Source of the DNA: [Candidatus Thermochlorobacteriaceae] bacterium GBChlB
Lineage (GTDB): Bacteria > Bacteroidota > Chlorobiia > Chlorobiales > Thermochlorobacteraceae
Reading direction: 5' to 3'
Assembly (NCBI GenBank): GCA_000724175.1
Contig: JPGV01000030.1
Span: 540 to 64,539, forward strand
Length of the DNA: 64,000 nucleotides
The translations under genes and the position numbers were made by a program. Shown here in pieces: positions 1 to 64,000 of this stretch (its first letter is position 1; each line of letters opens with the position of its first letter). Below the pieces are notes generated by a model, which was given only the letters and a program-made list of their open reading frames with translations, did no database searches and was not told the origin of the DNA.

Positions 1-3000
1 GTTGGGTATCGGCAACCTTGTCAAGTTCGAGTAAATCCTCGTTGAGTTTTTCCAAGTATTCGTTGGCTTCGTCAAGGAAGATTTGTTGCAGCTCGTCCGG
101 CACAAACTGCTTCGCTGGCTTCTCGAAGGCTGGCGACTGTGGCGGTTCGGGCGGCACAGAGAGGTCAGTTGAATCATCGAGCAGGAACGAGCCAAGCTCA
201 TTGCCGGAGTCGAGCGCAGCGTCGGAAGAGTCGAAAATGTTGGCGAAGTTGTCGGCAGAGACAAGTTCAGACGAGTCGTCGAGCGCGTCGGAGATAGGCG
301 CAGCGACAGATGGCGCGTCGGGCTTGGAGACAACTGGTTCATCGAGCAGTTCGGCATCATCAAGCGCGGCGTCGAGCAAAAATGATGTGCCATCGAGCGT
401 ATCGCCAAAATCCAAATCGGTGTCGTTTTTGTTGTCGGCGCGTTTTGTCAAATCGTTGAGCGACGACAAATCTTTCTTCAACGTGTCGGAAATTTCCGAT
501 GCGGTCTCGTTTAAAAGCGATTCATCGAACAAAAACTCTCCTGAAAGTAAGTCGTTGTTCATCTCTGAGGCAAGTGCATCGGAAAGTTCCTCCATTGATG
601 CAGGTGTCTGGGTCGGCGGCTTAAATTCCTTGATGTTGAGCGGCGCTGGCGGCGTTGAGTCAGCGGGCGCTGCATCAGATAGATTTCCCAAGTCGAAGTC
701 CAGTTCTGGAAGTTCCATGCCGCTCAGGTCGGCAAGAAGGTTAGCGTCATCTCCCGGTGTCGGGGTTGGTGGCGGCGTCTTGAACGCCTCCGTCGCAGAG
801 TCGCGTAAATCGGGTGTGTGTTGTTTTGGCACGGTCAGGTCGAGGTTGTCTTCTAAATCCAGCAAGGGCGATTCCGAGAGCAGTTGGTCTCCGAGCATCT
901 CCTCCGTCATCGCGTGAATATCCAGTGTTTGCTTGTCAATGAGATTAGTAAACTGTGCAGCTTTTTGCCCAGCTACTGGGTCAGAATCGTCCAGAGAGTG
1001 AATGGCCGCATCGTCAAGTAAAAAGTTTTCCATCGAAATGGGTTCAATCAGCGGCGACTCGTCAACGACGGGCGGCGTTGCGTGGTCGAGAACGCTCAAC
1101 GCGGAGTCGCTTTCACCTAAAAAGTCGGCGAATGAAAAATCTGACCTATCGGCGTCAGCTGCACGGTTCGTGGAAAAATACTCCAAGAGTTCAGCCGCGA
1201 TGCGGTTTTGTGCGCCCTCCAAGTCAGATTGAATCGCAAGTAAGGAAGCGTTGGTCGCGCGCGCATTGAGAAGCAGCGTGCCAAAGTCGCGCAATGATTG
1301 ATGCGGTGATTGAGAGAGCGCAGCGAAAATATCATCAACACGGCACAAGTCCGACAGATAGGCTTTAGCAGATGCTCCGACCGACGATTTCGGCAGCGAA
1401 ACATGCTCGAGCGTATCGAGCGCAAGCCAAGTAAAATCAACAGGCGGCAGCTCTGGCGCTTTGGCGATTTCCTCCACAAGCGATTCGTGCAATGAGTCTT
1501 TGACAATCGACATATCGTCGGCAACGAGCGACGCATCGGTCAGCGAAAATTCCGGGTTCGAGAAAATCTCATCGATCGATGGGGCGTTTGTATCGTCCGT
1601 CGCTGCTGGCGGTTCTTCGGCAACGCGGGCGTTCTCGGTTAGCGCCAGTGCAGCCTCAACCGGAGCTGAGAGGCTCGATTCCAATTCATCTGCGATTTTT
1701 TCCAGCGCGTCGGACTGAACAGGCGGCTCTTCTTCGGCAGCAATCGGCAACGGTTTGAGCGATGAGAGCATCTCGTCAATATCGGCGCCGTCGGTTGTCA
1801 CGCTTGAAGAACTGGTCAGCGAATGGGTCAGAGACTTGACAATGTCGTCTGCATATTTTTGAAGTTCCGACAAGGCGACGCGGTTGACCCAAGATTGACC
1901 GATGAACTCGGCAAACTCTTTGAAGAGGTCGTCGGTGGTCGTTGTAAGTGCAGCAAGCAAATCGGGCGCGGTCAGAAACACATCAACGCGCTGATGCGCC
2001 ACATCGCCGTCGGGCGTCGTCGGCAACTGAGTCTTGATGCGGTTGAAAATGCCAGCAACGAAATTGATATAATCTTGTTCCGTTGGCTCGGTCTGCGTTG
2101 CTGGCGAAGCGTCCTGAGAAGGCACGACGTCAAGAGAGATATCTAAATCTTTGGCAATGTCGTCGAGGCTGGCTACCGTGGGTATCGGCTCTTCTTCTGG
2201 AGGTGCGGTTGGCACAGTGTTCGCAAAGACATCGATTTCTGCATCATCATCTGCGAAGACATCGGTCGACGCGTCTGGCGCAACGGGCGCGAGCAGGGCA
2301 TATTGGCTGAGCAGAACGCCCGTGTCAGAATGTTGGAGCGCGTTGTGCAACGAAGTCGATAAGTGCGTGGCGACAGTCGCAGCAATAGCGGGCGTCAGCG
2401 AATTGGGGTCGACATTGTTTAGACTTTCCAAGAATCCTGAAAAATCAACAAGGTCTTGAATGAACGACAGTTGTCGAAGCTCGGCGAAAATATCGGGTGC
2501 AGTTGCCAGCCGTTCAAAAACCGCGAGAACCGCTGGTTCAAGTGGGCGAGAGCGTGATTGTTCAAAAACCGCGTCGCGCACGAGAACCACGAACTTACGA
2601 GCCACGGGCGGCGTCACATCAAGCGGTGGCTGGTTAGAGGCAGCCGCAGGTCGAGCGGTCTCCGAAGGTTTTACAGGAGCGACAGGATGAGCGCCGTTAG
2701 AGACAGATGTCTCACTGGAGCCGATGGTTGACCCGTTGCCATGGGAGGGCGCGCCGAACACTTCTGCGAGGTTAAACCCGAAGTCGGGCGAGAATGTCTC
2801 TTTAACGAATTTCGGCAAGCGTTTGCGTGTCTCTTTAAATCCTGTGGTTGTGTCAGCATTCGGTGGCGCTTGTGCGGTCTCGGTCAATCGTGGGCGTTTT
2901 GAGGAGAGCCGCTTTTTGGTCACAGACACCGCTTCAATCATCGCTGCTGCGGAAATCTCTGCACGCACTGCGTGATGCAGTGTGTAGTCGTCAAGCCGTT

Positions 3001-3445
3001 GAAGGTCGGCCGCGCGTTTCTCGACATTTTGGAATACATCGGAAAGGTATTGCGCAGTCGAGTCCAAATGTTCCGTCAAGACTTGGTAAGCGTTAAACTG
3101 GCTGCCGTTGACGAGTTCTTCGACGATACCTTGTTTGGCCGATTGCAGGAACGATTGGAAGTCGGAGAACTCCGAGATGTTCAACGCTGCAAGGTCGTCG
3201 GTAATGGTATCAGATTTGGAGAGGGCGTCGAAAAAGCGAACAATGATTTTCGATGCGCGGCTCCGGCTTTTCTTACGAAGTTTTTTGATGCGCTCGGCGA
3301 TGTCGGAGACGAAGAGCTTAATAATATCGCTTGCGTAATCGGCAAAGGCTTCTTGGCTGGGCGCGGTATCGCCAGCGAATAAACTGGACGGCTTCTGACG
3401 TGATGCCGGCGTTCCTAACGGAACATTGTCGCTGAAATAACTCAT
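1..3445 (-). CDS. CheA-like chemotaxis histidine kinase, N-terminal part (cut by window edge)
   Basis: The frame is open from an ATG at 3445 to base 2 with no stop, giving 1148 residues before the window ends. The last residues seen (LQQIFLDEANEYLEKLNEDL) match the first helix of a CheA-type Hpt domain, so kinase and adaptor domains should lie outside the window. Everything before that is an unusually long N-terminus. Residues 1 to about 125 are helical and charged. The rest is rich in Asp, Ser, Pro and Ala, with helical patches carrying a repeated D-[DP]-[IL]-x-A-x-L pattern near residues 80, 315, 495 and 705, and four F-L-[LF]-D motifs near 805, 970, 1023 and 1086. Such N-termini recall ChpA/PilL-type kinases of type IV pilus systems. 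The chemoreceptor gene ends 55 bases upstream on the same strand, so they probably share a transcript. CheA identity is inferred from one helix and the neighbour. Confidence 0.72.
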   Translation of the reverse strand, partial: MSYFSDNVPLGTPASRQKPSSLFAGDTAPSQEAFADYASDIIKLFVSDIAERIKKLRKKSRSRASKIIVRFFDALSKSDTITDDLAALNISEFSDFQSFLQSAKQGIVEELVNGSQFNAYQVLTEHLDSTAQYLSDVFQNVEKRAADLQRLDDYTLHHAVRAEISAAAMIEAVSVTKKRLSSKRPRLTETAQAPPNADTTTGFKETRKRLPKFVKETFSPDFGFNLAEVFGAPSHGNGSTIGSSETSVSNGAHPVAPVKPSETARPAAASNQPPLDVTPPVARKFVVLVRDAVFEQSRSRPLEPAVLAVFERLATAPDIFAELRQLSFIQDLVDFSGFLESLNNVDPNSLTPAIAATVATHLSTSLHNALQHSDTGVLLSQYALLAPVAPDASTDVFADDDAEIDVFANTVPTAPPEEEPIPTVASLDDIAKDLDISLDVVPSQDASPATQTEPTEQDYINFVAGIFNRIKTQLPTTPDGDVAHQRVDVFLTAPDLLAALTTTTDDLFKEFAEFIGQSWVNRVALSELQKYADDIVKSLTHSLTSSSSVTTDGADIDEMLSSLKPLPIAAEEEPPVQSDALEKIADELESSLSAPVEAALALTENARVAEEPPAATDDTNAPSIDEIFSNPEFSLTDASLVADDMSIVKDSLHESLVEEIAKAPELPPVDFTWLALDTLEHVSLPKSSVGASAKAYLSDLCRVDDIFAALSQSPHQSLRDFGTLLLNARATNASLLAIQSDLEGAQNRIAAELLEYFSTNRAADADRSDFSFADFLGESDSALSVLDHATPPVVDESPLIEPISMENFLLDDAAIHSLDDSDPVAGQKAAQFTNLIDKQTLDIHAMTEEMLGDQLLSESPLLDLEDNLDLTVPKQHTPDLRDSATEAFKTPPPTPTPGDDANLLADLSGMELPELDFDLGNLSDAAPADSTPPAPLNIKEFKPPTQTPASMEELSDALASEMNNDLLSGEFLFDESLLNETASEISDTLKKDLSSLNDLTKRADNKNDTDLDFGDTLDGTSFLLDAALDDAELLDEPVVSKPDAPSVAAPISDALDDSSELVSADNFANIFDSSDAALDSGNELGSFLLDDSTDLSVPPEPPQSPAFEKPAKQFVPDELQQIFLDEANEYLEKLNEDLLELDKVADTQ

Positions 3446-3500
3446 ATCACTTCTCTCCGTTTTTCCTTCAATCTATGCTTTTAACGGAAACCCAACTAAC

Positions 3501-6119
3501 CTAAAGCAAGGTGCGCGGCGGATTGTCGTTCGAGGGGTTCATGCCGCCGCCTTCCAAGTTCGTCATATTGTCCTCCAAAAAGAGGTCGTCTTCCGTTTGA
3601 AGAGGCGGCAAGATTGGCTCGTCGGCAAACTTCGGCTTCGGCGCAATGGGCGGCATACTGAAAAGTGCGTCGCTTGGCGCGGGCATCGCAAGCGGCTCAC
3701 CGATTTTTTCCTTCGGCAGATTGATGGCTGCTGGAATTCTGAACCGAGAAACCGAGCGCGCAAGTTGCTGCGTGATGGAGTTCAGGCGCATTGCCAACTG
3801 TGCAGACTGTTTCGAACCCAACAGCGACTGTTTGGCGATTTGCGACACTTCGGTCATCGCGCTCACAACGCCCGACGATGCAATGTCTTGCTGTTTAGCA
3901 GCAAGCGAAATTTCTTGAATCAATTCGGTTGATTGTTGCACCACGCTTCGGATTTCTTCAAGGGCGCGCGAGGCGGAGTCGGCGAGTTTGGTGCCACGTT
4001 CCACTTCCAATGTTCCGCGTTCCATCGCGGACACGGCGTCTTGTGTTTCCGACTGAATCGTTTGCACGAGTTGGGAAATATCGTTGGTCGCTTTACCAGA
4101 GCGTTCTGCAAGTTCGCGTACTTGTTCGGCAACGACTGCGAAACCGCGTCCTGCTTCGCCGGCGCGGGCGGCTTCAATCGTCGCGTTGAGCGCCAAGAGG
4201 TTCGTTTGGTTGGCGATGTCTTCAATCGTCTGCACGATTTTGGAAATTTCAAGCGACGATTCACCGAGCGACTTAATTTTTTGTGCCGAGTCTTGCACGG
4301 TTGCGCGGATGCGTCTCATGCCCTCAATGGTTTCAAGCACGGTGTTGCCGCCCGTTTGCGCAACCTGCGCCGCGCGCTGCGCCGCTTCCGACGCCGAGTC
4401 GGCGTTCATAGCGACTTGACGAATCGAGGCAGCCATTTCTTCGACCGCCGCTGACGCATTGGCAACTTGAACGGACTGTTCTTCAGCACCGCGCGCCATT
4501 TGTTCAGTTGCGCCCAAAATTTCTGACGCGGCACCGCCTACCTGCAATGCCGCCGTTTGAACTTCTTCAATAAGTTTTCCAAGGTCGTCGACCATCAGGT
4601 TGAACGAGTCGGCAAGCGCGCCGAGCGCCCCTTCCGTTACAACTGCGCGCTGTGTAAAGTCCCCTTCGGCAGAGTTCGACACGACGATGAGCAAGTCGGT
4701 AAGCTGCTTCTGCATGGCGTCGCGCTCGGTCTCTGTTTCAATCAGCACAGAAAGGCGACGAATCATGTCGTTGAACTGCTTCGAGAGTTCCTCGAATTCA
4801 TCCCCAGTGGTGATGTTCGAGCGAGCGTTGAAGTCGCCAGCAAGAACGCTGGTCATCAGCAGTTTAAGTTCGCCGAGCGACGAGGTGATGTAGTCGGCGC
4901 GGCGCTGTCCATAAAACAACCCGCCGCCAACGGCAAGCAGCAACACCAGCACGGCGATGCCCAACGATGCAAGTAGCAGTGAGGTCGCTGCGTCGCGCTG
5001 GTCTTTGACAACAGCCGCAAAAAGCGCATAATCGCTCGCAACGGCCATTGTCCCTATCGTCGCGCCCGAACTGTTCTTCAACGCCGCATATTGGGTGTTG
5101 GCTTTGGCCACAACATTGGTCGATGCACCGCGAACCAAGGCGGTTCGCTCGTTAATGACTTTTTGCCATGCAGCATCGGGAATCCGAAATCCCAGTGCAG
5201 GAATATCGCTTGACACCTGTTCCGACGTCACCACCCGAATGTCGTCAATCGTCAGCGATGGCATAGACGATTCACGCGGAATCGAGCTGTGGTAGAGCGC
5301 CAGCAGTTTTGAGTTTTTATTCGCCATTTTTGCAGCGACGATACAACCGATAATCTCGCCCGACTTCGAGCGAATCGGCTGCACGGTGCTTAGCATCAAG
5401 CCGCGCTCTTCTCGGCCAGTGTAGTCCGAACCAAGGTTCGTGCCGTCGACGCGTGCTTGGTCAGCAAGCGTGCTTTTGCCCGGAATCGTGATGTCTTTAA
5501 TTGCGTTGGCTTCTGTGATAAGCTCGTTCTTGAGAATGTCAGCCGCGAAGAGTTCAAATGATGTGGTTGGTTTGCCGTTGAGCGCGTTGCTCACCAGAGA
5601 TTTCAGTGGCGATACAGGTTTCGTCGTCTTGTAGTCTTGAATGAACACATCGTCGCCGAACTTCGCTTCGTCGCTGGCGCGAAGTAGCGTTTTACCGTCT
5701 TTGCCTAAGATGGTGAACAGGCTCAAATCAAACCGTTGCATGGCAGAGACAGCTTGCGCCTGAACTCTCCGACGCGCATTGTCCTGAACGGTCTTGTCGG
5801 CCGCCGTCAAAAGTTCTGAAAGCCCATCGATGTATTCGGGGCGCGAGAGTTCCGTCGAGACCTGTGTTTGAATGAGCTGCAGATTTTGCAAGAGCATGTT
5901 TTCAAAAATACGCGAGTGTTCAAGCACACGCGATTCGGCGAGTTTATCGACATCGCTGGAGATGCGGTCGACTTGGCTATTAGTCAGAAAAAACAGCGTG
6001 CTGACAACGAAGACGGCGATGGCTAAGACAGGCAATGCGACGGCTAACACGAAGTCGCGCACTAATCTGCCTCTAAGACTCGCATTTGGAAACGCTTGCG
6101 TAAGTGGTGCCTCTGCCAT
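3501..6119 (-). CDS. Methyl-accepting chemotaxis protein (PilJ-like transmembrane receptor)
   Basis: An 872-residue chemoreceptor. Membrane segments lie at about residues 23-45 and 379-402, enclosing a large extracytoplasmic sensor region. HAMP-type sequence follows, then a long coiled-coil signalling domain whose hairpin tip ([20 protein letters not shown], about residues 634-655) is the family signature that docks CheA and CheW. The start is placed at 6119 because AAGGAGC lies about ten bases before that ATG; a further ATG at 6173 in frame has no such site. The C-terminal tail is Pro- and acid-rich and lacks a CheB/CheR pentapeptide. The CheA-like gene follows directly downstream. The receptor probably senses an external signal and controls that kinase. 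Ligand unknown. Confidence 0.93.
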
Positions 6120-6679
6120 ATTTTTCTTTGCTCCTTGCTGTTTCTCCTGTTGCGTTCCCCGCCGCCGTGTCAAACGAGATGGAACAGAATGGCGTGGCGA
6201 CGCGGTGTTCTGAAAATATCTGAAAATAAATTATTTGGTGCTATTTGGTGCGTTGATACCCTAAGCTCTTTCCCGTTGACTCTTTAGACTGAATTATCAG
6301 ACCGCCCAATCAAAAGTCCTCACTGAACGACTGTCTCCCGTATTCTTGCTCTCGAGTAGAACTCGGCGTTTGAAATCGGACAACTGTGAGGCGGACAACT
6401 CATCGCGTGCTGGATACGCAAGCGTTGAGAGGCGTTAAACATTTTCGCTAAGTTGACACCATTTTGTATCTGTAAAGTAAAAAACCTAACGTTCATTTAC
6501 AAGCAACACACATTTTTTTCTTGAAAAGAACCACAAGGGCAGGCAACGCCGCAAAACAGCGGTTTCTCTGTTTTAACCGTGCGCGATTCTAAATTGTTTT
6601 GTAAATTAAAATTAAAGAAAATATATTTCAATCCATTTGATAACTCGCTTAACAGCCTTTTGCCACTTAAAAAATATCA
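6120..6679. other. AT-rich intergenic region between divergent motility genes
   Basis: This 560-base gap separates the minus-strand chemoreceptor from the plus-strand Roadblock genes, so it must carry promoters in both directions. No coding sequence is visible. It holds a tandem repeat of CTGAAAATA/CTGAAAATAA near 6212-6232, a repeated TATTTGGTG near 6234-6250, and a small inverted repeat AAAACAG/CTGTTTT at 6553-6574. The last 90 bases before the Roadblock gene are very AT-rich. No promoter is assigned with confidence. Confidence 0.5.
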
Positions 6680-7039
6680 ATGTCGGAAATCTCTGAATTA
6701 CTATCGACCCTGATAAAAATTGACGGCGTGCGTGCGGCGGCTCTCATTGGGAAAGATGGCTTCGTTATTGACCATAAATCGCGCAACGGAAATATTGACA
6801 TCGAAACCGTCGGCGCCATCGTCATCGGCGGTTTGCACAGCTCTGAAAGTATCGGCAACGAGTTGGACGTCGGCAAGGTCGAGCAAAGCATGGTGGAGTA
6901 TGAAAACGGCATTATCTTTTCTCGGCTGTTCTCCGATGGAAACGTCATCTTGACCGTCATTGCTGACCAAAGCGCAATGCTCGGTAACATTCGCTATCAG
7001 GTCGCGAAGTTCGTGCCTGAAATTCAGAAACAACTCTAA
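6680..7039 (+). CDS. Roadblock/LC7 domain protein (MglB-like)
   Basis: A 119-residue protein that is a single Roadblock/LC7 domain. It has the family pattern of an N-terminal helix (SELLSTLIKIDGVRAAALIG), a strand with DGFVIDH, and a C-terminal strand-helix region (VILTVIADQSAMLGNIRYQV). In bacteria such proteins act as dimeric partners or GTPase-activating proteins of Ras-like GTPases such as MglA, which set cell polarity for gliding or twitching. No GTPase gene is in the window. A second Roadblock gene follows after 35 bases, and the chemoreceptor/CheA genes lie divergently upstream, which supports a motility role. No clear ribosome binding site precedes the ATG. Confidence 0.85.
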   Translation: MSEISELLSTLIKIDGVRAAALIGKDGFVIDHKSRNGNIDIETVGAIVIGGLHSSESIGNELDVGKVEQSMVEYENGIIFSRLFSDGNVILTVIADQSAMLGNIRYQVAKFVPEIQKQL

Positions 7040-7074
7040 AAAGCTAATTTTTCTCAACACCAAAATTTTCTCAT

Positions 7075-7584
7075 ATGAGTTTTCCCGGAAAAGATGATTT
7101 CAGAAAGGTTTTTTTGACCGAAAACCAGATTGCCGCAGCAGAAAAAGTGCTAAAAGAATTTGCCACCAAAACAGGCACATCGGCTGTGATGCTCGGCGAC
7201 ATGACCGGACAGGTGCTTGCCAAACACGGCGGCTTGCTGGACAGAGATTTGGAAATTTTCAGTGTGCTTGCCGCGTCCAACTTTGTTGCCACCGCAGAAA
7301 TGGCCAAGCAAATCGGTGAAAAAGCCTCGTTTGAAGTTCTCTTTCACGAGGGCGAATCGCGCAGCATCTATCTTGTCAGTCTCAATGAGCGCTACATCTT
7401 AGAGATTATCTTCAAATCCAACATTCCACCCGGCACCATTCGCATCTACTCGAAAAAGGCGAAAGAAAAGCTCCTAGAAGTCATCGCGTCCGAAGAAGTC
7501 GAAGTCGATTTGTCAAACATCTTCGACGACAACTTCAGTTCGCTCTTGGACGAACAGCTCAACAAAACGCTGGGCGAAAAGTAA
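7075..7584 (+). CDS. Second Roadblock/LC7-like protein
   Basis: A 169-residue protein with a Roadblock-type core at about residues 15-120: helix (AAAEKVLKEFATKTGTSAVM), then LGDMTGQVLAKHGG, a helix over VLAASNFVATAEMAKQIG, and strands ending YLVSLNERYILEIIF. It is longer than the neighbour at 6680 because of an acidic C-terminal tail (about residues 125-169) with VEVDLSNIFDDNFSSLLDEQ. The two genes are 35 bases apart and end in a shared terminator, so they form an operon and may form a heterodimer. The tail could be a partner-binding segment; that is inference. Family assignment rests on fold pattern rather than a strict motif. Confidence 0.75.
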   Translation: MSFPGKDDFRKVFLTENQIAAAEKVLKEFATKTGTSAVMLGDMTGQVLAKHGGLLDRDLEIFSVLAASNFVATAEMAKQIGEKASFEVLFHEGESRSIYLVSLNERYILEIIFKSNIPPGTIRIYSKKAKEKLLEVIASEEVEVDLSNIFDDNFSSLLDEQLNKTLGEK

Positions 7585-7613
7585 ATCCAACTCAGCATAC
7601 CAACTTTGCAACG

Positions 7614-7643
7614 AGAAGCGCGCGGTGCGCGTTTCTTTTTTTA
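7614..7643 (+). terminator. Rho-independent terminator after the Roadblock operon
   Basis: A ten-base-pair stem (AGAAGCGCGC with GCGCGTTTCT, one G-T pair) with a three-base loop is followed by a run of seven T. It lies 30 bases after the stop of the second Roadblock gene. Confidence 0.85.
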
Positions 7644-7778
7644 TGCGCGAACTCATAACTTGAAATTGCGTTTCACAAAACGATGTTCTATCTTCCAACG
7701 GGACGCGAGCCGAACCATTTTGAAAACATCGGCTCTGCCACCTCCGATTTTTTTGCACAACTTTTTTGAAACACAGTT

Positions 7779-9458
7779 ATGAGACGATTTTCATTTGGGA
7801 TTCTTATCGTCGCCGTGATGATCTTCGGCATCATCGTTGGCACTCGCATTCAAAGCGGCGTTTCGGGCGACAACCTGTTCGACCAGCAGCGCAAGGTCAA
7901 TCAAGCCTTCTCCATCATCAGCAAAAGCTATGTCGATGATGTCGATACGCAGAAACTTACCGAAGGCGCAATTGAAGGCATGCTGGAACGGCTCGACCCG
8001 CACTCGGTCTACCTTTCTGCCGACCAAAACAAAAAATCCAAAGAGGAATTTCAAGGCAACTTTGAAGGAATTGGCATTGAGTTTCAAGTGTTGAAAGACA
8101 CGCTTATCGTTGTCTCGCCTGTGCCGGGCGGACCGAGCGACCGCTTGGGCATTATGTCGGGCGACCGCATCGTGCAAATCAACGACACATCTGCCATCGG
8201 CATTACGCAAGAAGGCGTCGTCAAAAAACTGCGCGGACCGAAAGGCACGAAAGTAACCGTAAAAATTCTCCGCGTGGGCGAAAAAGAACTGCTGACCTAC
8301 ACCATCACCCGCGATAAAATTCCGTCATACAGTGTCAGCGCAGCAGTGATGCTCAAAGATGATGTCGGTTATATTCGCATCGACCGCTTCATTCAAACGA
8401 CACATGATGAATTTGTCGACGCGCTAAAAGAGCTCAAAGGCAAAGGCATGAAGAAACTTGTCTTGGACTTACGCGGCAATCCGGGCGGCTATCTTGACCA
8501 AGCGATTAAAATTTCCGATGAACTCTTGGGCGGCGTTCAGAAAATTGTCTATACCAAAGGACGCAATTCCCCTGAAGAAAATGCGTTCTCGAGGCCCGGT
8601 GACCTCTACGAGAAAGACCCAGTGATTGTCTTGGTGAATCGAGGCAGCGCGTCGGCGTCCGAAATTGTCTCTGGTGCGATTCAAGACCACGACCGAGGAC
8701 TGATTGTCGGCGAGACTACCTTCGGCAAAGGCTTAGTTCAGCGCCCGTTTGAATTTCCCGATGGTTCCTCGATGCGCGTAACTATTGCCAAATACTACAC
8801 GCCGTCCGGGCGCTCAATTCAGCGCCCTTACGGTGAAAGTAAAAAAGGACGCGAAGAGTATTACAGCGAAATCCAAGAGCGTGAGCTTGGAGAAACGGGG
8901 CTGGACAAAGGTGAAGAAGCCAAGAAAAAAGCCCTTGAGATTCGCAGCAAAAAAGGCGCGATTGAAGCATCGAGTTTCATCAAGCCCGACTCGATTCACA
9001 AAGCGTTCAAGACCGACAACGGCAGATTGGTGCTGGGCGGCGGCGGCATCACGCCCGACTACTTTGTGTGGACGGACACCGTTACGCGATACTATCGGCA
9101 AGTTCGAAGCAAATTATTGTTCTATGAATTTGCAGTCGACTACATCAACCAAAATCCGTCGCTGCGCAAAAAATATGAATCGAACAGCGATAAGTTCCGC
9201 CGTGAGTTCCAAGTAACGCCCGAGATAATGAAGCAGTTTGTCGCAGCAGCGACCAGAAAGGAAATCCCTTACAACGAAGAAGAATATAAGCGCGACGAAA
9301 AATACTTGATGAACGCAGTCAAAGGCGCGATTGCCCGTCAAATCTGGGGCGGAAAGGCAGAAGTTGCCGTCAGCCTCGAAGAGGACAATGTGCTGAACGA
9401 AGCGTTAAAACTCTTCCCGAAAGCGGAATCGCTGGCAAAAATGGGGTCGTTGAAGTAG
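7779..9458 (+). CDS. S41 family C-terminal processing peptidase (CtpA/Prc type)
   Basis: A 559-residue serine protease exported by an uncleaved or cleaved N-terminal membrane segment (residues 5-22). A PDZ domain lies at about 85-170 (GIGIEFQV, SGDRIVQINDT), followed by the protease core. The Ser-Lys pair is Ser292 in NRGSASASEI and Lys317 in GETTFGKGLVQ, the 25-residue spacing usual for this family. The enzyme cuts proteins at hydrophobic C-termini in the periplasm, in protein quality control or envelope maturation. The C-terminal 130 residues are charged and helical, as is common in Bacteroidota/Chlorobiota homologues. It stands alone, with its own terminator, after a 195-base gap. Confidence 0.95.
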   Translation: MRRFSFGILIVAVMIFGIIVGTRIQSGVSGDNLFDQQRKVNQAFSIISKSYVDDVDTQKLTEGAIEGMLERLDPHSVYLSADQNKKSKEEFQGNFEGIGIEFQVLKDTLIVVSPVPGGPSDRLGIMSGDRIVQINDTSAIGITQEGVVKKLRGPKGTKVTVKILRVGEKELLTYTITRDKIPSYSVSAAVMLKDDVGYIRIDRFIQTTHDEFVDALKELKGKGMKKLVLDLRGNPGGYLDQAIKISDELLGGVQKIVYTKGRNSPEENAFSRPGDLYEKDPVIVLVNRGSASASEIVSGAIQDHDRGLIVGETTFGKGLVQRPFEFPDGSSMRVTIAKYYTPSGRSIQRPYGESKKGREEYYSEIQERELGETGLDKGEEAKKKALEIRSKKGAIEASSFIKPDSIHKAFKTDNGRLVLGGGGITPDYFVWTDTVTRYYRQVRSKLLFYEFAVDYINQNPSLRKKYESNSDKFRREFQVTPEIMKQFVAAATRKEIPYNEEEYKRDEKYLMNAVKGAIARQIWGGKAEVAVSLEEDNVLNEALKLFPKAESLAKMGSLK

Positions 9459-9476
9459 GCACTGCTCTTGCTTGAA

Positions 9477-9505
9477 AGAAAGCGTCCTCACAACGGACGC
9501 TTTCT
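9477..9505. terminator. Bidirectional terminator between convergent genes
   Basis: A perfect 11-base inverted repeat (AGAAAGCGTCC and GGACGCTTTCT) with a seven-base loop sits between the stops of the plus-strand peptidase and a minus-strand gene. The T run after it is weak in the plus direction. Confidence 0.8.
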
Positions 9506-9510
9506 CGATT

Positions 9511-10029
9511 TTAGTTGTGTTTCATCAAGCCAACGCAAGAGATGATTTTTTCATTGAAAAGCTCCGGTAGTTTGGTCGTCTCCGAGACCTGTTCAATCGG
9601 CAAGGCAAGCGGCAAGATGTTGATGACCGATGAAGCGTGTTGATTATAGATGCGCGCAAATGACTCAATCGAGCCTGTTAGTGCAGCGTAAAGCGCAGCA
9701 TTAGGTTTCGTGGGGAATGACGGCATAAGCAACTTGAGTTTGGACGCCGACCCCTTTTCCTTTACGAAAAAGCCAATGAAGTTCATAATCGCTGCATGAG
9801 CGCGGAAATCTCGCTCAACCGAATCGTTGAGTATCATACCCAAGGCGACTACCAGCCCGGTCGGTTGCTGGCGCATGTAGTTACGCAAGGCTTCCAACTT
9901 TGGTTGCCGTTGGTCAAGGTCTTTTTGAAGCTCGACAATCGAGAACGCGCCGTCGAGCGTCTTGGCTACCCAATTTGAAAAATCGTTGTCGCTCAGCAAG
10001 ACAAGCGGCGGTTTTCCAAACGAGATCAT
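9511..10029 (-). CDS. Uncharacterised protein with faint SDR-like pattern
   Basis: A 172-residue soluble protein that I do not recognise. The segment PNAALYAALTGSIESFARIY followed by INILPLALPIEQ resembles the catalytic helix and following strand of short-chain dehydrogenases (YxxxK... then P-G-x-I), but the Lys position is Thr and there is no Gly-rich nucleotide motif at the N-terminus. The N-terminus reads KPPLVLLSDNDFSNWVAKTL. It may therefore be a degenerate, non-enzymatic relative of that family. It starts 36 bases after the DsbD-like gene on the same strand and probably shares its transcript, ending at the hairpin at 9477-9505. Confidence 0.6.
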   Translation of the reverse strand: MISFGKPPLVLLSDNDFSNWVAKTLDGAFSIVELQKDLDQRQPKLEALRNYMRQQPTGLVVALGMILNDSVERDFRAHAAIMNFIGFFVKEKGSASKLKLLMPSFPTKPNAALYAALTGSIESFARIYNQHASSVINILPLALPIEQVSETTKLPELFNEKIISCVGLMKHN

Positions 10030-10064
10030 TAAGCGTTGAAAGATTGGTTTTTGAAAAAAGCAGG

Positions 10065-12224
10065 TTACCGCTGAGCATCAACCGTTGCCGTGCTTGCCGC
10101 TTTTGTAAAGGCATCAATTAAAAGGTCAACCGAAATGACTTCGGGCAATACCATTGGCTCGTTGAGTTTTCCAGCGGGAAAAACGACATAGAGCGGCACA
10201 CCAGAACGCCCAAATTTACGAAGCAACTGCGTGATTTCATCATTGCGGGTTGTCCAATCAGCGCGAAGCGGCACAATGCCGAGTTCGGAAATTTTTTGAC
10301 GCACCACATCGGTTTCCAAAACCGTTTTCTCAGTTACCTTGCATGTGAAACACCAATCGGCTGTAAAGTCAATAAAGACGGGCTTTCCCGACTGCACGGC
10401 TTCTTCAACTGCCTTGACCGAAAACGCTTTCCATGCAATCCCGTCGCCCCCTGATGCGGCTGTTTGCGCTACCGATTTTCCGTCGAGTTTGCGCCACTGA
10501 ATTAAATTTTCGAAGGCGACAAAGTAGCTTAACCCCACGACAAGTGTAACCGAAATCCAAACGGTTACTTTTCGTTGTGCCGACGAAGTGAAGTCAATAA
10601 ACGCGCCAACAAGCCACGCGGCAAGTGCAACGCCCAAGAGCCATGCGACCGTTGCCGTAACGCCCTCCGCGCCCCATTGTCCGCCCAAAACCGTGAGCAA
10701 CCAAATCGCTGTGGCAAAAAGTAAGAAGCCCATAAACTGTTTGAAGCGATTCATCCACTCGCCCGGCTTCGGCACAAATTTCAGCCACTCTGGTTTGGCA
10801 GCGAGAATCATATACGGCGCGGCGAGTCCAGCGGCGATGACCGAGAAAATGACAAAAATCACGGACGCAGGTTGTGAGAACGCAAAGCCCAACGCGCTGC
10901 CCAAAAAGGGCGCAGTGCAAGGCGTGGCAAGCGTCGTCGCAAGCACACCGTTCATAAATGCGCCAACAGCGTCGCGCCGTGAAAGTGCGCCGCCGACCTC
11001 ACCTGAAACGCTTGGTGCTTGGAACTCAAACACACCAGCAAGGTTTAATCCAAAAATGAAAATGACCGTCGTCATACCAATGACAAAAAGCGGCGACTGA
11101 AATTGAAATCCCCACCCAACTTGCTCGCCCGCTTGTTGGAACAATACAATCACCAACGCAAGCGCCCAGAACGACGCCAACACGCCAAGCCCGAACATCA
11201 CGCCGTGCGCGCGGCTCTTTGCGCTCGACTGCCCTGAGTGCTCGACGAAACTCAACACTTTGAGCGATAAGACGGGCAGCACGCAAGGCATCACGTTCAA
11301 AATCACGCCGCCAATAAAGGCAAAGACAAGCGCGAGCCAAAGCGGCAACCCAGTCGACCCATCGGTTTTAAATTGCTGGTCGAGTAATCCGCCCGCCGCG
11401 CCGCCCTCTGTCCCGCCGCCTGAATTGTCCGCAACAGAGATTTTGGCGGCAAGTTCATAACCCATTTTGTCAATGATGACAAGCCCGCGCAGCGATTGTA
11501 AGGTCGCTGTTTTCGATTCGGGCGTGAGCGACAAGGTTACTTTGCCCCCTGTTGCGTTGATGCTCAAATAGTTAAAGAGAAATCCATCAACGGTTTCGGG
11601 GAAAAAATCCGTAATTGAGGTCGCCTTATCGCCGCTAAACATCATCGTTAGGGTTTTTCCTGAAAGTTGTGCCTTGTCGAGCGCGACACCGCTCTCAGAA
11701 AGCGGACGCGGCAATGCGTTGCGGGTAGCTTCAATCAGTTTCTCCGCGTCGGCGCGATCTTTGGCAGAAAGCGTGGAGAGCGTCAGCGTGAGTTTTGCAT
11801 CGCCCGGAATACAGGTTTCCTTGCAGACCAGCCAATCAAGTGCGACGGAAAGTTCTGTCAGTGTCGGCGCGTTGGGCGATGGTGAAATGTCCGCGAGCAA
11901 AACGACCTGATGTTCGTAACCGTATGCTACGATGCCCGCTTGGACGATTTTTTCAGGCGTTGGAAATTGCAAGTCGCCTGCGGTGTAGCCGTTGGGCAGC
12001 GACCACTTGGCGGCGATGGGCAGTCCAGCGTCGCCTGCATTTTTCCAATAGAGATGCCACTCGTCGGCAATTTTAAATCGAAGTGCAATCGTGAAGGGCT
12101 TTGTGAAGTCTGTCGCAGCCGTGTGAAGAGACGCAACGACCAGCTGTTTTCCATCCTGCATTTGCGCCGAAACGGTTGAGGTGAAAAAGAGGGAAACGAC
12201 GAACATAACAATAACACGATGCAT
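10065..12224 (-). CDS. DsbD/ScsB-type protein-disulfide reductase
   Basis: A 719-residue protein that carries electrons from cytoplasmic thioredoxin across the membrane to periplasmic proteins. It has a signal peptide (to about residue 20, VSAQ), an N-terminal domain of ScsB type (YWKNAGDAGLP, CKETCIPG at about 130-140), a membrane core of eight or nine helices with the redox cysteines in LNVMPCVLPVLSL and LATPCTAPFLGSALG, and a C-terminal thioredoxin domain with active site WCFTC (Cys625 and Cys628). Length and order are normal for the family. The ATG at 12224 is chosen; an in-frame TTG lies three codons upstream. A small gene of unknown role follows after 36 bases. Likely roles are cytochrome c maturation, disulfide repair or copper tolerance. 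Confidence 0.93.
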   Translation of the reverse strand: MHRVIVMFVVSLFFTSTVSAQMQDGKQLVVASLHTAATDFTKPFTIALRFKIADEWHLYWKNAGDAGLPIAAKWSLPNGYTAGDLQFPTPEKIVQAGIVAYGYEHQVVLLADISPSPNAPTLTELSVALDWLVCKETCIPGDAKLTLTLSTLSAKDRADAEKLIEATRNALPRPLSESGVALDKAQLSGKTLTMMFSGDKATSITDFFPETVDGFLFNYLSINATGGKVTLSLTPESKTATLQSLRGLVIIDKMGYELAAKISVADNSGGGTEGGAAGGLLDQQFKTDGSTGLPLWLALVFAFIGGVILNVMPCVLPVLSLKVLSFVEHSGQSSAKSRAHGVMFGLGVLASFWALALVIVLFQQAGEQVGWGFQFQSPLFVIGMTTVIFIFGLNLAGVFEFQAPSVSGEVGGALSRRDAVGAFMNGVLATTLATPCTAPFLGSALGFAFSQPASVIFVIFSVIAAGLAAPYMILAAKPEWLKFVPKPGEWMNRFKQFMGFLLFATAIWLLTVLGGQWGAEGVTATVAWLLGVALAAWLVGAFIDFTSSAQRKVTVWISVTLVVGLSYFVAFENLIQWRKLDGKSVAQTAASGGDGIAWKAFSVKAVEEAVQSGKPVFIDFTADWCFTCKVTEKTVLETDVVRQKISELGIVPLRADWTTRNDEITQLLRKFGRSGVPLYVVFPAGKLNEPMVLPEVISVDLLIDAFTKAASTATVDAQR

Positions 12225-12326
12225 AATTTTCAAGTAATGAGTTTTGCGACAGAACTAACGCTAAACTAAGCGATTCGTTTCAAATGAAAATCATTTGCTA
12301 TGTTGAGTCAATAACATACCAGCGCT

Positions 12327-12989
12327 ATGAACTCAGCATCACGGTATCGCGGATTTCTGTTAGGCTCGCTTGTTGGCGATGCCTTGGGCTTGCCTGCTAA
12401 CGGGCGACCACACCACATCGTCCGTATGTATTTCAAAGGCATCAAAGGTTACACCGATGAATACTATACGACCGCTTCGCCGACCGGACTTCGCGCGGGA
12501 CAAACCTCCATCGACCCCCGCCCAATTTTAAAGTCGCTCCCCGAAAACCCATCGCTCGGCATTGACCTATGGATACACAACTTTTTTCAGCTCTCGGAAA
12601 CATGGCAAAAAACCCTCACAAAATTGTCTCACGAATTGCTCGAGAAGTCAACGCTCGAACAAACGCTCTTGGGAAAACTATTTGACGAAAAAGCCAAACA
12701 AAAAATTTTAGACGGGCTTGACCTTTTTCCGACAGATTTGGTCTCGCACTTCGACGGCGCAATGACTGAACCTGATGCAATCCAATTCGCGTTGTCCATG
12801 CTCCTTCGCAACCACGACGACTTTGAGACCACGGTGCTTTCTACCATCAACATGGGCGGGCTGTCGCGGCTGACGGGTGCCATCGCGGGCGGCATGATGG
12901 GACTCCTGCACGGCGAAAAATCCATTCCCGAATCGCTCATTCTCGGGTTGGAACATTCAGAAGAAATTCTCTCCGCGCTGAACTCATAA
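12327..12989 (+). CDS. ADP-ribosylglycohydrolase-family protein, catalytic residues lost
   Basis: A 220-residue protein with the ends of the ADP-ribosylglycohydrolase fold: YRGFLLGSLVGDALGLP at the N-terminus and STINMGGLSRLTGAIAGGMM with LLHGEKSIPESLI near the C-terminus. Active members have a metal-binding GGDTDT in the latter place, here GGLSRL, and a TDDT motif where this protein reads GQTSIDP. The central GN-G-N-G-x-x-MR region is also missing, and the protein is about 80 residues shorter than usual. It is therefore very unlikely to hydrolyse ADP-ribose bonds; it could bind a ligand, or be a decaying gene. The reading frame is intact. Two broken genes follow downstream. Confidence 0.75.
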   Translation: MNSASRYRGFLLGSLVGDALGLPANGRPHHIVRMYFKGIKGYTDEYYTTASPTGLRAGQTSIDPRPILKSLPENPSLGIDLWIHNFFQLSETWQKTLTKLSHELLEKSTLEQTLLGKLFDEKAKQKILDGLDLFPTDLVSHFDGAMTEPDAIQFALSMLLRNHDDFETTVLSTINMGGLSRLTGAIAGGMMGLLHGEKSIPESLILGLEHSEEILSALNS

Positions 12990-13139
12990 GAAAAAAAATA
13001 CGATTTTTTTGAGCGGGACACTCGGCGACCTACCGCCCTTGTCATCTTCGTTGTGTTGGACTGCTCGACCAACAAACGAGGGCAGGGCGAGCCGTCTAAC
13101 AGTGAATCTTACAAAAGATGCTCTCCTCTGCTATCAATT

Positions 13140-13532
13140 GTGAACGGAACTGTAGGCAACTTACCAAAGTCAGTAAATCTTGCTATTGTCGGTTCAAGGT
13201 CTTTTACAAACTACGACGCTTTCAAGTCTGAACTTGAAAAAGTGCTTGCATCTAAGAATTTAAACCCTGCTAAAATAATTTCAGGTGGTGCTGCGGGGGT
13301 TGATTCATTGGCAAAACGTTGGGCTGATGATAATGCTATTCCTGTTCTTGAAATAAAACCCAATTGGAAGTTGGGCAAGGGTGCTGGTATTATTCGTAAC
13401 AGGCAAATAATAGAGTCTTGCGATGTGTGCGTCGCGTTCTGAGATTTTGAGTCCAAAGGAACAAAAAACGCCATCGATGTTTGTAGAAAATTTAATAAAC
13501 ACTGCTTTGTAATAAATACGACTAAATTATGA
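13140..13532 (+). pseudogene. SLOG-fold (YspA/DUF2493-like) protein interrupted by a stop codon
   Basis: The encoded protein has a Rossmann-like SLOG core: NLAIVGSRSF, then IISGGAAGVDSLAKRWADD, IPVLEIKPNW, and GIIRNRQIIESCDVCVAF. In relatives this last motif continues with Trp-Asp. Here the codon is TGA (13440-13442), and the same frame then continues as DFESKGTKNAIDVCRKFNKH to a TAA-free end at a TGA at 13530-13532, which is exactly the expected C-terminus. A single TGG to TGA change explains this. The start is taken as GTG at 13140, directly before the conserved region; a longer frame from ATG 13053 is possible. SLOG proteins bind nucleotide-derived ligands. Base composition is more AT-rich than the surroundings. 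Confidence 0.75.
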
Positions 13533-13660
13533 ACTTTTTACGTCATGTATAGAATTCTTAATAAAACTGCTAAGCGCGCATTGAAAAACGACAAAAAGTC
13601 ATCAGATTTTTGTATCCAATTGTTTATCAATAAAAAATGCTCAAGCATTCAAGAACAACA

Positions 13661-14634
13661 ATGTCAAAGCGAAAGCCGTCCGCGCCGCCGTCGCATCGTC
13701 GACTTATTAAAATCGACGAACTGATACGCGCGAAAAAATATCCAAATAAACCAGCACTGGCGAAGCAATTGGAAGTTTCAGAAAAAACGATACAGCGCGA
13801 CATTGACTACATGAAAAGGGATCTTGATGCGCCGATTAAGTTTGATTCCAAGAAAAATGGATATTGCTACATCGAGGAAAATTATTTCCTGCCCTCACTC
13901 AATCTGAATGAAAAAAACCTCTTTGCGCTCGTTGTCGCTGAAAAGATATTGAAGCATTACGAAAGCGCATCGTATTACAGTGAACTCAAAAGCGCGATGG
14001 ATAAGCTAATGACCTATCTGCCCGACGAAGTTGACCTGCCGACGATGCGCGATGTGGTGTCCTATCATGCCTTTCCGCTCGCCGACGACAATGCCGAAAA
14101 ATTAAATCTCGTGCGCGAAGCCCTGTTCAAATTGCTTGCCGTTGAAATGGAATATCATACGAGTTACAGCAATGAAAAAAAACGCGCTACGTCAATCCGT
14201 ATCATTTGCTTTTTCACAACGGCGCATGGTATCTCATCGGCTATTGCCACAGCCGCGAAGACGTGCGCGTATTTTCGTTGAGCAGAATCTTATGGGTGAA
14301 AATGACGACAGAAAAGTTCGAGATGCCGAAAGGCTTCAGCGTTGATGCTTATTTTCAGTCGGGATTTAAACGCGGAGAAAGCAGTTATCCAATTGAGCTG
14401 AAGTTCAGTCCAAAAATCGCGCCGTTTATTAGAGACCGTCAGTGGTATAGCGGCGAGGAAAAAGAAATGCTCGCGGATGGCTCGGTACGCTTAAAATTTA
14501 CCGTGCCTACACTTTACGAGGTTATACAATTTACCTTGAAATACGGCGGCGATGTGGAAGTGCTTAACCCAAGACTCCTGCGCCGATTGGTTGCCGAAGA
14601 AGCGGCGAAAATTACAGCGATATACAAATCTTGA
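13661..14634 (+). pseudogene. WYL-domain transcriptional regulator split by a frameshift
   Basis: The first part encodes an HTH_11-type winged helix (LIKIDELIRAKKYPNKPALA, VSEKTIQRDIDYMKRDLDAP) and the start of a ligand-sensing WYL domain (EMEYHTSYSNEKK). The frame then runs into unrelated residues and stops at 14281. In the -1 frame the WYL domain resumes as TRYVNPYHLLFHNGAWYLIG and runs to the stop at 14634 with the usual C-terminal extension. The switch point is a run of eight A at 14175-14182; one extra A restores a full protein of about 325 residues. The gene could be inactive, could be rescued by ribosomal or polymerase slippage on the A run, or the base could be a sequencing error. An in-frame ATG at 13637 is an alternative start. 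Confidence 0.8.
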
Positions 14635-14651
14635 ACCGCAAATCAGCTGTA

Positions 14652-15053
14652 TTATGTCTCAATGACTTTTGTTTTCAAGCCAACAGCGTCGCTCTTGCCT
14701 GATTGACCGACGATAAAGACGTCAATCTCAGTTTGCCCAATGCGATAAACAGTGATGTTTTTGAGCGACGCGGTGAGCGTATTAAAAATCTCTCGATATT
14801 TCGGCACAAGCAATTTTTGACCATCGTCGTGCCAGTCTTTTTCTTCGGCGACGTTGCGGAAAAAATAGGCAAGGTCGGTAGTTTCAACGGGTGAATCGAG
14901 CGGTTTTTCGGCGCGTTGTAAAATGGTATCGAGCGAAAAGTCGGACATATTTTCCCAAACGAAGGGTTCTATCGGGTAGTCGGATTCGCTGGGGAATAGA
15001 AGTCCCTCTGTGAGGGACGTGAGTTGTTCCTGAAGTTCAAAAGATGTTTTCAT
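14652..15053 (-). CDS. Nuclease A inhibitor-like protein (NuiA family)
   Basis: A 133-residue acidic protein. The N-terminal pattern LTSLTEGLLFPSESDYPIEP is the hallmark of the NuiA family, whose founder in Anabaena binds and blocks the sugar-nonspecific nuclease NucA. The rest (YFFRNVAEEKDWHDDGQKL, KNITVYRIGQTEIDVFIVGQ) fits the family's alpha-beta sandwich, and the length is typical. Its ATG overlaps the stop of the HIT gene by four bases (ATGA), so both are translated from one message. No NucA-like nuclease is seen in the window. Many bacterial family members have no known nuclease partner. Confidence 0.88.
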   Translation of the reverse strand: MKTSFELQEQLTSLTEGLLFPSESDYPIEPFVWENMSDFSLDTILQRAEKPLDSPVETTDLAYFFRNVAEEKDWHDDGQKLLVPKYREIFNTLTASLKNITVYRIGQTEIDVFIVGQSGKSDAVGLKTKVIET

Positions 15054-15556
15054 GGCTGGAGTTGTTTTTGAATTGAGGCGCGAAGTTTGTGATAAAGCTC
15101 GTGCATATCGTTGCTGATGACTTTGGTATCGGCGATGACGGGCATAAAGTTTGTATCGCCATTCCAGCGCGGGACGACGTGAAAATGAATATGCGAGTCG
15201 ACGCTACCGCCTGCCACCGCGCCCAAGTTCAAGCCGATGTTAAAGCCGTGCGGGTGAAGCGTCTCGCGTAACGTGTTGATGCACAGGTCAATAAGGTTCA
15301 TGATGTCGAGGCGCGTGTCGCTGTCGAGGGCTGAAAAATCAGGGGTTTGCAGGTAGGGAATCACCATCAGATGCCCAGCGTTGTAAGGGTAGAGGTTCAT
15401 AATAATGAAGGCGGTTTTGCCGCGATGCACCACCAACCTTGCTTCGTCCTCTTCGGGCGGAATATCGGCAAAGATAGATTTGCTGTCCGATGTCGGCGTG
15501 GCGTCTTTGAACGAGGCGATATACTTTGACCGCCAAGGAGAGAAAAGTGGTTCCAT
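15050..15556 (-). CDS. HIT-family nucleotide hydrolase/transferase
   Basis: A 168-residue histidine-triad protein. The active-site motif SVDSHIHFHVVPRW (His-x-His-x-His) lies near the C-terminus, and the upstream LYPYNAGHLMVIPYLQTPDF is the usual nucleotide-binding region. Members hydrolyse or transfer nucleoside monophosphates, for example diadenosine polyphosphates. Start at 15556 (MEPLFSPWRSKYIASFK) matches the FHIT/AP4A-hydrolase-like N-terminus; upstream in-frame sequence has no family match. The gene overlaps the NuiA-like gene by four bases at its end. Confidence 0.9.
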   Translation of the reverse strand: MEPLFSPWRSKYIASFKDATPTSDSKSIFADIPPEEDEARLVVHRGKTAFIIMNLYPYNAGHLMVIPYLQTPDFSALDSDTRLDIMNLIDLCINTLRETLHPHGFNIGLNLGAVAGGSVDSHIHFHVVPRWNGDTNFMPVIADTKVISNDMHELYHKLRASIQKQLQP

Positions 15557-15693
15557 GCAACAAGTAACAATTTTGGATTGGCGAGGCGAGATGTTGGACC
15601 GACGAGCGAGCCGCGCCAACGGTAATGTCAATGGTAATAATTGACGTGGCGGCGTTCATCCAAAATCGCCAATAAGCTCATCAAGTAACTTTG

Positions 15694-16095
15694 TGGAGAT
15701 GGCGGGAGTCGAACCCGCGTCCAGAGTAGTGTTAGAACAGGCTACCACACTCATCTTCGGCAGTTGGAGTTCGCTTTTTACGACAATGCCGACGTTGGTC
15801 AAAAAGCTATCTCGACTGTGGGCGTGCATCTCCGCCGAGAAGAGACGATGCACGGCTTACTGCGCGAGCTGCCGTAAGGCGCTCAAGCGCGGGCTGACGC
15901 CAGTAAGACACTCGAGTAAGCGCGATTGTCTTAGGGCGATGGCTGGTTAGTTAGTTTTTACTAATTAAGCAGCCATTGCGTACGAGTAGTCGTTCGCATC
16001 TACATTTACATAGGCTTCTTTAACGAGTCCACCCATGCTGAAACTCGGAGTGCAACCAATTCCTTCAAGCTGCCCTGTCGAAACCCTTCATCCCC
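15694..16095 (-). ncRNA. ssrA: tmRNA (transfer-messenger RNA)
   Basis: The 5' end GGGGATGAAGGGTTTCGACA and the 3' end CGGGTTCGACTCCCGCCATC are both present, and the acceptor stem pairs GGGGATG with CATCTCC (one G-T pair). The tag frame lies at 15965-15997 on the minus strand and reads ANDYSYAMAA followed by TAA. The RNA rescues stalled ribosomes and marks the nascent chain for proteases such as ClpXP; clpX is in this window at 53961. The 3' CCA is not encoded. The tag is one residue from the ADDYSYAMAA tag recalled for Chlorobium, the strongest taxonomic marker here. Exact ends are good to one or two bases. Confidence 0.97.
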
Positions 16096-16183
16096 AAATT
16101 TTGAAAGAACATAAGGCGCAAATATAACAAACCGCCGTTTGAGCCAAACGCTTACGAGCGGAAAAAAATCGGGTTGCACAAGG

Positions 16184-18346
16184 TTAGGTCAGTTTAGGAA
16201 AAAGGCGCTGCAAGTAAGGGGGCGGCGGCGAATCGAGTTCTTTTTTGAAGGCGTCTTGGCATTGTGCGTAGATGCGGCGGGCTTCGGGGAGGTCGCCACG
16301 CTTGCACAGCGTTTTTAGTAAAATCTCGTAACCTTTGTCGTGCGTGCGGTCGGCATCGAGGAGTTGTTTGGCGCGCGCAATCGCCGCATCATCGTTTCCG
16401 GCTTTCGAGGCGGCATCGGCAAGCGCAACAAGTGCGTTGAGATAGGAATCCTTAAGCGACTCGCGCTCCAGTGTTGCCCAGTCTGCATAGAGGTCTTCCC
16501 GTAAAAAATCCCCGATATAGAGAGAGACGGCTTGCTCGTAGAGCGCGGTGCGTTGTGCGCGGTCTGTTGCAGCTTGACGAATGAGTTTTTTGAAGCGAAG
16601 AAAATCAATCGAGTCCTCGTCGCCCAAATCCAAAACATAGGCTTTGCCTTCGGTGCGCAGAAACTGTGAGCGCTCACGCGGCAGAAGGCCGGGCTCAAGC
16701 GCTTTACGAATAAACGACGCGCTGTTTTTAATTACTTGCTCGACATTTTTTTCAAGGTTGCCGTTCCAGAGCAGCTCGATGAGTTCGTCGGTTGTAACAG
16801 CGTTGCGGTGATTGATGAGGAGAATCTTAAAGATGTCGCGCGCTTTTTTGCGCTGCCAATCGTCTTTCGAGAGCGTTCGGCCATTGATGGTTACGACGAA
16901 CTCGCCGAAGGTTTTAACCAGCACCGTGTCTTTGGGCAGAGATAAAACAGCAGGGGAGAGCGACGGCGGTTGACGCGGCGTGAGGCGCAGGTGTTTTTGT
17001 TCAATAGCTTTGCGGGCGAGTTGAAGGGCTGTTTCAAAATCAGCTGTATTGTGATGCGCGTGTTTTTTGAGAAAGCGCTGTGCCTCAAACTCAATGAGCA
17101 GCTTGCGGGCGTTGTCGTTGACGGCGGTTTGCTGGTTAAGACGCTCGGAGAGTTTGGCATGGCGCGCACTCTTAGAAAAGTCGCCAAGCGATTTGTAGGT
17201 CAACGCCAACGCAGCATGATACTCTTGTTCAAGGGCTTTTGCGCCGCACTGTTGAGAAATTTCTATGCCTGACCGCAACATATCGAGAGCATCGTCGAAG
17301 TGATTTTGGCGCATAAAAAACTTAGCCAGAGCAAGCGTGGCTTGTCCTTCCAAGAAGTGATAGCCGAACTCTTTGGCAAGCTGTCGGGCTTGCAGAAAAT
17401 GTTGCTTGGCTCTATCGGCGTCGCCGAGTTGCGCGTAAATGTCGCCTAACTTGGTCAGGGAATCAGTTTGAAGAAACATCGCGCCGATGCGTTCCGCCGT
17501 CGTCAGGGCATCTAAAAATTGAGCAATCGCGGCGGCGCTATCGCCCATGGCGGCGTAAATGGTTCCCAACTGCAATTTTTTGGCGGCAATTTGTCGGTCG
17601 TTTTTAAGTTCTTCGGCGAGTGAAAGCGCTTTGACCGAGAGCGGAAGCGCAGAGGCAACATCGCCATAATCCAAATACACGCTGACAAGATTTCCGAGTG
17701 CAGCACCTTGCAGCACCTTTGCACAGTCGGCTTCGGCGAGTTGCTCACTTTCAATCAGGCAGCGCAGCGCATCAGCGTAATTTCCCAAGCCGTGATAATC
17801 ACAGCCAAGACCATTGAGCAACTGTATGACGAGTGTGCGCGGAAGAACAGGCTTCAACTCCAAACAACGGAGGTGCCACGCAAGCGCCGTCTCGAACCAT
17901 CCTTTAAATGCGTAAATGTTGCCAATGTTATACAAAACCGGCGCCATATTGACAGCAGAACCAGTGGCTTCGTGGAGCGAGAGCGCTTGTTGAAACTGCT
18001 CTAAGGCGGCGTCAAGATTTCCCATATCATGGTGAGCGATTCCTATCAATGTATGCGCATCGGCTTGGCGCTCGAGCGAGTTGGTCAGTTGCGCTTCGCG
18101 GAGCAGAAGTTCGGCGTAGGCAATCGCTTTGGCATAATCGTTGACGAGGCTGGAACAGACGGAAAGTTGTTTCAGACTGTCGAGCAGCAGCGGCGTATCG
18201 TTAAGGTCTTGTGCTGCCGTAAAGGCTTGCTCTGCCGCAAGAATTGCGCCGAGCGTATCGGAATATCGTTTTTCTTGTGCAAGCGAAATAAGCGCCTGAG
18301 CCGATTCCAACGAATATGGTTGCTCTGTCGGGAATGCGTTAGACAT
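16184..18346 (-). CDS. TPR protein with C-terminal winged-helix and BTAD domains (SARP-like regulator)
   Basis: A 720-residue soluble protein. About ten TPR-like repeats span residues 15-430 (for example AHTLIGIAHHDMGNLDAALE and SLTKLGDIYAQLGDADRAKQ). An OmpR-like winged helix follows at about 475-570 (VKTFGEFVVTINGRTLSKDD, then ARDIFKILLINHRNAVTTDE). The C-terminal 140 residues fit a bacterial transcriptional activator domain (YEQAVSLYIGDFLREDLYAD). In Streptomyces SARPs the DNA-binding part comes first, so the order is reversed here. It is probably a transcription factor gated by protein contacts. The gene begins 11 bases before the end of the upstream JAMM peptidase gene's stop and may share its transcript. 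Confidence 0.85.
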   Translation of the reverse strand: MSNAFPTEQPYSLESAQALISLAQEKRYSDTLGAILAAEQAFTAAQDLNDTPLLLDSLKQLSVCSSLVNDYAKAIAYAELLLREAQLTNSLERQADAHTLIGIAHHDMGNLDAALEQFQQALSLHEATGSAVNMAPVLYNIGNIYAFKGWFETALAWHLRCLELKPVLPRTLVIQLLNGLGCDYHGLGNYADALRCLIESEQLAEADCAKVLQGAALGNLVSVYLDYGDVASALPLSVKALSLAEELKNDRQIAAKKLQLGTIYAAMGDSAAAIAQFLDALTTAERIGAMFLQTDSLTKLGDIYAQLGDADRAKQHFLQARQLAKEFGYHFLEGQATLALAKFFMRQNHFDDALDMLRSGIEISQQCGAKALEQEYHAALALTYKSLGDFSKSARHAKLSERLNQQTAVNDNARKLLIEFEAQRFLKKHAHHNTADFETALQLARKAIEQKHLRLTPRQPPSLSPAVLSLPKDTVLVKTFGEFVVTINGRTLSKDDWQRKKARDIFKILLINHRNAVTTDELIELLWNGNLEKNVEQVIKNSASFIRKALEPGLLPRERSQFLRTEGKAYVLDLGDEDSIDFLRFKKLIRQAATDRAQRTALYEQAVSLYIGDFLREDLYADWATLERESLKDSYLNALVALADAASKAGNDDAAIARAKQLLDADRTHDKGYEILLKTLCKRGDLPEARRIYAQCQDAFKKELDSPPPPYLQRLFPKLT

Positions 18347-18357
18347 TACTGCAACGT

Positions 18358-18801
18358 TTAATACCGAAATTGAAGTCGCTCCTCATAAACATCGTCATAC
18401 AATCGGCTGCGAAGCATTCGGCTGTAGACGCGCACCTCCTTAACGAACCGTTCGCTGACGGAGACGATAAGCATAGATGTTTCAGGTGGCAGAAAATCGC
18501 AATCGGTCGCCGAAGGAATTGCGGGCGCTTTCGTATGCGAGTGATACGAGCCGACGAGCTGATAGTGATGTCGCCGCGCCAGTTCTTCGGTTTGAAAATA
18601 CTGCCCAACAGAAATCTCAAACCCCTCGGTGCGGTCGCCCTGCAAAACATTCTCGCACGGCACGACTTCAATCACCACATTTTCTTTTTCGCCGTTCAGA
18701 AAGCGCGAGACCGTGCCAACCAATATGCCGCAGCATTCTTCGGGATACGCCTCCGCCGCGTAGCGTTTAATCAAGTTCAATTTTGCAAGCGAAATTTGCA
18801 T
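18358..18801 (-). CDS. M67-family metallopeptidase (JAMM/MPN domain)
   Basis: A 147-residue single-domain JAMM protein. The catalytic Glu is in YPEECCGILVG (residue 21 or 22) and the zinc motif HSHTKAPAIPSATD (His87, His89, Asp100, with Ser97) fits H-x-H-x7-S-x2-D exactly. Bacterial homologues such as Mec+/QbsD-type proteins cut the C-terminal tail from ThiS-like sulfur carriers. No carrier protein is adjacent; thiS is 6.5 kb away. The start at 18801 (MQISLAKLNLIKRYAAEAYP) is chosen because upstream in-frame sequence is unlike the family. Confidence 0.9.
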   Translation of the reverse strand: MQISLAKLNLIKRYAAEAYPEECCGILVGTVSRFLNGEKENVVIEVVPCENVLQGDRTEGFEISVGQYFQTEELARRHHYQLVGSYHSHTKAPAIPSATDCDFLPPETSMLIVSVSERFVKEVRVYSRMLRSRLYDDVYEERLQFRY

Positions 18802-18843
18802 AATGAATCTATGGTTTTTTCGACTTGGGTGCGTCGTAAAACG

Positions 18844-18910
18844 GCGTCGCGCCGCTTGGCTGAAAGTTACCAAAGAAACTCTGGGCTTTCAAAGCAAAGC
18901 GGCGCGACGC
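18844..18910. repeat. 67-base palindromic element with perfect 14-base arms
   Basis: The arms GCGTCGCGCCGCTT (18844-18857) and AAGCGGCGCGACGC (18897-18910) are exact inverse complements. Inside them TGAAAG and CTTTCA pair again, so the whole stretch can form a long interrupted hairpin. It lies in the 141-base gap between the JAMM and PepSY-like genes. It could be a REP-like repeat or an attenuator or terminator; no T run follows on either strand. Confidence 0.75.
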
Positions 18911-18942
18911 AAAAGAACCGTCGCGGCGAGTGAACGGCAGCG

Positions 18943-19407
18943 TTAGTTCTTGTGGGTGCGAATGAGTTTGCCGGTCGTGTCGTAGTAAAGCGAGAGTTTT
19001 TTGACATCACCCTCTTTGATGTCAACTTCATAGCCAAGAAGCGAGCCATCGGCTTTCATGACTTTTTCAACCTCAATGATTTCGGCGGTCGGGTGTTCTT
19101 TTTTTACCACATCGGCGATGTTCGCGGGAAGGTCTTTGATGTCGATTTCTTGTTCGATTTCAACGAGCGTTCCATCTGCAGCGTAAATGAACTCCACTTC
19201 TTTGCCGCCCTCCTTGTATTCGAAGAAATAGAACGGCTTGCCGTCGCGCATTTCTTTTTCGTATTTCACGTCTTTGGCGGAGGCGTGCGCTTTTTCAAAC
19301 GCCTCGAGAACGGGCTTCGGCACGTCGGCTTTTTTGATTTCCATTTCTTGCGCCGATGCGCCGGCGGCAAAAAGGCAAAATGCGAGTAACACAACTGTTG
19401 ATTTCAT
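18943..19407 (-). CDS. Secreted PepSY-like protein
   Basis: A 154-residue exported protein with a cleavable signal peptide (residues 1-19, ending AGASAQ). The mature part consists of two similar halves with the PepSY-like pattern: VLEAFEKAHASAKDVKYEKE, then FYFFEYKEGGKEVEFIYAAD, and IADVVKKEHPTAEIIEVEKV, then YEVDIKEGDVKKLSLYYDTT. The family is common in Bacteroidota and Chlorobiota and is thought to bind or inhibit envelope proteins; function is not proven. A good ribosome binding site (AGGAGAT) precedes the ATG, unusual for this window. Confidence 0.85.
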   Translation of the reverse strand: MKSTVVLLAFCLFAAGASAQEMEIKKADVPKPVLEAFEKAHASAKDVKYEKEMRDGKPFYFFEYKEGGKEVEFIYAADGTLVEIEQEIDIKDLPANIADVVKKEHPTAEIIEVEKVMKADGSLLGYEVDIKEGDVKKLSLYYDTTGKLIRTHKN

Positions 19408-19493
19408 AACGAGTATCTCCTATGATTGGTGGTTTGAAAGACACACCAAAGCTATGAACCCAAAGTTTTGCAAGCGTTATGAAACGGTAAATT

Positions 19494-20483
19494 TTACGTT
19501 AAGACTTTCGCGCTGAACCGTTCTTGATGCCATGCCCACGCGGTCGAGATGATGGTATCGAGGTCAGCGAAGCGCGGTTGCCAGCCTAAGAGCGCCTTTG
19601 CTTTTGCGGCACTGCCGATGAGCTTTGCAGGGTCGCCCGCGCGCCTGTCGCCCTCAATGACAGCGATGGGTTTTCCCGTAATGCGCTTGGCTGCTTCTAT
19701 CACATCGCGCACTGAAAAGCCGTTGCCGTTGCCGAGATTAAAAAACTCACTTCTCTCTTCACGATGCAAAAATTCCAAGCCCAAGAGATGTGCGTTGGCA
19801 AGGTCGGTCACGTGAATGTAGTCGCGAATGCATGTGCCGTCGGGCGTGTCGTAATCGGTGCCGTAAATCGTGATGTGTTTGCGTCTGCCGAGTGCGGCAT
19901 CAAGCACAAGCGGAATGAGGTGCGTTTCAGGATTGTGGTCTTCGCCGATGCCGCCCTCTGGTGATGCGCCCGCCGCGTTGAAATACCGTAGGCTCACGAA
20001 CCTAAGTCCGTAGGCGACGTCGTAATCGCGCAGAATATGCTCGACCATCAACTTGGACTGTCCGTAAGGATTAATCGGCATTTGTGGATGGGTTTCGGGA
20101 ATGGGAATTTCTCGCGGTTCGCCGTAGGTGGCGCAGGTCGAAGAGAAAATAATTTTTTTGACATTATGTTCGCGCATTGCATCGAGCAAGTTGAGTGTGC
20201 CGACGACATTGTTGTAGTAATACTTTGCAGGGTGCTTGACCGATTCGCCGACATAAGCGTAAGCTGCAAAGTGCATAACGGCATCGAAGTGCTGTTCGGA
20301 AAACAGCCGGTAAAGCGCGTCTCGGTCGGACAACTCGCCGACGATAAGTTCTTGACCTTGCGCCAATTCCCGATGTCCATAGACGAGGTTGTCAAAAATG
20401 ACGACGCGATGTCCGGACTGCAAGAGCCGCTGAACGGCGTGCGAGCCGATATAACCTGCGCCGCCCGTAACCAAAATTTTCAT
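19494..20483 (-). CDS. galE: UDP-glucose 4-epimerase
   Basis: A 329-residue cytoplasmic enzyme interconverting UDP-glucose and UDP-galactose for polysaccharide synthesis. NAD-binding GGAGYIGSH lies at residues 7-15, the catalytic Ser is in FSSTCATYG (SSTCATYG in GalE), and the Tyr-x-x-x-Lys is in NPYGQSKLMVE. The C-terminal YNLGNGxG-like motif appears as FFNLGNGNGFSVRDVI, and the family RRAGDP motif is present. Full length. It stands alone between the PepSY-like gene and the divergent patatin gene. Confidence 0.97.
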   Translation of the reverse strand: MKILVTGGAGYIGSHAVQRLLQSGHRVVIFDNLVYGHRELAQGQELIVGELSDRDALYRLFSEQHFDAVMHFAAYAYVGESVKHPAKYYYNNVVGTLNLLDAMREHNVKKIIFSSTCATYGEPREIPIPETHPQMPINPYGQSKLMVEHILRDYDVAYGLRFVSLRYFNAAGASPEGGIGEDHNPETHLIPLVLDAALGRRKHITIYGTDYDTPDGTCIRDYIHVTDLANAHLLGLEFLHREERSEFFNLGNGNGFSVRDVIEAAKRITGKPIAVIEGDRRAGDPAKLIGSAAKAKALLGWQPRFADLDTIISTAWAWHQERFSAKVLT

Positions 20484-20564
20484 AGAAGAGTTGAAGCGTG
20501 ATTAAAAATCAAAAAATAAAATAACGGCTTGACATTTTGACAGAGAATGTCGTAAATAAGACCC

Positions 20565-23336
20565 TTGTTGAATGCAGTGTTTTCGATTACAGCAACTGTG
20601 TGTAAGCTCGTTCATTGTCTCTTTGTAATGTGCATGGCGGGTTGTTTTGCGGTGTCGGCGTGCGCGCAAGACCGCGGAACAAAACTCATGCGCATCGATG
20701 TAGACAGCCTGATTGAAAATTTATCTCGGTATAAAATTGCGCCGTTCAAAAAGCCACTTCGCAAAAAAGTTGGGTTGGCGCTTTCGGGCGGCGGCGCACG
20801 CGGGCTGTCGCAGGTCGGTGTTCTCAGAGCGCTCGAGGAAAAAAACATTCCCGTCGACTGCATCGCAGGAACAAGCATGGGCGCAATCGTGGGTGGGCTT
20901 TTCGCCGCAGGATACTCCGCCGCCGACTTATATGAAATCATCAAGACGCTCGATTGGAACGAACTAACGTCGTTTCAAAATGCGGCGCGCCGACAAGATT
21001 TGTTCTTGGAACAAAAGCGCGTGCGAGACCGCGCCGCCCTGACCTTGCAGTTTAGCGGACTCAAACTCATCATTCCAAAGTCGCTCTCCTCCGCGCAAAA
21101 CCTAACGCAGACGCTCGATGTGCTTTGTATGAGCAGCGTGTATCACGCCAAAAATTCCGCGTTCAAGTCGCTGCCAATTCCGTTTAAAGCCATCACGACA
21201 GACTTGGTCTCGGGCAAGCGCATTGTGTTGGAAAGCGGCTCGCTGTCGGAGTCTATGCGGGCAAGCGCGGCAGTTCCGTTGCTCTTTGCGCCGATTGAAA
21301 TTGGCGACTGGCAGCTCGTCGATGGCGGCTTGCTGTCGAACATTCCCGTCGATGTTGCGCGCTCGAGCGGTGCGGAATATGTGGTTGCTGTCAGCACTGT
21401 GAGCGGATTGTATCAATCGCCGCAAGAGATTGACTTGCCTTGGAAAGCGGCTGACCAAGTCGTCGGCATTATGATGCAAGAGCCAAACAAGTTTCAACTC
21501 AGCCAAGCCTGCCGAGTCATTGCGCCGAAACTCGACGGGTGCGACGCGACGGACTTTTCAAACATCGATTCGCTTGTAACGGCGGGCTACATTGCAGGCA
21601 TTGTCGTGGCGGATAGCATCGCCGCCGAAATCGCTCTGCCACAGCAGAACGACCGCGATGTGCGTGGCTACAAAAAAAATATCGTTGGAATCGAGACCGC
21701 TCCAACTGCGTTTCAATCGCGCATCGCGCGGCTGGTAGATACCACTGCCTTCGTCAAACAAACACTTGCTGCGCTGCTGACAACAGATTTTTTTTTAGAT
21801 GCCTATGCCGAATTAGATACCGTTGAAAAAAGCGTCACGTATCGTTTGGAAAAAACGCCTGTGTTTAGCGCCGTTGCGGTCAAGGGAGCAACGCAGCTTT
21901 CAGACGAGGTGATAAAGCGTGTCTTTACAAAGGAACTCGGCAACGGCTACACCAACGCCGTCGGCACAAAAAAACTGGAAGATGTCATTCGGCTGTATCG
22001 CAAACGCGGATTTTGTTTGGCGAAACTCACCCGCGTTGAAGTTGCACGAGATACGCTCTTTATCGAGATTGACGAGGGAAAATTGAACGCAGTTGCTGTG
22101 CGCCAGAGCCGAGGCTGGACACAAAAATTCGTCATTGAGCGCGAACTCGCGATTGACACAGCGACAACGCTGACCGTCCAGCGCGCGGAGTCGTCGATGT
22201 TCGGATTATACAACACAGGCATTTTCAACCGCGTCTCGATGTGGCTGGAAAACAGTGATGACTCGCTGCGGCGCGCGCGTGCCGAAATGGTCGTCAAACT
22301 TGACGAGCGTTTTTTCGAGTTGCTGCGCATCGGGTTTCGATTCGACGATGTCTATGTCGGTCAAGCCTTGATTGATTTTCGGAACGAGAACTTTCTCGGC
22401 ACGGCGTCGGAGTTGGGCGTGTTTGTCTCAGCAGGTCAGCGAAACATTGCGGCACAAACGGAGTTCCGTGCGAATCGATTGTGGAACACTTACCTAACGT
22501 TCTACGCCAAAGCATTTTTCGAACAACGGGAGGTGTTTTTGTTTAATACAAAATTTTCTGAACCAAATGTGCTGCCGGAGCGCGTCGTTACAGGCGAATA
22601 CAGGCAACGCTTCTTCGGAGCAAGCGTGGCAATCGGCGGGCAGCTCTACCGCGACGGAACCGCTACGCTCGAGCTGACGCGCCAATTGATGGAGACGACG
22701 CCCATTTCAATCACGGTTCCAACTGAACAACTTTGGACAACGACACTGCGCGCTCGCTTGACCATTGATACGCGCAATGCGCCGATTGAAGCTACACAAG
22801 GAAATTACACCAACATCTACTACGATTACAGCCCATCGTTTTTAGGCAACGCCATCGGCTTTTCAAAACTCGGCTTCACGCATGAAATCAATGCGACATT
22901 CGGCGCGGGACTAACGGGACGCTTGAAGTTCAATGCAGGCTTTGCCGACAACCTCACGCCGTTTAATCAACAGTTTAGCTTGGGCGGCATCGGCGCGTCG
23001 TTCAGCGTGCCGTTCTACGGACTTCGATTCGATGAACTGCGCGGCAGACAACTCTTGACGGCGGGCGGCGAACTGGAATTTTTATTGCCCATTCAACTCG
23101 TAACGCCGACCTCAATTAGTTTAAATTACAACGTCGGCAATATCTGGGCGTTTTCAAGTGATGTGAAGTTTCAAGATTTTCTGCACGGCATCGGCATAGA
23201 ACTCTTGCTCAAAACGCCGATTGGTGCGGCAAGAACCGCCGTCGCCTCCGCATTCAAGTTCGGAGAATTTAATCGCACAACATTTTTGCAACTCGCGCCG
23301 CCTGTGTTTTACATCGCCATCGGCTATGAATTTTAA
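20565..23336 (+). CDS. Patatin-like phospholipase fused to an Omp85-type beta-barrel
   Basis: A 923-residue outer-membrane protein. After an N-terminal signal region (to about residue 35) a patatin domain spans about 68-330: GGGARGLSQVGVL oxyanion loop, nucleophile Ser104 in GTSMG, and Asp253 in VDGGLLSN. A POTRA-like region follows, then a C-terminal beta-barrel of Omp85 type ending in an aromatic-rich strand (FYIAIGYEF). This is the PlpD/type Vd-like architecture, which exposes a lipase at the surface or in the periplasm. The start used is TTG at 20565; an ATG at 20628 would leave a very short signal sequence. Three bases of spacing short of ten separate it from thyX, which it may be cotranscribed with. 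Confidence 0.92.
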   Translation: MLNAVFSITATVCKLVHCLFVMCMAGCFAVSACAQDRGTKLMRIDVDSLIENLSRYKIAPFKKPLRKKVGLALSGGGARGLSQVGVLRALEEKNIPVDCIAGTSMGAIVGGLFAAGYSAADLYEIIKTLDWNELTSFQNAARRQDLFLEQKRVRDRAALTLQFSGLKLIIPKSLSSAQNLTQTLDVLCMSSVYHAKNSAFKSLPIPFKAITTDLVSGKRIVLESGSLSESMRASAAVPLLFAPIEIGDWQLVDGGLLSNIPVDVARSSGAEYVVAVSTVSGLYQSPQEIDLPWKAADQVVGIMMQEPNKFQLSQACRVIAPKLDGCDATDFSNIDSLVTAGYIAGIVVADSIAAEIALPQQNDRDVRGYKKNIVGIETAPTAFQSRIARLVDTTAFVKQTLAALLTTDFFLDAYAELDTVEKSVTYRLEKTPVFSAVAVKGATQLSDEVIKRVFTKELGNGYTNAVGTKKLEDVIRLYRKRGFCLAKLTRVEVARDTLFIEIDEGKLNAVAVRQSRGWTQKFVIERELAIDTATTLTVQRAESSMFGLYNTGIFNRVSMWLENSDDSLRRARAEMVVKLDERFFELLRIGFRFDDVYVGQALIDFRNENFLGTASELGVFVSAGQRNIAAQTEFRANRLWNTYLTFYAKAFFEQREVFLFNTKFSEPNVLPERVVTGEYRQRFFGASVAIGGQLYRDGTATLELTRQLMETTPISITVPTEQLWTTTLRARLTIDTRNAPIEATQGNYTNIYYDYSPSFLGNAIGFSKLGFTHEINATFGAGLTGRLKFNAGFADNLTPFNQQFSLGGIGASFSVPFYGLRFDELRGRQLLTAGGELEFLLPIQLVTPTSISLNYNVGNIWAFSSDVKFQDFLHGIGIELLLKTPIGAARTAVASAFKFGEFNRTTFLQLAPPVFYIAIGYEF

Positions 23337-23360
23337 TCAACTGGCTTGTCTCAGAAAATT

Positions 23361-24044
23361 ATGAATGTTCGTCTCATCGCAATTACTGCGCCGCTCATCA
23401 CGATTGAGGGCAAAGACCTTACGCCCGAAGGCTTAATCGCCTACTGCGCCCGCGTCTCCAGCCCGAATCAAGAAAATCCTGACTACGCCAAGCTCTTGCG
23501 CTTCTGCATCAGAGAAGGACATTGGAGCATTTTCGAGATGGTCGATATGACCGTTGAAATCACCACGACGCGCGCCATTGCGCCGCAGATTCTACGGCAT
23601 CGTAGCTTTTGTTTTCAGGAATTCAGTCAACGATATGCGAAGGCACTCAACGTCGAGTTCTACGAGGCGCGCCGACAAGATGTAAAGAATCGACAAAATT
23701 CGCTCGATGATATTGACGATGAAACGAAAGCGTGGTTCAAGTCGGCGCAGGAAGAAGTTGCCACGCTGGCGTTCAAACGCTATGAGGAGGCGTTGGAAAA
23801 AGGCATCGCCAAAGAATCTGCCCGCTCGCTCTTGCCGCTCAACACCGAAACAAAGCTCTATATGAAAGGCTCGGTTCGCAGTTGGATTCATTATTTGCAA
23901 GTGCGCTGCGATGCTGCAACGCAAAAAGAGCATCGAGACATTGCCCACGCGATTCGAGAAATCTTCATCAGGGAATTTCCGACTGTGGCAGAAGCGTTGG
24001 AGTGGACAACTGTTGCTCAGTTCAACAGCGTAGAAAAAAAGTAA
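23361..24044 (+). CDS. thyX: FAD-dependent thymidylate synthase
   Basis: A 227-residue enzyme methylating dUMP to dTMP using methylenetetrahydrofolate and NAD(P)H-reduced FAD. The signature [13 protein letters not shown] matches the ThyX motif RHRxxSxxxxSxR with the first Ser shifted to the usual flavin-binding pattern, and the C-terminal [20 protein letters not shown] binds substrate. Length is typical. The ATG at 23361 is preferred over an in-frame TTG five codons earlier. thiO starts 18 bases after its stop. Confidence 0.96.
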
Positions 24045-24062
24045 ATAAATTTGTTAGGTAAA

Positions 24063-25253
24063 ATGAGCCAAGACACGTATGTCGAAAACAGCCTTCCGTC
24101 GTCCGTCGACGTCGCTATCGTCGGCGGCGGCATCATCGGGCTGAGTATCGCTTGGCAACTGGCGCGCGCAGGCGTTAAAACCGTTGTCGTCGAAAAGAAC
24201 ACGGTGGGCAGAGCGGCAAGCTGGGCAGCGGCTGGAATGCTCGCGCCGCTTGCCGAAGTCGGTTTCGAAGAACTCGAGTTTCTTAAACTGGGCAGAGAAA
24301 GTTTAGCAATGTATCCAACATTTTTAGCCGAACTCGAGGTGGATTCGGGTGTCGCCGTGCCGCTCGACCGGCGCGGAACGCTGATGGTTAGCCTCGACCG
24401 TGATGACACTGCCGAACTTCGCCGATTGTTCGAGTTTCGAAAAAAACTCTCGCTGCCTGTGCGCTGGCTCTCTGGCGCAGAAGCGCGCGACGAAGAGCCG
24501 CTCTTGTCGCCGAAAGTTGCCGCTGCAATTGACCTACCAGACGATTACCAAATCGACAATCGAGAACTTCTTGTCGCCCTCGAACAAGCCGTCCTAAAAT
24601 GCGGCGGAAAGCTCTGCGAACACACATCGGTCGAAAAAATTATCGTCGAGTCGGGCAGAGCGGTCGCGCTTCAACTTGATGGAGGGGAACAGCGCCAGAT
24701 AAGCGCAACAAAAATCGTTGTGGCGGCGGGCTGTTGGTCAAGTGTGATTGGCGGACTTGCAAAAGATAAGTTGCCGCCTGTGCGACCAGTGAAAGGACAA
24801 ATTTTAACGCTGCGAATGACGACGGACATCGCCCTAACGAAAGTGGTTCGCTCGCCGCGCGTCTATCTTGCGCCGAAATTCGACGGACGGCTTGTTGTTG
24901 GCGCAACAAGTGAGGAGATGGGGTTCGACACTGCGCCGACCGCCGGCGCCCAACTCTTCTTGCTCGAAGAAGCCTTCGATGCCGTTCCCGCCGTGTATGA
25001 ATTAGCATTGGAAGAAATGCGCGTCGGGCTTCGTCCCGCAAGCCGCGACAATGAACCGCTCATCGGCGAAAGCCCAATTGCACAACTTTACTATGCGACA
25101 GGACATTATCGACATGGCATCTTGCTCGCACCTGCAACAAGCTATGCAATGGCAGCGATGCTAACAGGAAAAAAAGTTCCCGAAGCCCTTGCGCCGTTCA
25201 GCCCATCAAGATTCTTCAATGTAACCCGATTCTCAACCGCTTTAACGACATAG
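24063..25253 (+). CDS. thiO: Glycine oxidase for thiazole synthesis
   Basis: A 396-residue flavoprotein of the D-amino-acid oxidase fold. The FAD motif VAIVGGGIIGLSIAWQLARA is near the N-terminus, RAASWAAAGMLAPLAEV is typical of ThiO, and the C-terminal region (MRVGLRPASRDNEPLIGES, then YYATGHYRHGILLAPATSYA) matches the family. It oxidises glycine to iminoglycine, a precursor of the thiamine thiazole ring, and needs oxygen as acceptor. thiS follows directly: its ATG is two bases after the stop. This pairing supports the assignment. An in-frame TTG lies four codons upstream of the chosen ATG. Confidence 0.94.
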   Translation: MSQDTYVENSLPSSVDVAIVGGGIIGLSIAWQLARAGVKTVVVEKNTVGRAASWAAAGMLAPLAEVGFEELEFLKLGRESLAMYPTFLAELEVDSGVAVPLDRRGTLMVSLDRDDTAELRRLFEFRKKLSLPVRWLSGAEARDEEPLLSPKVAAAIDLPDDYQIDNRELLVALEQAVLKCGGKLCEHTSVEKIIVESGRAVALQLDGGEQRQISATKIVVAAGCWSSVIGGLAKDKLPPVRPVKGQILTLRMTTDIALTKVVRSPRVYLAPKFDGRLVVGATSEEMGFDTAPTAGAQLFLLEEAFDAVPAVYELALEEMRVGLRPASRDNEPLIGESPIAQLYYATGHYRHGILLAPATSYAMAAMLTGKKVPEALAPFSPSRFFNVTRFSTALTT

Positions 25254-25255
25254 TG

Positions 25256-25462
25256 ATGACGATACTTGTCAACGGAAATACGCACGATATTGAAGGGGAG
25301 CAAACGCTCGAGGAGTTGCTTCTGGAGTTTGAAATCTCAAAAGAGATGAAAGGCATTGCTGTCGCGCTCAACGATGATGTCATTCCGAAGAAAATGTGGA
25401 GCGACACAAAAGTTCAATCGAGCGACCGCATCGAGATTATCCGCGCCGTGCAAGGCGGCTGA
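25256..25462 (+). CDS. thiS: ThiS sulfur carrier
   Basis: A 68-residue ubiquitin-fold protein ending in Gly-Gly (EIIRAVQGG), the site of adenylation and thiocarboxylation. The N-terminus TILVNGNTHDIEGEQTLEEL is typical. It supplies sulfur for the thiamine thiazole ring. It follows thiO with two bases between the stop and the ATG, so the two are translationally coupled. thiG, thiF and thiH are not in the window. The JAMM peptidase at 18358 belongs to a group that can process such carriers, but here the Gly-Gly is already terminal. Confidence 0.95.
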   Translation: MTILVNGNTHDIEGEQTLEELLLEFEISKEMKGIAVALNDDVIPKKMWSDTKVQSSDRIEIIRAVQGG

Positions 25463-25701
25463 AAAGCCTTGTCAATACAAGCTAACGCAGGCACTACGAT
25501 ATTCCCTATTCAAAAGTTTCATTCTCGCGCATATTGACCATCGCTGAGCAAGCAGGGTGATTGGTAACAAAAATTTTACTCGACTTTTTTCGTAGACGGT
25601 GAAACTCTAATTGCGCTCGCCCGTTACAACCTGCGTCTCGCGTAAGTTTTTGATCCAAAATCAATCAAGTTTTTTTTAACACAACTCAATCATACAACGC
25701 C

Positions 25702-26097
25702 ATGAAAACACTTACATCTCTTTTTGCAGCGCTCTTGATGTTCACCGCTGCCAACGCCAACGCAGGCGAGCTCGAAGACCGCTCCAAGACCTTTCTGACG
25801 AAAATCTTTGCTGGTCAATACGAAGAAGCCGCGCTGATGATCTCGGTTAACTCTGCGCTGAACAACACGGAGAACTTAGCTGAATTTGGCTCAGGACTTC
25901 GTGCTGCGCTCGGCGAGTTCAAGCAAATCAGTGCGTCGTCGGTCAATGAAGACCGTCGTGGCACGCTGGTCGTTTGCACCTGCGACTTTGCCAATGGGCA
26001 AGCCCGTGTCTCTATCGTTTATGATGACAGAGGCAAAATCACCACAATCACTTTCAAGCCGGTTGCTTCCGAAAAAACGCCGGTCGTTGGCAACTAA
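25702..26097 (+). CDS. Small secreted protein, DUF3887-like
   Basis: A 131-residue exported protein with a signal peptide (to about residue 21, ANANAG). The mature region (RSKTFLTKIFAGQYEEAALM, FGSGLRAALGEFKQISASS, then three strands ending GKITTITFKPV) resembles the cystatin-like DUF3887 fold often found in secreted or membrane-bound hydrolase accessory proteins. A Cys-x-Cys (VVCTCDF) is present. It stands alone with a 239-base AT-rich upstream gap, in which nothing else is seen, and its own terminator. Confidence 0.7.
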   Translation: MKTLTSLFAALLMFTAANANAGELEDRSKTFLTKIFAGQYEEAALMISVNSALNNTENLAEFGSGLRAALGEFKQISASSVNEDRRGTLVVCTCDFANGQARVSIVYDDRGKITTITFKPVASEKTPVVGN

Positions 26098-26112
26098 GCC
26101 AAATCGTTTGGA

Positions 26113-26141
26113 AAAAGGGCGGCTCGAAAAACCGCCCTTTT
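26113..26141 (+). terminator. Terminator hairpin
   Basis: The arms AAAAGGGCGG and CCGCCCTTTT flank a nine-base loop. It lies 16 bases after the stop of the small secreted gene and before the convergent SET-domain gene, so it may serve both directions. Confidence 0.85.
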
Positions 26142-26179
26142 GGTTTTCGAGCACGTTCGCCCGCAGTCGTTTTTACCTT

Positions 26180-26743
26180 TTAACAGGCTGATGGGTTAGG
26201 TTGTTGTTTAGCGGCACAAGGAAGAGCAGCGCAAAGTGGATTATGCGCTTTGCATATCTCGTAAATGTCTTCGTAGTCGTAGTCAATCGTGATTTCTTCG
26301 CCCGTGTCAAGGTCGCGTGCAGCGACGAGAAAAAGCGACACGTCGTCTCGCTCTTGAACGCTGGCTGACGGCGAGCAACTGTGGTTGATATAGCGAATCT
26401 TCTCCGTCATAGCGGTATCGATAAACGAGTTCTCGCTGTTCCAAAAAATGTAGACGTTGTTCTCTTCGTTTTCGCGTCGCTCGCACTCATTGCCATCAAT
26501 CACCTCGCCTGCGATAATCATCAAGACTTCATCGCGTTTGCAGGGCTTTGTCGTGAAAATGCCTTTGCCGGAAATCGGCGATTCGCGCACGACGATGTAA
26601 TCGGGATTAAAAAGTGCGGTATCGTCAAGCAGTTTAATCATCTGAAACCATCTGAAAAATTGGTCGCGTTCAAGCGGCGCGAAACTACGAAAAGCAGTTG
26701 AGATTTCGTTATCTTCGCATCGCAATTTCGAAGTGAAGTTCAT
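26180..26743 (-). CDS. SET-domain protein (putative protein lysine methyltransferase)
   Basis: A 187-residue protein with a complete SET core at about residues 47-160: [20 protein letters not shown] (GxG loop), YINHSC at 118-123 for S-adenosylmethionine binding, and [12 protein letters not shown] at 148-159 containing the catalytic-type Tyr. Cysteines after the core ([10 protein letters not shown]) recall a post-SET zinc site, though spacing is incomplete. SET enzymes methylate lysines, mostly in eukaryotes; bacterial copies occur in a few lineages and mostly have unknown targets. It is divergent from surE with only 29 bases between starts. The first 34 residues may be non-native, since Met35 is an alternative start. 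Confidence 0.88.
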
Positions 26744-26772
26744 CTTCGCTGCTGACTCAAACCAAAAACACT

Positions 26773-27612
26773 GTGGCTAAACAAACCCGCGCTCCGAAAA
26801 AGAAATCAAACGCAGAATTTCCCGCCGAGAAATTTCACAAGACGTCTAAACCGCGCATTCTCGTGTGCAATGACGATGGCATCGACGCCGAAGGTATTGA
26901 GTTTCTTGCCAAAGCAATGGCGCAGATTGGCGAGATTACGGTCGTCGCGCCAAATTCGCCGCAAAGCGGCATGAGCCACGCAATGACGCTGGGAAAGCCG
27001 CTGCGAATTACAAAATGGTATAAGCACAAAAAGTTTTTCGGCTACGCCGTGAGCGGCACGCCGGTCGATTGCGTCAAAGCCGCCATGGCGCAAATTCTGC
27101 CAGAGCCGCCCGACCTCATTGTGAGCGGTGTGAATTACGGCAGCAACACGGCAATTAACATTTTGTATTCAGGCACGGTCGCTGCGGCACTCGAAGGTGC
27201 TATTGCTGGCGTGCCTGCGATTGCATTTTCGCTCTGCACCTACGCCAACGCCGATTTCAGCTACTCGGCAAAGTTCGCCAAACACCTCGCCCAAAAAGTA
27301 TTGAAGGAAGGACTGCCGACGGGAACGCTGCTCACGGTGAACTTGCCAAACCTGCCCGAAGAAAAAATTAAGGGCGTCGTCGTTACAAAGCAAGGAAACT
27401 CAAAGTGGAAGGAAGAAATGTTAGAGCGTAACGACGCCTACGGGCAACCCTACTATTGGCTGCGCGGCGAACTGGTGCTCCAAGACGACAGCCTCGACGA
27501 CGACGAATATGCAGTGCGACACGGCTATGTCTCCGTAACACCGCTGTCGTTTAACCTCACGAATCACTCGTTTATCGATACGATTCGAACTTGGAATTTG
27601 AAGAAACGATGA
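26773..27612 (+). CDS. surE: 5'/3'-nucleotidase SurE
   Basis: A 279-residue metal-dependent nucleotidase and exopolyphosphatase. The signature [14 protein letters not shown] carries the Asp-Asp metal ligands; [22 protein letters not shown] and [20 protein letters not shown] are the other conserved blocks. An N-terminal extension of about 27 residues rich in Lys precedes the core. The start codon is GTG; no in-frame ATG precedes the conserved core. bshC begins inside its stop codon (ATGA), so the two are translationally coupled. Confidence 0.96.
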
Positions 27613-29294
27613 CGGCGCATCTTTCGTATCAGTCGCTTGCCGAAGCGCGCAAGGGCTTCACGAAACTTTTTCTCGAGTATGCGGCGGAAACGCCTGAACG
27701 CGATACGCTCATTGAGAAATTCTTCACAGGCGATTATCGACGTAAAGACGACGTCGCTCGGCGATTGAGCATCATTGACTCCACCGATTACAAACGCGCC
27801 GACCTTGTTGAGTTGCTAAAACGGCAAAACCGTGCATTTGGCTGCGGCGAAAAAACCATGGAACATATCGATGCGCTGCTCTCAACAAACAGCACGGCGA
27901 TTGTAACCGGACAGCAAGTCGGCATACTAACCGGCAGCCTTTACACGATTTACAAGACGCTCTCCGCAATCGCACTCGCCGAAAAACTTAAACGCGATTT
28001 TCCCGACCGCGAGTTTGTTCCTGTCTTTTGGCTCGAGGGCGAAGACCACGATTACGACGAGGTTGCGTCGCTGGCGACATTCGCTGAAAATAAAATCAAG
28101 TCGTTTCGTTACGCTGAAAAAACTTACGCGGAACGCTCAATGGTCGGGCGCACGGTGTTGTCGCAAGATGCGGCGCATTTCCTCAACGATTTTCTGGCGT
28201 CGTTGCAGCCGAGCGACTTTAAATTGTGGCTGTCCGAACAGCTGCGCTCCGCCTATAAAGAAGGCGAGACGTTCTTAACAGCTTTCGCCAAGTTGATGAT
28301 GAAACTCTTTGAACCAGATGGGCTGGTGTTTATCAACAGCGATGATACGGCGTTCAAAAAACTGTGTTCGGATATTTTCATCAAAGAATTACACGGTGCG
28401 CCGAAAAGCTCGGAACTCGTTGTGGCGCAAAGCGCGGCGCTGGAAGAACTCGGCTATGAAGTGCAAGCAAAAGCGCGTCCAGTGAATTTGTATGTGATTG
28501 AAAACGGTCAACGGCTGCGAATCGAGACGGGCGACAAAAACGAATTTGTACTATATCCAACGCGCCGTTCTGTAACTCAAACCGACTTGATTGAACTCGC
28601 CGAGCGCAAGCCTGAACAGTTCGGCGCAAATGTGATTCTGCGACCGATTCTGCAAGATAAAGTTCTGCCAACGCTTGCCTACGTCGCCGGTCCCGCCGAA
28701 GTCGCTTACCTTGCGCAACTTAAAACGGTGTATCAATTTTTCGGTGTCTCAATGCCGCTCGTTGTGCCGCGCAAAAGCCTCTCGCTCGTCGAAGCGAAAG
28801 TGAAAAAAGTGTTTGTCAAAATTGCAGAAGCGACGGAGAGCGATGCTGAAAACCTAACGGCAGTTTATACGGCATTTTTTGCGGACAAAGAAAAGTTGAT
28901 TCAAAAAGTTTTGTCGGTCGGCGCAAAAATTAACATTGAGAAAGTCTTTGCTGAAGCGGAAGAACGCGCCAAACAAGTGATGACCGACCTTGCTGCCGCG
29001 CTGGCGCAGCTTGACCCGACACTGAAAGACGCCGCCGAAACCGCGTCGGGAAAAATGCTGTATCAAATTCAAAACTTGAAAGAAAAAGCCCTCCGCGCCG
29101 AAAAGCAGAAAGGGCAGGAAATCATCATGCAGATAGACAAATGTAGCGTGAGCCTTTTGCCCGATGACAACCTGCAAGAGCGCGTTGTGAACGTGTGCTA
29201 CTTCCTCAACAAATACGGGATTGACCTTTTGAAGACGCTCAAGAAAAACATTGAGGAATCGAGCGAAGAAAAACACATTGTAGTTGAACTATGA
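27609..29294 (+). CDS. bshC: Bacillithiol biosynthesis cysteine-adding enzyme
   Basis: A 561-residue protein of the BshC family, which joins cysteine to glucosaminyl-malate in the last step of bacillithiol synthesis. Typical blocks are [40 protein letters not shown] and [20 protein letters not shown], followed by a long C-terminal coiled coil. Length is normal. Start at 27609 overlaps the surE stop by four bases. Chlorobiota use a methylated bacillithiol, so the gene fits the suggested lineage. bshA and bshB are not here. Confidence 0.96.
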
Positions 29295-31364
29295 AGCATC
29301 TACCGCGCGCTGCGTCTTTGGCAGCGTGATGATGAACTCCGTGTATCGACCCTCTTTGCTGCTAAACTGAATATCACCCTGATGCCCTTGAACGATGATT
29401 TCATAAGTCATGGATAAACCCAAGCCAGTGTGTCCACTTCCAGTCGGCTTTGTGGTGAAAAACGGCAAAAACACTTTGTCCTTGATGTTGTCGGCAATCC
29501 CGATGCCGTTATCGCGGATACGGATATCGACATAGTCGCCGCAATCCCTTGATTTTACTTGCATCTCTGGCTTGTAGCCTTCGGGCGAATGCTTGAGCTT
29601 CTCGCGCATGGCATAAAATCCGTTGTTGAACAGGTGCATCAAGGCGCGGTTCATCTCTTGCGGCGACAGCATTACTTTGCCGATAGTGCCGCTGACATCG
29701 ACCAAAAAACTAACCTCTGCGCCCTCGTTCTGCGTTTGCCACGCGCGGTAGGAAATCTTCAAGGAATCTGTCAGCAGTGCGTTCAAATCCGTTGGGAGTT
29801 TTTCAGTTGAACTAATTTGGGTGTACTCCAACATGCTTTTGACAATGCTCGACGCACGTCCGCCATGATAGTGAATCTTCTCCAAATTTCGACCGACATC
29901 GTTGAGCGCGGCATCGAGTTTATCGCTCTGCGTTTTCCCTTCGCGAAGCTCCTTGAGCAGCTCAAGCGAGAGGTCGGAAAAATTATTGACAAAGTTGAGT
30001 GGATTTTGAAGCTCGTGCGCAACGCCGGTGGCAAGCTGGCCAACTGACGCCATGCGCTCGGCGCGAATCAATTGCTCTTGCGTCTCACGCACGTGTTTCA
30101 ACGCAGTCTGAAGTTCAGTGTTCTGACGCTGCTGTTGCCGATAGCCAGTGGCGACGAGAAACACAATCACAAGCAACAGCAAAAAACCGCCGATGAGCGA
30201 ATTGCGAACAATGGTTTGAACATCTTTATCGCGTTCCAGTCGCTCAATGCGGTTTGCATTTTCTTCGGTGGCGAGCTTGGTTTGAAGATTAGCAATGCTG
30301 CTTTGCGCCTCGGCAGAGAAGAGTGAATCTTTCAGCGCCACGTATTGCTTAAAGTAGAATAATGCCTTCTCGTGGTTGTCCATCGTGCTGTAAATCTCCG
30401 AGAGCAATCGGCAGCCTTCTTTGACGCCTTGCCGCATTTCAATCTCGTCGGCGATGGCAACGCTGCGTTTGGCATACTCCAGCGCGGACATCAGACGCTT
30501 TTGTTTAAGAAACGTCTCTCCCATGAATCGATACGTCGTCAATATCATGCGTTTGTCTTTGATGGCTTCAAAGACATCGAGCGACTTTTGATAGTTCTCC
30601 AACGCCATGGCGTATTGGCTGCGGTTGTAATAAACTCGCCCAAGCGAGCGGTGCGAGGCGGCGATTTGCCAAGCGTCGTCGATGTCTTCCGACAGTGAAA
30701 ACGCTTTAAGACAAAACGACAAAGCACGGTCATTGTCACCGAGCCGGTCGTAGGTATCGCCAATGTTTCGCAGCGCAGTCGCTGCGCTCCACTTGTCTCC
30801 AACCTCGTTGCTGAGTTTAAGCGAATGATCGAAGTAGTCTAACGCTTCTTTATACTTCTCTTGGTCGTAGTAATTAAAGCCAATCACGCGCAGCATATCT
30901 ATCATGCCATTTTTATCACCCAACTTTTCATAGAGTTTCAAGGCTTGAAAAGCGTATTCCAACGCTTGGGGATAGCGCCCTTGAATGCGGTAAATGTTGC
31001 CAATGCTGGAAAGCAATGCCGCTGATGAGGCGCTGTCGCGCAGCGAATCGCGGATACGCAGCGACTTGAAAAAAAAGTCCAGCGCTTTGGAATATTGACT
31101 ACGCGATTGATAAATGCTGCCCATGCTTCGATATGCTTCGGCGACATCGTGTTTGCGCTTTAATGTGTGCGCAAGCCGCAAAGCGTTTTCGGCATAGAAG
31201 AGTGCGCTATCGAGCGGGCTGTCGTCGGCAAGTTTAATGAGCAATCTAATGCGAGTTGTGTCAGCGGCGGTTTTTAGCAATGCTTTCAGGCTGTCTAACT
31301 CAGGGATTTGACCAAGGGACGGCGCAGCAGAGAAGAACGCCAGTATGAAAAAAAAACGACTCAT
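29289..31364 (-). CDS. TPR sensor histidine kinase
   Basis: A 691-residue membrane kinase. A signal peptide (to about residue 18) leads into eight or so TPR units at about 40-340 (SMGSIYQSRSQYSKALDFFF and similar), one membrane segment (SLIGGFLLLLVIVFLVATGY), a short coiled coil, and the kinase core. The phospho-accepting His450 is in GVAHELQNPLNFVNNFS; the ATPase part has MHLFNNGFYAM (N box), RDNGIGIADN (G1) and FTTKPTGSGHTGLGL (F and G2). The TPR part lies outside the membrane. No response regulator is adjacent. The gene overlaps the end of convergent bshC by six bases. Confidence 0.92.
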   Translation of the reverse strand: MSRFFFILAFFSAAPSLGQIPELDSLKALLKTAADTTRIRLLIKLADDSPLDSALFYAENALRLAHTLKRKHDVAEAYRSMGSIYQSRSQYSKALDFFFKSLRIRDSLRDSASSAALLSSIGNIYRIQGRYPQALEYAFQALKLYEKLGDKNGMIDMLRVIGFNYYDQEKYKEALDYFDHSLKLSNEVGDKWSAATALRNIGDTYDRLGDNDRALSFCLKAFSLSEDIDDAWQIAASHRSLGRVYYNRSQYAMALENYQKSLDVFEAIKDKRMILTTYRFMGETFLKQKRLMSALEYAKRSVAIADEIEMRQGVKEGCRLLSEIYSTMDNHEKALFYFKQYVALKDSLFSAEAQSSIANLQTKLATEENANRIERLERDKDVQTIVRNSLIGGFLLLLVIVFLVATGYRQQQRQNTELQTALKHVRETQEQLIRAERMASVGQLATGVAHELQNPLNFVNNFSDLSLELLKELREGKTQSDKLDAALNDVGRNLEKIHYHGGRASSIVKSMLEYTQISSTEKLPTDLNALLTDSLKISYRAWQTQNEGAEVSFLVDVSGTIGKVMLSPQEMNRALMHLFNNGFYAMREKLKHSPEGYKPEMQVKSRDCGDYVDIRIRDNGIGIADNIKDKVFLPFFTTKPTGSGHTGLGLSMTYEIIVQGHQGDIQFSSKEGRYTEFIITLPKTQRAVDAS

Positions 31365-31387
31365 AACGTTGGGCTAATTCCGCTAAC

Positions 31388-32389
31388 TTACTCCGCGAAA
31401 CGAATCAAAGCAAGCGGAACTGTATAGAGCGATTTGGGCGTCAAGACAAATAGCCGCTCGCTTGTAAGCGCAATGTCAATCAGCCCAGCGAATGCTGTTC
31501 CAAAGAGACGACGCAACTCTTCCGAAGAAATTTTTCCAATAAATCGAAATGCTGTTTGTTGGTCAGCATCAAAAACAAACACATGGTCGGAATCCACAAC
31601 GAGCAACCACTCCTGCAATTGCTTGACCCCCGACCACGTTGTTTCTACCTGCCCGCACGCCAAACTGCGCGGTGCAGAAAAGACGCCCTTTCCTAATTCG
31701 GTTACAAAGTTTCCAAAAAGGTCAAACACCATTACAGAGCGTAAGTTTCCGTCAGAAACAAAGACCTTTCCGGTGCGGCTGGTGGTCAAACGGTAGGGTT
31801 CAGCCAAATTGCCTTTGCCAGCATTAAAGCCGCCAAATTCAAACTGCGTTGGATTTTGTCGCTGTTGCTGTTGCGAGGCGAAGGTGAGCGGGTTGATACG
31901 AATCACTTGTCGCTGCGTTTCCTCGAGGATATAGAGGTCGCCTTGCGCCGAGACCGACACGCTAATCGGTCGCCAAAGCTGCGTCGAGAGGCTCGATGAG
32001 CGGCCATCGCTTGCAAATGGGTCAATCGAGGTCGGGCGATTTTGAAGCAGCGTAACGAAGTTCAAAAAGCGGTCGTATTGAACAATGCGTTGATTGCCTC
32101 GGTCGGCGATGAATACATTTATCCCGTCGGCGGTGATGTCGAGCGGTGTGTCAAAGGCATCGCGATCTGTGCCGAACCCGCCGACGCTCATCACGACTTT
32201 TCCATCACGGTCGAGTTTATAGAGCTTCGAAAGCCCGCCGTCCAAGACAAAAATCTCGTCAAGCGATGTAACCGAGAGCGCAACCGCTTGTTGAAACCGC
32301 GCAACAGGTGCAAGCGGCAAAGAATCCGACTGAGCCGCCGAAGGCGCACGCGCAGCCAGCAAAAAAATGAGAACAATGAATAATCTCAT
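31388..32389 (-). CDS. Secreted NHL-type beta-propeller protein
   Basis: A 333-residue exported protein with a signal peptide (to about residue 19, PSAAQ). The mature part has propeller repeats of NHL type: ITADGINVFIADRGNQRIVQ, VSAQGDLYILEETQRQVIRI and TTSRTGKVFVSDGNLRSVMV. No enzymatic residues are evident; it probably binds a protein or polysaccharide in the envelope. The ATG overlaps the stop of the upstream transglycosylase gene by four bases, so the two products are likely made together and may act on the same wall structure. Confidence 0.85.
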   Translation of the reverse strand: MRLFIVLIFLLAARAPSAAQSDSLPLAPVARFQQAVALSVTSLDEIFVLDGGLSKLYKLDRDGKVVMSVGGFGTDRDAFDTPLDITADGINVFIADRGNQRIVQYDRFLNFVTLLQNRPTSIDPFASDGRSSSLSTQLWRPISVSVSAQGDLYILEETQRQVIRINPLTFASQQQQRQNPTQFEFGGFNAGKGNLAEPYRLTTSRTGKVFVSDGNLRSVMVFDLFGNFVTELGKGVFSAPRSLACGQVETTWSGVKQLQEWLLVVDSDHVFVFDADQQTAFRFIGKISSEELRRLFGTAFAGLIDIALTSERLFVLTPKSLYTVPLALIRFAE

Positions 32390-33564
32390 GGGGAAATTCG
32401 AAGCTGCTGTCCGACCTGAATCGTCTCGCCGTCTTTGATTTTATTAAGCTGTCGAAGTTCGCTAATCTCTAAGCCGCATTGGTTGGCAATGCTTTCAAGC
32501 GTATCGCCCTCGCGCACGATGTAAATGCCTTGTTTCTCGGCGTTCAATTTCGCTTTATCGATTTTGTATTGGTAAGTGCCGACGGCGACCGAATCGCTCT
32601 CTGTGAATTTCGGCACAAGCACTTTATACGGACGCGACGCTGAAACAGGTGCAGGCAAGGAGCGTCCGCGAATCCACGGGTTGAGCAACTTTACCGCTTT
32701 GAACGTTGTGCCTTGCTGTCGCGCCCAAAGCGCAAGGTTCTCAATATCTTTTTTGACATCAATGGTTTTGGTGTCAATCGGTGCCAGCGGGACGACGTCA
32801 GCGAAGCCGTATTTCTTCGGCTTGCTCATAATTTCTTTGATGGCGACGATTCTGAAAAGATAGCGCGCCGTTTCGCGGTTGAGCCAAAGGTCGTAGTAGT
32901 TTTTCATAGATTGGAACTCTTGCTCGTCTGCTGCGCCATAGACGCCCATATTGTAAGACGCCGCCGCCATTGTCCAGTTTCCGAATTTCTTATATGCACT
33001 TTTCAGATACTTAATGGCGCCGTCGGTGGCTTTCTCCAAATTGTAACGCTCATCAATAGACGCATTGACAACAAGCCCATAGCTTTGAGCAATGGCAGGC
33101 ATCAATTGCCAAAAGCCTGCTGCGCCTGCGGGAGAGCGCAAATCGAGCAATCGGCTTTCGGCGACAGCAAGATACTTCAAGTCATCGGGCAGCGTATCTG
33201 CTTTCAAGCGCGACTCGATGTAGGGGAAAAATCGTCCTGCGCGTTTGAGATACATAATCATCTGCGCGCGGTCGTTGATGTTATAGACGAATTCGCGCTC
33301 GAAGCGTTCAAAGACTTCTGGGTCTTTAAGCGGCAGAGCTTCGCCGCAAAAATCGATGGCGGAATCAGGTGGGAAATTCGAGTAAGAAAACGTTGGCAGC
33401 TCTGTTGCGCTAAATTTTTTATCAATACGCTCGGCAGCGCGAGTGGCTTTCAGCGAATCGGCGGCGGCGCTTTGCGATTGAGACACCCGCTCCGACGAGA
33501 TGAACAAAAATCCGACCGTTAGTGCGAACACCCAGCCGGAAACGCTCAATACTTTCATCATCAT
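32386..33564 (-). CDS. MltD-like lytic transglycosylase with LysM
   Basis: A 392-residue murein hydrolase. An N-terminal membrane or signal segment (about residues 6-22) is followed by an SLT domain with the catalytic Glu136 in LAVAESRLLDLRSPAGAAGF and the motif WQLMPAIAQSYGL, then MAAASYNMG. One LysM peptidoglycan-binding domain ends the protein (YIVREGDTLESIANQCGLEI). It cleaves the glycan backbone in the periplasm. Three consecutive ATG codons occur at 33564-33558 and the first is chosen. It follows the LOG gene by ten bases and overlaps the propeller gene. Confidence 0.93.
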   Translation of the reverse strand: MMMKVLSVSGWVFALTVGFLFISSERVSQSQSAAADSLKATRAAERIDKKFSATELPTFSYSNFPPDSAIDFCGEALPLKDPEVFERFEREFVYNINDRAQMIMYLKRAGRFFPYIESRLKADTLPDDLKYLAVAESRLLDLRSPAGAAGFWQLMPAIAQSYGLVVNASIDERYNLEKATDGAIKYLKSAYKKFGNWTMAAASYNMGVYGAADEQEFQSMKNYYDLWLNRETARYLFRIVAIKEIMSKPKKYGFADVVPLAPIDTKTIDVKKDIENLALWARQQGTTFKAVKLLNPWIRGRSLPAPVSASRPYKVLVPKFTESDSVAVGTYQYKIDKAKLNAEKQGIYIVREGDTLESIANQCGLEISELRQLNKIKDGETIQVGQQLRISP

Positions 33565-33574
33565 GATGTTCGGT

Positions 33575-34375
33575 TTAGAAGTTGGGCATACAGGGACGTT
33601 CGGCGTAGAACTCCAAGATGATGTCAATCGCCTCTTCAGGCGTATCGACCAAGTGCATCAAGTCCAAGTCTTTCTCGTTGATGTAGCCGCTCTCTAAAAG
33701 CATCTCCTTCATCCATGTCATAAAGCCTTTCCAAAACGATTTGCCCATTAAGATAACGGGAAACTGGGCGATTTTTTTAGTTTGAATCAGCGTAATTGCT
33801 TCGGTCAATTCATCGAGCGTGCCGAACCCGCCGGGCATGACAATCAAGGCTTGCGAGTATTTCATAAACATCATTTTGCGGACGAAGAAGTATTTGAATG
33901 TAATCAGCTTGTCGTCATCGACATACGGATTCGAGTGTTGCTCGTGCGGCAAGACGATGTTGAATCCGATGGATTCGCCGCCTTTGTTGCGCGCGCCACG
34001 GTTGCCTGCTTCCATAATGCCGGGACCGCCGCCCGTAATGACGCCGAAGCCACTTTCGACCAAGCGCTCCGCCGTTTTAACTGCAAGTTGATAATACCTG
34101 TCCGACGGTTTGACACGCGCAGAGCCGAAAATTGTAACGGCAGGTTCAAGTTCCGCCATTTTCTCGAAGCCTGTAACGAACTCCGACATAATTTTGAAAA
34201 CGCGCCAGCCTTCGCGGCTGAGTGCAAGCCACTTTTTCATATCGCGCTCATCGAGCTCATCGGAAATTGGTAGTGCAGCAGGCAAAATTTTTCCGCGCCC
34301 ATTGGTCGAGGTGCTTTTGGGGTTTGACTTTCCGTTCAGCGTCGGCGCAGATTTCGAGGATGTTTTTTTGGTCAT
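33575..34375 (-). CDS. LOG-family Rossmann protein (TIGR00730-like)
   Basis: A 266-residue cytoplasmic protein. It has the nucleotide-fold start VTIFGSARVKPSD, GFGVITGGGPGIMEAGNRGA, and the family signature PGGFGTLDELTEAIT. Active LOG enzymes split cytokinin-type or purine nucleoside monophosphates to a free base and ribose 5-phosphate. The ATG at 34375 is chosen; the N-terminal 40 residues are Ser/Lys/Thr-rich and probably disordered. It starts just after the end of the ABC ATPase gene and precedes the transglycosylase by ten bases, in a run of four genes on one strand. Confidence 0.92.
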   Translation of the reverse strand: MTKKTSSKSAPTLNGKSNPKSTSTNGRGKILPAALPISDELDERDMKKWLALSREGWRVFKIMSEFVTGFEKMAELEPAVTIFGSARVKPSDRYYQLAVKTAERLVESGFGVITGGGPGIMEAGNRGARNKGGESIGFNIVLPHEQHSNPYVDDDKLITFKYFFVRKMMFMKYSQALIVMPGGFGTLDELTEAITLIQTKKIAQFPVILMGKSFWKGFMTWMKEMLLESGYINEKDLDLMHLVDTPEEAIDIILEFYAERPCMPNF

Positions 34376-34380
34376 TGGCT

Positions 34381-35031
34381 TCAAATTTTGTTGATGCTTT
34401 TTAAGTCAATCGAGCGCGGCAGCCTTGCTGCCACGTCGCGCTCGTGTGTTACTAAAATCAAGATGCGTGGTTCGCTCGACGAAAGCTCGTTGAGCAGGTT
34501 CAAAACGATGTCGGTGTTTTGTTCGTCCAAATTAGCCGTTGGTTCATCGGCGAGTAAAATCTTTGGTTCGTTGGCGACGGCTCTGGCAATCGCAACACGT
34601 TGCTGTTCGCCGACGGAAAGTTCGCGCGGCTTATGACGCAGTTTGTTCTCCAAGCCGACGCGGCTCAGCAACTCTTTCGCCCGCGTTTCAGGCGACTTAT
34701 GTTTTCCTGCAAAGCCCATGGCAAGAAGAACGTTTTCTAACGCCGTCAAACCTTGAATCAAATTAAATGTCTGAAACACATAACCGATGTTGGCAGCGCG
34801 AAATTGGTCGCGTTTGGCTTCGGAGAGTTTGCCGATGTCGATGCCGTCGACGCTGACCGAACCGCTGGTTGGCGTTACAATGCCCGCAATGAGGTTGAGC
34901 AGCGTAGATTTACCGCTTCCTGATTTTCCGACTAAGGCGATGCGCTCGCCGTCGGCAATGCGAAACTGCTCAATACAAATCGTCGGAAATGTGGAGAAGG
35001 ATTTAACAACGCCCAAAAGTTCTATCGGCAT
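34381..35031 (-). CDS. LolD/MacB-type ABC transporter ATPase
   Basis: A 216-residue ATPase. Walker A is GKSGSGKST (residues 35-43), the signature ELSVGEQQRVAIARAV, and Walker B ILLADEPTANLDEQ with the LolD-type Asn-Leu-Asp after it. Such subunits pair with FtsX-type permeases that move lipoproteins or other envelope substrates. No permease is adjacent; the only permease of that type in the window is the His-rich one at 56475, which has no ATPase beside it. The pairing is inference. Downstream the LOG gene begins within six bases of the stop. Confidence 0.93.
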   Translation of the reverse strand: MPIELLGVVKSFSTFPTICIEQFRIADGERIALVGKSGSGKSTLLNLIAGIVTPTSGSVSVDGIDIGKLSEAKRDQFRAANIGYVFQTFNLIQGLTALENVLLAMGFAGKHKSPETRAKELLSRVGLENKLRHKPRELSVGEQQRVAIARAVANEPKILLADEPTANLDEQNTDIVLNLLNELSSSEPRILILVTHERDVAARLPRSIDLKSINKI

Positions 35032-35214
35032 GGCTGAGACATGGTTTTATGTTTAGTGTGTAGTTCAATGTAGCAACGGAGCGCGAGAACAACGTATCGA
35101 GGAGCGAATTTTTCGTATATTCGCGCGCAACATTAAACGCTCGTTGCGCGTAGCAACTGCCATCGTTTGCGCAGCAGCAAAACTGAAACGTGTAAAATCT
35201 CTTATCAATACGCA

Positions 35215-35847
35215 ATGAAACTCTACGTCTCCAATAAGAATGAATCCCCTAAAATGTTCGATAGTCCCTTTATCGATTTCTTTTCTCGTTGGCATTGGAC
35301 ATCGCCGCTTTGGGTGTATGTGCCGTTGGTTGTATTCGCCTTGTATGTCTCTCTTGAAAATTACCATACAAATGTAAGCACGGTAGTTGGATTATTCATT
35401 GCCGGTGCGTTTGCATGGACATTCGCTGAATATGTGTTGCATCGGTTTGTGTTTCACTACGAGCCGAAAACCGAATGGGCGAAACGAGCGCATTGGATTT
35501 TGCATGGCGTTCATCATGATTATCCGAGCGACGCATGGCGTCTGGTGATGCCGTTGCCGTTCAGCCTGCCGCTGGCTGTTCCGTTCTATGCGCTGTTCTA
35601 TGTTCTCTTCGGGGAAGCCCTCGCGCCGGCATTCATGGCAGGATTTGTAACAGGATACTTGGTGTATGATATTGGGCATTACGCTGTCCATCATTTTCCC
35701 ATCAAGGGCGGCATCTGGGGCTACCTGCGTGAGCATCACATGAGACATCACTTCAAATCGCCCAATGCTGGCTACGGCGTCAGTTCGCCGCTCTGGGATT
35801 ATGTGTTCGGAACTACCTTCGCGAAAGCGGTCGTCGATAAAAAATAA
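35215..35847 (+). CDS. Fatty acid hydroxylase (sterol desaturase superfamily)
   Basis: A 210-residue membrane protein with four predicted helices and the di-iron histidine clusters of the superfamily: EYVLHRFVFH, HGVHHDYP, GHYAVHH and REHHMRHHF. The pattern is closest to fatty acid 2-hydroxylases, which add a hydroxyl group to acyl chains using oxygen. Product would be hydroxylated membrane lipids. The start at 35215 (MKLYVSNKNES) is the only plausible ATG. No partner is adjacent. Confidence 0.9.
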   Translation: MKLYVSNKNESPKMFDSPFIDFFSRWHWTSPLWVYVPLVVFALYVSLENYHTNVSTVVGLFIAGAFAWTFAEYVLHRFVFHYEPKTEWAKRAHWILHGVHHDYPSDAWRLVMPLPFSLPLAVPFYALFYVLFGEALAPAFMAGFVTGYLVYDIGHYAVHHFPIKGGIWGYLREHHMRHHFKSPNAGYGVSSPLWDYVFGTTFAKAVVDKK

Positions 35848-36014
35848 ACCGGCATGGTAGCGACTGTAAGGTTGCAAGCATCTCTTTTGCCGCTTGCCAT
35901 GAAAACTTCCTGCCTCAACAGAAAAGGGTATCTCTTTCTTTGATAGCTTGCGATTTTTTACATAATTTACAGTCTAATTTATTGTGCGAGCAGCGTCCTG
36001 CTCGTGATAGTTTT

Positions 36015-36105
36015 GGAGAGGTGGCCGAGTGGCTTAAGGCGTCGGTTTGCTAAACCGATGTAGTATCGTAAGGTGCTACCGGGGGTTCGAATCCCCCCTT
36101 CTCCG
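36015..36105 (+). tRNA. tRNA-Ser (anticodon GCU)
   Basis: A class II tRNA of 91 bases. The acceptor stem pairs GGAGAGG with CTTCTCC (one G-T pair), the anticodon loop reads TTGCTAA giving GCU, there is a long variable arm (GTAGTATCGTAAGGTGCTAC), and the T loop is GTTCGAATC. The discriminator is G and the CCA is not encoded. Confidence 0.97.
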
Positions 36106-36219
36106 CGCAAACTAAGCAAATGACCTGAACGATGCACGACGGTGCGACAACGCGAACATCAACAAGTTGCGATAACCTTTACGCGACGGAACGTCTAATC
36201 CCCAAAAAAGTTGTAGTCA

Positions 36220-37146
36220 ATGTCGAAAAAGCGCACTTCATCTCAAGTAGCACGAAAGGCTGTAGCACGGAAGGCTACAAAAAAGAAACTATCCGAAGAA
36301 ACCCGCTCCGCTAAAAAACGCGCGCCTAACCCACGGCGAAAGGCGCTCGCCAGTTCAACGGTAAAAGAAACCAACGTCATAGATGTGCGCGACGACGACC
36401 AACTGCCCGAGGGTGTAACGCTCGAGGACGACGTGCCGAAAAAAACGCTCTACGACGGCGAGAAAAGAGACGATGATGAAAACAAGGAAGACGAACCGGA
36501 AGAGGAAATCGTCATTGAGCTTCCCAAAGATTTAGTTCCGCAAGAAGATAAGCCAAGTTCGCGCGAAGAAGACTACGCACTCATTGATAAAATCCGAGAT
36601 GGCGACCGATATGCCCAAGACCAAGCCTACCGAAAACTGCTGAGCAAATACCGCAGTCAGATTTACAACCTGATTCTCAGAATCGTTCACAACCCAAACG
36701 AGGTCGAGGATTTGGTACAGGAAAGTTTCTCAAAAGCCTTCAACTCGATTGCGAATTTCAACAAAGAGTTTGCGTTCTCGACATGGCTTTACCGCATTGC
36801 CACCAACAGCAGTATTGATTTTCTGCGGAAGCGTCGGCTCAAGACGTTCTCGATTGATAACCCCATCAAGACGAAGGACGACGAATACACGATGGAAATT
36901 CCCGACTCGACATCGGAGCCGGGCAAGAACATTATGCAAAGTCAGCGCGATGCGCTGGTGCAAGACGCGATTCAACACCTGCCCGCGAAGTATCGCAAAG
37001 TGATTGAAATGCGACACCTACAAGAGCGCACCTACGAGGAAATTGCCGAAGACTTAAAGTTGCCGCTTGGCACTGTCAAGGCGCATATCTTCCGCGCCCG
37101 CGAAATGCTTTACAAAATGCTCCGCGATAAATTGCGTAACTTTTGA
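36220..37146 (+). CDS. Sigma-70 family (ECF-type) sigma factor with long N-terminal extension
   Basis: A 308-residue sigma factor. Region 2 lies at about residues 135-205 (DLVQESFSKAFNSIANF, FSTWLYRIATNSSIDFLRKR) and region 4 at about 245-298 (HLPAKYRKVIEMRHLQERTY, LPLGTVKAHIFRAREML). The first 115 residues are unusual: a basic stretch of Lys and Arg, then a strongly acidic stretch (DDDENKEDEPEEE). This could interact with RNA polymerase or an anti-sigma factor, but none is adjacent. iscX follows after 29 bases. Confidence 0.94.
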   Translation: MSKKRTSSQVARKAVARKATKKKLSEETRSAKKRAPNPRRKALASSTVKETNVIDVRDDDQLPEGVTLEDDVPKKTLYDGEKRDDDENKEDEPEEEIVIELPKDLVPQEDKPSSREEDYALIDKIRDGDRYAQDQAYRKLLSKYRSQIYNLILRIVHNPNEVEDLVQESFSKAFNSIANFNKEFAFSTWLYRIATNSSIDFLRKRRLKTFSIDNPIKTKDDEYTMEIPDSTSEPGKNIMQSQRDALVQDAIQHLPAKYRKVIEMRHLQERTYEEIAEDLKLPLGTVKAHIFRAREMLYKMLRDKLRNF

Positions 37147-37175
37147 GCGTTGCTCGCAACCTAAACGATACGCCA

Positions 37176-37388
37176 ATGCCGAAACTGACTTGGAAAGACG
37201 CCGAAGACATCGCCATTCTGCTCTCCGAAAAATATCCGGATATTGAACCGCTTTCGGTGCGCTTCACCGACTTGCACAAATACGTGACCGCGCTCGAGGA
37301 GTTCGGCGACGACCCGATGAAATCCAACGAGGGCATTCTTGAAGCGATTCAAATGGCATGGCACGATGAATGGGAAGACAAACAGTGA
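37176..37388 (+). CDS. iscX: Iron-sulfur assembly protein IscX
   Basis: A 70-residue acidic protein matching IscX: LTWKDAEDIAILLSEKYPDI, VRFTDLHKYVTALEEFGDDP and the C-terminal EAIQMAWHDEWED. IscX binds the cysteine desulfurase IscS and iron and tunes Fe-S cluster assembly. No other isc gene is in the window. The start at 37176 gives the standard length. The downstream AsmA-like gene starts 23 bases before the iscX stop, so the two overlap. Confidence 0.92.
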   Translation: MPKLTWKDAEDIAILLSEKYPDIEPLSVRFTDLHKYVTALEEFGDDPMKSNEGILEAIQMAWHDEWEDKQ

Positions 37389-39099
37389 TGAGATTCCAAA
37401 CGGCGGTGCTCAGGCGCGCTCCAAGAAAAAACCGCGCTGGCTGCGATGGACGCTGCGGATTCTGTTGAGCGTGGCAACGCTCCTTGTGCTTGCATCGGCG
37501 GGCGTGTATTGGTTCATTACAACGTATTTGGACAACTTCATCTCCACGCGCCTCGCCAATCTCGTCGTCGCCGCCAGCGACAGCCTTTACACGCTCAAAA
37601 TTCAAAAGTTTACATTCAACGCCGATACGATTCAAGCAAGCGGGTTGAAACTGGTGCCGATTTTTGAACCCAGCTCGACCGACGACAAGCAGCGATATGA
37701 TATTTCCATTCAGTCATTGCAGATTCTGAAACCGCGTTGGAATGAACTGTTCAACGAGCGTAAGTTTCACATCGAGTTTATTGAGCTGGACGAGCCGTAT
37801 TTGATGTATCGGCGCGATACGCTTGTCGCCAAATCCAAGAGCGAGCAAGAAAAACAACTCGCGCGCAACGCGCTGCCCGAACCAACGCTGCTCGATAGGC
37901 TGTTTAATTTTATTTCGCCGCGCTTGCAGCTTGATAGTTTTCGCGTCAGAAACGCCGCACTCAATTATGAAAATGTCGATGAGAAGGAACAACGCTTCGA
38001 TAACCTCGTCGTCTCCGTTTTTGCCGAAGGCATTGAGCTAAATTTAAAGGCATCAAAAAACCAAGAGACATTTTCGGCGAAAGACATCCGCATTCACATT
38101 ACGCCTTACCGATGGAAAATTCCCAACACGCTCTACGGCGTCAAGTGTGGCGACATTCGAATTTCAACAAAGGATTCGCTGCTCACCATTGACTCGCTCT
38201 CGCTTGCGCCGATTGTTACAGACACTGAACTTTTCCGCGAACAAAAATATCGAACTGACCGCTTTAAACTGCGGCTCGACCGATTGCGCGGCACAGCGAT
38301 TGACTACAAAGGCTGGGTGTTTGGCAAAGGCATCATCGCCAAAACTTTGGAGATGAGCGGACTTGTGATTGATGTCTTGACCGATAAACGCTACCCGATT
38401 TCAAGACAAAAATTCATTCCGACAATGCCGCACGAGGCGTTTCGGGCGTTGCCGATTCGCGTGGCAGTAGATAGCATTATTGTTCATAACGGCAACATCA
38501 GATACAGCGTCCAGAATCCTCACGAAAAATCGCCGCGCAGTTTGTTTTTCTCGAAAGTGGACGCGGCGATAACAAACCTCAACAACGACTCGCTCAAAAT
38601 GACCGATGAGACGCCCGCCGTGCTGAAGGCATCAGCATATTTGATGGGAACAGGAAAGGTCTCGCTGGTGCTTGACCTGCCGTTGCTCTCAGAAACATTT
38701 TCAATGCGCTATCACGGCGAACTCGGACGCTTCGATGTAAAACAACTCAACTCGTTTGCTGCGTCTGAAGCGCGCGTGATGTTCCCGTCGGGCAAGGTCG
38801 AGCGCGTCTCGTTTTCGGTCGAGGTGGAAGACGGCTTTGCGACTGGGTCGGTGCAGGCGATTTACAAAGACCTCTCGCTGAAAGTCTTGCCGCAAAATCG
38901 AAAGTATCAGGCGGGACTGCTCGAGGGCGTCATCAGTTTCGTGGCAAACACGTTCGTCGTGCATCGGGAGTGCAAAATCGAAAAAGGCAAACCGCTTCGG
39001 TCGGGCAAAATCGCGGTGCGAAAAAAAAAGGAAAAAGCGTTTTTCGAGTTTTTTTGGGAAACCCTTTGGCAGGGTATTCAGGGCGTCATTAAACGCTAA
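37366..39099 (+). CDS. AsmA/DUF748-like inner-membrane-anchored protein
   Basis: A 577-residue protein with a single N-terminal membrane helix (about residues 25-48) and a large exported beta-rich region. The pattern (FTFNADTIQASGLKLVPIFE, SFRVRNAALNYENVDEKEQR, KGIIAKTLEMSGLVIDVLTD, DSIIVHNGNIRYSVQNPHEK) is that of AsmA-like or DUF748 proteins, which form long lipid-conducting grooves between the two membranes. The assignment is by pattern, so moderate. The gene starts within iscX in another frame. A charged KKKEK tail is at the C-terminus. Confidence 0.75.
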   Translation: MNGKTNSDEIPNGGAQARSKKKPRWLRWTLRILLSVATLLVLASAGVYWFITTYLDNFISTRLANLVVAASDSLYTLKIQKFTFNADTIQASGLKLVPIFEPSSTDDKQRYDISIQSLQILKPRWNELFNERKFHIEFIELDEPYLMYRRDTLVAKSKSEQEKQLARNALPEPTLLDRLFNFISPRLQLDSFRVRNAALNYENVDEKEQRFDNLVVSVFAEGIELNLKASKNQETFSAKDIRIHITPYRWKIPNTLYGVKCGDIRISTKDSLLTIDSLSLAPIVTDTELFREQKYRTDRFKLRLDRLRGTAIDYKGWVFGKGIIAKTLEMSGLVIDVLTDKRYPISRQKFIPTMPHEAFRALPIRVAVDSIIVHNGNIRYSVQNPHEKSPRSLFFSKVDAAITNLNNDSLKMTDETPAVLKASAYLMGTGKVSLVLDLPLLSETFSMRYHGELGRFDVKQLNSFAASEARVMFPSGKVERVSFSVEVEDGFATGSVQAIYKDLSLKVLPQNRKYQAGLLEGVISFVANTFVVHRECKIEKGKPLRSGKIAVRKKKEKAFFEFFWETLWQGIQGVIKR

Positions 39100-39154
39100 C
39101 TCGACGAGACGCCGTGAACGCCTGTATTTTCAAGGGTTTTCAGGCAGGGCGAAT

Positions 39155-39610
39155 TTATAGAGGTAACTCTGCAAACACTTTTTGATAAATTTCGTTGGCG
39201 AATGTGATAGGGCTTTGTGGGTTAGATTTCTCTGTCAATCCGAAAATTTTTTGTGCGACGATATTTTGCCCAATGAGTCGCAGCGACAGTTGCGGCATAT
39301 ACAAAAATTCCGCCGTCAGTTCAGGACCGCCGCAAACCAAAAATGTCGCAATTTTTTTGCCCTTCAAGCTCTCGCTCAAATTGCTTTGCGCAAACGCCGC
39401 CACAAGGTTCGGCGACAAGTTAAAATTATAGACCGGCGAGGCAATAATGACCAGTTCGAACTCATCGAGAAATCCATAGTCGGCGCGCGGCGGCGTTTTG
39501 GCTTTCTCGACATAGACGCCTTTTTTAACAAGTTCTTCGCCAATGGCATCGATAATGCGGTCGGTTGAGCCGCCGCTTGTCAGCGCGTCGTAAAGTATAA
39601 TTGCGTTCAT
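39155..39610 (-). CDS. Flavodoxin-fold protein
   Basis: A 151-residue protein with the flavodoxin pattern: NAIILYDALTSGGSTDRIID (phosphate-binding loop with T-S-G-G-S-T), then ELVIIASPVYNFNLSPNLVA, and KIATFLVCGGPELTAEF for the flavin ring. It resembles flavodoxin-like NAD(P)H oxidoreductase domains rather than a small electron carrier. Redox partner unknown. The gene stands alone; the start at 39610 is chosen because the upstream in-frame residues do not fit the fold. Confidence 0.82.
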   Translation of the reverse strand: MNAIILYDALTSGGSTDRIIDAIGEELVKKGVYVEKAKTPPRADYGFLDEFELVIIASPVYNFNLSPNLVAAFAQSNLSESLKGKKIATFLVCGGPELTAEFLYMPQLSLRLIGQNIVAQKIFGLTEKSNPQSPITFANEIYQKVFAELPL

Positions 39611-39759
39611 CGTCGGTTTGAAACAGTGTTGAAAAATTGCTGTGCATATAGCTAAAAGTAACGACAACGCGCGTCTTTGCAAAGTTGGCAGTTGAAGAAA
39701 AACTTTGTAAGTATGTATGCGCTAAAAAACCTTTTCCAACCGTTACCAAAAGTTGAAGT

Positions 39760-40770
39760 ATGCATCGCGTTATTCAAGCTATCCGAGAAAAAGCCAAAGA
39801 AAAAAAAGCAGCCATTGTCTTTCCTGAATCGAGCGATGAACGCACGCTACATGCTGTCGTCGAGATGGTTCAACACGACCTTATCCGCCCAATCTTGTTG
39901 GGCAATCCAGACCGTATTGCTGACGATTTCAAGAAGTGGAACTTAGAGTTCAATCCTACCAAAATTCGGCTCGTCGATGCGGAAAAATCAGACAAAGCAT
40001 TGGACTACGCCAATGAGTATTTCAACTTGCGCAAACATAAAGGAACGACTTACGACGACGCGAAAGCCGTTATGAAAAATCCACTGTTCTTTGGCGCAAT
40101 GATGACAAGGCGCGGCGAAGCAGACGGATGTGTCGCAGGTGCGGTCAGCTCAACTGCCGACGTGCTTCGGGCGGGCATTCAAATCATCGGCGTCGATACA
40201 GCGCAGACGAAACTCGTCTCGAGCTTTTTCTTAATGGCGTTTCCCGAAACGCATTTTTCGGCGTCGGGGCGCGCGTTCACCTTCGCCGATTGCGGCGTTG
40301 TGCCGTATCCGACGGCAGAAGAACTTGCCGACATCGCGCTTACATCGGCGGAGTCGCACCAAAGCCTCACGGGTGAAGAGCCGGTGGTGGCGTTGCTATC
40401 GTTTTCAACGAAGGGCAGTGCGAAACACGAGTCGATCGATAAAGTGGTGCAGGCATTGGCGCTGGCGCGCGCTCGAAAACCGGAATTGAAAATTGATGGT
40501 GAGATGCAGTTCGATGCAGCGTTCTTGGAATCGGTCGGCAAACGCAAAGCGCCGGGCAGTCAAGTGGCAGGGCGCGCCAATGTGTTCATCTTTCCAAATC
40601 TTGATGCAGGTAATATCGGCTACAAACTGACGGAGCGCTTGGGCGGCGCAACGGCAATCGGTCCGATTATTCAAGGCTTGGCAAAACCGATGAACGACCT
40701 CTCGCGCGGCGCAAAAGCCTCCGACATCGTCGATGTGGCGTGCGTCTGTGCCTTGCGCGTTCAAAGGTAA
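39760..40770 (+). CDS. pta: Phosphate acetyltransferase
   Basis: A 336-residue enzyme of the short Pta class, interconverting acetyl-CoA and acetyl phosphate. Conserved blocks are [83 protein letters not shown] and [20 protein letters not shown]. No acetate kinase gene is adjacent. Full length. Confidence 0.95.
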
Positions 40771-40834
40771 TACCCGAACAATTGTGGCGCCAGCGTGAAT
40801 TGTCGGTCTGAGAAAATCTTGCTAAGTTAATCGC

Positions 40835-42835
40835 ATGAAAGTCCGCACTGTCATTGAAACGACCGCTCTGTTGCTCTACGCAGCACTCTCCGCCGTTGCG
40901 CAAGAAGATTCCACTCGAATAAAAGAGACGCAGGTGAAAGAACTCGATGTGCGCGCCGATAAACTCCTGATGCCGTCCATGTCGGTTCAGCCCGCTGAAA
41001 TGCTCATGCGTAAAGAGTTGGAGAAACTCTCATCAAACAGTGTTGCAGATGCGGTTCGCCAATTACCAAGTGTGATGCTCAAAGACTACGGCGGCATTGG
41101 CGGCTTAAAAACTATTTCCGTGCGCAGTCTCGGCGCAGAACATACTGGTGTGCAACTGGACGGCGTTAAAATCTCCGATGCGCAGACGGGACAAATCGAT
41201 TTAGGGCGGTTCTCGCTTGAAAATGTCGAGCGCATTGAATTGATGCAAGGTAATCCCGAAAACGAGTGCAGTCCCGCCAAAGCGTTTGCTTCAGCAAGTG
41301 TGCTAAACATTGTAACGCGCTCGCAAGACTTTTCGTCAATGCAAAAACCGGTCGAGATGCGCGCCGCCACGCAAATCGGCTCGTTTGGTTTTTTCGGTGC
41401 AAGCCTTGCAGGACGATTGAAACTTGCGGAGAGCATTGTCGCCGCAGCCAACGCGGAACGACAGACCGCCGACGGACGATACGATTATGTGTTTTTAGAC
41501 GGCTCGCAGCGCGTAAACTTGCGGCGACAAAATGCAGATGTCCAATCAACGCGCATTGAGGCAGATGTAGGCGCGGAATTTTCGGAAGCGTCCAAACTAA
41601 CAGCGAAACTCTATCACTACACGGCGGAACGCGGCTTGCCGAATGCCGCGATTATTGGCAATTTTGAAAACTCGCGTCAGCGTTTGTGGAACAGAGACGT
41701 CTTCGCGCAAGCTGCTTTTGAAACCAAATGGTCAGAGTCGTTTCAGATGGCGTTTCGCAGCAAGGTCTCCGAAAATTATTTGCGCTTTCAAGACCCGAAT
41801 TCGCTGCGCGAGGGCGGCATTGACGACGACTACACACAGCGCGAACTCTATGGCTCGCTTGCCGCTGCTTACAAACCCGTCTCGTTGCTCACACTCAACA
41901 TTGCAAGCGACATTGCCTACAACACGTTGCGCACGACGCTGTTTGAATTTTCACAGCCGCAGCGCTGGTCGTGGCTGACCGTCGTCGGTGCGAAGGCTGC
42001 ACTTCAAAATGTTAACATTGAGGCGAATGTGCTTGCCACGCTCATTCGTGAAACCACTGCATCTGGCGTGGCGGCAAAGCCGAAGGAAGAACTAACGCCG
42101 ACGATAGCCATCGGCTATAAACCCTTTGCCGGCGAGGGATTTCGGCTGCGCGCATCTTACAAATCCATTTTTAGAATGCCGACATTCAACGATTTGTATT
42201 ACACGCGCGTTGGCAATGTGAACTTACGACCAGAGCGTGTGCAGCAGTTCAACATTGGCGCAGGGTATGAGCTTCAGGGCGGAGCGGTGCGGTATGCTGC
42301 AATTCGAGTGGATGGGTTTCGGTCTTTGGTGCGCGATAAAATTCTTGCCGTGCCGCGCGATGCGTTTAATTGGTCAATGCAAAATTTGACCGTCGTCGAA
42401 ACAAACGGCGTCGATGTGCATCTCGAGGCAACCTTGAAAAAAATTGCGATGGCCGACATATCATTTTCAGCAAACTACACATATCAGACCGCGCTGGATA
42501 AAACGCCGGAGTCGCTGGTGTTCGGACAGCAAATCGCTTACACGCCGTTTGAAACTGTGTCGGGTGTGGCTTCTATTTCCGTTGAATCGCTTAGTTTCTC
42601 GTGGATACTAAGCTATGTTGGATACCGGTATCAACTCGGAGAAAACATACAAGCGAATCTGATGCCAAGTTATCTTTTGAACGACCTTACGGCGAGAGTT
42701 GAGCATCCAATAGCTGGCGTTGCTCTCGCGCTGAAAATGGAGCTGAACAACATCTTTGACATTCAATACGATGTCATTCGCAGTTTTCCAATGCCGGGCA
42801 GAAACGCTCGAGTCTCTTTAACCTTGACTTACTAA
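40835..42835 (+). CDS. TonB-dependent outer-membrane receptor (BtuB-like)
   Basis: A 666-residue outer-membrane protein. After a signal peptide (to about residue 22) a plug domain carries SVADAVRQLPSVMLKDYGGI and TISVRSLGAEHTGVQLDGVK, and the barrel ends in an aromatic residue (VSLTLTY). It imports a ligand using TonB energy. cobO begins eight bases downstream, so the natural ligand is most likely a corrinoid. No cobalamin riboswitch fits in the 64 bases before it, so vitamin control is not visible. Confidence 0.9.
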   Translation: MKVRTVIETTALLLYAALSAVAQEDSTRIKETQVKELDVRADKLLMPSMSVQPAEMLMRKELEKLSSNSVADAVRQLPSVMLKDYGGIGGLKTISVRSLGAEHTGVQLDGVKISDAQTGQIDLGRFSLENVERIELMQGNPENECSPAKAFASASVLNIVTRSQDFSSMQKPVEMRAATQIGSFGFFGASLAGRLKLAESIVAAANAERQTADGRYDYVFLDGSQRVNLRRQNADVQSTRIEADVGAEFSEASKLTAKLYHYTAERGLPNAAIIGNFENSRQRLWNRDVFAQAAFETKWSESFQMAFRSKVSENYLRFQDPNSLREGGIDDDYTQRELYGSLAAAYKPVSLLTLNIASDIAYNTLRTTLFEFSQPQRWSWLTVVGAKAALQNVNIEANVLATLIRETTASGVAAKPKEELTPTIAIGYKPFAGEGFRLRASYKSIFRMPTFNDLYYTRVGNVNLRPERVQQFNIGAGYELQGGAVRYAAIRVDGFRSLVRDKILAVPRDAFNWSMQNLTVVETNGVDVHLEATLKKIAMADISFSANYTYQTALDKTPESLVFGQQIAYTPFETVSGVASISVESLSFSWILSYVGYRYQLGENIQANLMPSYLLNDLTARVEHPIAGVALALKMELNNIFDIQYDVIRSFPMPGRNARVSLTLTY

Positions 42836-42843
42836 ACACACCA

Positions 42844-43404
42844 ATGCACAAAATTCATCTGTATTATGGCTACGGAAAAGGTAAAACCACCAGCGTAATG
42901 GGGCTTGCGATTCGAGCATTAGGCGCGGGACATCGCGTTGCCGTCGTGCAGTTCGATAAAGGCTACAATGGTCAAAACGAACACTACTCGGAGCGCGTCA
43001 TTCTGCGAAAACTAAAGGACATTGGATACCCGATTGACCTTGTGCCGACTGGGTGCGAGCGAATGATGCCCGACGGCACATTTCGATTTAAAAACGATGA
43101 CGCCGATGTCGCCGAAGCTAAACGCGGGCTTGATGCAGCAAAAAATTTCATTGAAAAGGGAAAGCTCGACCTGCTCATTCTCGACGAAGGCTTGGCGGCG
43201 GTCGCTTACCATCTGCTCGCAAAGGAAGACCTAACGGCGCTGCTCGATATGTATGAAAAAATCGGTCGACCGTGCGAGTTAGTGATTTCAGGACATAAAA
43301 TTTGGGACGAGTTGGAAAAGCGCGTTGACTTAATCACTGAAATGCGAAAGGTAAAGCACTACTTCGATGAAGGTGTGCCAGCGCGTCTCGGCATTGAATT
43401 TTAA
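42844..43404 (+). CDS. cobO: Corrinoid adenosyltransferase CobO/BtuR
   Basis: A 186-residue cytoplasmic enzyme that attaches the adenosyl group to the cobalt of corrinoids. The P-loop is GYGKGKTTSVMGLAIRA at the N-terminus, followed by VAVVQFDKG and the Walker B-like LDLLILDEG. Length is typical. It sits eight bases after the TonB receptor gene, giving an uptake and activation pair for vitamin B12 precursors. Confidence 0.95.
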   Translation: MHKIHLYYGYGKGKTTSVMGLAIRALGAGHRVAVVQFDKGYNGQNEHYSERVILRKLKDIGYPIDLVPTGCERMMPDGTFRFKNDDADVAEAKRGLDAAKNFIEKGKLDLLILDEGLAAVAYHLLAKEDLTALLDMYEKIGRPCELVISGHKIWDELEKRVDLITEMRKVKHYFDEGVPARLGIEF

Positions 43405-43548
43405 CCACGACAACTGCCCAATGAACTCATCGATGAAAAAACAATTTTGCGCCTTAAACTTGCAGAAAGCGGCGGCGCGGTGGTTAGGCTCAAACCCGCG
43501 ACAAGCGCGGACATGAAAACGGTCAAACCACAGCCGCCTGAAAATTAA
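43405..43548 (+). pseudogene. Possible C-terminal remnant of a lost gene
   Basis: Between cobO and the AlkB-like gene one frame is open for 47 codons with protein-like composition (NELIDEKTILRLKLAESGGA, then VVRLKPATS) but has no start codon or ribosome binding site of its own. The segment resembles the last strands of a glycoside hydrolase beta-sandwich (K-L-x-P-G-G-G-type ending). I read it as the tail of a gene whose front was deleted. This is tentative. Confidence 0.35.
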
Positions 43549-43563
43549 GTTCAACTTCAAACA

Positions 43564-44601
43564 ATGATGTCCATGAAAAACAGTGTGAGAGATTTCGGTT
43601 ACGCATTGAGCCTTGTGCCCGTTGGGCTGACGGTCGCAGGCAATTTGCTTGGCGGATATGCCACACTTGGAAACATTGTCTTTACGCTGGTCGTGTTGGT
43701 TGTAACCGACTGGCTATTTAAAGAAGCCAAAAACCAGCCCGAGGCGCATTCGCCGCTCATTGCCGATACAGTGCTTGTGGTTCATGTTGCCGCCCATGTG
43801 CTTGCCGTCGGCAGTCTGATTTACGGCGCGCACACGGGGTTTCTGCACGGCGGCTTTCTGATCTGCGCAATCATATCAACGGGCGTCAATTCTGGCATTT
43901 CGGGCATTACGGTCGCCCACGAGTTGATTCATCGAAAGTCGAGACTCTGGCAAGCCTTGGGCGTCTGGAATTTGATGCTGGTCAATTACGCGCACTTTTA
44001 CATTGAGCATATCAAGGCGCATCATAAATACGCAGCAACCGACAAAGATGCCGCAACGGCACACTACGGCGAAACTGTCTATGGGTTTGTGGCGCGAACT
44101 GTGCCGCAGCAGTTCGTCAGCGCGCTCCACATCGAGGCGGCGCGGCTTGAAAAGAAAGGGAAGTTCGGATACGGACTTGAAAATTTCACGGTGGCAGCAT
44201 CGTTGGTTCAACTGGGAATAAGCGTTGGCGTTTTTACAATGCTGGGAACGGCGTCAGGCGTCGCGTATCTGGTGCAGTCGGCGATTGCGATATTCTTATT
44301 GGAGATTACCAACTACGCACAGCACTACGGCTTGCATCGCAACGAAACGGAACGCATCACAGCGGAACATTCATGGAACAGCGATAATTTTTCTTCGCGC
44401 TTTTTTCTGCTTGAACTGCCGCGCCACAGCGACCATCATTACTACGCCGCGCGTCCGTATCAAGAATTGCGCACCTACGAACAAAGTCCGACGCTGCCGA
44501 CGGGCTACTTAGGACTGCTGCCCGTTGTTCTCACACCGCCACTTTGGTTCAAGTTGATTCACCCGATTTTGGAAAAAAACCGCACACAAAACCAACTTTG
44601 A
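43564..44601 (+). CDS. AlkB-type membrane di-iron monooxygenase
   Basis: A 345-residue membrane protein with about six helices. It carries the AlkB histidine boxes: HELIHRKSRLWQALGVWNL, EHIKAHHKY, NYAQHYGLHR and LPRHSDHHYYAARPYQELR (the LQRHSDHH-type box of alkane 1-monooxygenases). It hydroxylates terminal carbons of alkanes or related chains using oxygen and electrons from rubredoxin. No rubredoxin or reductase gene is in the window. Three ATG codons occur at the start and the first is taken. Confidence 0.93.
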   Translation: MMSMKNSVRDFGYALSLVPVGLTVAGNLLGGYATLGNIVFTLVVLVVTDWLFKEAKNQPEAHSPLIADTVLVVHVAAHVLAVGSLIYGAHTGFLHGGFLICAIISTGVNSGISGITVAHELIHRKSRLWQALGVWNLMLVNYAHFYIEHIKAHHKYAATDKDAATAHYGETVYGFVARTVPQQFVSALHIEAARLEKKGKFGYGLENFTVAASLVQLGISVGVFTMLGTASGVAYLVQSAIAIFLLEITNYAQHYGLHRNETERITAEHSWNSDNFSSRFFLLELPRHSDHHYYAARPYQELRTYEQSPTLPTGYLGLLPVVLTPPLWFKLIHPILEKNRTQNQL

Positions 44602-44624
44602 ATCTGATTTGAGTTTGGGGTAAG

Positions 44625-45509
44625 CTAAAAATCTACAAATAAACCAAACGAGCTAATATCGACGCGCTCGCCGATATACATTCCGCGCCATGAGAGACCC
44701 GATGCGTAATTATAGGCGACCCTGACGCCGCGCGCTCCAAACACGCCTGTCTTGACGCCAAGTTGAATGCTGGTTGTGCCGCCGTAGCCTTCGGAGCGCT
44801 CCAACTCCCAGCGCCAAACGGGGGACAAGCGAAAATCAATCGCAAGAAAAGGATAAAGTCCCGAAAGCGGCACGCTCGGCGCATAAAGTTCAATGCCCGA
44901 TTGAAACGACTGCGGCGCAATGTTCGAGGGCAGCGTGTTGAACAACAGTTCATAGCCGAGATACAAGCGTCCATAATCGTTGGAGAGCGCGACGACAAGG
45001 CTAATAAATTCGCGGCTGAAGGTGAACGGACGGCGTCCGCGCCATCGGTCGCTTGCAAGGTCGAAACTGCCATCGATTAAGTGCGCCGAAATGTGCGAGA
45101 GCCTGAACCGCGCTGAAACTTCTGTCGGTAACGAAAAGAGCGGCGCAAGCGGCGCGCGGTAGCTTAGGTTGATGCCAAAAATGTAATCGGCGGCATCGAC
45201 AGGAAATTTAAAGTTCCACTCACGGCGCAGGAGCGAAAACGTGCCGAAATCGACGCCGAATGCCAATGCGGAATGTGATGCGCTGTCGAGACCTGTAAAA
45301 TCAAGGCGAGCGAGGTCGAGCGTTGCGCCGATGTCGAGTGTCAAACCGTCGTTGTTGAGATTAGGCAAAACGGCAATGCGCGTTTCTTTCGGGTCGGCAA
45401 TGAGCGGCACAAAATTCGGGCGCGATAAGTCGAAGCGAAACTGCCCAAACGCCGTCGTCGAGGTCGCATAAAAGACAGCAAGTAAAAAAGAGCGTTTGAA
45501 AAAATACAT
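44625..45509 (-). CDS. Outer-membrane protein, DUF1207-like
   Basis: A 294-residue exported protein. A signal peptide (to about residue 22, TTAFGQ) is followed by alternating beta strands: RIAVLPNLNNDGLTLDIGAT, FGVDFGTFSLLRREWNFKF, INLSYRAPLAPLFSLPTEVS, and a final VDISSFGLFVDF. The pattern and the opening PNFVPLIADPKETRIAVLPN match DUF1207 beta-barrels, whose function is unknown. The Met at 45509 is chosen; an in-frame upstream extension to 45614 lies in the repeat and is not protein-like. Confidence 0.8.
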   Translation of the reverse strand: MYFFKRSFLLAVFYATSTTAFGQFRFDLSRPNFVPLIADPKETRIAVLPNLNNDGLTLDIGATLDLARLDFTGLDSASHSALAFGVDFGTFSLLRREWNFKFPVDAADYIFGINLSYRAPLAPLFSLPTEVSARFRLSHISAHLIDGSFDLASDRWRGRRPFTFSREFISLVVALSNDYGRLYLGYELLFNTLPSNIAPQSFQSGIELYAPSVPLSGLYPFLAIDFRLSPVWRWELERSEGYGGTTSIQLGVKTGVFGARGVRVAYNYASGLSWRGMYIGERVDISSFGLFVDF

Positions 45510-45565
45510 AGCACGGCGAAAGCAGATTATACGAATAAAGAATATGCGTGAGTGGATTTCAGAAG

Positions 45566-45640
45566 TGTCATTTCGAGCGACGCGAGAAATCCATCTTCTG
45601 CGTGGATGCTGCATGATGCTTCGCGTCGTTCAGAGTGACA
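45566..45640. repeat. Imperfect palindromic intergenic repeat, copy A
   Basis: A 75-base element bounded by TGTCA and TGACA. Its arms (GTCATTTCGAGCGACGCG and CGCGTCGTTCAGAGTGAC) are imperfect inverse complements, so it can fold as a hairpin. A related copy lies at 60241-60313. It falls in the 264-base gap upstream of the DUF1207 gene. It is likely a small REP/MITE-like element. The remainder of this gap shows no gene. Confidence 0.75.
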
Positions 45641-45773
45641 AACCCTATCTTCTTCAAATGATTTTGGTATAAATCTCTGGCTCAAAAATGATTTTCTTCA
45701 TCGCAAGAAATGACGAAATAAAAAGCGACAACGCATCACGTTGTCGCCTCAAAATGAGTTATCAATCACAGGC

Positions 45774-48700
45774 TTACTTATCGCTTTTCGCTGGCTTTGG
45801 AACGGTAATGCTGAACGATTTGGAATCATCGCCGCCTTGGTCGTCCTTCACGCTAACTTGAACGGTAAATTTTCCAACGGTTGCCTCTGTCGGCGTAAAG
45901 GTAAGTTTTCCGTCGGGCGAAAGCGTCGCACCTTCCGGCAATCCCGTCGCGCTAAAGGTCAACTTGTCTTCTTTGTCTTCATCACTCGCCGTGAGTTGAA
46001 TGTCAAGTGGTTCGCCGACTTTCGCGGTGGCATCGCGTGGTTTGTCCAACTTCGGCTTCCGATTAAGACGCGCCACGCTTATGTCGACGCTCATTGTATC
46101 TTCCGCGCCGAATGTGTCCTTGACTTTGAATTGAACGGTGTAACTGCCGCGCTGACCAAAGTCGGGCGTCCATGAAAATGTATTTCGGTCGTAGCTCGCG
46201 CCAGTCGGAAGAGACGAGGCTTCATAAACAAGTTTGCCTTTGTCTTCTTTGTCTTCATCGTTGGCGACGACTTTGAACGAAATTTTTTCTTTTTCTTTGG
46301 CTTGCACGGCGGCGATGCGTTCAAACTTCGGGCGATACGGCACACGAATCGTGAAGGCTTGTGCGTCTGAGCCGTCCATGTCGTCTTTCACCGTCGCTTG
46401 CACGCTGAAGGAACCGCTGTTCGCTTCGGTCGGCGTAAAGGTAAGTTTCCCGTCGGGAGAAAGCGTTGCGCCTTGCGGCAAACCCGTCGCGCTAAAGGTC
46501 AACTTGTCTTCCTTGTCCTCATCACTTGCGGTAAGCGACAAGTTAAGCGGTTCGCCAATTTTGACGACGACGTCCTTCGGCTTGTCCAATTTCGGTTTGC
46601 GATTGAGCCGCGTTACCGTAACGAATGACGTGAGCGTATCCTCCGCGCCGAAGGAATCTTTCACGCGAAAGAGAATGCCATAAGTGCCGCGCTGACCGAA
46701 GTCGGGCGTCCATGTGAAGGTTTGCGTCGTGCGGTCGAACTGTGCACCAGTCGGCAGATTTTGAGCATCGAAAACCAACTTGCCTTTGTCCTCTTTGTCC
46801 TCGTCGGTCGCGGACAATTTGAACGAGACTTTTGATTTTTCAATCACGGTCGCATTCTCAGCTTTGGCGAGTTTCGGCGCGCGGTTGACATTGGCAATGG
46901 TAACAACGCCGGTCTTGGTGTCTTTCAACCCATCGCCGTCAACGACTGTATATGTAACGCGATATGTGCCAGATTGCTCAAAGGTGGGTTTCCATGAGAA
47001 TGTCTTGCCGTCGAATGTGGCGCCTTCGGGCAGATTGTCCGCCGAGATTTTTAGGCGTGTGGAGTCCTCGACATCAGGGTCCGTTGCCTTAATTTCAAAG
47101 GTGAGAAGGGCGTCTTCATTGCCTGTTGCTTCGGCAATGGCGTCGAGCTTGGGCGGACGGTTGAGTCCGCTGACCGTAATAGCGGCGCGTTCTGTCGCTG
47201 TAAGCGGCGTGCCATCAATGCCTGTGTCTGTTGCCTTAAAGACCACAGTGTAGTCGCCTGATTGGTCGAAGTCGGGCTTCCATGAAAAGGTGCGTGTCTT
47301 CGGGTCGAACTGTGCGCCACGCGGCAGGCTATCGGCAGTATAGACAAGTTTATCGCGGTCTTCCGCATCTGGGTCGCTGGCGCTCACGGTGAACGAGAGT
47401 TGCGCATTTTCTTTGACCGTCTTGGCAGCAATCGGCGCGAAAACTGGCGGGCGATTTTTTTGTTTGACGGTGATGGCAACCGTCATTGTGTCGCGTAATA
47501 GCTTGGTGCTTGGCGCAAATTTTGTATCAAGACCTTGGTCGAGAACCTCGAACTTGGCGCTGTATTCGCCTGCCTGCGTGAAGTCGGGCTTCCAAGTAAA
47601 CTTGCGCGTTGCGGGGTCGAAGGTTGCGCCTTTGGGAAGCGAGAGTTGTTTGTAGGTTAATTTGCCGTCGTCTTCTTTGTCCGGGTCGGTTGCCGCAATT
47701 TCAAAACTGCCGTCGGTGTCTTCGGTGAATGTCTGTTTTTCCAAGCGCGTAAAGGCGGGCGGCAGATTGACATTATCGACGCGAATCGACATAAACTTGG
47801 AGTCAGTCTTTGCGCCGCGCCCGTCGGTGTTGGCATCGAGAACTGTAAAGAGGACGCGATAGTCGCCGGCTTGGGTGTAGTCGGGCGTCCAAGTCAGGGT
47901 GCGCGTTTTTGGGTCGAACTGTGCGCCACGCGGCAAACTGTCAGCAGCGTAGGTGAGCTTTCCGTTGTCTTCCGCATCGGGGTCTGTGCCTTCTGGAATG
48001 ACGACTTTCAGTTCTTTATTTTCAAGCGTGAGTTGCGCTTTAAGTTCGGGCAGTGCGGGTGCGCGATTGACATGCGCGACCGTAATTTTCATCGGCAGTT
48101 CGCTGACGAGTGAATCGGGCGTGAGCTCTTTGATGCGAACCGTAAAGTCATAAACGCCCGACTGTGTGAAACTCGGCTTCCACGTCAGCGTGCGCGAAGT
48201 GGAATTGTAAATGAGACTGTCGGGGTATTTGCCGCTCGACGAGGAGAGTGAAATGATGTCTTTATCGCCGTCAGGGTCTTTGCCTTCGAACGTATAACTG
48301 AGCGTTTGGTTTTCATCAACCGTCAGGTTTTTGACATTGGTCAAAAGCGGCGTCAAATTGAACGTGTAAATCAGAAGCCCGTTACTGTTTGTGGCGACAT
48401 AGACGGCATGGTCTGCAATCGCCATGCGCCCTAATTCGCCGACACCTTTATCGGTTTTCTCCGTTGGCTCGTCGGCGTCGTCGCCCGCAGCGAACATCTT
48501 TTTGAGGTCATAGACCGTCAGACCGCCTTTGCCGGCGCCGACAAAGAAGTAGCGCGGGTCAATTGGATAGAACGCCAAACCGCCGACATAATTTCTAAAA
48601 TTGTAGCTGAAGACCCGCTTAGGTTGATTGATGTTTTTGATATTAACGACTTCAAACCCGTTGGCAGCGTTGGCGACAAAGACAAGCGTATCTTTGGCAA

Positions 48701-49415
48701 TTGCGTAACGCACGGTGTTGACAAGGCTGCGATAGTTCGAGACAAGTTGCAGGCTTTGTGGGTTCGAGGCGTCTAAAATTCTCAATCCGCCTTCGCGGTC
48801 GCCGACGAACAGCCGTCCTGCATGGAAAGAAATGCCCCAGGCGTAAGTGAAGGGAATCGATGTGCCAGTTTCCCCGACGCGCTGCGGCTTGGCAGGATTC
48901 GACAAGCTCCATGTCTCAATGCCAGCCTTGCCAGTGGCAACGAAGAGAAAATTTTTGCCGTCGTCCATACAGAGGTCATAGGCTTCTTTCGAATTGGTCT
49001 GGAAACTTCCAGCGAGCGACGGCTTGGTTGGGTCGGAGACATCGAAGACGTCAATCCCATTGGTGTTATCGCTGACGTAGATGTAATTGCCCTTTTTAGC
49101 GATGCCGTTGGTAGGCAGCGAAATATCTTTCGTGAAGCCGAGTTGCACAGGCTTGAAGCGGTCTTTGATGTCGTAGGCGAAAAATCCGCTGGTGTTGGCA
49201 GCAAAGTAAAGCACATCGCCCTCGACAAGAACGGCGGCAATGCCGTCGCGTGCAAAAAGCGCATCGCCAACGCGCTCTAATTTGTTGAACTTAGACTGTG
49301 CCGCATCGGTATAGGCGGTGAACTGCGCTGTCGCCGAAACAGGCGACCACAGCAAGGAAAACACGGAAGCAATGCGGAGAATTTGAAGAAAAAGTGAGAT
49401 GATCGTTGGACGCAT
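45774..49415 (-). CDS. Large secreted LVIVD and Ig-like repeat protein
   Basis: A 1213-residue secreted protein. A signal peptide ends near residue 31 (SATAQF). Residues about 40-370 are LVIVD-type beta-propeller repeats (YIYVSDNTNGIDVFDVSDPT, RLFVGDREGGLRILDASNPQ). Nine Ig-like/cadherin-like repeats of about 95 residues follow, each starting N-R-x-P and carrying TDPDxED or SDEDKED, G-A-x-x-x-x-x-x-TxTWxPD. The last four form two nearly identical pairs, so part of the gene was recently duplicated. No C-terminal sorting signal is seen. Likely a surface or matrix adhesin binding calcium through its acidic motifs. It stands alone. Confidence 0.9.
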   Translation of the reverse strand: MRPTIISLFLQILRIASVFSLLWSPVSATAQFTAYTDAAQSKFNKLERVGDALFARDGIAAVLVEGDVLYFAANTSGFFAYDIKDRFKPVQLGFTKDISLPTNGIAKKGNYIYVSDNTNGIDVFDVSDPTKPSLAGSFQTNSKEAYDLCMDDGKNFLFVATGKAGIETWSLSNPAKPQRVGETGTSIPFTYAWGISFHAGRLFVGDREGGLRILDASNPQSLQLVSNYRSLVNTVRYAIAKDTLVFVANAANGFEVVNIKNINQPKRVFSYNFRNYVGGLAFYPIDPRYFFVGAGKGGLTVYDLKKMFAAGDDADEPTEKTDKGVGELGRMAIADHAVYVATNSNGLLIYTFNLTPLLTNVKNLTVDENQTLSYTFEGKDPDGDKDIISLSSSSGKYPDSLIYNSTSRTLTWKPSFTQSGVYDFTVRIKELTPDSLVSELPMKITVAHVNRAPALPELKAQLTLENKELKVVIPEGTDPDAEDNGKLTYAADSLPRGAQFDPKTRTLTWTPDYTQAGDYRVLFTVLDANTDGRGAKTDSKFMSIRVDNVNLPPAFTRLEKQTFTEDTDGSFEIAATDPDKEDDGKLTYKQLSLPKGATFDPATRKFTWKPDFTQAGEYSAKFEVLDQGLDTKFAPSTKLLRDTMTVAITVKQKNRPPVFAPIAAKTVKENAQLSFTVSASDPDAEDRDKLVYTADSLPRGAQFDPKTRTFSWKPDFDQSGDYTVVFKATDTGIDGTPLTATERAAITVSGLNRPPKLDAIAEATGNEDALLTFEIKATDPDVEDSTRLKISADNLPEGATFDGKTFSWKPTFEQSGTYRVTYTVVDGDGLKDTKTGVVTIANVNRAPKLAKAENATVIEKSKVSFKLSATDEDKEDKGKLVFDAQNLPTGAQFDRTTQTFTWTPDFGQRGTYGILFRVKDSFGAEDTLTSFVTVTRLNRKPKLDKPKDVVVKIGEPLNLSLTASDEDKEDKLTFSATGLPQGATLSPDGKLTFTPTEANSGSFSVQATVKDDMDGSDAQAFTIRVPYRPKFERIAAVQAKEKEKISFKVVANDEDKEDKGKLVYEASSLPTGASYDRNTFSWTPDFGQRGSYTVQFKVKDTFGAEDTMSVDISVARLNRKPKLDKPRDATAKVGEPLDIQLTASDEDKEDKLTFSATGLPEGATLSPDGKLTFTPTEATVGKFTVQVSVKDDQGGDDSKSFSITVPKPAKSDK

Positions 49416-49566
49416 TTTGGTATTAAGAGTGAGTTTTTGAATCCCTATTTTTGGGAACGCCGTTTTGAACCGGGTGGAAACATGTCGGACTAAAACGCTT
49501 GACCAAAAAATTGCAGCGCAAATTTACAAAATTTGACCCGCTTTGCAACGTTAATTTCTTGTAATC

Positions 49567-51429
49567 GTGACGAACTACACCGAAAAAAAGACGCGCTGTG
49601 AGCTAAGTTGGGTAATTCAAGTTCTGATTTTGATGATTTTTTTAGTCAGTTTCGCCGGTCAATCTGTGTGGGCGCAGCCGGTTACGCCGCCGCTCTTAAA
49701 AGCCATACGCGTTTACGGCTTGCGCGACCTGCCCGAAAGAGACGCGCAAAAAATGTTCACTCTGAACGCTCCGTTGGACTCTGCGGCGCTCTCGGAACGC
49801 TTGGAACGCCTCGTGAAAGCTGCGCAACGGATGGGATTTTACGACTGCCGCATCGACAGCGTCCGAAAATTTTTATCCGCCGATTCCGCCGACCTCTCGC
49901 TCGAGGTGTATTTTTTCGAAGGCAAACCCTACCAACTCTCTGAAATTGAGTTTCGCGGCAACCGCTTGTTCGCCGCCGACGAGCTCAAGCAAACTCTGGC
50001 AACGCGCGAGGGTGAGGCGCTCGACAGCGAAACGCTCGAGAAAGATTTGGACGACCTCTTGAACCGATACGAGCAACTCGGACGACCGTTTGCCAAAATC
50101 ACAACAGGCGATGTCGACCTTATTCCGCCCAAAAAAGACGACGAGCCGCCAACGCTGAAACTAACGATCGACATTGACGAAGGCCGCATCGTGAAAATCA
50201 CTGGTTTTGCCGTTTCGGGTAATGTAACAACGCAGCCCGATGTCCTGACGCGCGAACTGCCAATTGCCGTCGGCGACCTCTTCAACAGCGAAAAATTCTC
50301 TCAAATCAAATCGCGTCTGGAACGGCTTGGGCTGTTCGAAAAAGTAGGCGCGCCAGAACTCGTCGTCTTACAGCCGAAAGGCGCGGCGTGGCAACCAAAC
50401 GATACAATTCAGGGCGTCATAAAACTCTCGATTACCGAAGGCAACACGAATACTTTCGACGGCGTTGTCGGCTATCAGCCGCCGCTCACGCCCAACGATG
50501 AAGGGTTCTTTACGGGACTTGTGAACATTTCCTTACGAAATCTGTTTGGGTCGGGGCGCAAGCTCGCTGTGCGATGGGTGCGACCGAACAATCCAACGCA
50601 GGAACTGCGATTGAACTATCAAGAGCCTTGGCTATTCGGCGTGCCGCTAACGATAACGCTGGACTTGATGCAGCTCAAACAAGACTCATCGTTTTCACAA
50701 TTACAGTTAGGTGCGGTGGCGCAGTATCGCTTATCGCAGAATTTATTTTTGACAGGCGTCGTGCAGCGCGAAAGCATCAACCCGATTTTCGAGGGCGCGC
50801 CACGCCTTGAACCCGTGTTGCAAAGTGCGGTAACGCTCACAGGGCTCGGCATGCTATACGACTCGCGCGACTATATCCCGAATCCGACGTCAGGACTGCT
50901 CTTTCGAAACGATTACCGCATCGGCACGAAGAGCATTGCGGCGAGCGACTCAATTTTAGCGGTATATCAATTTCAACCGAATGTGGTGCAGCAGCGCGTC
51001 TTGGTCGAGGCGGAATTTTATCAGCAAACGTTTCGTCGGCACGTGATTGCGCTGCGGGCGTTTGGGCAAGCGATACTTGCGTCGGAAATTCAGTTTGCGG
51101 ATTTATTTCGGTTCGGCGGCGCGCAGACCTTGCGCGGCTACCGCGAGCAGCAATTTCTGGCCTCGCGCTATGCGTTCTCGAATTTGGAATATCGAGTGTT
51201 GCTGTCGCAAAATGCGTTTGCGTTTCTCTTTTGGGATGTGGGCTATTTCTACAAAGCGCCGAATCCGCTCAACGCGCTCGACGGCGTGCGTGAAGGCTGG
51301 CGCAACGGCTTCGGGCTGGGCGCAAGAATCGATACGCCGCTTGGCATCGTTGGCGTCAGCTACGCACTCGGCGAAGGCGACACCATTTTGCGCGGCAAAG
51401 TGCATTTCAATTTGATTAACCAATTTTAA
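49567..51429 (+). CDS. Omp85-family outer-membrane protein (BamA/TamA-like)
   Basis: A 620-residue protein. A signal peptide (to about residue 37) is followed by POTRA domains (IRVYGLRDLPERDAQKMFTL, EIEFRGNRLFAADELKQTLA, ITGFAVSGNVTTQPDVLTRE) and a 16-strand-type barrel. The Omp85 loop motif is GGAQTLRGYREQQF and the C-terminus ends in FNLINQF. Omp85 proteins insert or export other proteins through the outer membrane. Length suits TamA or a second BamA. The start codon is GTG at 49567. The stop overlaps the convergent carotenoid gene by four bases. Confidence 0.9.
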   Translation: MTNYTEKKTRCELSWVIQVLILMIFLVSFAGQSVWAQPVTPPLLKAIRVYGLRDLPERDAQKMFTLNAPLDSAALSERLERLVKAAQRMGFYDCRIDSVRKFLSADSADLSLEVYFFEGKPYQLSEIEFRGNRLFAADELKQTLATREGEALDSETLEKDLDDLLNRYEQLGRPFAKITTGDVDLIPPKKDDEPPTLKLTIDIDEGRIVKITGFAVSGNVTTQPDVLTRELPIAVGDLFNSEKFSQIKSRLERLGLFEKVGAPELVVLQPKGAAWQPNDTIQGVIKLSITEGNTNTFDGVVGYQPPLTPNDEGFFTGLVNISLRNLFGSGRKLAVRWVRPNNPTQELRLNYQEPWLFGVPLTITLDLMQLKQDSSFSQLQLGAVAQYRLSQNLFLTGVVQRESINPIFEGAPRLEPVLQSAVTLTGLGMLYDSRDYIPNPTSGLLFRNDYRIGTKSIAASDSILAVYQFQPNVVQQRVLVEAEFYQQTFRRHVIALRAFGQAILASEIQFADLFRFGGAQTLRGYREQQFLASRYAFSNLEYRVLLSQNAFAFLFWDVGYFYKAPNPLNALDGVREGWRNGFGLGARIDTPLGIVGVSYALGEGDTILRGKVHFNLINQF

Positions 51430-52907
51430 CGCGCGCCAAAATCTTCCATCAATAACTCGGCAGCAAATTTGCCTGAAAGCGTAACCATCGGCGTTCCGCC
51501 GCCTGGATGCGCGCTGCCACTTGCAAGGTAAAGCCCTTTGACATACGGCGAGCGATTTTTTGGGCGCAGAAACGCTGCACTTTTCGTGTTCGACGAAACG
51601 CCGTAAATCGAGCCGCGATTCGCATTGAAGCGTGCCTTTAAATCGAGCGGCGTCAAGATACGCTCGAACTCAATATGCCTGTCGAGGTCGGTAAATCCAA
51701 GCGTTTTCAGGCGGCTAATGACCAAATCCCGATACGCTTGCTTGTGTAAGTTCCAATCGTAAGCCTCAGATAGATACGGCGCGTTAATGAGGACAAACCA
51801 ATTTTCTTTTCCGCTCGGCGCTTGCCCAGTGTCAGTCTTCGATGAAATCGAGATGTAAATCGTTGGCTCCGTCGGCGGGAGTTGTCGGGAAAAAATATCA
51901 TTGAATTCGTTTTCGTAATCGCTCGAAAAGAAAATGTTGTGATGCGAAAGTTCTGGATGGATTTTCGACACACCTAAGCACAAAACAAAGCCCGAACATG
52001 AGGCGTCCAATTTGCTTGCGGCGCGCGCGGCAGCAGGTGCAGCGCCGTTCAAAAGCTGTTCGTAGGTATGCACCGCGTCGTCGTTGGAAACAATCGCATC
52101 GCAACGCGCCTCGCTGCCGTTGGTAAATTTTACGCCGACCGCCCGACCGTTTTCAATGAGGATTTGCGCCACGTCCATATTGAACTGGAATGTTACGCCC
52201 AAGTCTTCCGCGAGCCGTTGATAGGCTCTGGCGAGTTCATACACGCCGCCCTTGACATAAAATCCGCCGTAGTAAAGTTCAACGAAAGGAATCACATTGA
52301 GCGTTGCGGGCGCAAGGTAAGGCGATGAGCCGACATAAGTTGGAAAGCGGTCAAGAAATTGAACGAAGCGTTTGTCGCTGAAAAACTTGGCGTTGCTATT
52401 GTGCGCGGTCGAGAGCGCATCTATCGAGAGCAAATCGAGCGGATTGGTCTTGAGCAGCCGCGCGAAACTGAACGGATTGAAAATAAAGTTCTCCGCCGTC
52501 GCGTCGTAAATTTTTTTCGCATACTGAAAATAGCGTTCAAATCGGTCGCGCTCGGTCGGAAACACGTCGGCGATTTCGCGCCGAAGTCGGTCTAAGTTGC
52601 AGTAAGCGGTGAAGCGCGAGCCGTCGGGATAAAAATACTTGCAAGAGGCTTCGAGCGGCAGAAGCGTCAGGTAATCGGAAAGGCGTTTGCCAACTTTTTG
52701 GAAGAGGTCTTCAAAAACGAAGGGCATGGTGAGCAGCGTCGGACCAGTATCGAAGCGGTAGCCGTTCTCGGAGACGATTTCCTGCATTTTTCCACCAACA
52801 GCGGCGTTGCGTTCAAACACCGCTACCTCGAAGCCCTTGTGCGACAAATGAATTGCGGCGGCAAGCCCGCCCAGCCCTGCGCCGACCACGATGACTTTTT
52901 TAGGCAT
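51426..52907 (-). CDS. CrtI-family carotenoid (phytoene) desaturase
   Basis: A 493-residue flavoprotein with the dinucleotide motif VVGAGLGGLAAAIHLSHKG at the N-terminus, FERNAAVGGKMQE, FDTGPTLLTMPFVFEDLF, and the C-terminal family signature GLYLASGSAHPGGGTPMVTL. It oxidises a linear carotenoid or isoprenoid precursor to introduce double bonds. The exact step (CrtI, CrtD, CrtN or CrtO-like) is not decided by sequence alone. The ABC membrane-domain gene lies 23 bases upstream on the same strand, so they are likely cotranscribed. Confidence 0.93.
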   Translation of the reverse strand: MPKKVIVVGAGLGGLAAAIHLSHKGFEVAVFERNAAVGGKMQEIVSENGYRFDTGPTLLTMPFVFEDLFQKVGKRLSDYLTLLPLEASCKYFYPDGSRFTAYCNLDRLRREIADVFPTERDRFERYFQYAKKIYDATAENFIFNPFSFARLLKTNPLDLLSIDALSTAHNSNAKFFSDKRFVQFLDRFPTYVGSSPYLAPATLNVIPFVELYYGGFYVKGGVYELARAYQRLAEDLGVTFQFNMDVAQILIENGRAVGVKFTNGSEARCDAIVSNDDAVHTYEQLLNGAAPAAARAASKLDASCSGFVLCLGVSKIHPELSHHNIFFSSDYENEFNDIFSRQLPPTEPTIYISISSKTDTGQAPSGKENWFVLINAPYLSEAYDWNLHKQAYRDLVISRLKTLGFTDLDRHIEFERILTPLDLKARFNANRGSIYGVSSNTKSAAFLRPKNRSPYVKGLYLASGSAHPGGGTPMVTLSGKFAAELLMEDFGAR

Positions 52908-52930
52908 AATGATTAGTCGACATAAATTCG

Positions 52931-53833
52931 TTAGGATAAAATTTCCTCCGTAAGGCGCACGGGTTCGGTATCATCGGCTTTCATTCGTGCCGAAATCTCT
53001 TTGATGGAAGTCCAGCTCTCCATCAACTCGGGCAAGTATTCCGACGAACTCACGAACGTCCAGAGGTAAGCGACAATGGAGTAAATATCGCCCGTTGTAA
53101 AATCGTTCAGGTCGATGGAAATATACAGCACCACGAGAAAGACCAGCAGCAACACCCCGCGCATAATGCTGAAATTAAACGCACCCCAGTTGGCAATTTT
53201 CTGATGCGCCGCTGCCGTGTCCTGAAAATACGCCCGAATTTTATCGAGGTCGCCCGAGCTGAACACATCATAAATTCCCTCGAAACGGTCGTGTAGGTCT
53301 TTTTGATGATGAATCACCTTTTGATTATACAGTTGATTAACAAACGTAAGCGGCACAACGATGGCGAAGCAGGCGAGCGAGATACGCCAATCGAACAGAT
53401 ACAGCGCAATCGTTGCGCCGATGATGGCAATCAACTGCTCCAAAATTTCAGGAAAGCGGTATTGCAGAAACGTGATGTATTCGTATGAAAGCTGTGCGCG
53501 GGCAGCAGTTTTGGACGTGTTGTGTCCAAGCAACTTCGAGTGATTCGACACGTCGGAGGCGATTTGCACATACATCTTCCAAAAAATTTTCTGGTCAATG
53601 ATGCGCCGTGCTGCGCCTGTACCGGAGTTCAGAGCATAGACGGCAATCCAAATCGCGATGGGCAGAAACCGCGACTCGGGATGTGCGTCGCCGCTCGCTG
53701 TGTTGATGAACGCATCAATAACATTTCCGAAAATGCTTGGCTCCATAATCCAAGCGATGTTCTCGACCACCACGAGCGATGTGGTGATAAAGATACCAGT
53801 CTTGAACCGAGTAATCAGGTCGCGCAGCTGCAT
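52931..53833 (-). CDS. ABC-type six-transmembrane domain protein without ATPase
   Basis: A 300-residue membrane protein matching the six-helix exporter domain (ABC_membrane_3 type): GIFITTSLVVVENIAWIMEP, then LEQLIAIIGATIALYLFDWR, and a final GVLLLVFLVVLYISIDLND. There is no Walker A, signature or Walker B, and no separate ATPase beside it, so it cannot hydrolyse ATP. The protein looks complete rather than truncated. Adjacent to the CrtI-like gene, it may bind or move a lipid or carotenoid. Function is inference. Confidence 0.85.
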   Translation of the reverse strand: MQLRDLITRFKTGIFITTSLVVVENIAWIMEPSIFGNVIDAFINTASGDAHPESRFLPIAIWIAVYALNSGTGAARRIIDQKIFWKMYVQIASDVSNHSKLLGHNTSKTAARAQLSYEYITFLQYRFPEILEQLIAIIGATIALYLFDWRISLACFAIVVPLTFVNQLYNQKVIHHQKDLHDRFEGIYDVFSSGDLDKIRAYFQDTAAAHQKIANWGAFNFSIMRGVLLLVFLVVLYISIDLNDFTTGDIYSIVAYLWTFVSSSEYLPELMESWTSIKEISARMKADDTEPVRLTEEILS

Positions 53834-53960
53834 TGAAGAAAAAGGTAAGTCGTTAAAAGACTACTGAGAGCGAGAAAGACTACGCTGAATTAGGACAATG
53901 AGGCTTGAAAAGGTCGATTGAAATCGAGTTCAAGGCGATTTGAACGGCGTGCCGCGTTGG

Positions 53961-55268
53961 CTACGCTGAAATGCGTTTTCTACCTGCATCTCGAGTTTCG
54001 TCGTAAAGGTAAATCGGCGGTTTCTTGTCCGCAATGCACTCGCGGGTAATGACGCAGGTTTTCAAGCCGCGCAGCGAGGGCAGCTCGAACATAATATCGA
54101 GCATCGCGTTCTCGAGAATCGAGCGCAGCGCGCGTGCGCCCGTGCCGCGCTTTAACGCCAGTTCTACAACAAGCTCGAGCGCGTCGGGATCGAAGACGAG
54201 TTCGACTTGTTCCATCTCGAAGAGTTTTTTGTATTGCTTGACAATGGCATTTTTCGGTTCGGTCAAGATGTTCCGCAGTGCTTTTTTATCGAGCGGGTCG
54301 AGCGTCGTCAGAACAGGCAATCGCCCAACGAACTCTGGTATCAAGCCGAACTCCAACAAATCTTCGGGAATAACGCGGTTCAAGAGTTCAGGACCTTCGC
54401 GCTCGGCTTTCGTCGGCGGCGTAGCGCCAAATCCCATGCTCGATTGCGAGAGCCGTCGAGAAATGACACGGTCGAGTCCTTCAAATGCGCCGCCGCAGAT
54501 GAACAAAATGTTTTTCGTGTTGACATTCACCAACTGCTGTTCAGGATGTTTGCGTCCGCCTTTCGGAGGAACGCCTGCCACGGTGCCTTCAAGAATCTTC
54601 AGCAACGCTTGTTGAACACCCTCGCCAGAGACGTCGCGTGTAATGGAAACGTTCGCGCCTTTGCGAGCAATTTTGTCGATTTCATCAATGTAGACGATAC
54701 CGCGCTCGGCACGCTCCAAATTAAAATCTGCCGATTGCAAAAGGTGCGCAAGAATGCTCTCGACATCGTCCCCGACATAGCCCGCTTCGGTGAGCGTCGT
54801 CGCGTCGGCAATGGTGAATGGCACGTCAATGATTTTCGCCAGTGTTTGCGCCAGCAAGGTCTTGCCTGTGCCAGTCGGACCGATGAGCATAATGTTACTT
54901 TTTTCAAGCGTAACTTCGCTTTCGCCCATTAGCCAATCTTCCGAATCGATGCGCTTGTAATGATTATAGACGGCAACAGAGAGCGCTTTCTTGGCGCGGT
55001 CTTGCCCAACGACATAGCTGTCGAGTTCTTGTTTAATTCCAGTGGGCGTCAGCAGCTTGGTTTTGCGCGTCGAGCGGCGTCGGGCTTGAAACGCGCTGAT
55101 GTCGTTGCGAATAATCTCGACGGAACTCTGAATACATCGGTCGCAGATATACGCCTCCTGACCAGCAACAAGGCTGGTAACTTCGTCGCTGGAGCGTCCG
55201 CAAAAAGAGCAGTGAACTGTCAGGTCTTCGTTGTTGCCACCGTTCTCTGTGTTTCGATGTCTTGCCAT
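53961..55268 (-). CDS. clpX: ClpX ATP-dependent protease subunit
   Basis: A 435-residue AAA+ unfoldase for ClpP. The N-terminal zinc-binding domain has [11 protein letters not shown] and AYICDRC; Walker A is [15 protein letters not shown], and the pore and signature motifs are [11 protein letters not shown] and [15 protein letters not shown]. The IGF-type loop for ClpP docking appears as SMGFGATPP. clpP is not in the window. ClpXP degrades tagged proteins, including those marked by the tmRNA tag encoded at 15694. Full length. Confidence 0.97.
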
Positions 55269-55291
55269 TCTAAAAAGTGTGTTAAAGAAAA

Positions 55292-55741
55292 TTAACGCTC
55301 AACCCGTGCTGCTGTAGCGGAAAAAATAATCTTGTTCGTCGTGGTGTCTATCGTTTGTCTGAAGCCAATCAAAGCGTTGGCGCCGTGCAGCGCGGCTTGT
55401 GCTTTAAGTTGCATCGTCGCGTAAAACTTTTTGTAGCCGACATTTTCCGAAGAATCAGCGGACGCCTCGCTCTCGAGCGACAGCATCGCGAGGACGGCGG
55501 CATTATTTGGCAGTGAATCGAGCATCATAATGCCGGCTTGACCAAACAAGCCACGTGGCGCTGCTTGCGTTTGTCCCGCATGTTGCGGACACAAGCAGGA
55601 AACCAAGTCCAACCGAGAAAAACGGCTGCCGCTGTCGGTTGAACTGTTTGGTTTGGCGGGAAATAAATCGACCTGTGCCAACACCGATAAGGGACGCATC
55701 AGCAGCATCGCAAAGAGAAAAACGATTGTGTTGTAACGCAT
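55292..55741 (-). CDS. Secreted protein with YbjQ-like C-terminal segment
   Basis: A 149-residue exported protein with a signal peptide (to about residue 22, VLAQ). The C-terminal half ([20 protein letters not shown] then [11 protein letters not shown]) resembles the heavy-metal-binding YbjQ-type fold (ALGANAxVGVR... GTAV). A Cys-x-Cys (LVSCLCPQ) is in the middle. It begins 24 bases before the ClpX gene end on the same strand. Function unknown; the resemblance is by pattern. Confidence 0.6.
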
Positions 55742-55778
55742 CGAGTCAAAAATTGAGAATCAGAAAGTAACGCATCAG

Positions 55779-56426
55779 TTAGCGAGCGCCGGGCAACGCC
55801 GTGCCGTTTTGATGTTGCACGACGTCTTTATCGTTGGGCGACGCCGCCGTAACGGCGTCCGCATCGATTTGATACAAACTGACAACAAAATTGTCAACGC
55901 TCGTTTGCTCGATCTTGAACTTGCCGCGCACACGAATTGGCGTATAAACATACTCCGTTTTTTTGCCTTTCACCAACTTGACCATCACGGTTTCATTGGG
56001 TTCGGGCGGCACCGAATAGCAGCAGCCGAAGAACGGCATTTGAACAAGCATAAACTCCGTTACATCGAGCGCCTCGCTCATCGGAATCATATAGCCAGCA
56101 ATATCGACCTCTTTGCCGACGAGTGCTTTGAGCTTTTCGGGAACGGGATTCTGGGCGCGGCGGCTGTAACGATATTCGCGCAAATCGTTGAAGGTCAGGC
56201 GAATCGAGTTGGCGAAAAACGCGGCATCGGGCACGGCGATAGACGCAGTCGCAACAGGCGTTTCCAACGACCCAGATTTTTCAGCGCGCAGTTTTTTCAC
56301 TGCCGACGAAAACGCCTGCGATTGTTCCGATTGCAAGACCAGCGAAAAATTGAGAAGAAAAAAACCGAGCGCAATGCCTACAGCGGAGAAAAATTTGTTC
56401 GCGTGCGGTTTGATGTTGATGTTCAT
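55779..56426 (-). CDS. DUF3299 membrane-anchored protein
   Basis: A 215-residue protein with one N-terminal membrane helix (about residues 15-32). The conserved core is KLKALVGKEVDIAGYMIPMS followed by FMLVQMPFFGCCYSVPPEPN and VRGKFKIEQTSVDNFVVSLY, matching DUF3299. In many proteobacteria this family is found beside FtsX-type ABC transporters and other genes related to zinc, which is also the arrangement here: the permease gene is next upstream with a 48-base gap. The two cysteines (GCCY) may bind a metal. Confidence 0.85.
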   Translation of the reverse strand: MNINIKPHANKFFSAVGIALGFFLLNFSLVLQSEQSQAFSSAVKKLRAEKSGSLETPVATASIAVPDAAFFANSIRLTFNDLREYRYSRRAQNPVPEKLKALVGKEVDIAGYMIPMSEALDVTEFMLVQMPFFGCCYSVPPEPNETVMVKLVKGKKTEYVYTPIRVRGKFKIEQTSVDNFVVSLYQIDADAVTAASPNDKDVVQHQNGTALPGAR

Positions 56427-56474
56427 AGCAAAGTATGGTTGATGTAACTTACCCAACTTGTAACGATTTTCCTC

Positions 56475-57920
56475 TCAACTTGTTGGGCTTAAATTTTTAG
56501 CGACATCAGTTCGATACGCACTGAAAGCGGGCAGGATTCCTGCTACTGCGCCAACGGCGGCGACAAGTAAAATTAGGCTCATTTCGACGGAATTAAAAAT
56601 TTCCACTGAAAGTTCTACGCCGGTGCGTTCTAACAGCACATTTTTTAGACCAAATAACAGAATCTTGCTAAGTACAATGCCGAAAATCGCGCCAAAAAAG
56701 GCGATGATGGCGGCTTCGAGCGTGATGATGCTGAAAATTTTTGACCGATGTGCGCCAAGCGAGCGCATAATGGCAATTTCGCGCCGCCGCTCGCTGAGCG
56801 AATTGTAAATCGCCACCGCCACACCGACCAGCGCAACAACAATCACCAACGCCGTTACAAACAAAAACGCCCAGTTGATATTGCCGACAATATCCAGAAA
56901 CTTTTTCACTTCTTCGGTCGTCGCCGCTACTTGTGCAAGCGGTTCGCTGTTGACTTCTTTGTAGAACGAGAGCGCGAGCATTTTGCCAAACTTGCCGCCT
57001 TTCATTTTCACAATCGCTGCCGTTACATCGCCCTCCTTCGGAATTTTATGCTCATGCTTGCCGTCGTGTTCATGCGCGTCATGGTCGTGGTCATCATGGT
57101 CGTGGCTGTGCGCGGCGGCTTTTTCGCCCGACGATTTTTTCTCATCGTGGTCATGTTTTTTCGCGACGGCAGACGAGCTTGACGTGCGGTTCAATGCCTG
57201 CGACTCTTCTTTGCGTATGGCTGCTTCTTCATGGTTCTTGGCATCGCGCTCTTTTTGCTCCTCTTCGGTGATGTCGTGAATCGCCCAAACGGTTGGAAGC
57301 GAACAGTAAATCGCTTTATCGATGCGAGTATAAGTTGGTTTTAAGATGCCTACGACGGTCATCGGGTCGTGTTCGTGTTGCTGTCCAACGTCGCCGAAGG
57401 ATTCTTGAAGTCCATGCGTGGCGATGAACTTATCGCCGACCGTCAAGCCCGTCGCGCGAGCGACCGCTGCGCCGAGAACTGCCTGATACGCCGAGTCGCC
57501 GATGAACGCTGTGCCGTTGGCTAACTCCAACTGTTTTTCAGGCTTGTAGGCGAACTTGGTGAAAATGTCCTCGCTAGTGCCGATGATTTTAAAGCCCTTG
57601 TAATTATCGCCCAAGCCATAGGGAATCATATACTCGACGGCAGGGTGCTGCTTGTATTTTTGATAAGTCGAGTAAGGGATATTGCCGACGGGGTCGCCTA
57701 ATTGATAGACCGTGTTCAGCACGAGTTGCAACGCGCTGCCTTTCGCGCCCAAAATAAGCTCGTAGCCGAAGCTGGATTGATTGAAATTCTCCTCGACTTG
57801 ACGCCGTGTTTCAAGCGTGGCGGCAATGAGCGCAACGCCGAGCGCGACCGAAAATCCCGTCAGCGCAATCGAGACCTTACGCTGAAAAATGTTTTTGATG
57901 ACCAGAGAAAAGATGCTCAT
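56475..57920 (-). CDS. FtsX-type ABC permease with His-rich periplasmic loop
   Basis: A 481-residue membrane protein of the MacB/LolE family: an N-terminal helix (ALTGFSVALGVALIAATLET), a large periplasmic domain, and three C-terminal helices in an FtsX core (VVALVGVAVAIYNSLSERRR, then IAIMRSLGAHRSKIF). The loop around residues 235-300 holds repeated His/Asp (HSHDHDDHDHDAHEHD), which looks like a metal-binding store. The ATPase is not adjacent; the only candidate in the window is at 34381. DUF3299 follows downstream. Zinc or another metal cation is the likely cargo or signal. Confidence 0.88.
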   Translation of the reverse strand: MSIFSLVIKNIFQRKVSIALTGFSVALGVALIAATLETRRQVEENFNQSSFGYELILGAKGSALQLVLNTVYQLGDPVGNIPYSTYQKYKQHPAVEYMIPYGLGDNYKGFKIIGTSEDIFTKFAYKPEKQLELANGTAFIGDSAYQAVLGAAVARATGLTVGDKFIATHGLQESFGDVGQQHEHDPMTVVGILKPTYTRIDKAIYCSLPTVWAIHDITEEEQKERDAKNHEEAAIRKEESQALNRTSSSSAVAKKHDHDEKKSSGEKAAAHSHDHDDHDHDAHEHDGKHEHKIPKEGDVTAAIVKMKGGKFGKMLALSFYKEVNSEPLAQVAATTEEVKKFLDIVGNINWAFLFVTALVIVVALVGVAVAIYNSLSERRREIAIMRSLGAHRSKIFSIITLEAAIIAFFGAIFGIVLSKILLFGLKNVLLERTGVELSVEIFNSVEMSLILLVAAVGAVAGILPAFSAYRTDVAKNLSPTS

Positions 57921-58025
57921 AACTTTGACATAGCGTTTTTCGTCAAACAAAATACAAATCATTCGCAAAATCTTTTTAACTTAAAACAGCGTCTCTTACA
58001 ACTCGTCCCTTTAAAATATCCAATC

Positions 58026-59627
58026 ATGACGAATAAGTTTTTGCTCCCAGCAGTGTGCGCTGCGCTCTGGCTTATTGGCTGCGCCTCACCGAAAGCCGCG
58101 CTCGATGCGCTCGAAAAAACGCCTGACCCCAAAACCGCCTTCGACGCCTACGGCGACTTTGCCGACAATTACAAAAACGACCCTGAAAGCGTCAGAGCCT
58201 TGTTCAAGCGCGGCGAAATTTTAGAGAAAGACGGCAAACTTACCGATGCCAAAATTGAATACACCCGCGCCATTGAACGCAATCGCACGCTCGAGCAAAA
58301 AAATGAGCGATTTGCAACGGCAAGTTTGTATCGACTCTCGAACTTATTATTTGAAGACTACAAAAATACGATGCCCGATGTCGTTGTGCCAGAGGGCGTT
58401 TTCGGTCAGCAGCCGACGCGCGACGCCATACGATACAGCGACGCCGTTGCCAAAAAAAGCGACTTAAAGAAAACGTTAGGCGCGAACATCGTTGAGTTGC
58501 TCAGAGAGTTGCCCAAAGTTGGTGCAAGCGCGGAGGAATACGCGGCTGTGGCACAAAGTGCTGCTATACTTTCGGAAGATTACGGCGACGGCTTTGCGGC
58601 GATTCCCAAAAAATTGGATACGCTGACCAATGAATCGGGCAAAAAAATCAACGATGCCAAGCGCATCGTTGCTTCCGCCCAAGCCAGCGTCGATGCCGCT
58701 GCCCAGTATTCAACTGCAGCTACCGATTACCTGAAACTCTATGAGCAATATCAGGAGGCACGCGCCGATTCGTTGGTATCGAAAAACGTGCTTGAAGTGC
58801 TGCGTCCGGTCGCCGAAAAGAGCGCGATGAAAACCGTTGAGATGCGCTACAAAGCAGGCTACGCCTACGAGAAAGCCGCGCTGATGTATCTCGATGCCAA
58901 AGCAGGGGCGTCGGTGAAAAACGCTGTTATTCCCGCCAGTGCCGAAACCCCAGTGCCTGTGCCGATTGGCGATGTCTCGGAACTCGTTTATCTCTCGGCA
59001 ATCAACGACAGGTTTACGCGCCCGGCAATTGAGCAAGCGATGAAATTTTATCGAGCGGGATTGAAGAGCGCGGCGGACCTCGGCGTGATGACGGAAAATT
59101 ACGCGGCAATGTCGGAGCAAGGGATATTGGAGTTGAGCCAAATGGCGGCACGCCGCGCCGATTCGCTCGCCCGACAATGCCTGATTTTATTTGACTCCAC
59201 AGACGCCGCCTACCAAACGCGGTTGAACTCGATTCAAGCCGTCTCGCTGCAAGACACGGTCGATTTGGTCGCCAAAGCCGTTAAGCTCAAAACACTCGCG
59301 GAAAAATATCGAGAGCTTATTTCGGCAGCAATGTCGGAATACGACAAAGCCTTTCACGCCCTGAAAGAAATTACCTCGCCCGACGCAAGCCTGAGCGACA
59401 CAAAAGAGCGCGCGAAAAAATTTGCCTCTGCCATGCTGGCAGCGTCGTCGGAACGGCAAACAAGGCTGAACGCAACCGCAAAAAAGTGGCTCGATGTTGC
59501 CAAAAAGAACCGCAAGAAAAGGTTTTACGCCGGAGCCTCGAGCGCTTACCAAACACTTGCCGAACAGTTTGCACAAAGCACCGAGAAGCTGAGCGACGAG
59601 ATGAAAAAAAACGACGTGCTCAAATGA
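58026..59627 (+). CDS. Large lipoprotein with TPR-like helices
   Basis: A 533-residue lipoprotein. The signal peptide ends in the lipobox LIGC (Cys19 after LWLIG), so it is anchored in a membrane. The mature part is helical with TPR-like repeats (AYGDFADNYKNDPESVRALF, LFKRGEILEKDGKLTDAKIE) and long Ala/Lys/Asp-rich helices. No enzymatic motifs are seen. It begins 105 bases after the divergent permease start. Function unknown; it may be an outer-membrane assembly or scaffold factor. Confidence 0.8.
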   Translation: MTNKFLLPAVCAALWLIGCASPKAALDALEKTPDPKTAFDAYGDFADNYKNDPESVRALFKRGEILEKDGKLTDAKIEYTRAIERNRTLEQKNERFATASLYRLSNLLFEDYKNTMPDVVVPEGVFGQQPTRDAIRYSDAVAKKSDLKKTLGANIVELLRELPKVGASAEEYAAVAQSAAILSEDYGDGFAAIPKKLDTLTNESGKKINDAKRIVASAQASVDAAAQYSTAATDYLKLYEQYQEARADSLVSKNVLEVLRPVAEKSAMKTVEMRYKAGYAYEKAALMYLDAKAGASVKNAVIPASAETPVPVPIGDVSELVYLSAINDRFTRPAIEQAMKFYRAGLKSAADLGVMTENYAAMSEQGILELSQMAARRADSLARQCLILFDSTDAAYQTRLNSIQAVSLQDTVDLVAKAVKLKTLAEKYRELISAAMSEYDKAFHALKEITSPDASLSDTKERAKKFASAMLAASSERQTRLNATAKKWLDVAKKNRKKRFYAGASSAYQTLAEQFAQSTEKLSDEMKKNDVLK

Positions 59628-59750
59628 TTGGCACAAGTTTTGAACCCTGAAATAAAGCGTGCTGCCTGAAAAATTTTGCTTGTTTTTGCGCGGGCAAAAA
59701 GTAATTTAGGCGGATGTCAAGTAACAAAATTACACAACGGAGGAAAAGTT

Positions 59751-60197
59751 ATGGCAGAAAAATTCCAATTCCCGACCAACATGACGGGAAAAAATCTGAT
59801 GGCGGAAATCTACGACGCGGTCGGCACGGCAATTTGCGTAACCGACGAGAACGGCAACTACGTCGAGGTCAATAAATCGTATTGCGAGCTTTACGGCTAC
59901 ACGAAAGAGGAATTGATTGGCAAGTCGTTCACAATGGTCTTGCCCGAAGCCATGCGCGAAATCGGCAAACAAATTCACGATGCTTTCATTGCGGGCGCGC
60001 CTGAAATGCCGGGCGAATGGCAAGTGATTCGCCGCGATGGCAAGCAACTCGACATCTACGTTCAACCGTCATTGATGATTCGTGAAGATGGCACACGATG
60101 CAAAGTAACTGCCGTAACCGACATCACCGAATACAAGAAAATGAAAGGCTGGCTGCGCACTGCGGCCGAACAAAACGCCGATGCGGTGAAAGCATGA
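59751..60197 (+). CDS. Stand-alone PAS domain protein
   Basis: A 148-residue protein consisting of one PAS domain (residues about 18-135): AVGTAICVTDENGNYVEVNK, CELYGYTKEELIGKSFTMVL, EWQVIRRDGKQLDIYVQPSL and CKVTAVTDITEYKKMKG. PAS domains sense ligands or redox state or mediate dimer contacts. There is no kinase, HTH or other output domain, so it must act through a partner. The ATG is preceded by CGGAGG, the strongest ribosome binding site in the window, which fixes the start at 59751. Confidence 0.93.
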   Translation: MAEKFQFPTNMTGKNLMAEIYDAVGTAICVTDENGNYVEVNKSYCELYGYTKEELIGKSFTMVLPEAMREIGKQIHDAFIAGAPEMPGEWQVIRRDGKQLDIYVQPSLMIREDGTRCKVTAVTDITEYKKMKGWLRTAAEQNADAVKA

Positions 60198-60240
60198 CCG
60201 TGTAGCCAAGTGGTGTTGCACTTTAGCAACAATCGCGCGA

Positions 60241-60313
60241 GTTATTCGGAGCGAAGCGAGAAAGCCGTTGCAAATGCGGACTGTCGCTTCGCTTTGTTCT
60301 GTTCAGAACGACA
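60241..60313. repeat. Imperfect palindromic intergenic repeat, copy B
   Basis: A 73-base relative of the element at 45566-45640. It contains AGCGAAGCGA at 60250-60259 and TCGCTTCGCT at 60284-60293 as an exact inverted repeat, and a right end GTTCAGAACGACA matching GTTCAGAGTGACA of the other copy. It lies between the PAS gene and the convergent flavoprotein gene and could also act as a terminator hairpin. Confidence 0.7.
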
Positions 60314-60349
60314 CACTTCTGATGCACAACCCTGAACGGGCTTCAATAG

Positions 60350-61600
60350 TTACTCAAAAAGTAATTTGAGGTAGAAACTCGGGCTTGCCAATTTTTTGCG
60401 CGCGTCAAAATCCTCCACCATGCTTGCGACAAACTCTTTCATCGCCGTGCTTCGGCTGATTTTGCGAACAAGGAAGTTCATAATCAACGGCGTTGCGGCG
60501 ACCTTCTGCAAAAAGGAATGCAATTGAAACGAGTTCCACAATCGACCATAGACGGCATCGTCGTAGCGCCTCATTGCGGCGGCAGAAAAATCGTTTTTCT
60601 CGAAACAATCAAGAACTTGTTTGGCGGCAAAGTTGCCAGAAAGCATTGCCTCGCCGATGCCCTCGCCGGTGAGCGGGTCGATGAGCGACGCTGCATCGCC
60701 AACAAGCATAAAGCGCTCGCCTGAAATCTGAAACCGCCTCGAGCCGAGCGGCAACCCAAACCCTTTGACGCCGTCCACAATTGTTGCTTGCTTGAATCGA
60801 GGCGCAATGAGCGGGTGCGTCGAGAGAATCTCGAGCAACTTGTCGCGCAGGTTCAGCCGCTGTTTATGCAATGCGCTCGACAAAATGCCCATGCCGACAT
60901 TCGCCATGCCGTTTGGCAACGGAAAAATCCAGAGGTAGCCGGGCAGAATATCTTTGAGGATGTAGAACTCGACGTAGTTTTCTGGTCGCGTGTCTCGAAT
61001 GCCGGAAATGTATGCCCGCACGGCGGCGGAGTAGTGGCGCGGGTCGACGGTGAAATTCGCCAAGCGTTTTGCGACGAGCGAGTGCGCGCCGTCCGCACCA
61101 ATGACGAGTTTCGTCTTTATGATTCTATTATTGCAAAAAAGATGTGCGCCCGTAGCGTCAACGGATAATGAGTTCAAACGGCACGATTTGAGCAGCGAGA
61201 TGTTCGGCGCGCCGCGCAGTTTCTCGACGAGAAAATTGTCGAAAGCGAGCCGCGTGCTGATGTGTCCCAACGCGCTGCCTGAATAGTGGCGCGGAGTGAA
61301 GGCGATTTCCAAACAGTCGCCGCGCGGTGAAACAAGGCGCAGCGCAGTGGTTGAAAGTTTTTCAGAGAACCGTTCAAAGTCCTTGAGAAGGTCAGGCGAG
61401 TGCATCGAGAGGGCTTCGGAAACTTTACCAGAGAGCGCGTCGCCGCAAATTTTGTCGCGCGGGAATGTGGCTTTATCAAGAACGGCAACGCGCAAGCCTG
61501 ATGCTTTTAAACCAAGCGCACACATTGCGCCGCCCGGACCTGCGCCGACAATCGCTACATCGTAAGACTCAACAGGCAAGGAAGACGGGTTAGTCGACAT
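60350..61600 (-). CDS. Geranylgeranyl-reductase-family FAD-dependent oxidoreductase
   Basis: A 416-residue flavoprotein with VAIVGAGPGGAMCALGLKAS at the N-terminus, FPRDKICGDALSGKV, DGAHSLVAKRL (the DG motif) and MLVGDAASLIDPLTGEGIGE near the middle. These are the marks of the GGR family, which reduces double bonds in isoprenoid chains, as in chlorophyll, archaeal lipid or menaquinone synthesis. The substrate is not decided. Start at 61600 (MSTNPSSLPVESYD) is the best in-frame ATG before the fold. Confidence 0.9.
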   Translation of the reverse strand: MSTNPSSLPVESYDVAIVGAGPGGAMCALGLKASGLRVAVLDKATFPRDKICGDALSGKVSEALSMHSPDLLKDFERFSEKLSTTALRLVSPRGDCLEIAFTPRHYSGSALGHISTRLAFDNFLVEKLRGAPNISLLKSCRLNSLSVDATGAHLFCNNRIIKTKLVIGADGAHSLVAKRLANFTVDPRHYSAAVRAYISGIRDTRPENYVEFYILKDILPGYLWIFPLPNGMANVGMGILSSALHKQRLNLRDKLLEILSTHPLIAPRFKQATIVDGVKGFGLPLGSRRFQISGERFMLVGDAASLIDPLTGEGIGEAMLSGNFAAKQVLDCFEKNDFSAAAMRRYDDAVYGRLWNSFQLHSFLQKVAATPLIMNFLVRKISRSTAMKEFVASMVEDFDARKKLASPSFYLKLLFE

Positions 61601-61700
61601 GAAATAAAACTGGATACGTTTGAACGTCAAGATAAAAAAATAGCGTTTTATGTCTCTTCACAAATACTGTAATTTAAAGAAAATTAAAACCGAGTTATAG

Positions 61701-63524
61701 ATGATTCGAGTGTCGTTGACATCAATTTCCTTTATCGTTGCTGCGTTTATCGCCGTGCCGATGCATCTCGCTGTTTTCGCTGACGAGCCGAAAAAGGCTG
61801 TCAAAACAAGCGTTTCGGGCGACAGTGTGATGACGCACATTAAAATTCTTGCCAGCGACCGCTTCGAAGGGCGCGCACCGGGCGCCGTCGGCGGCGATCT
61901 GGCAGCGGCATACATTGAGTCGCACTTTGCGCGCGTCGGCTTGGAAAAATTTGGCGCAAGCTACCGACAAGACTTCTTCGTTCCCGCTGCGCTCAAGCTC
62001 GGAAACGCCAACGCGCTGCTTTCAGGCAAGCAGCGCTTTAAGCTCGGCGTTGATTTTATGCCGCTCGGATACTCGTCGTCAAAAACAGTGTCGGCGTCTG
62101 AAATTGTATTTGTCGGTTACGGAATTGAGTCGGGCAAGTATAGCGACTACGCGGGCGTTGAGGTGAAAGGAAAAGTCGTGGCAATGTTTCGGCAGAGTCC
62201 CGACGGGAATAACCCGCATAGCGAATTTTACGAAGCGTCGTCGCTGTGGCGAAAGTTAAGTTTGGCGCGCCAGAAAGGCGCGTCGGCAGTCTTGCTTATC
62301 TCTGGCGCGTTGGACTTTGAAGACGACAAATTGATGGAACTGACGCGCGATAAACTTGCCGCCGATGCAGGCATTCCCGCGATGCACCTTACGCGCCGCC
62401 TTGCCGCCTCGCTGCTCAAGACGAGCGAACAAAGTTTGGAGACGCTTCAAAAAAACATCAACCAAACGAAATTGCCTAACTCGTTTGTCGTCAAGCGCGC
62501 GCTTAAACTCACGGTCGAGGTCGTGCGCGAAAAGAATAAAACCGCGAACCTTATCGGCTATTTGCCTGCCACAGACTCGGCGTGCAAAAACGACTACATC
62601 ATCATCGGCGCGCATTACGACCACTTAGGCTACGGCGGAGACGGAAGCGGCTCGCTGGCGCCCGACGAGAAAAAAATTCACTACGGCGCGGACGACAACG
62701 CAAGCGGCACGGCGGGCGTCTTGGAACTCGCCCGTGTCTTTGCCGCCGAGCGAGCGACGCTGAAAAGAAATCTCGTCTTCATCTGTTTCGGCGCGGAAGA
62801 AATGGGACTCTTAGGCTCAGCGCATTACGTCCAATCGCCGCTTGCGCCGCTCGATAAAACACTCTTGATGCTCAATATGGACATGATTGGGCGTATGAAA
62901 GACTCTGCGCTTGCGGTCGGCGGTGTCAGCACAGCGAAAGAATTATCAGAACTGTGCAACGCAGAAAACATCGACGCGCTCAAGCTCAAATTTTCGCAGG
63001 ACGGCTACGGACCAAGCGACCACAGCAGTTTCTACGGCAAAGGCGTTCCGGTCTTGTTCTTTTTCACGGGAACACATGCGAACTACCACAAGCCAAGCGA
63101 CACATGGGATAAAATCAATGCGCAAGGCGAAGAAAAAATTTTGGAATACGCCAGTCGAATTGTGCGTAAAGTTGACGCGATGCCAACGCGGCTGACATTT
63201 ACAAGGGCGCAAGCCGACAGTCTTGCGCAAGGCTCGCGTTCATCGACGGGCGGATTTCGCATCTCGCTTGGCACAATTCCGAACTATGCCAAAGAAGTCG
63301 ATGGCGTAGAATTGGACGGCGTGCGCGAGGGCAGCCTTGCCGAAAAAAGCGGACTCAAAGGCGGCGACGTAATTATTAAGTTCGGCGAGAAACCGATTCG
63401 AAACATCTACGACTATACCGATGCCATTCGGCAGGCGAAGCCGGGCGATAAAGTCGTCATTGTCGTAATGCGCGGCAAAGAAAAAGTGGAAATCCCCGTC
63501 GAGTTTCCAGCGAAGGGAAAGTAG
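61701..63524 (+). CDS. Secreted M28 aminopeptidase with C-terminal PDZ domain
   Basis: A 607-residue exported zinc peptidase. A signal peptide (to about residue 28) is followed by the PA-containing insert (YSDYAGVEVKGKVVAMFRQ) and the M28 core with ligands in GAHYDHLGYGG, HYGADDNASGTAGVLELAR, CFGAEEMGLLGS, MLNMDMIGRM and HANYHKPSDTWDKIN. A PDZ domain lies at about residues 520-600 (LDGVREGSLAEKSGLKGGDVI). It removes amino acids from exported peptides. The GWxTD gene starts 118 bases downstream on the same strand. Confidence 0.94.
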   Translation: MIRVSLTSISFIVAAFIAVPMHLAVFADEPKKAVKTSVSGDSVMTHIKILASDRFEGRAPGAVGGDLAAAYIESHFARVGLEKFGASYRQDFFVPAALKLGNANALLSGKQRFKLGVDFMPLGYSSSKTVSASEIVFVGYGIESGKYSDYAGVEVKGKVVAMFRQSPDGNNPHSEFYEASSLWRKLSLARQKGASAVLLISGALDFEDDKLMELTRDKLAADAGIPAMHLTRRLAASLLKTSEQSLETLQKNINQTKLPNSFVVKRALKLTVEVVREKNKTANLIGYLPATDSACKNDYIIIGAHYDHLGYGGDGSGSLAPDEKKIHYGADDNASGTAGVLELARVFAAERATLKRNLVFICFGAEEMGLLGSAHYVQSPLAPLDKTLLMLNMDMIGRMKDSALAVGGVSTAKELSELCNAENIDALKLKFSQDGYGPSDHSSFYGKGVPVLFFFTGTHANYHKPSDTWDKINAQGEEKILEYASRIVRKVDAMPTRLTFTRAQADSLAQGSRSSTGGFRISLGTIPNYAKEVDGVELDGVREGSLAEKSGLKGGDVIIKFGEKPIRNIYDYTDAIRQAKPGDKVVIVVMRGKEKVEIPVEFPAKGK

Positions 63525-63642
63525 GCGCAGGCGAGCGTCCAAAGCACCAAGCGTCGAAACCAACGGGCGCACTTTGGCGCACGAGAAAAAATTCATAGAA
63601 TAAATCCATACCTAAGGGTTCGAGGAAAGAGAGAAGAAAACA

Positions 63643-64000
63643 ATGCGTATTGATCGAGGTGTGAAATGCGCCGCAATGCTGCTTAGTCTGAATCTGATTG
63701 TCTTGCAAGGCGTCTCGGTTGCTCAGCAGAGAAACGTCGGTCAGCCGCCAGAGTTCGATGCCGACGCATTTTGTTTCAGAGGCGAGCAGGGCGAAAGCCT
63801 AGTAACAGTGTATGTGCGTGTCAAGCATAGCAAACTGAGTTTCACCAAGCAAAACGGCGTATTTATTGCGTCGTATGAAGTCGTCGTCGATTTTTTGGAC
63901 GAGAAAGAAAAAATGGTGAAGGAAAAAACATGGCAGGATACGGTGATAACAAAAAACTACGCCGAGTCAATGTCGCGCGATGTTAGCCGGACGACAAGTT
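63643..64000 (+). CDS. GWxTD-domain secreted protein, N-terminal part (cut by window edge)
   Basis: The frame is open from ATG 63643 to the end of the window (119 codons). A signal peptide (GVKCAAMLLSLNLIVLQGVS, then VAQQ) is followed by a beta-rich stretch: LVTVYVRVKHSKLSFTKQNG and FIASYEVVVDFLDEKEKMV, ending near WQDTVITKNYAESMSRDVSR. This matches the first half of GWxTD proteins, an uncharacterised family common in Chlorobiota and relatives. The diagnostic GWxTD motif lies beyond the window. A purine-rich AGGAAAGAGAG precedes the start. Confidence 0.75.
   Translation, partial: MRIDRGVKCAAMLLSLNLIVLQGVSVAQQRNVGQPPEFDADAFCFRGEQGESLVTVYVRVKHSKLSFTKQNGVFIASYEVVVDFLDEKEKMVKEKTWQDTVITKNYAESMSRDVSRTTS

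Follow-up and report, generated by a model that had tools for sequence, protein, structure and literature searches.

The DNA stretch analysed here (the window; 64 000 nucleotides, G000:C30:540-64539, from a source genome of 3.05 Mb in 51 contigs) begins inside a chemosensory gene cluster. On the minus strand, a 1148 aa frame (3445..2) encodes the 5′ part of a giant cheA, and the gene of its cognate methyl-accepting receptor (MCP) and two genes for Roadblock proteins lie next to it (Table 1). The locus continues on contig C40, where the kinase half of CheA is followed by two CheW proteins, an RR-DUF4388 protein, a further Roadblock protein and a small GTPase, which from small-GTPase profiles we take to be MglA-like. 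The gene order Roadblock-Roadblock / MCP-CheA-CheW-CheW-RR/DUF4388-Roadblock-MglA recurred in families f1, f2 and f5, in whole or in part as their contigs allowed. With an MglA-like GTPase and three Roadblock proteins, the cheA locus is thus MglA/MglB-linked and is syntenic in these three families. ORF inspection of the f5 locus revealed CheR, a separate Hpt and CheB in addition.

Table 1. Features of the giant cheA locus within the window.
Feature	Position	Strand	Remarks
5′ part of giant cheA, 1148 aa	2..3445	-	Full-length single-ORF orthologs 1975-2265 aa
First helix of Hpt1, aa 1114-1148	2..106	-	
Acidic low-complexity linker, aa 786-1113	107..1090	-	22% D/E, 5% K/R; carries the motif array
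Motif 4, FLLDD, aa 1087-1091	173..187	-	Not kept in position
Motif 3, FLLDA, aa 1022-1026	368..382	-	Inside a partly conserved block
Motif 2, FLFDE, aa 971-975	521..535	-	Position conserved in orthologs
Motif 1, FLLDD, aa 808-812	1010..1024	-	Not kept in position
Module M4, aa 672-775	1121..1432	-	HMM 3e-23; AF2 pLDDT 83-92; hhalign to M3 98.5%
Module M3, aa 448-566	1748..2104	-	HMM 2e-29; AF2 pLDDT 82-92
Module M2, aa 278-390	2276..2614	-	HMM 1e-23; AF2 alone pLDDT 88, pTM 0.83; also detected in distant family f5
Module M1, aa 28-160	2966..3364	-	Module HMM E=6e-32; AF2 helices, pLDDT about 80-88
Cognate MCP receptor (sCache, HAMP, MCPsignal)	3501..6173	-	Syntenic in f1, f2, f5
MCP C-terminal tail motif DDLFLEDN	3567..3590	-	Conserved in f1; tails of f2, f5 differ
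Roadblock protein 1	6680..7039	+	Syntenic
Roadblock protein 2, MglB-like	7075..7584	+	Acidic C-terminal tail NIFDDNFSSLLDEQL

The original prediction had placed 1148 residues ahead of the Hpt domain. A frame of this length was indeed found, but the pre-Hpt part comprises 1113 aa, the last 35 aa already belonging to Hpt1, whose onset is residue 1114 (FVPDELQQIFLDEANEYLEKLNEDLLELDK). The window edge coincides exactly with the end of an N gap (C30:303-539) inside Hpt1, and the giant cheA runs past it: C30:1-302 keeps the frame and opens a second Hpt copy (start of Hpt2), and the kinase half, 728 aa encoded at C40:1-2187 at the very start of that contig, contains the P1 tail, dimerisation, HATPase, CheW and receiver domains. 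The presence of Hpt, dimerisation, HATPase_c and CheW domains, assigned by Pfam in the C40 part and in the orthologs (the protein's own Hpt1 being cut by window and gap), identifies the product as a CheA, and its dimerisation domain was the sole one detected in the genome. A second region with an MCP and a CheW (G000:C7:43290-47444, L010) also has a CheY-like protein and is without a CheA of its own.

Over the comparable stretch, Hpt1 and Hpt2 were identical at 108 of 109 called bases, and this near-identity of the tandem copies accounts for the gap in the assembly where the window starts. The gap, at 237 N, is about as long as the Hpt core that is missing, so two Hpts are probable for the giant CheA, in line with most complete orthologs. 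Near-identity of the tandem Hpts inside a genome, with differences between genomes, is seen in genera g1 and g2; those of G006 share 99.3% of amino acids and 98.8% of nucleotides, and the Hpt copies of genus g2 cluster by genome in the tree with bootstrap values of 96-97. Such within-genome likeness is a sign of concerted evolution, through either gene conversion or recent re-duplication. Such near-identity, noted at window 2-106 with C30:1-302 (L008) and at L028 and L030, breaks assemblies. Near the contig end, Hpt2 reads HPIKGSA instead of HT[IL]KGSA (C30:160-180, L001:1-60), which may be an assembly-end error.

Upstream of the Hpts, four segments sharing one residue pattern had been predicted at intervals of roughly 180-235 residues. 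The pattern as literally written gave no exact match, but a relaxed form, [DP]D[ILF]..[AE]?L.{5,11}[DE]F..[FL][LI], located all four segments (residues 83, 317, 494 and 704), and their spacing of 234, 177 and 210 aa agreed with the estimate. When sub-alignments of the orthologs were compared by hhalign, M1 matched M2 at 96% and M3 matched M4 at 98.5%, the pairs M1-M3, M1-M4 and M2-M3 scored 66-73% and M2-M4 31%, whereas column-shuffled controls (40 per module pair) reached a maximum of 4.3%. An HMM built from all module copies recovered each own copy at E<=4e-23; it further detected a fifth copy in G012 (aa 557-650, 3e-11), which was outside the training set, three copies in G009, a genome excluded from training, and single weak copies in the distant family f5 (1e-8 to 2e-7). 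Judged by these profile comparisons, M1 to M4 are homologous and represent one helical module in four copies. With four copies in f1 and five in G012, module copy number evolves as a unit.

Structure prediction was carried out with AlphaFold on residues 1-780 of the giant CheA with an input of six sequences, the motif array lying outside the model. Helical bundles were predicted at all four module positions, in blocks mostly of 80-92 pLDDT separated by disordered linkers; the pTM of the 780 aa model was low (0.28), and the mutual arrangement of the bundles is not to be read from it. Modelled alone, M2 gave a pLDDT of 88 and a pTM of 0.83, with helices at 9-28, 33-44, 48-54, 59-73, 81-99 and 102-113. 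Foldseek searches of the PDB returned nothing at E<=0.001 with either the 780 aa model or M2, the best value for the module being 1.8; as small helical bundles often score poorly, a missing match is not proof of a new fold. By sequence, the modules matched a single de novo design in the PDB (E=0.43), and a plasmid collection yielded no match. No Pfam family rose above cut-off anywhere in the pre-Hpt part, where the matches were sub-threshold and inconsistent (SesA 0.0016, PIN_9 0.0076), and a known Pfam domain was therefore rejected for the modules.

N-terminal orthologs were present in 12 of 61 genomes including the source genome, all in families f1, f2 and f3 and none in f4; the carriers are Chlorobiota of the Thermochlorobacter/Chloroherpetonaceae type. 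When 395 genomes from this phylum were searched with the N-terminal profile, f1, f2 and f3 gave matches, f5 gave weak ones, and there were none elsewhere. The orthologs display four conserved blocks with poorly conserved linkers between them, pair identity being 0.26-0.35 in the modules versus 0.15-0.19 in the linkers. Profile comparison, structure prediction and orthologs together uphold the original reading of a diverged tandem helical domain followed by a short linear motif array. The module is a new domain family; what is new here lies at the level of domain family and CheA architecture and is not a new kind of system. In the single-contig genome G009, the ortholog (L037, around 6500) is split inside module 2 into frames of 313 and 2466 aa, owing to a frameshift or a sequencing error.

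The original prediction had pointed to ChpA/PilL-type CheAs with extra Hpt or FimL-like domains. On that lead, the modules could alternatively be Hpt/Xpt or FimL-like domains in degenerate form, belonging to a chemosensory kinase that controls type IV pili. The layout, with a receptor, two CheWs and a large multi-Hpt CheA that ends in a receiver, is indeed Pil-Chp-like, a CheA3 P1 domain appeared weakly in the fold search with the whole model (E=1.6), and in ChpA of Pseudomonas aeruginosa four of the nine Xpt domains are non-phosphorylated and have been proposed as scaffolds (PMC12632253). However, hhalign of the modules against the Hpts of the same proteins remained below 1% (positive control 99.9%) and no conserved His column was found, so that the modules were rejected as Hpts; nor was any Hpt present among the 50 best fold matches of a single module. 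As to the pilus itself, a PilB/PilT-family ATPase (PF00437) was undetected in the source genome and in the five f1 and f2 genomes tested (G001-G003, G009 and G012), which belong to the same order and carry this CheA, whereas PF00437 was found in 14 of 14 controls. With modules that are not Hpt-like, lack a Pfam match over cut-off and occur in genomes without a detected pilus ATPase, the ChpA/PilL lead is not supported, and we regard this origin of the modules as quite improbable.

Since no such ATPase was detected, a type IV pilus is an unlikely output of the giant CheA. SprA (TIGR04189), the translocon of the type IX secretion system (T9SS), was above cut-off in the source genome and its relatives, and the two f4 genomes tested (Chlorobiaceae-like by a name we infer) showed the reverse pattern, with a PilB/PilT-family ATPase present, SprA not detected and no giant CheA. 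GldL (TIGR03513) was above cut-off in none of the 61 genomes, perhaps because its model is too narrow. As output we favour T9SS-linked gliding, albeit unproven. One loss in Chlorobiaceae may account for the co-occurrence of CheA and SprA within the order.

All four FL[LF]D[DAE] copies ascribed to the region ahead of the Hpts were located, at residues 808, 971, 1022 and 1087, within the acidic linker, where shuffling of the linker predicted 0.02 copies. Of five occurrences in a sample of 357 ORFs (132.9 kaa) from the genome, which served as the motif background, four lay in this linker. Only in the source genome does the exact FL[LF]D spelling occur fourfold, and the orthologs carry one to three copies of the form [LFI][LFI][LFIV]D[DE][ST]. 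The core [LFI][LFI][LFIV]D[DE] exceeded composition shuffles in most orthologs (p 0.0005 to 0.02); in G004, G003 and G009 the enrichment was not significant. The copy at 971 is the sole one in register across orthologs, the others having drifted. It could be argued that the modules fold and serve other proteins as scaffolds, whereas the array arises as a side effect of the acidic and leucine-rich composition of a disordered linker and takes no part in docking, a reading with which the low conservation of the linker (0.19), the positional drift of most motifs and the restriction of the exact repeats to one genome would agree. We consider it unlikely, as composition does not explain the enrichment in most orthologs (several p<=0.002) or the one motif conserved in place.

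An extended motif, [DE][DE]?[LF][LFI][LFIV][DE][DE][NST], a pattern chosen after viewing the sequences, occurred among the 357 ORFs only in the giant CheA and the tail of the adjacent MCP. A role of this tail as a CheR tether was set aside as unlikely, because a search for CheR gave no match in the source genome. The acidic tail of Roadblock protein 2 (NIFDDNFSSLLDEQL) is conserved out to the distant f5, and by resemblance the CheA motifs, the MCP tail and the Roadblock tail may be one and the same docking motif. The stretch IFDDNFSSLLDEQ of the latter (window 7075-7584) is extremely conserved, even in f5. Modules and motifs co-occur in the same proteins (f1, f2) and the MCP C-terminus bears the same kind of motif, and the modules might therefore bind [LFI][LFI][LFIV]D[DE] motifs in their own CheA or an adjacent one and in the MCP tail, thereby packing the arrays or autoinhibiting the kinase. 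Module and motif numbers, however, do not track each other across orthologs, and we think such an intramolecular assembly rather doubtful.

The reading we prefer, to which we give about even chances, takes the giant CheA for the only CheA in a chemosensory system linked to MglA. Its pre-Hpt half would serve as a multivalent scaffold and connect receptors with MglA, the polarity switch. In this scheme the four tandem non-Hpt modules would gather partner proteins on flexible acidic linkers, and the tether with its repeated acidic-amphipathic [LFI][LFI][LFIV]D[DE][ST] motifs would offer low-affinity docking sites for a shared partner. For non-phosphorylated domains with a proposed scaffold role, ChpA is a precedent (PMC12632253). 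The kinase half would signal normally, with its own receiver and the RR-DUF4388 protein being reached through the tandem Hpts, and receptor state would thus be coupled to the site of active MglA and hence to the direction of surface movement. MglB of Myxococcus has an acidic C-terminal helix that binds an allosteric pocket of MglA, and an acidic helix of RomR can substitute for it (PMC6785124). MglA is favoured as the partner because the Roadblock/MglB-like protein of our locus ends in a similar acidic helix and these Myxococcus helices bind MglA. By analogy, the CheA motif array might keep MglA, or another partner shared by the motifs, close to the receptors. We infer that modules and motifs would bind proteins, with MglA as partner and gliding as output. 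The most specific version, in which a new helical domain family repeated in CheA would form a multivalent hub together with the acidic motifs and the receptor tail that matches them, recruiting MglA directly to the chemosensory array and steering T9SS-driven gliding, is advanced as a tentative and rather improbable proposal.

Little is understood of how chemosensory signals are passed to gliding machines in bacteria other than Myxococcus. A search of the open-access literature found no paper that mentions CheA and MglA together with Chlorobi, and only a general review mentioning T9SS, MglA, chemotaxis and gliding together. Here, one conserved Chlorobiota cluster joins CheA, three Roadblock proteins and MglA in carriers of SprA, and it offers both a new domain family, meriting a protein family entry of its own, and a testable docking motif. 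With it, the possibility that CheA passes its signal to a Ras-like GTPase by direct docking would become open to experiment.

Among known systems, FrzE and the Mgl-RomR module of Myxococcus xanthus are similar in that a chemosensory CheA with a receiver works with the MglA GTPase and the Roadblock protein MglB (PMC6785124). They differ in that here the mglA and roadblock genes lie inside the cheA locus itself. The modules and the motif array are not known to have a counterpart in FrzE. ChpA, too, is a giant CheA whose N-terminal part is long; it has several Hpts, ends in a receiver and works with two CheWs and an MCP of its own, whereas the giant CheA described here probably has just two tandem Hpts, its N-terminal modules are not Hpt-like, and its locus includes MglA and Roadblock proteins with no type IV pilus ATPase detected. 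Finally, tandem Hpts with an HT[IL]KGSA box are shared with other multi-Hpt CheAs, but those of g1 and g2 are nearly identical and homogenised per genome.
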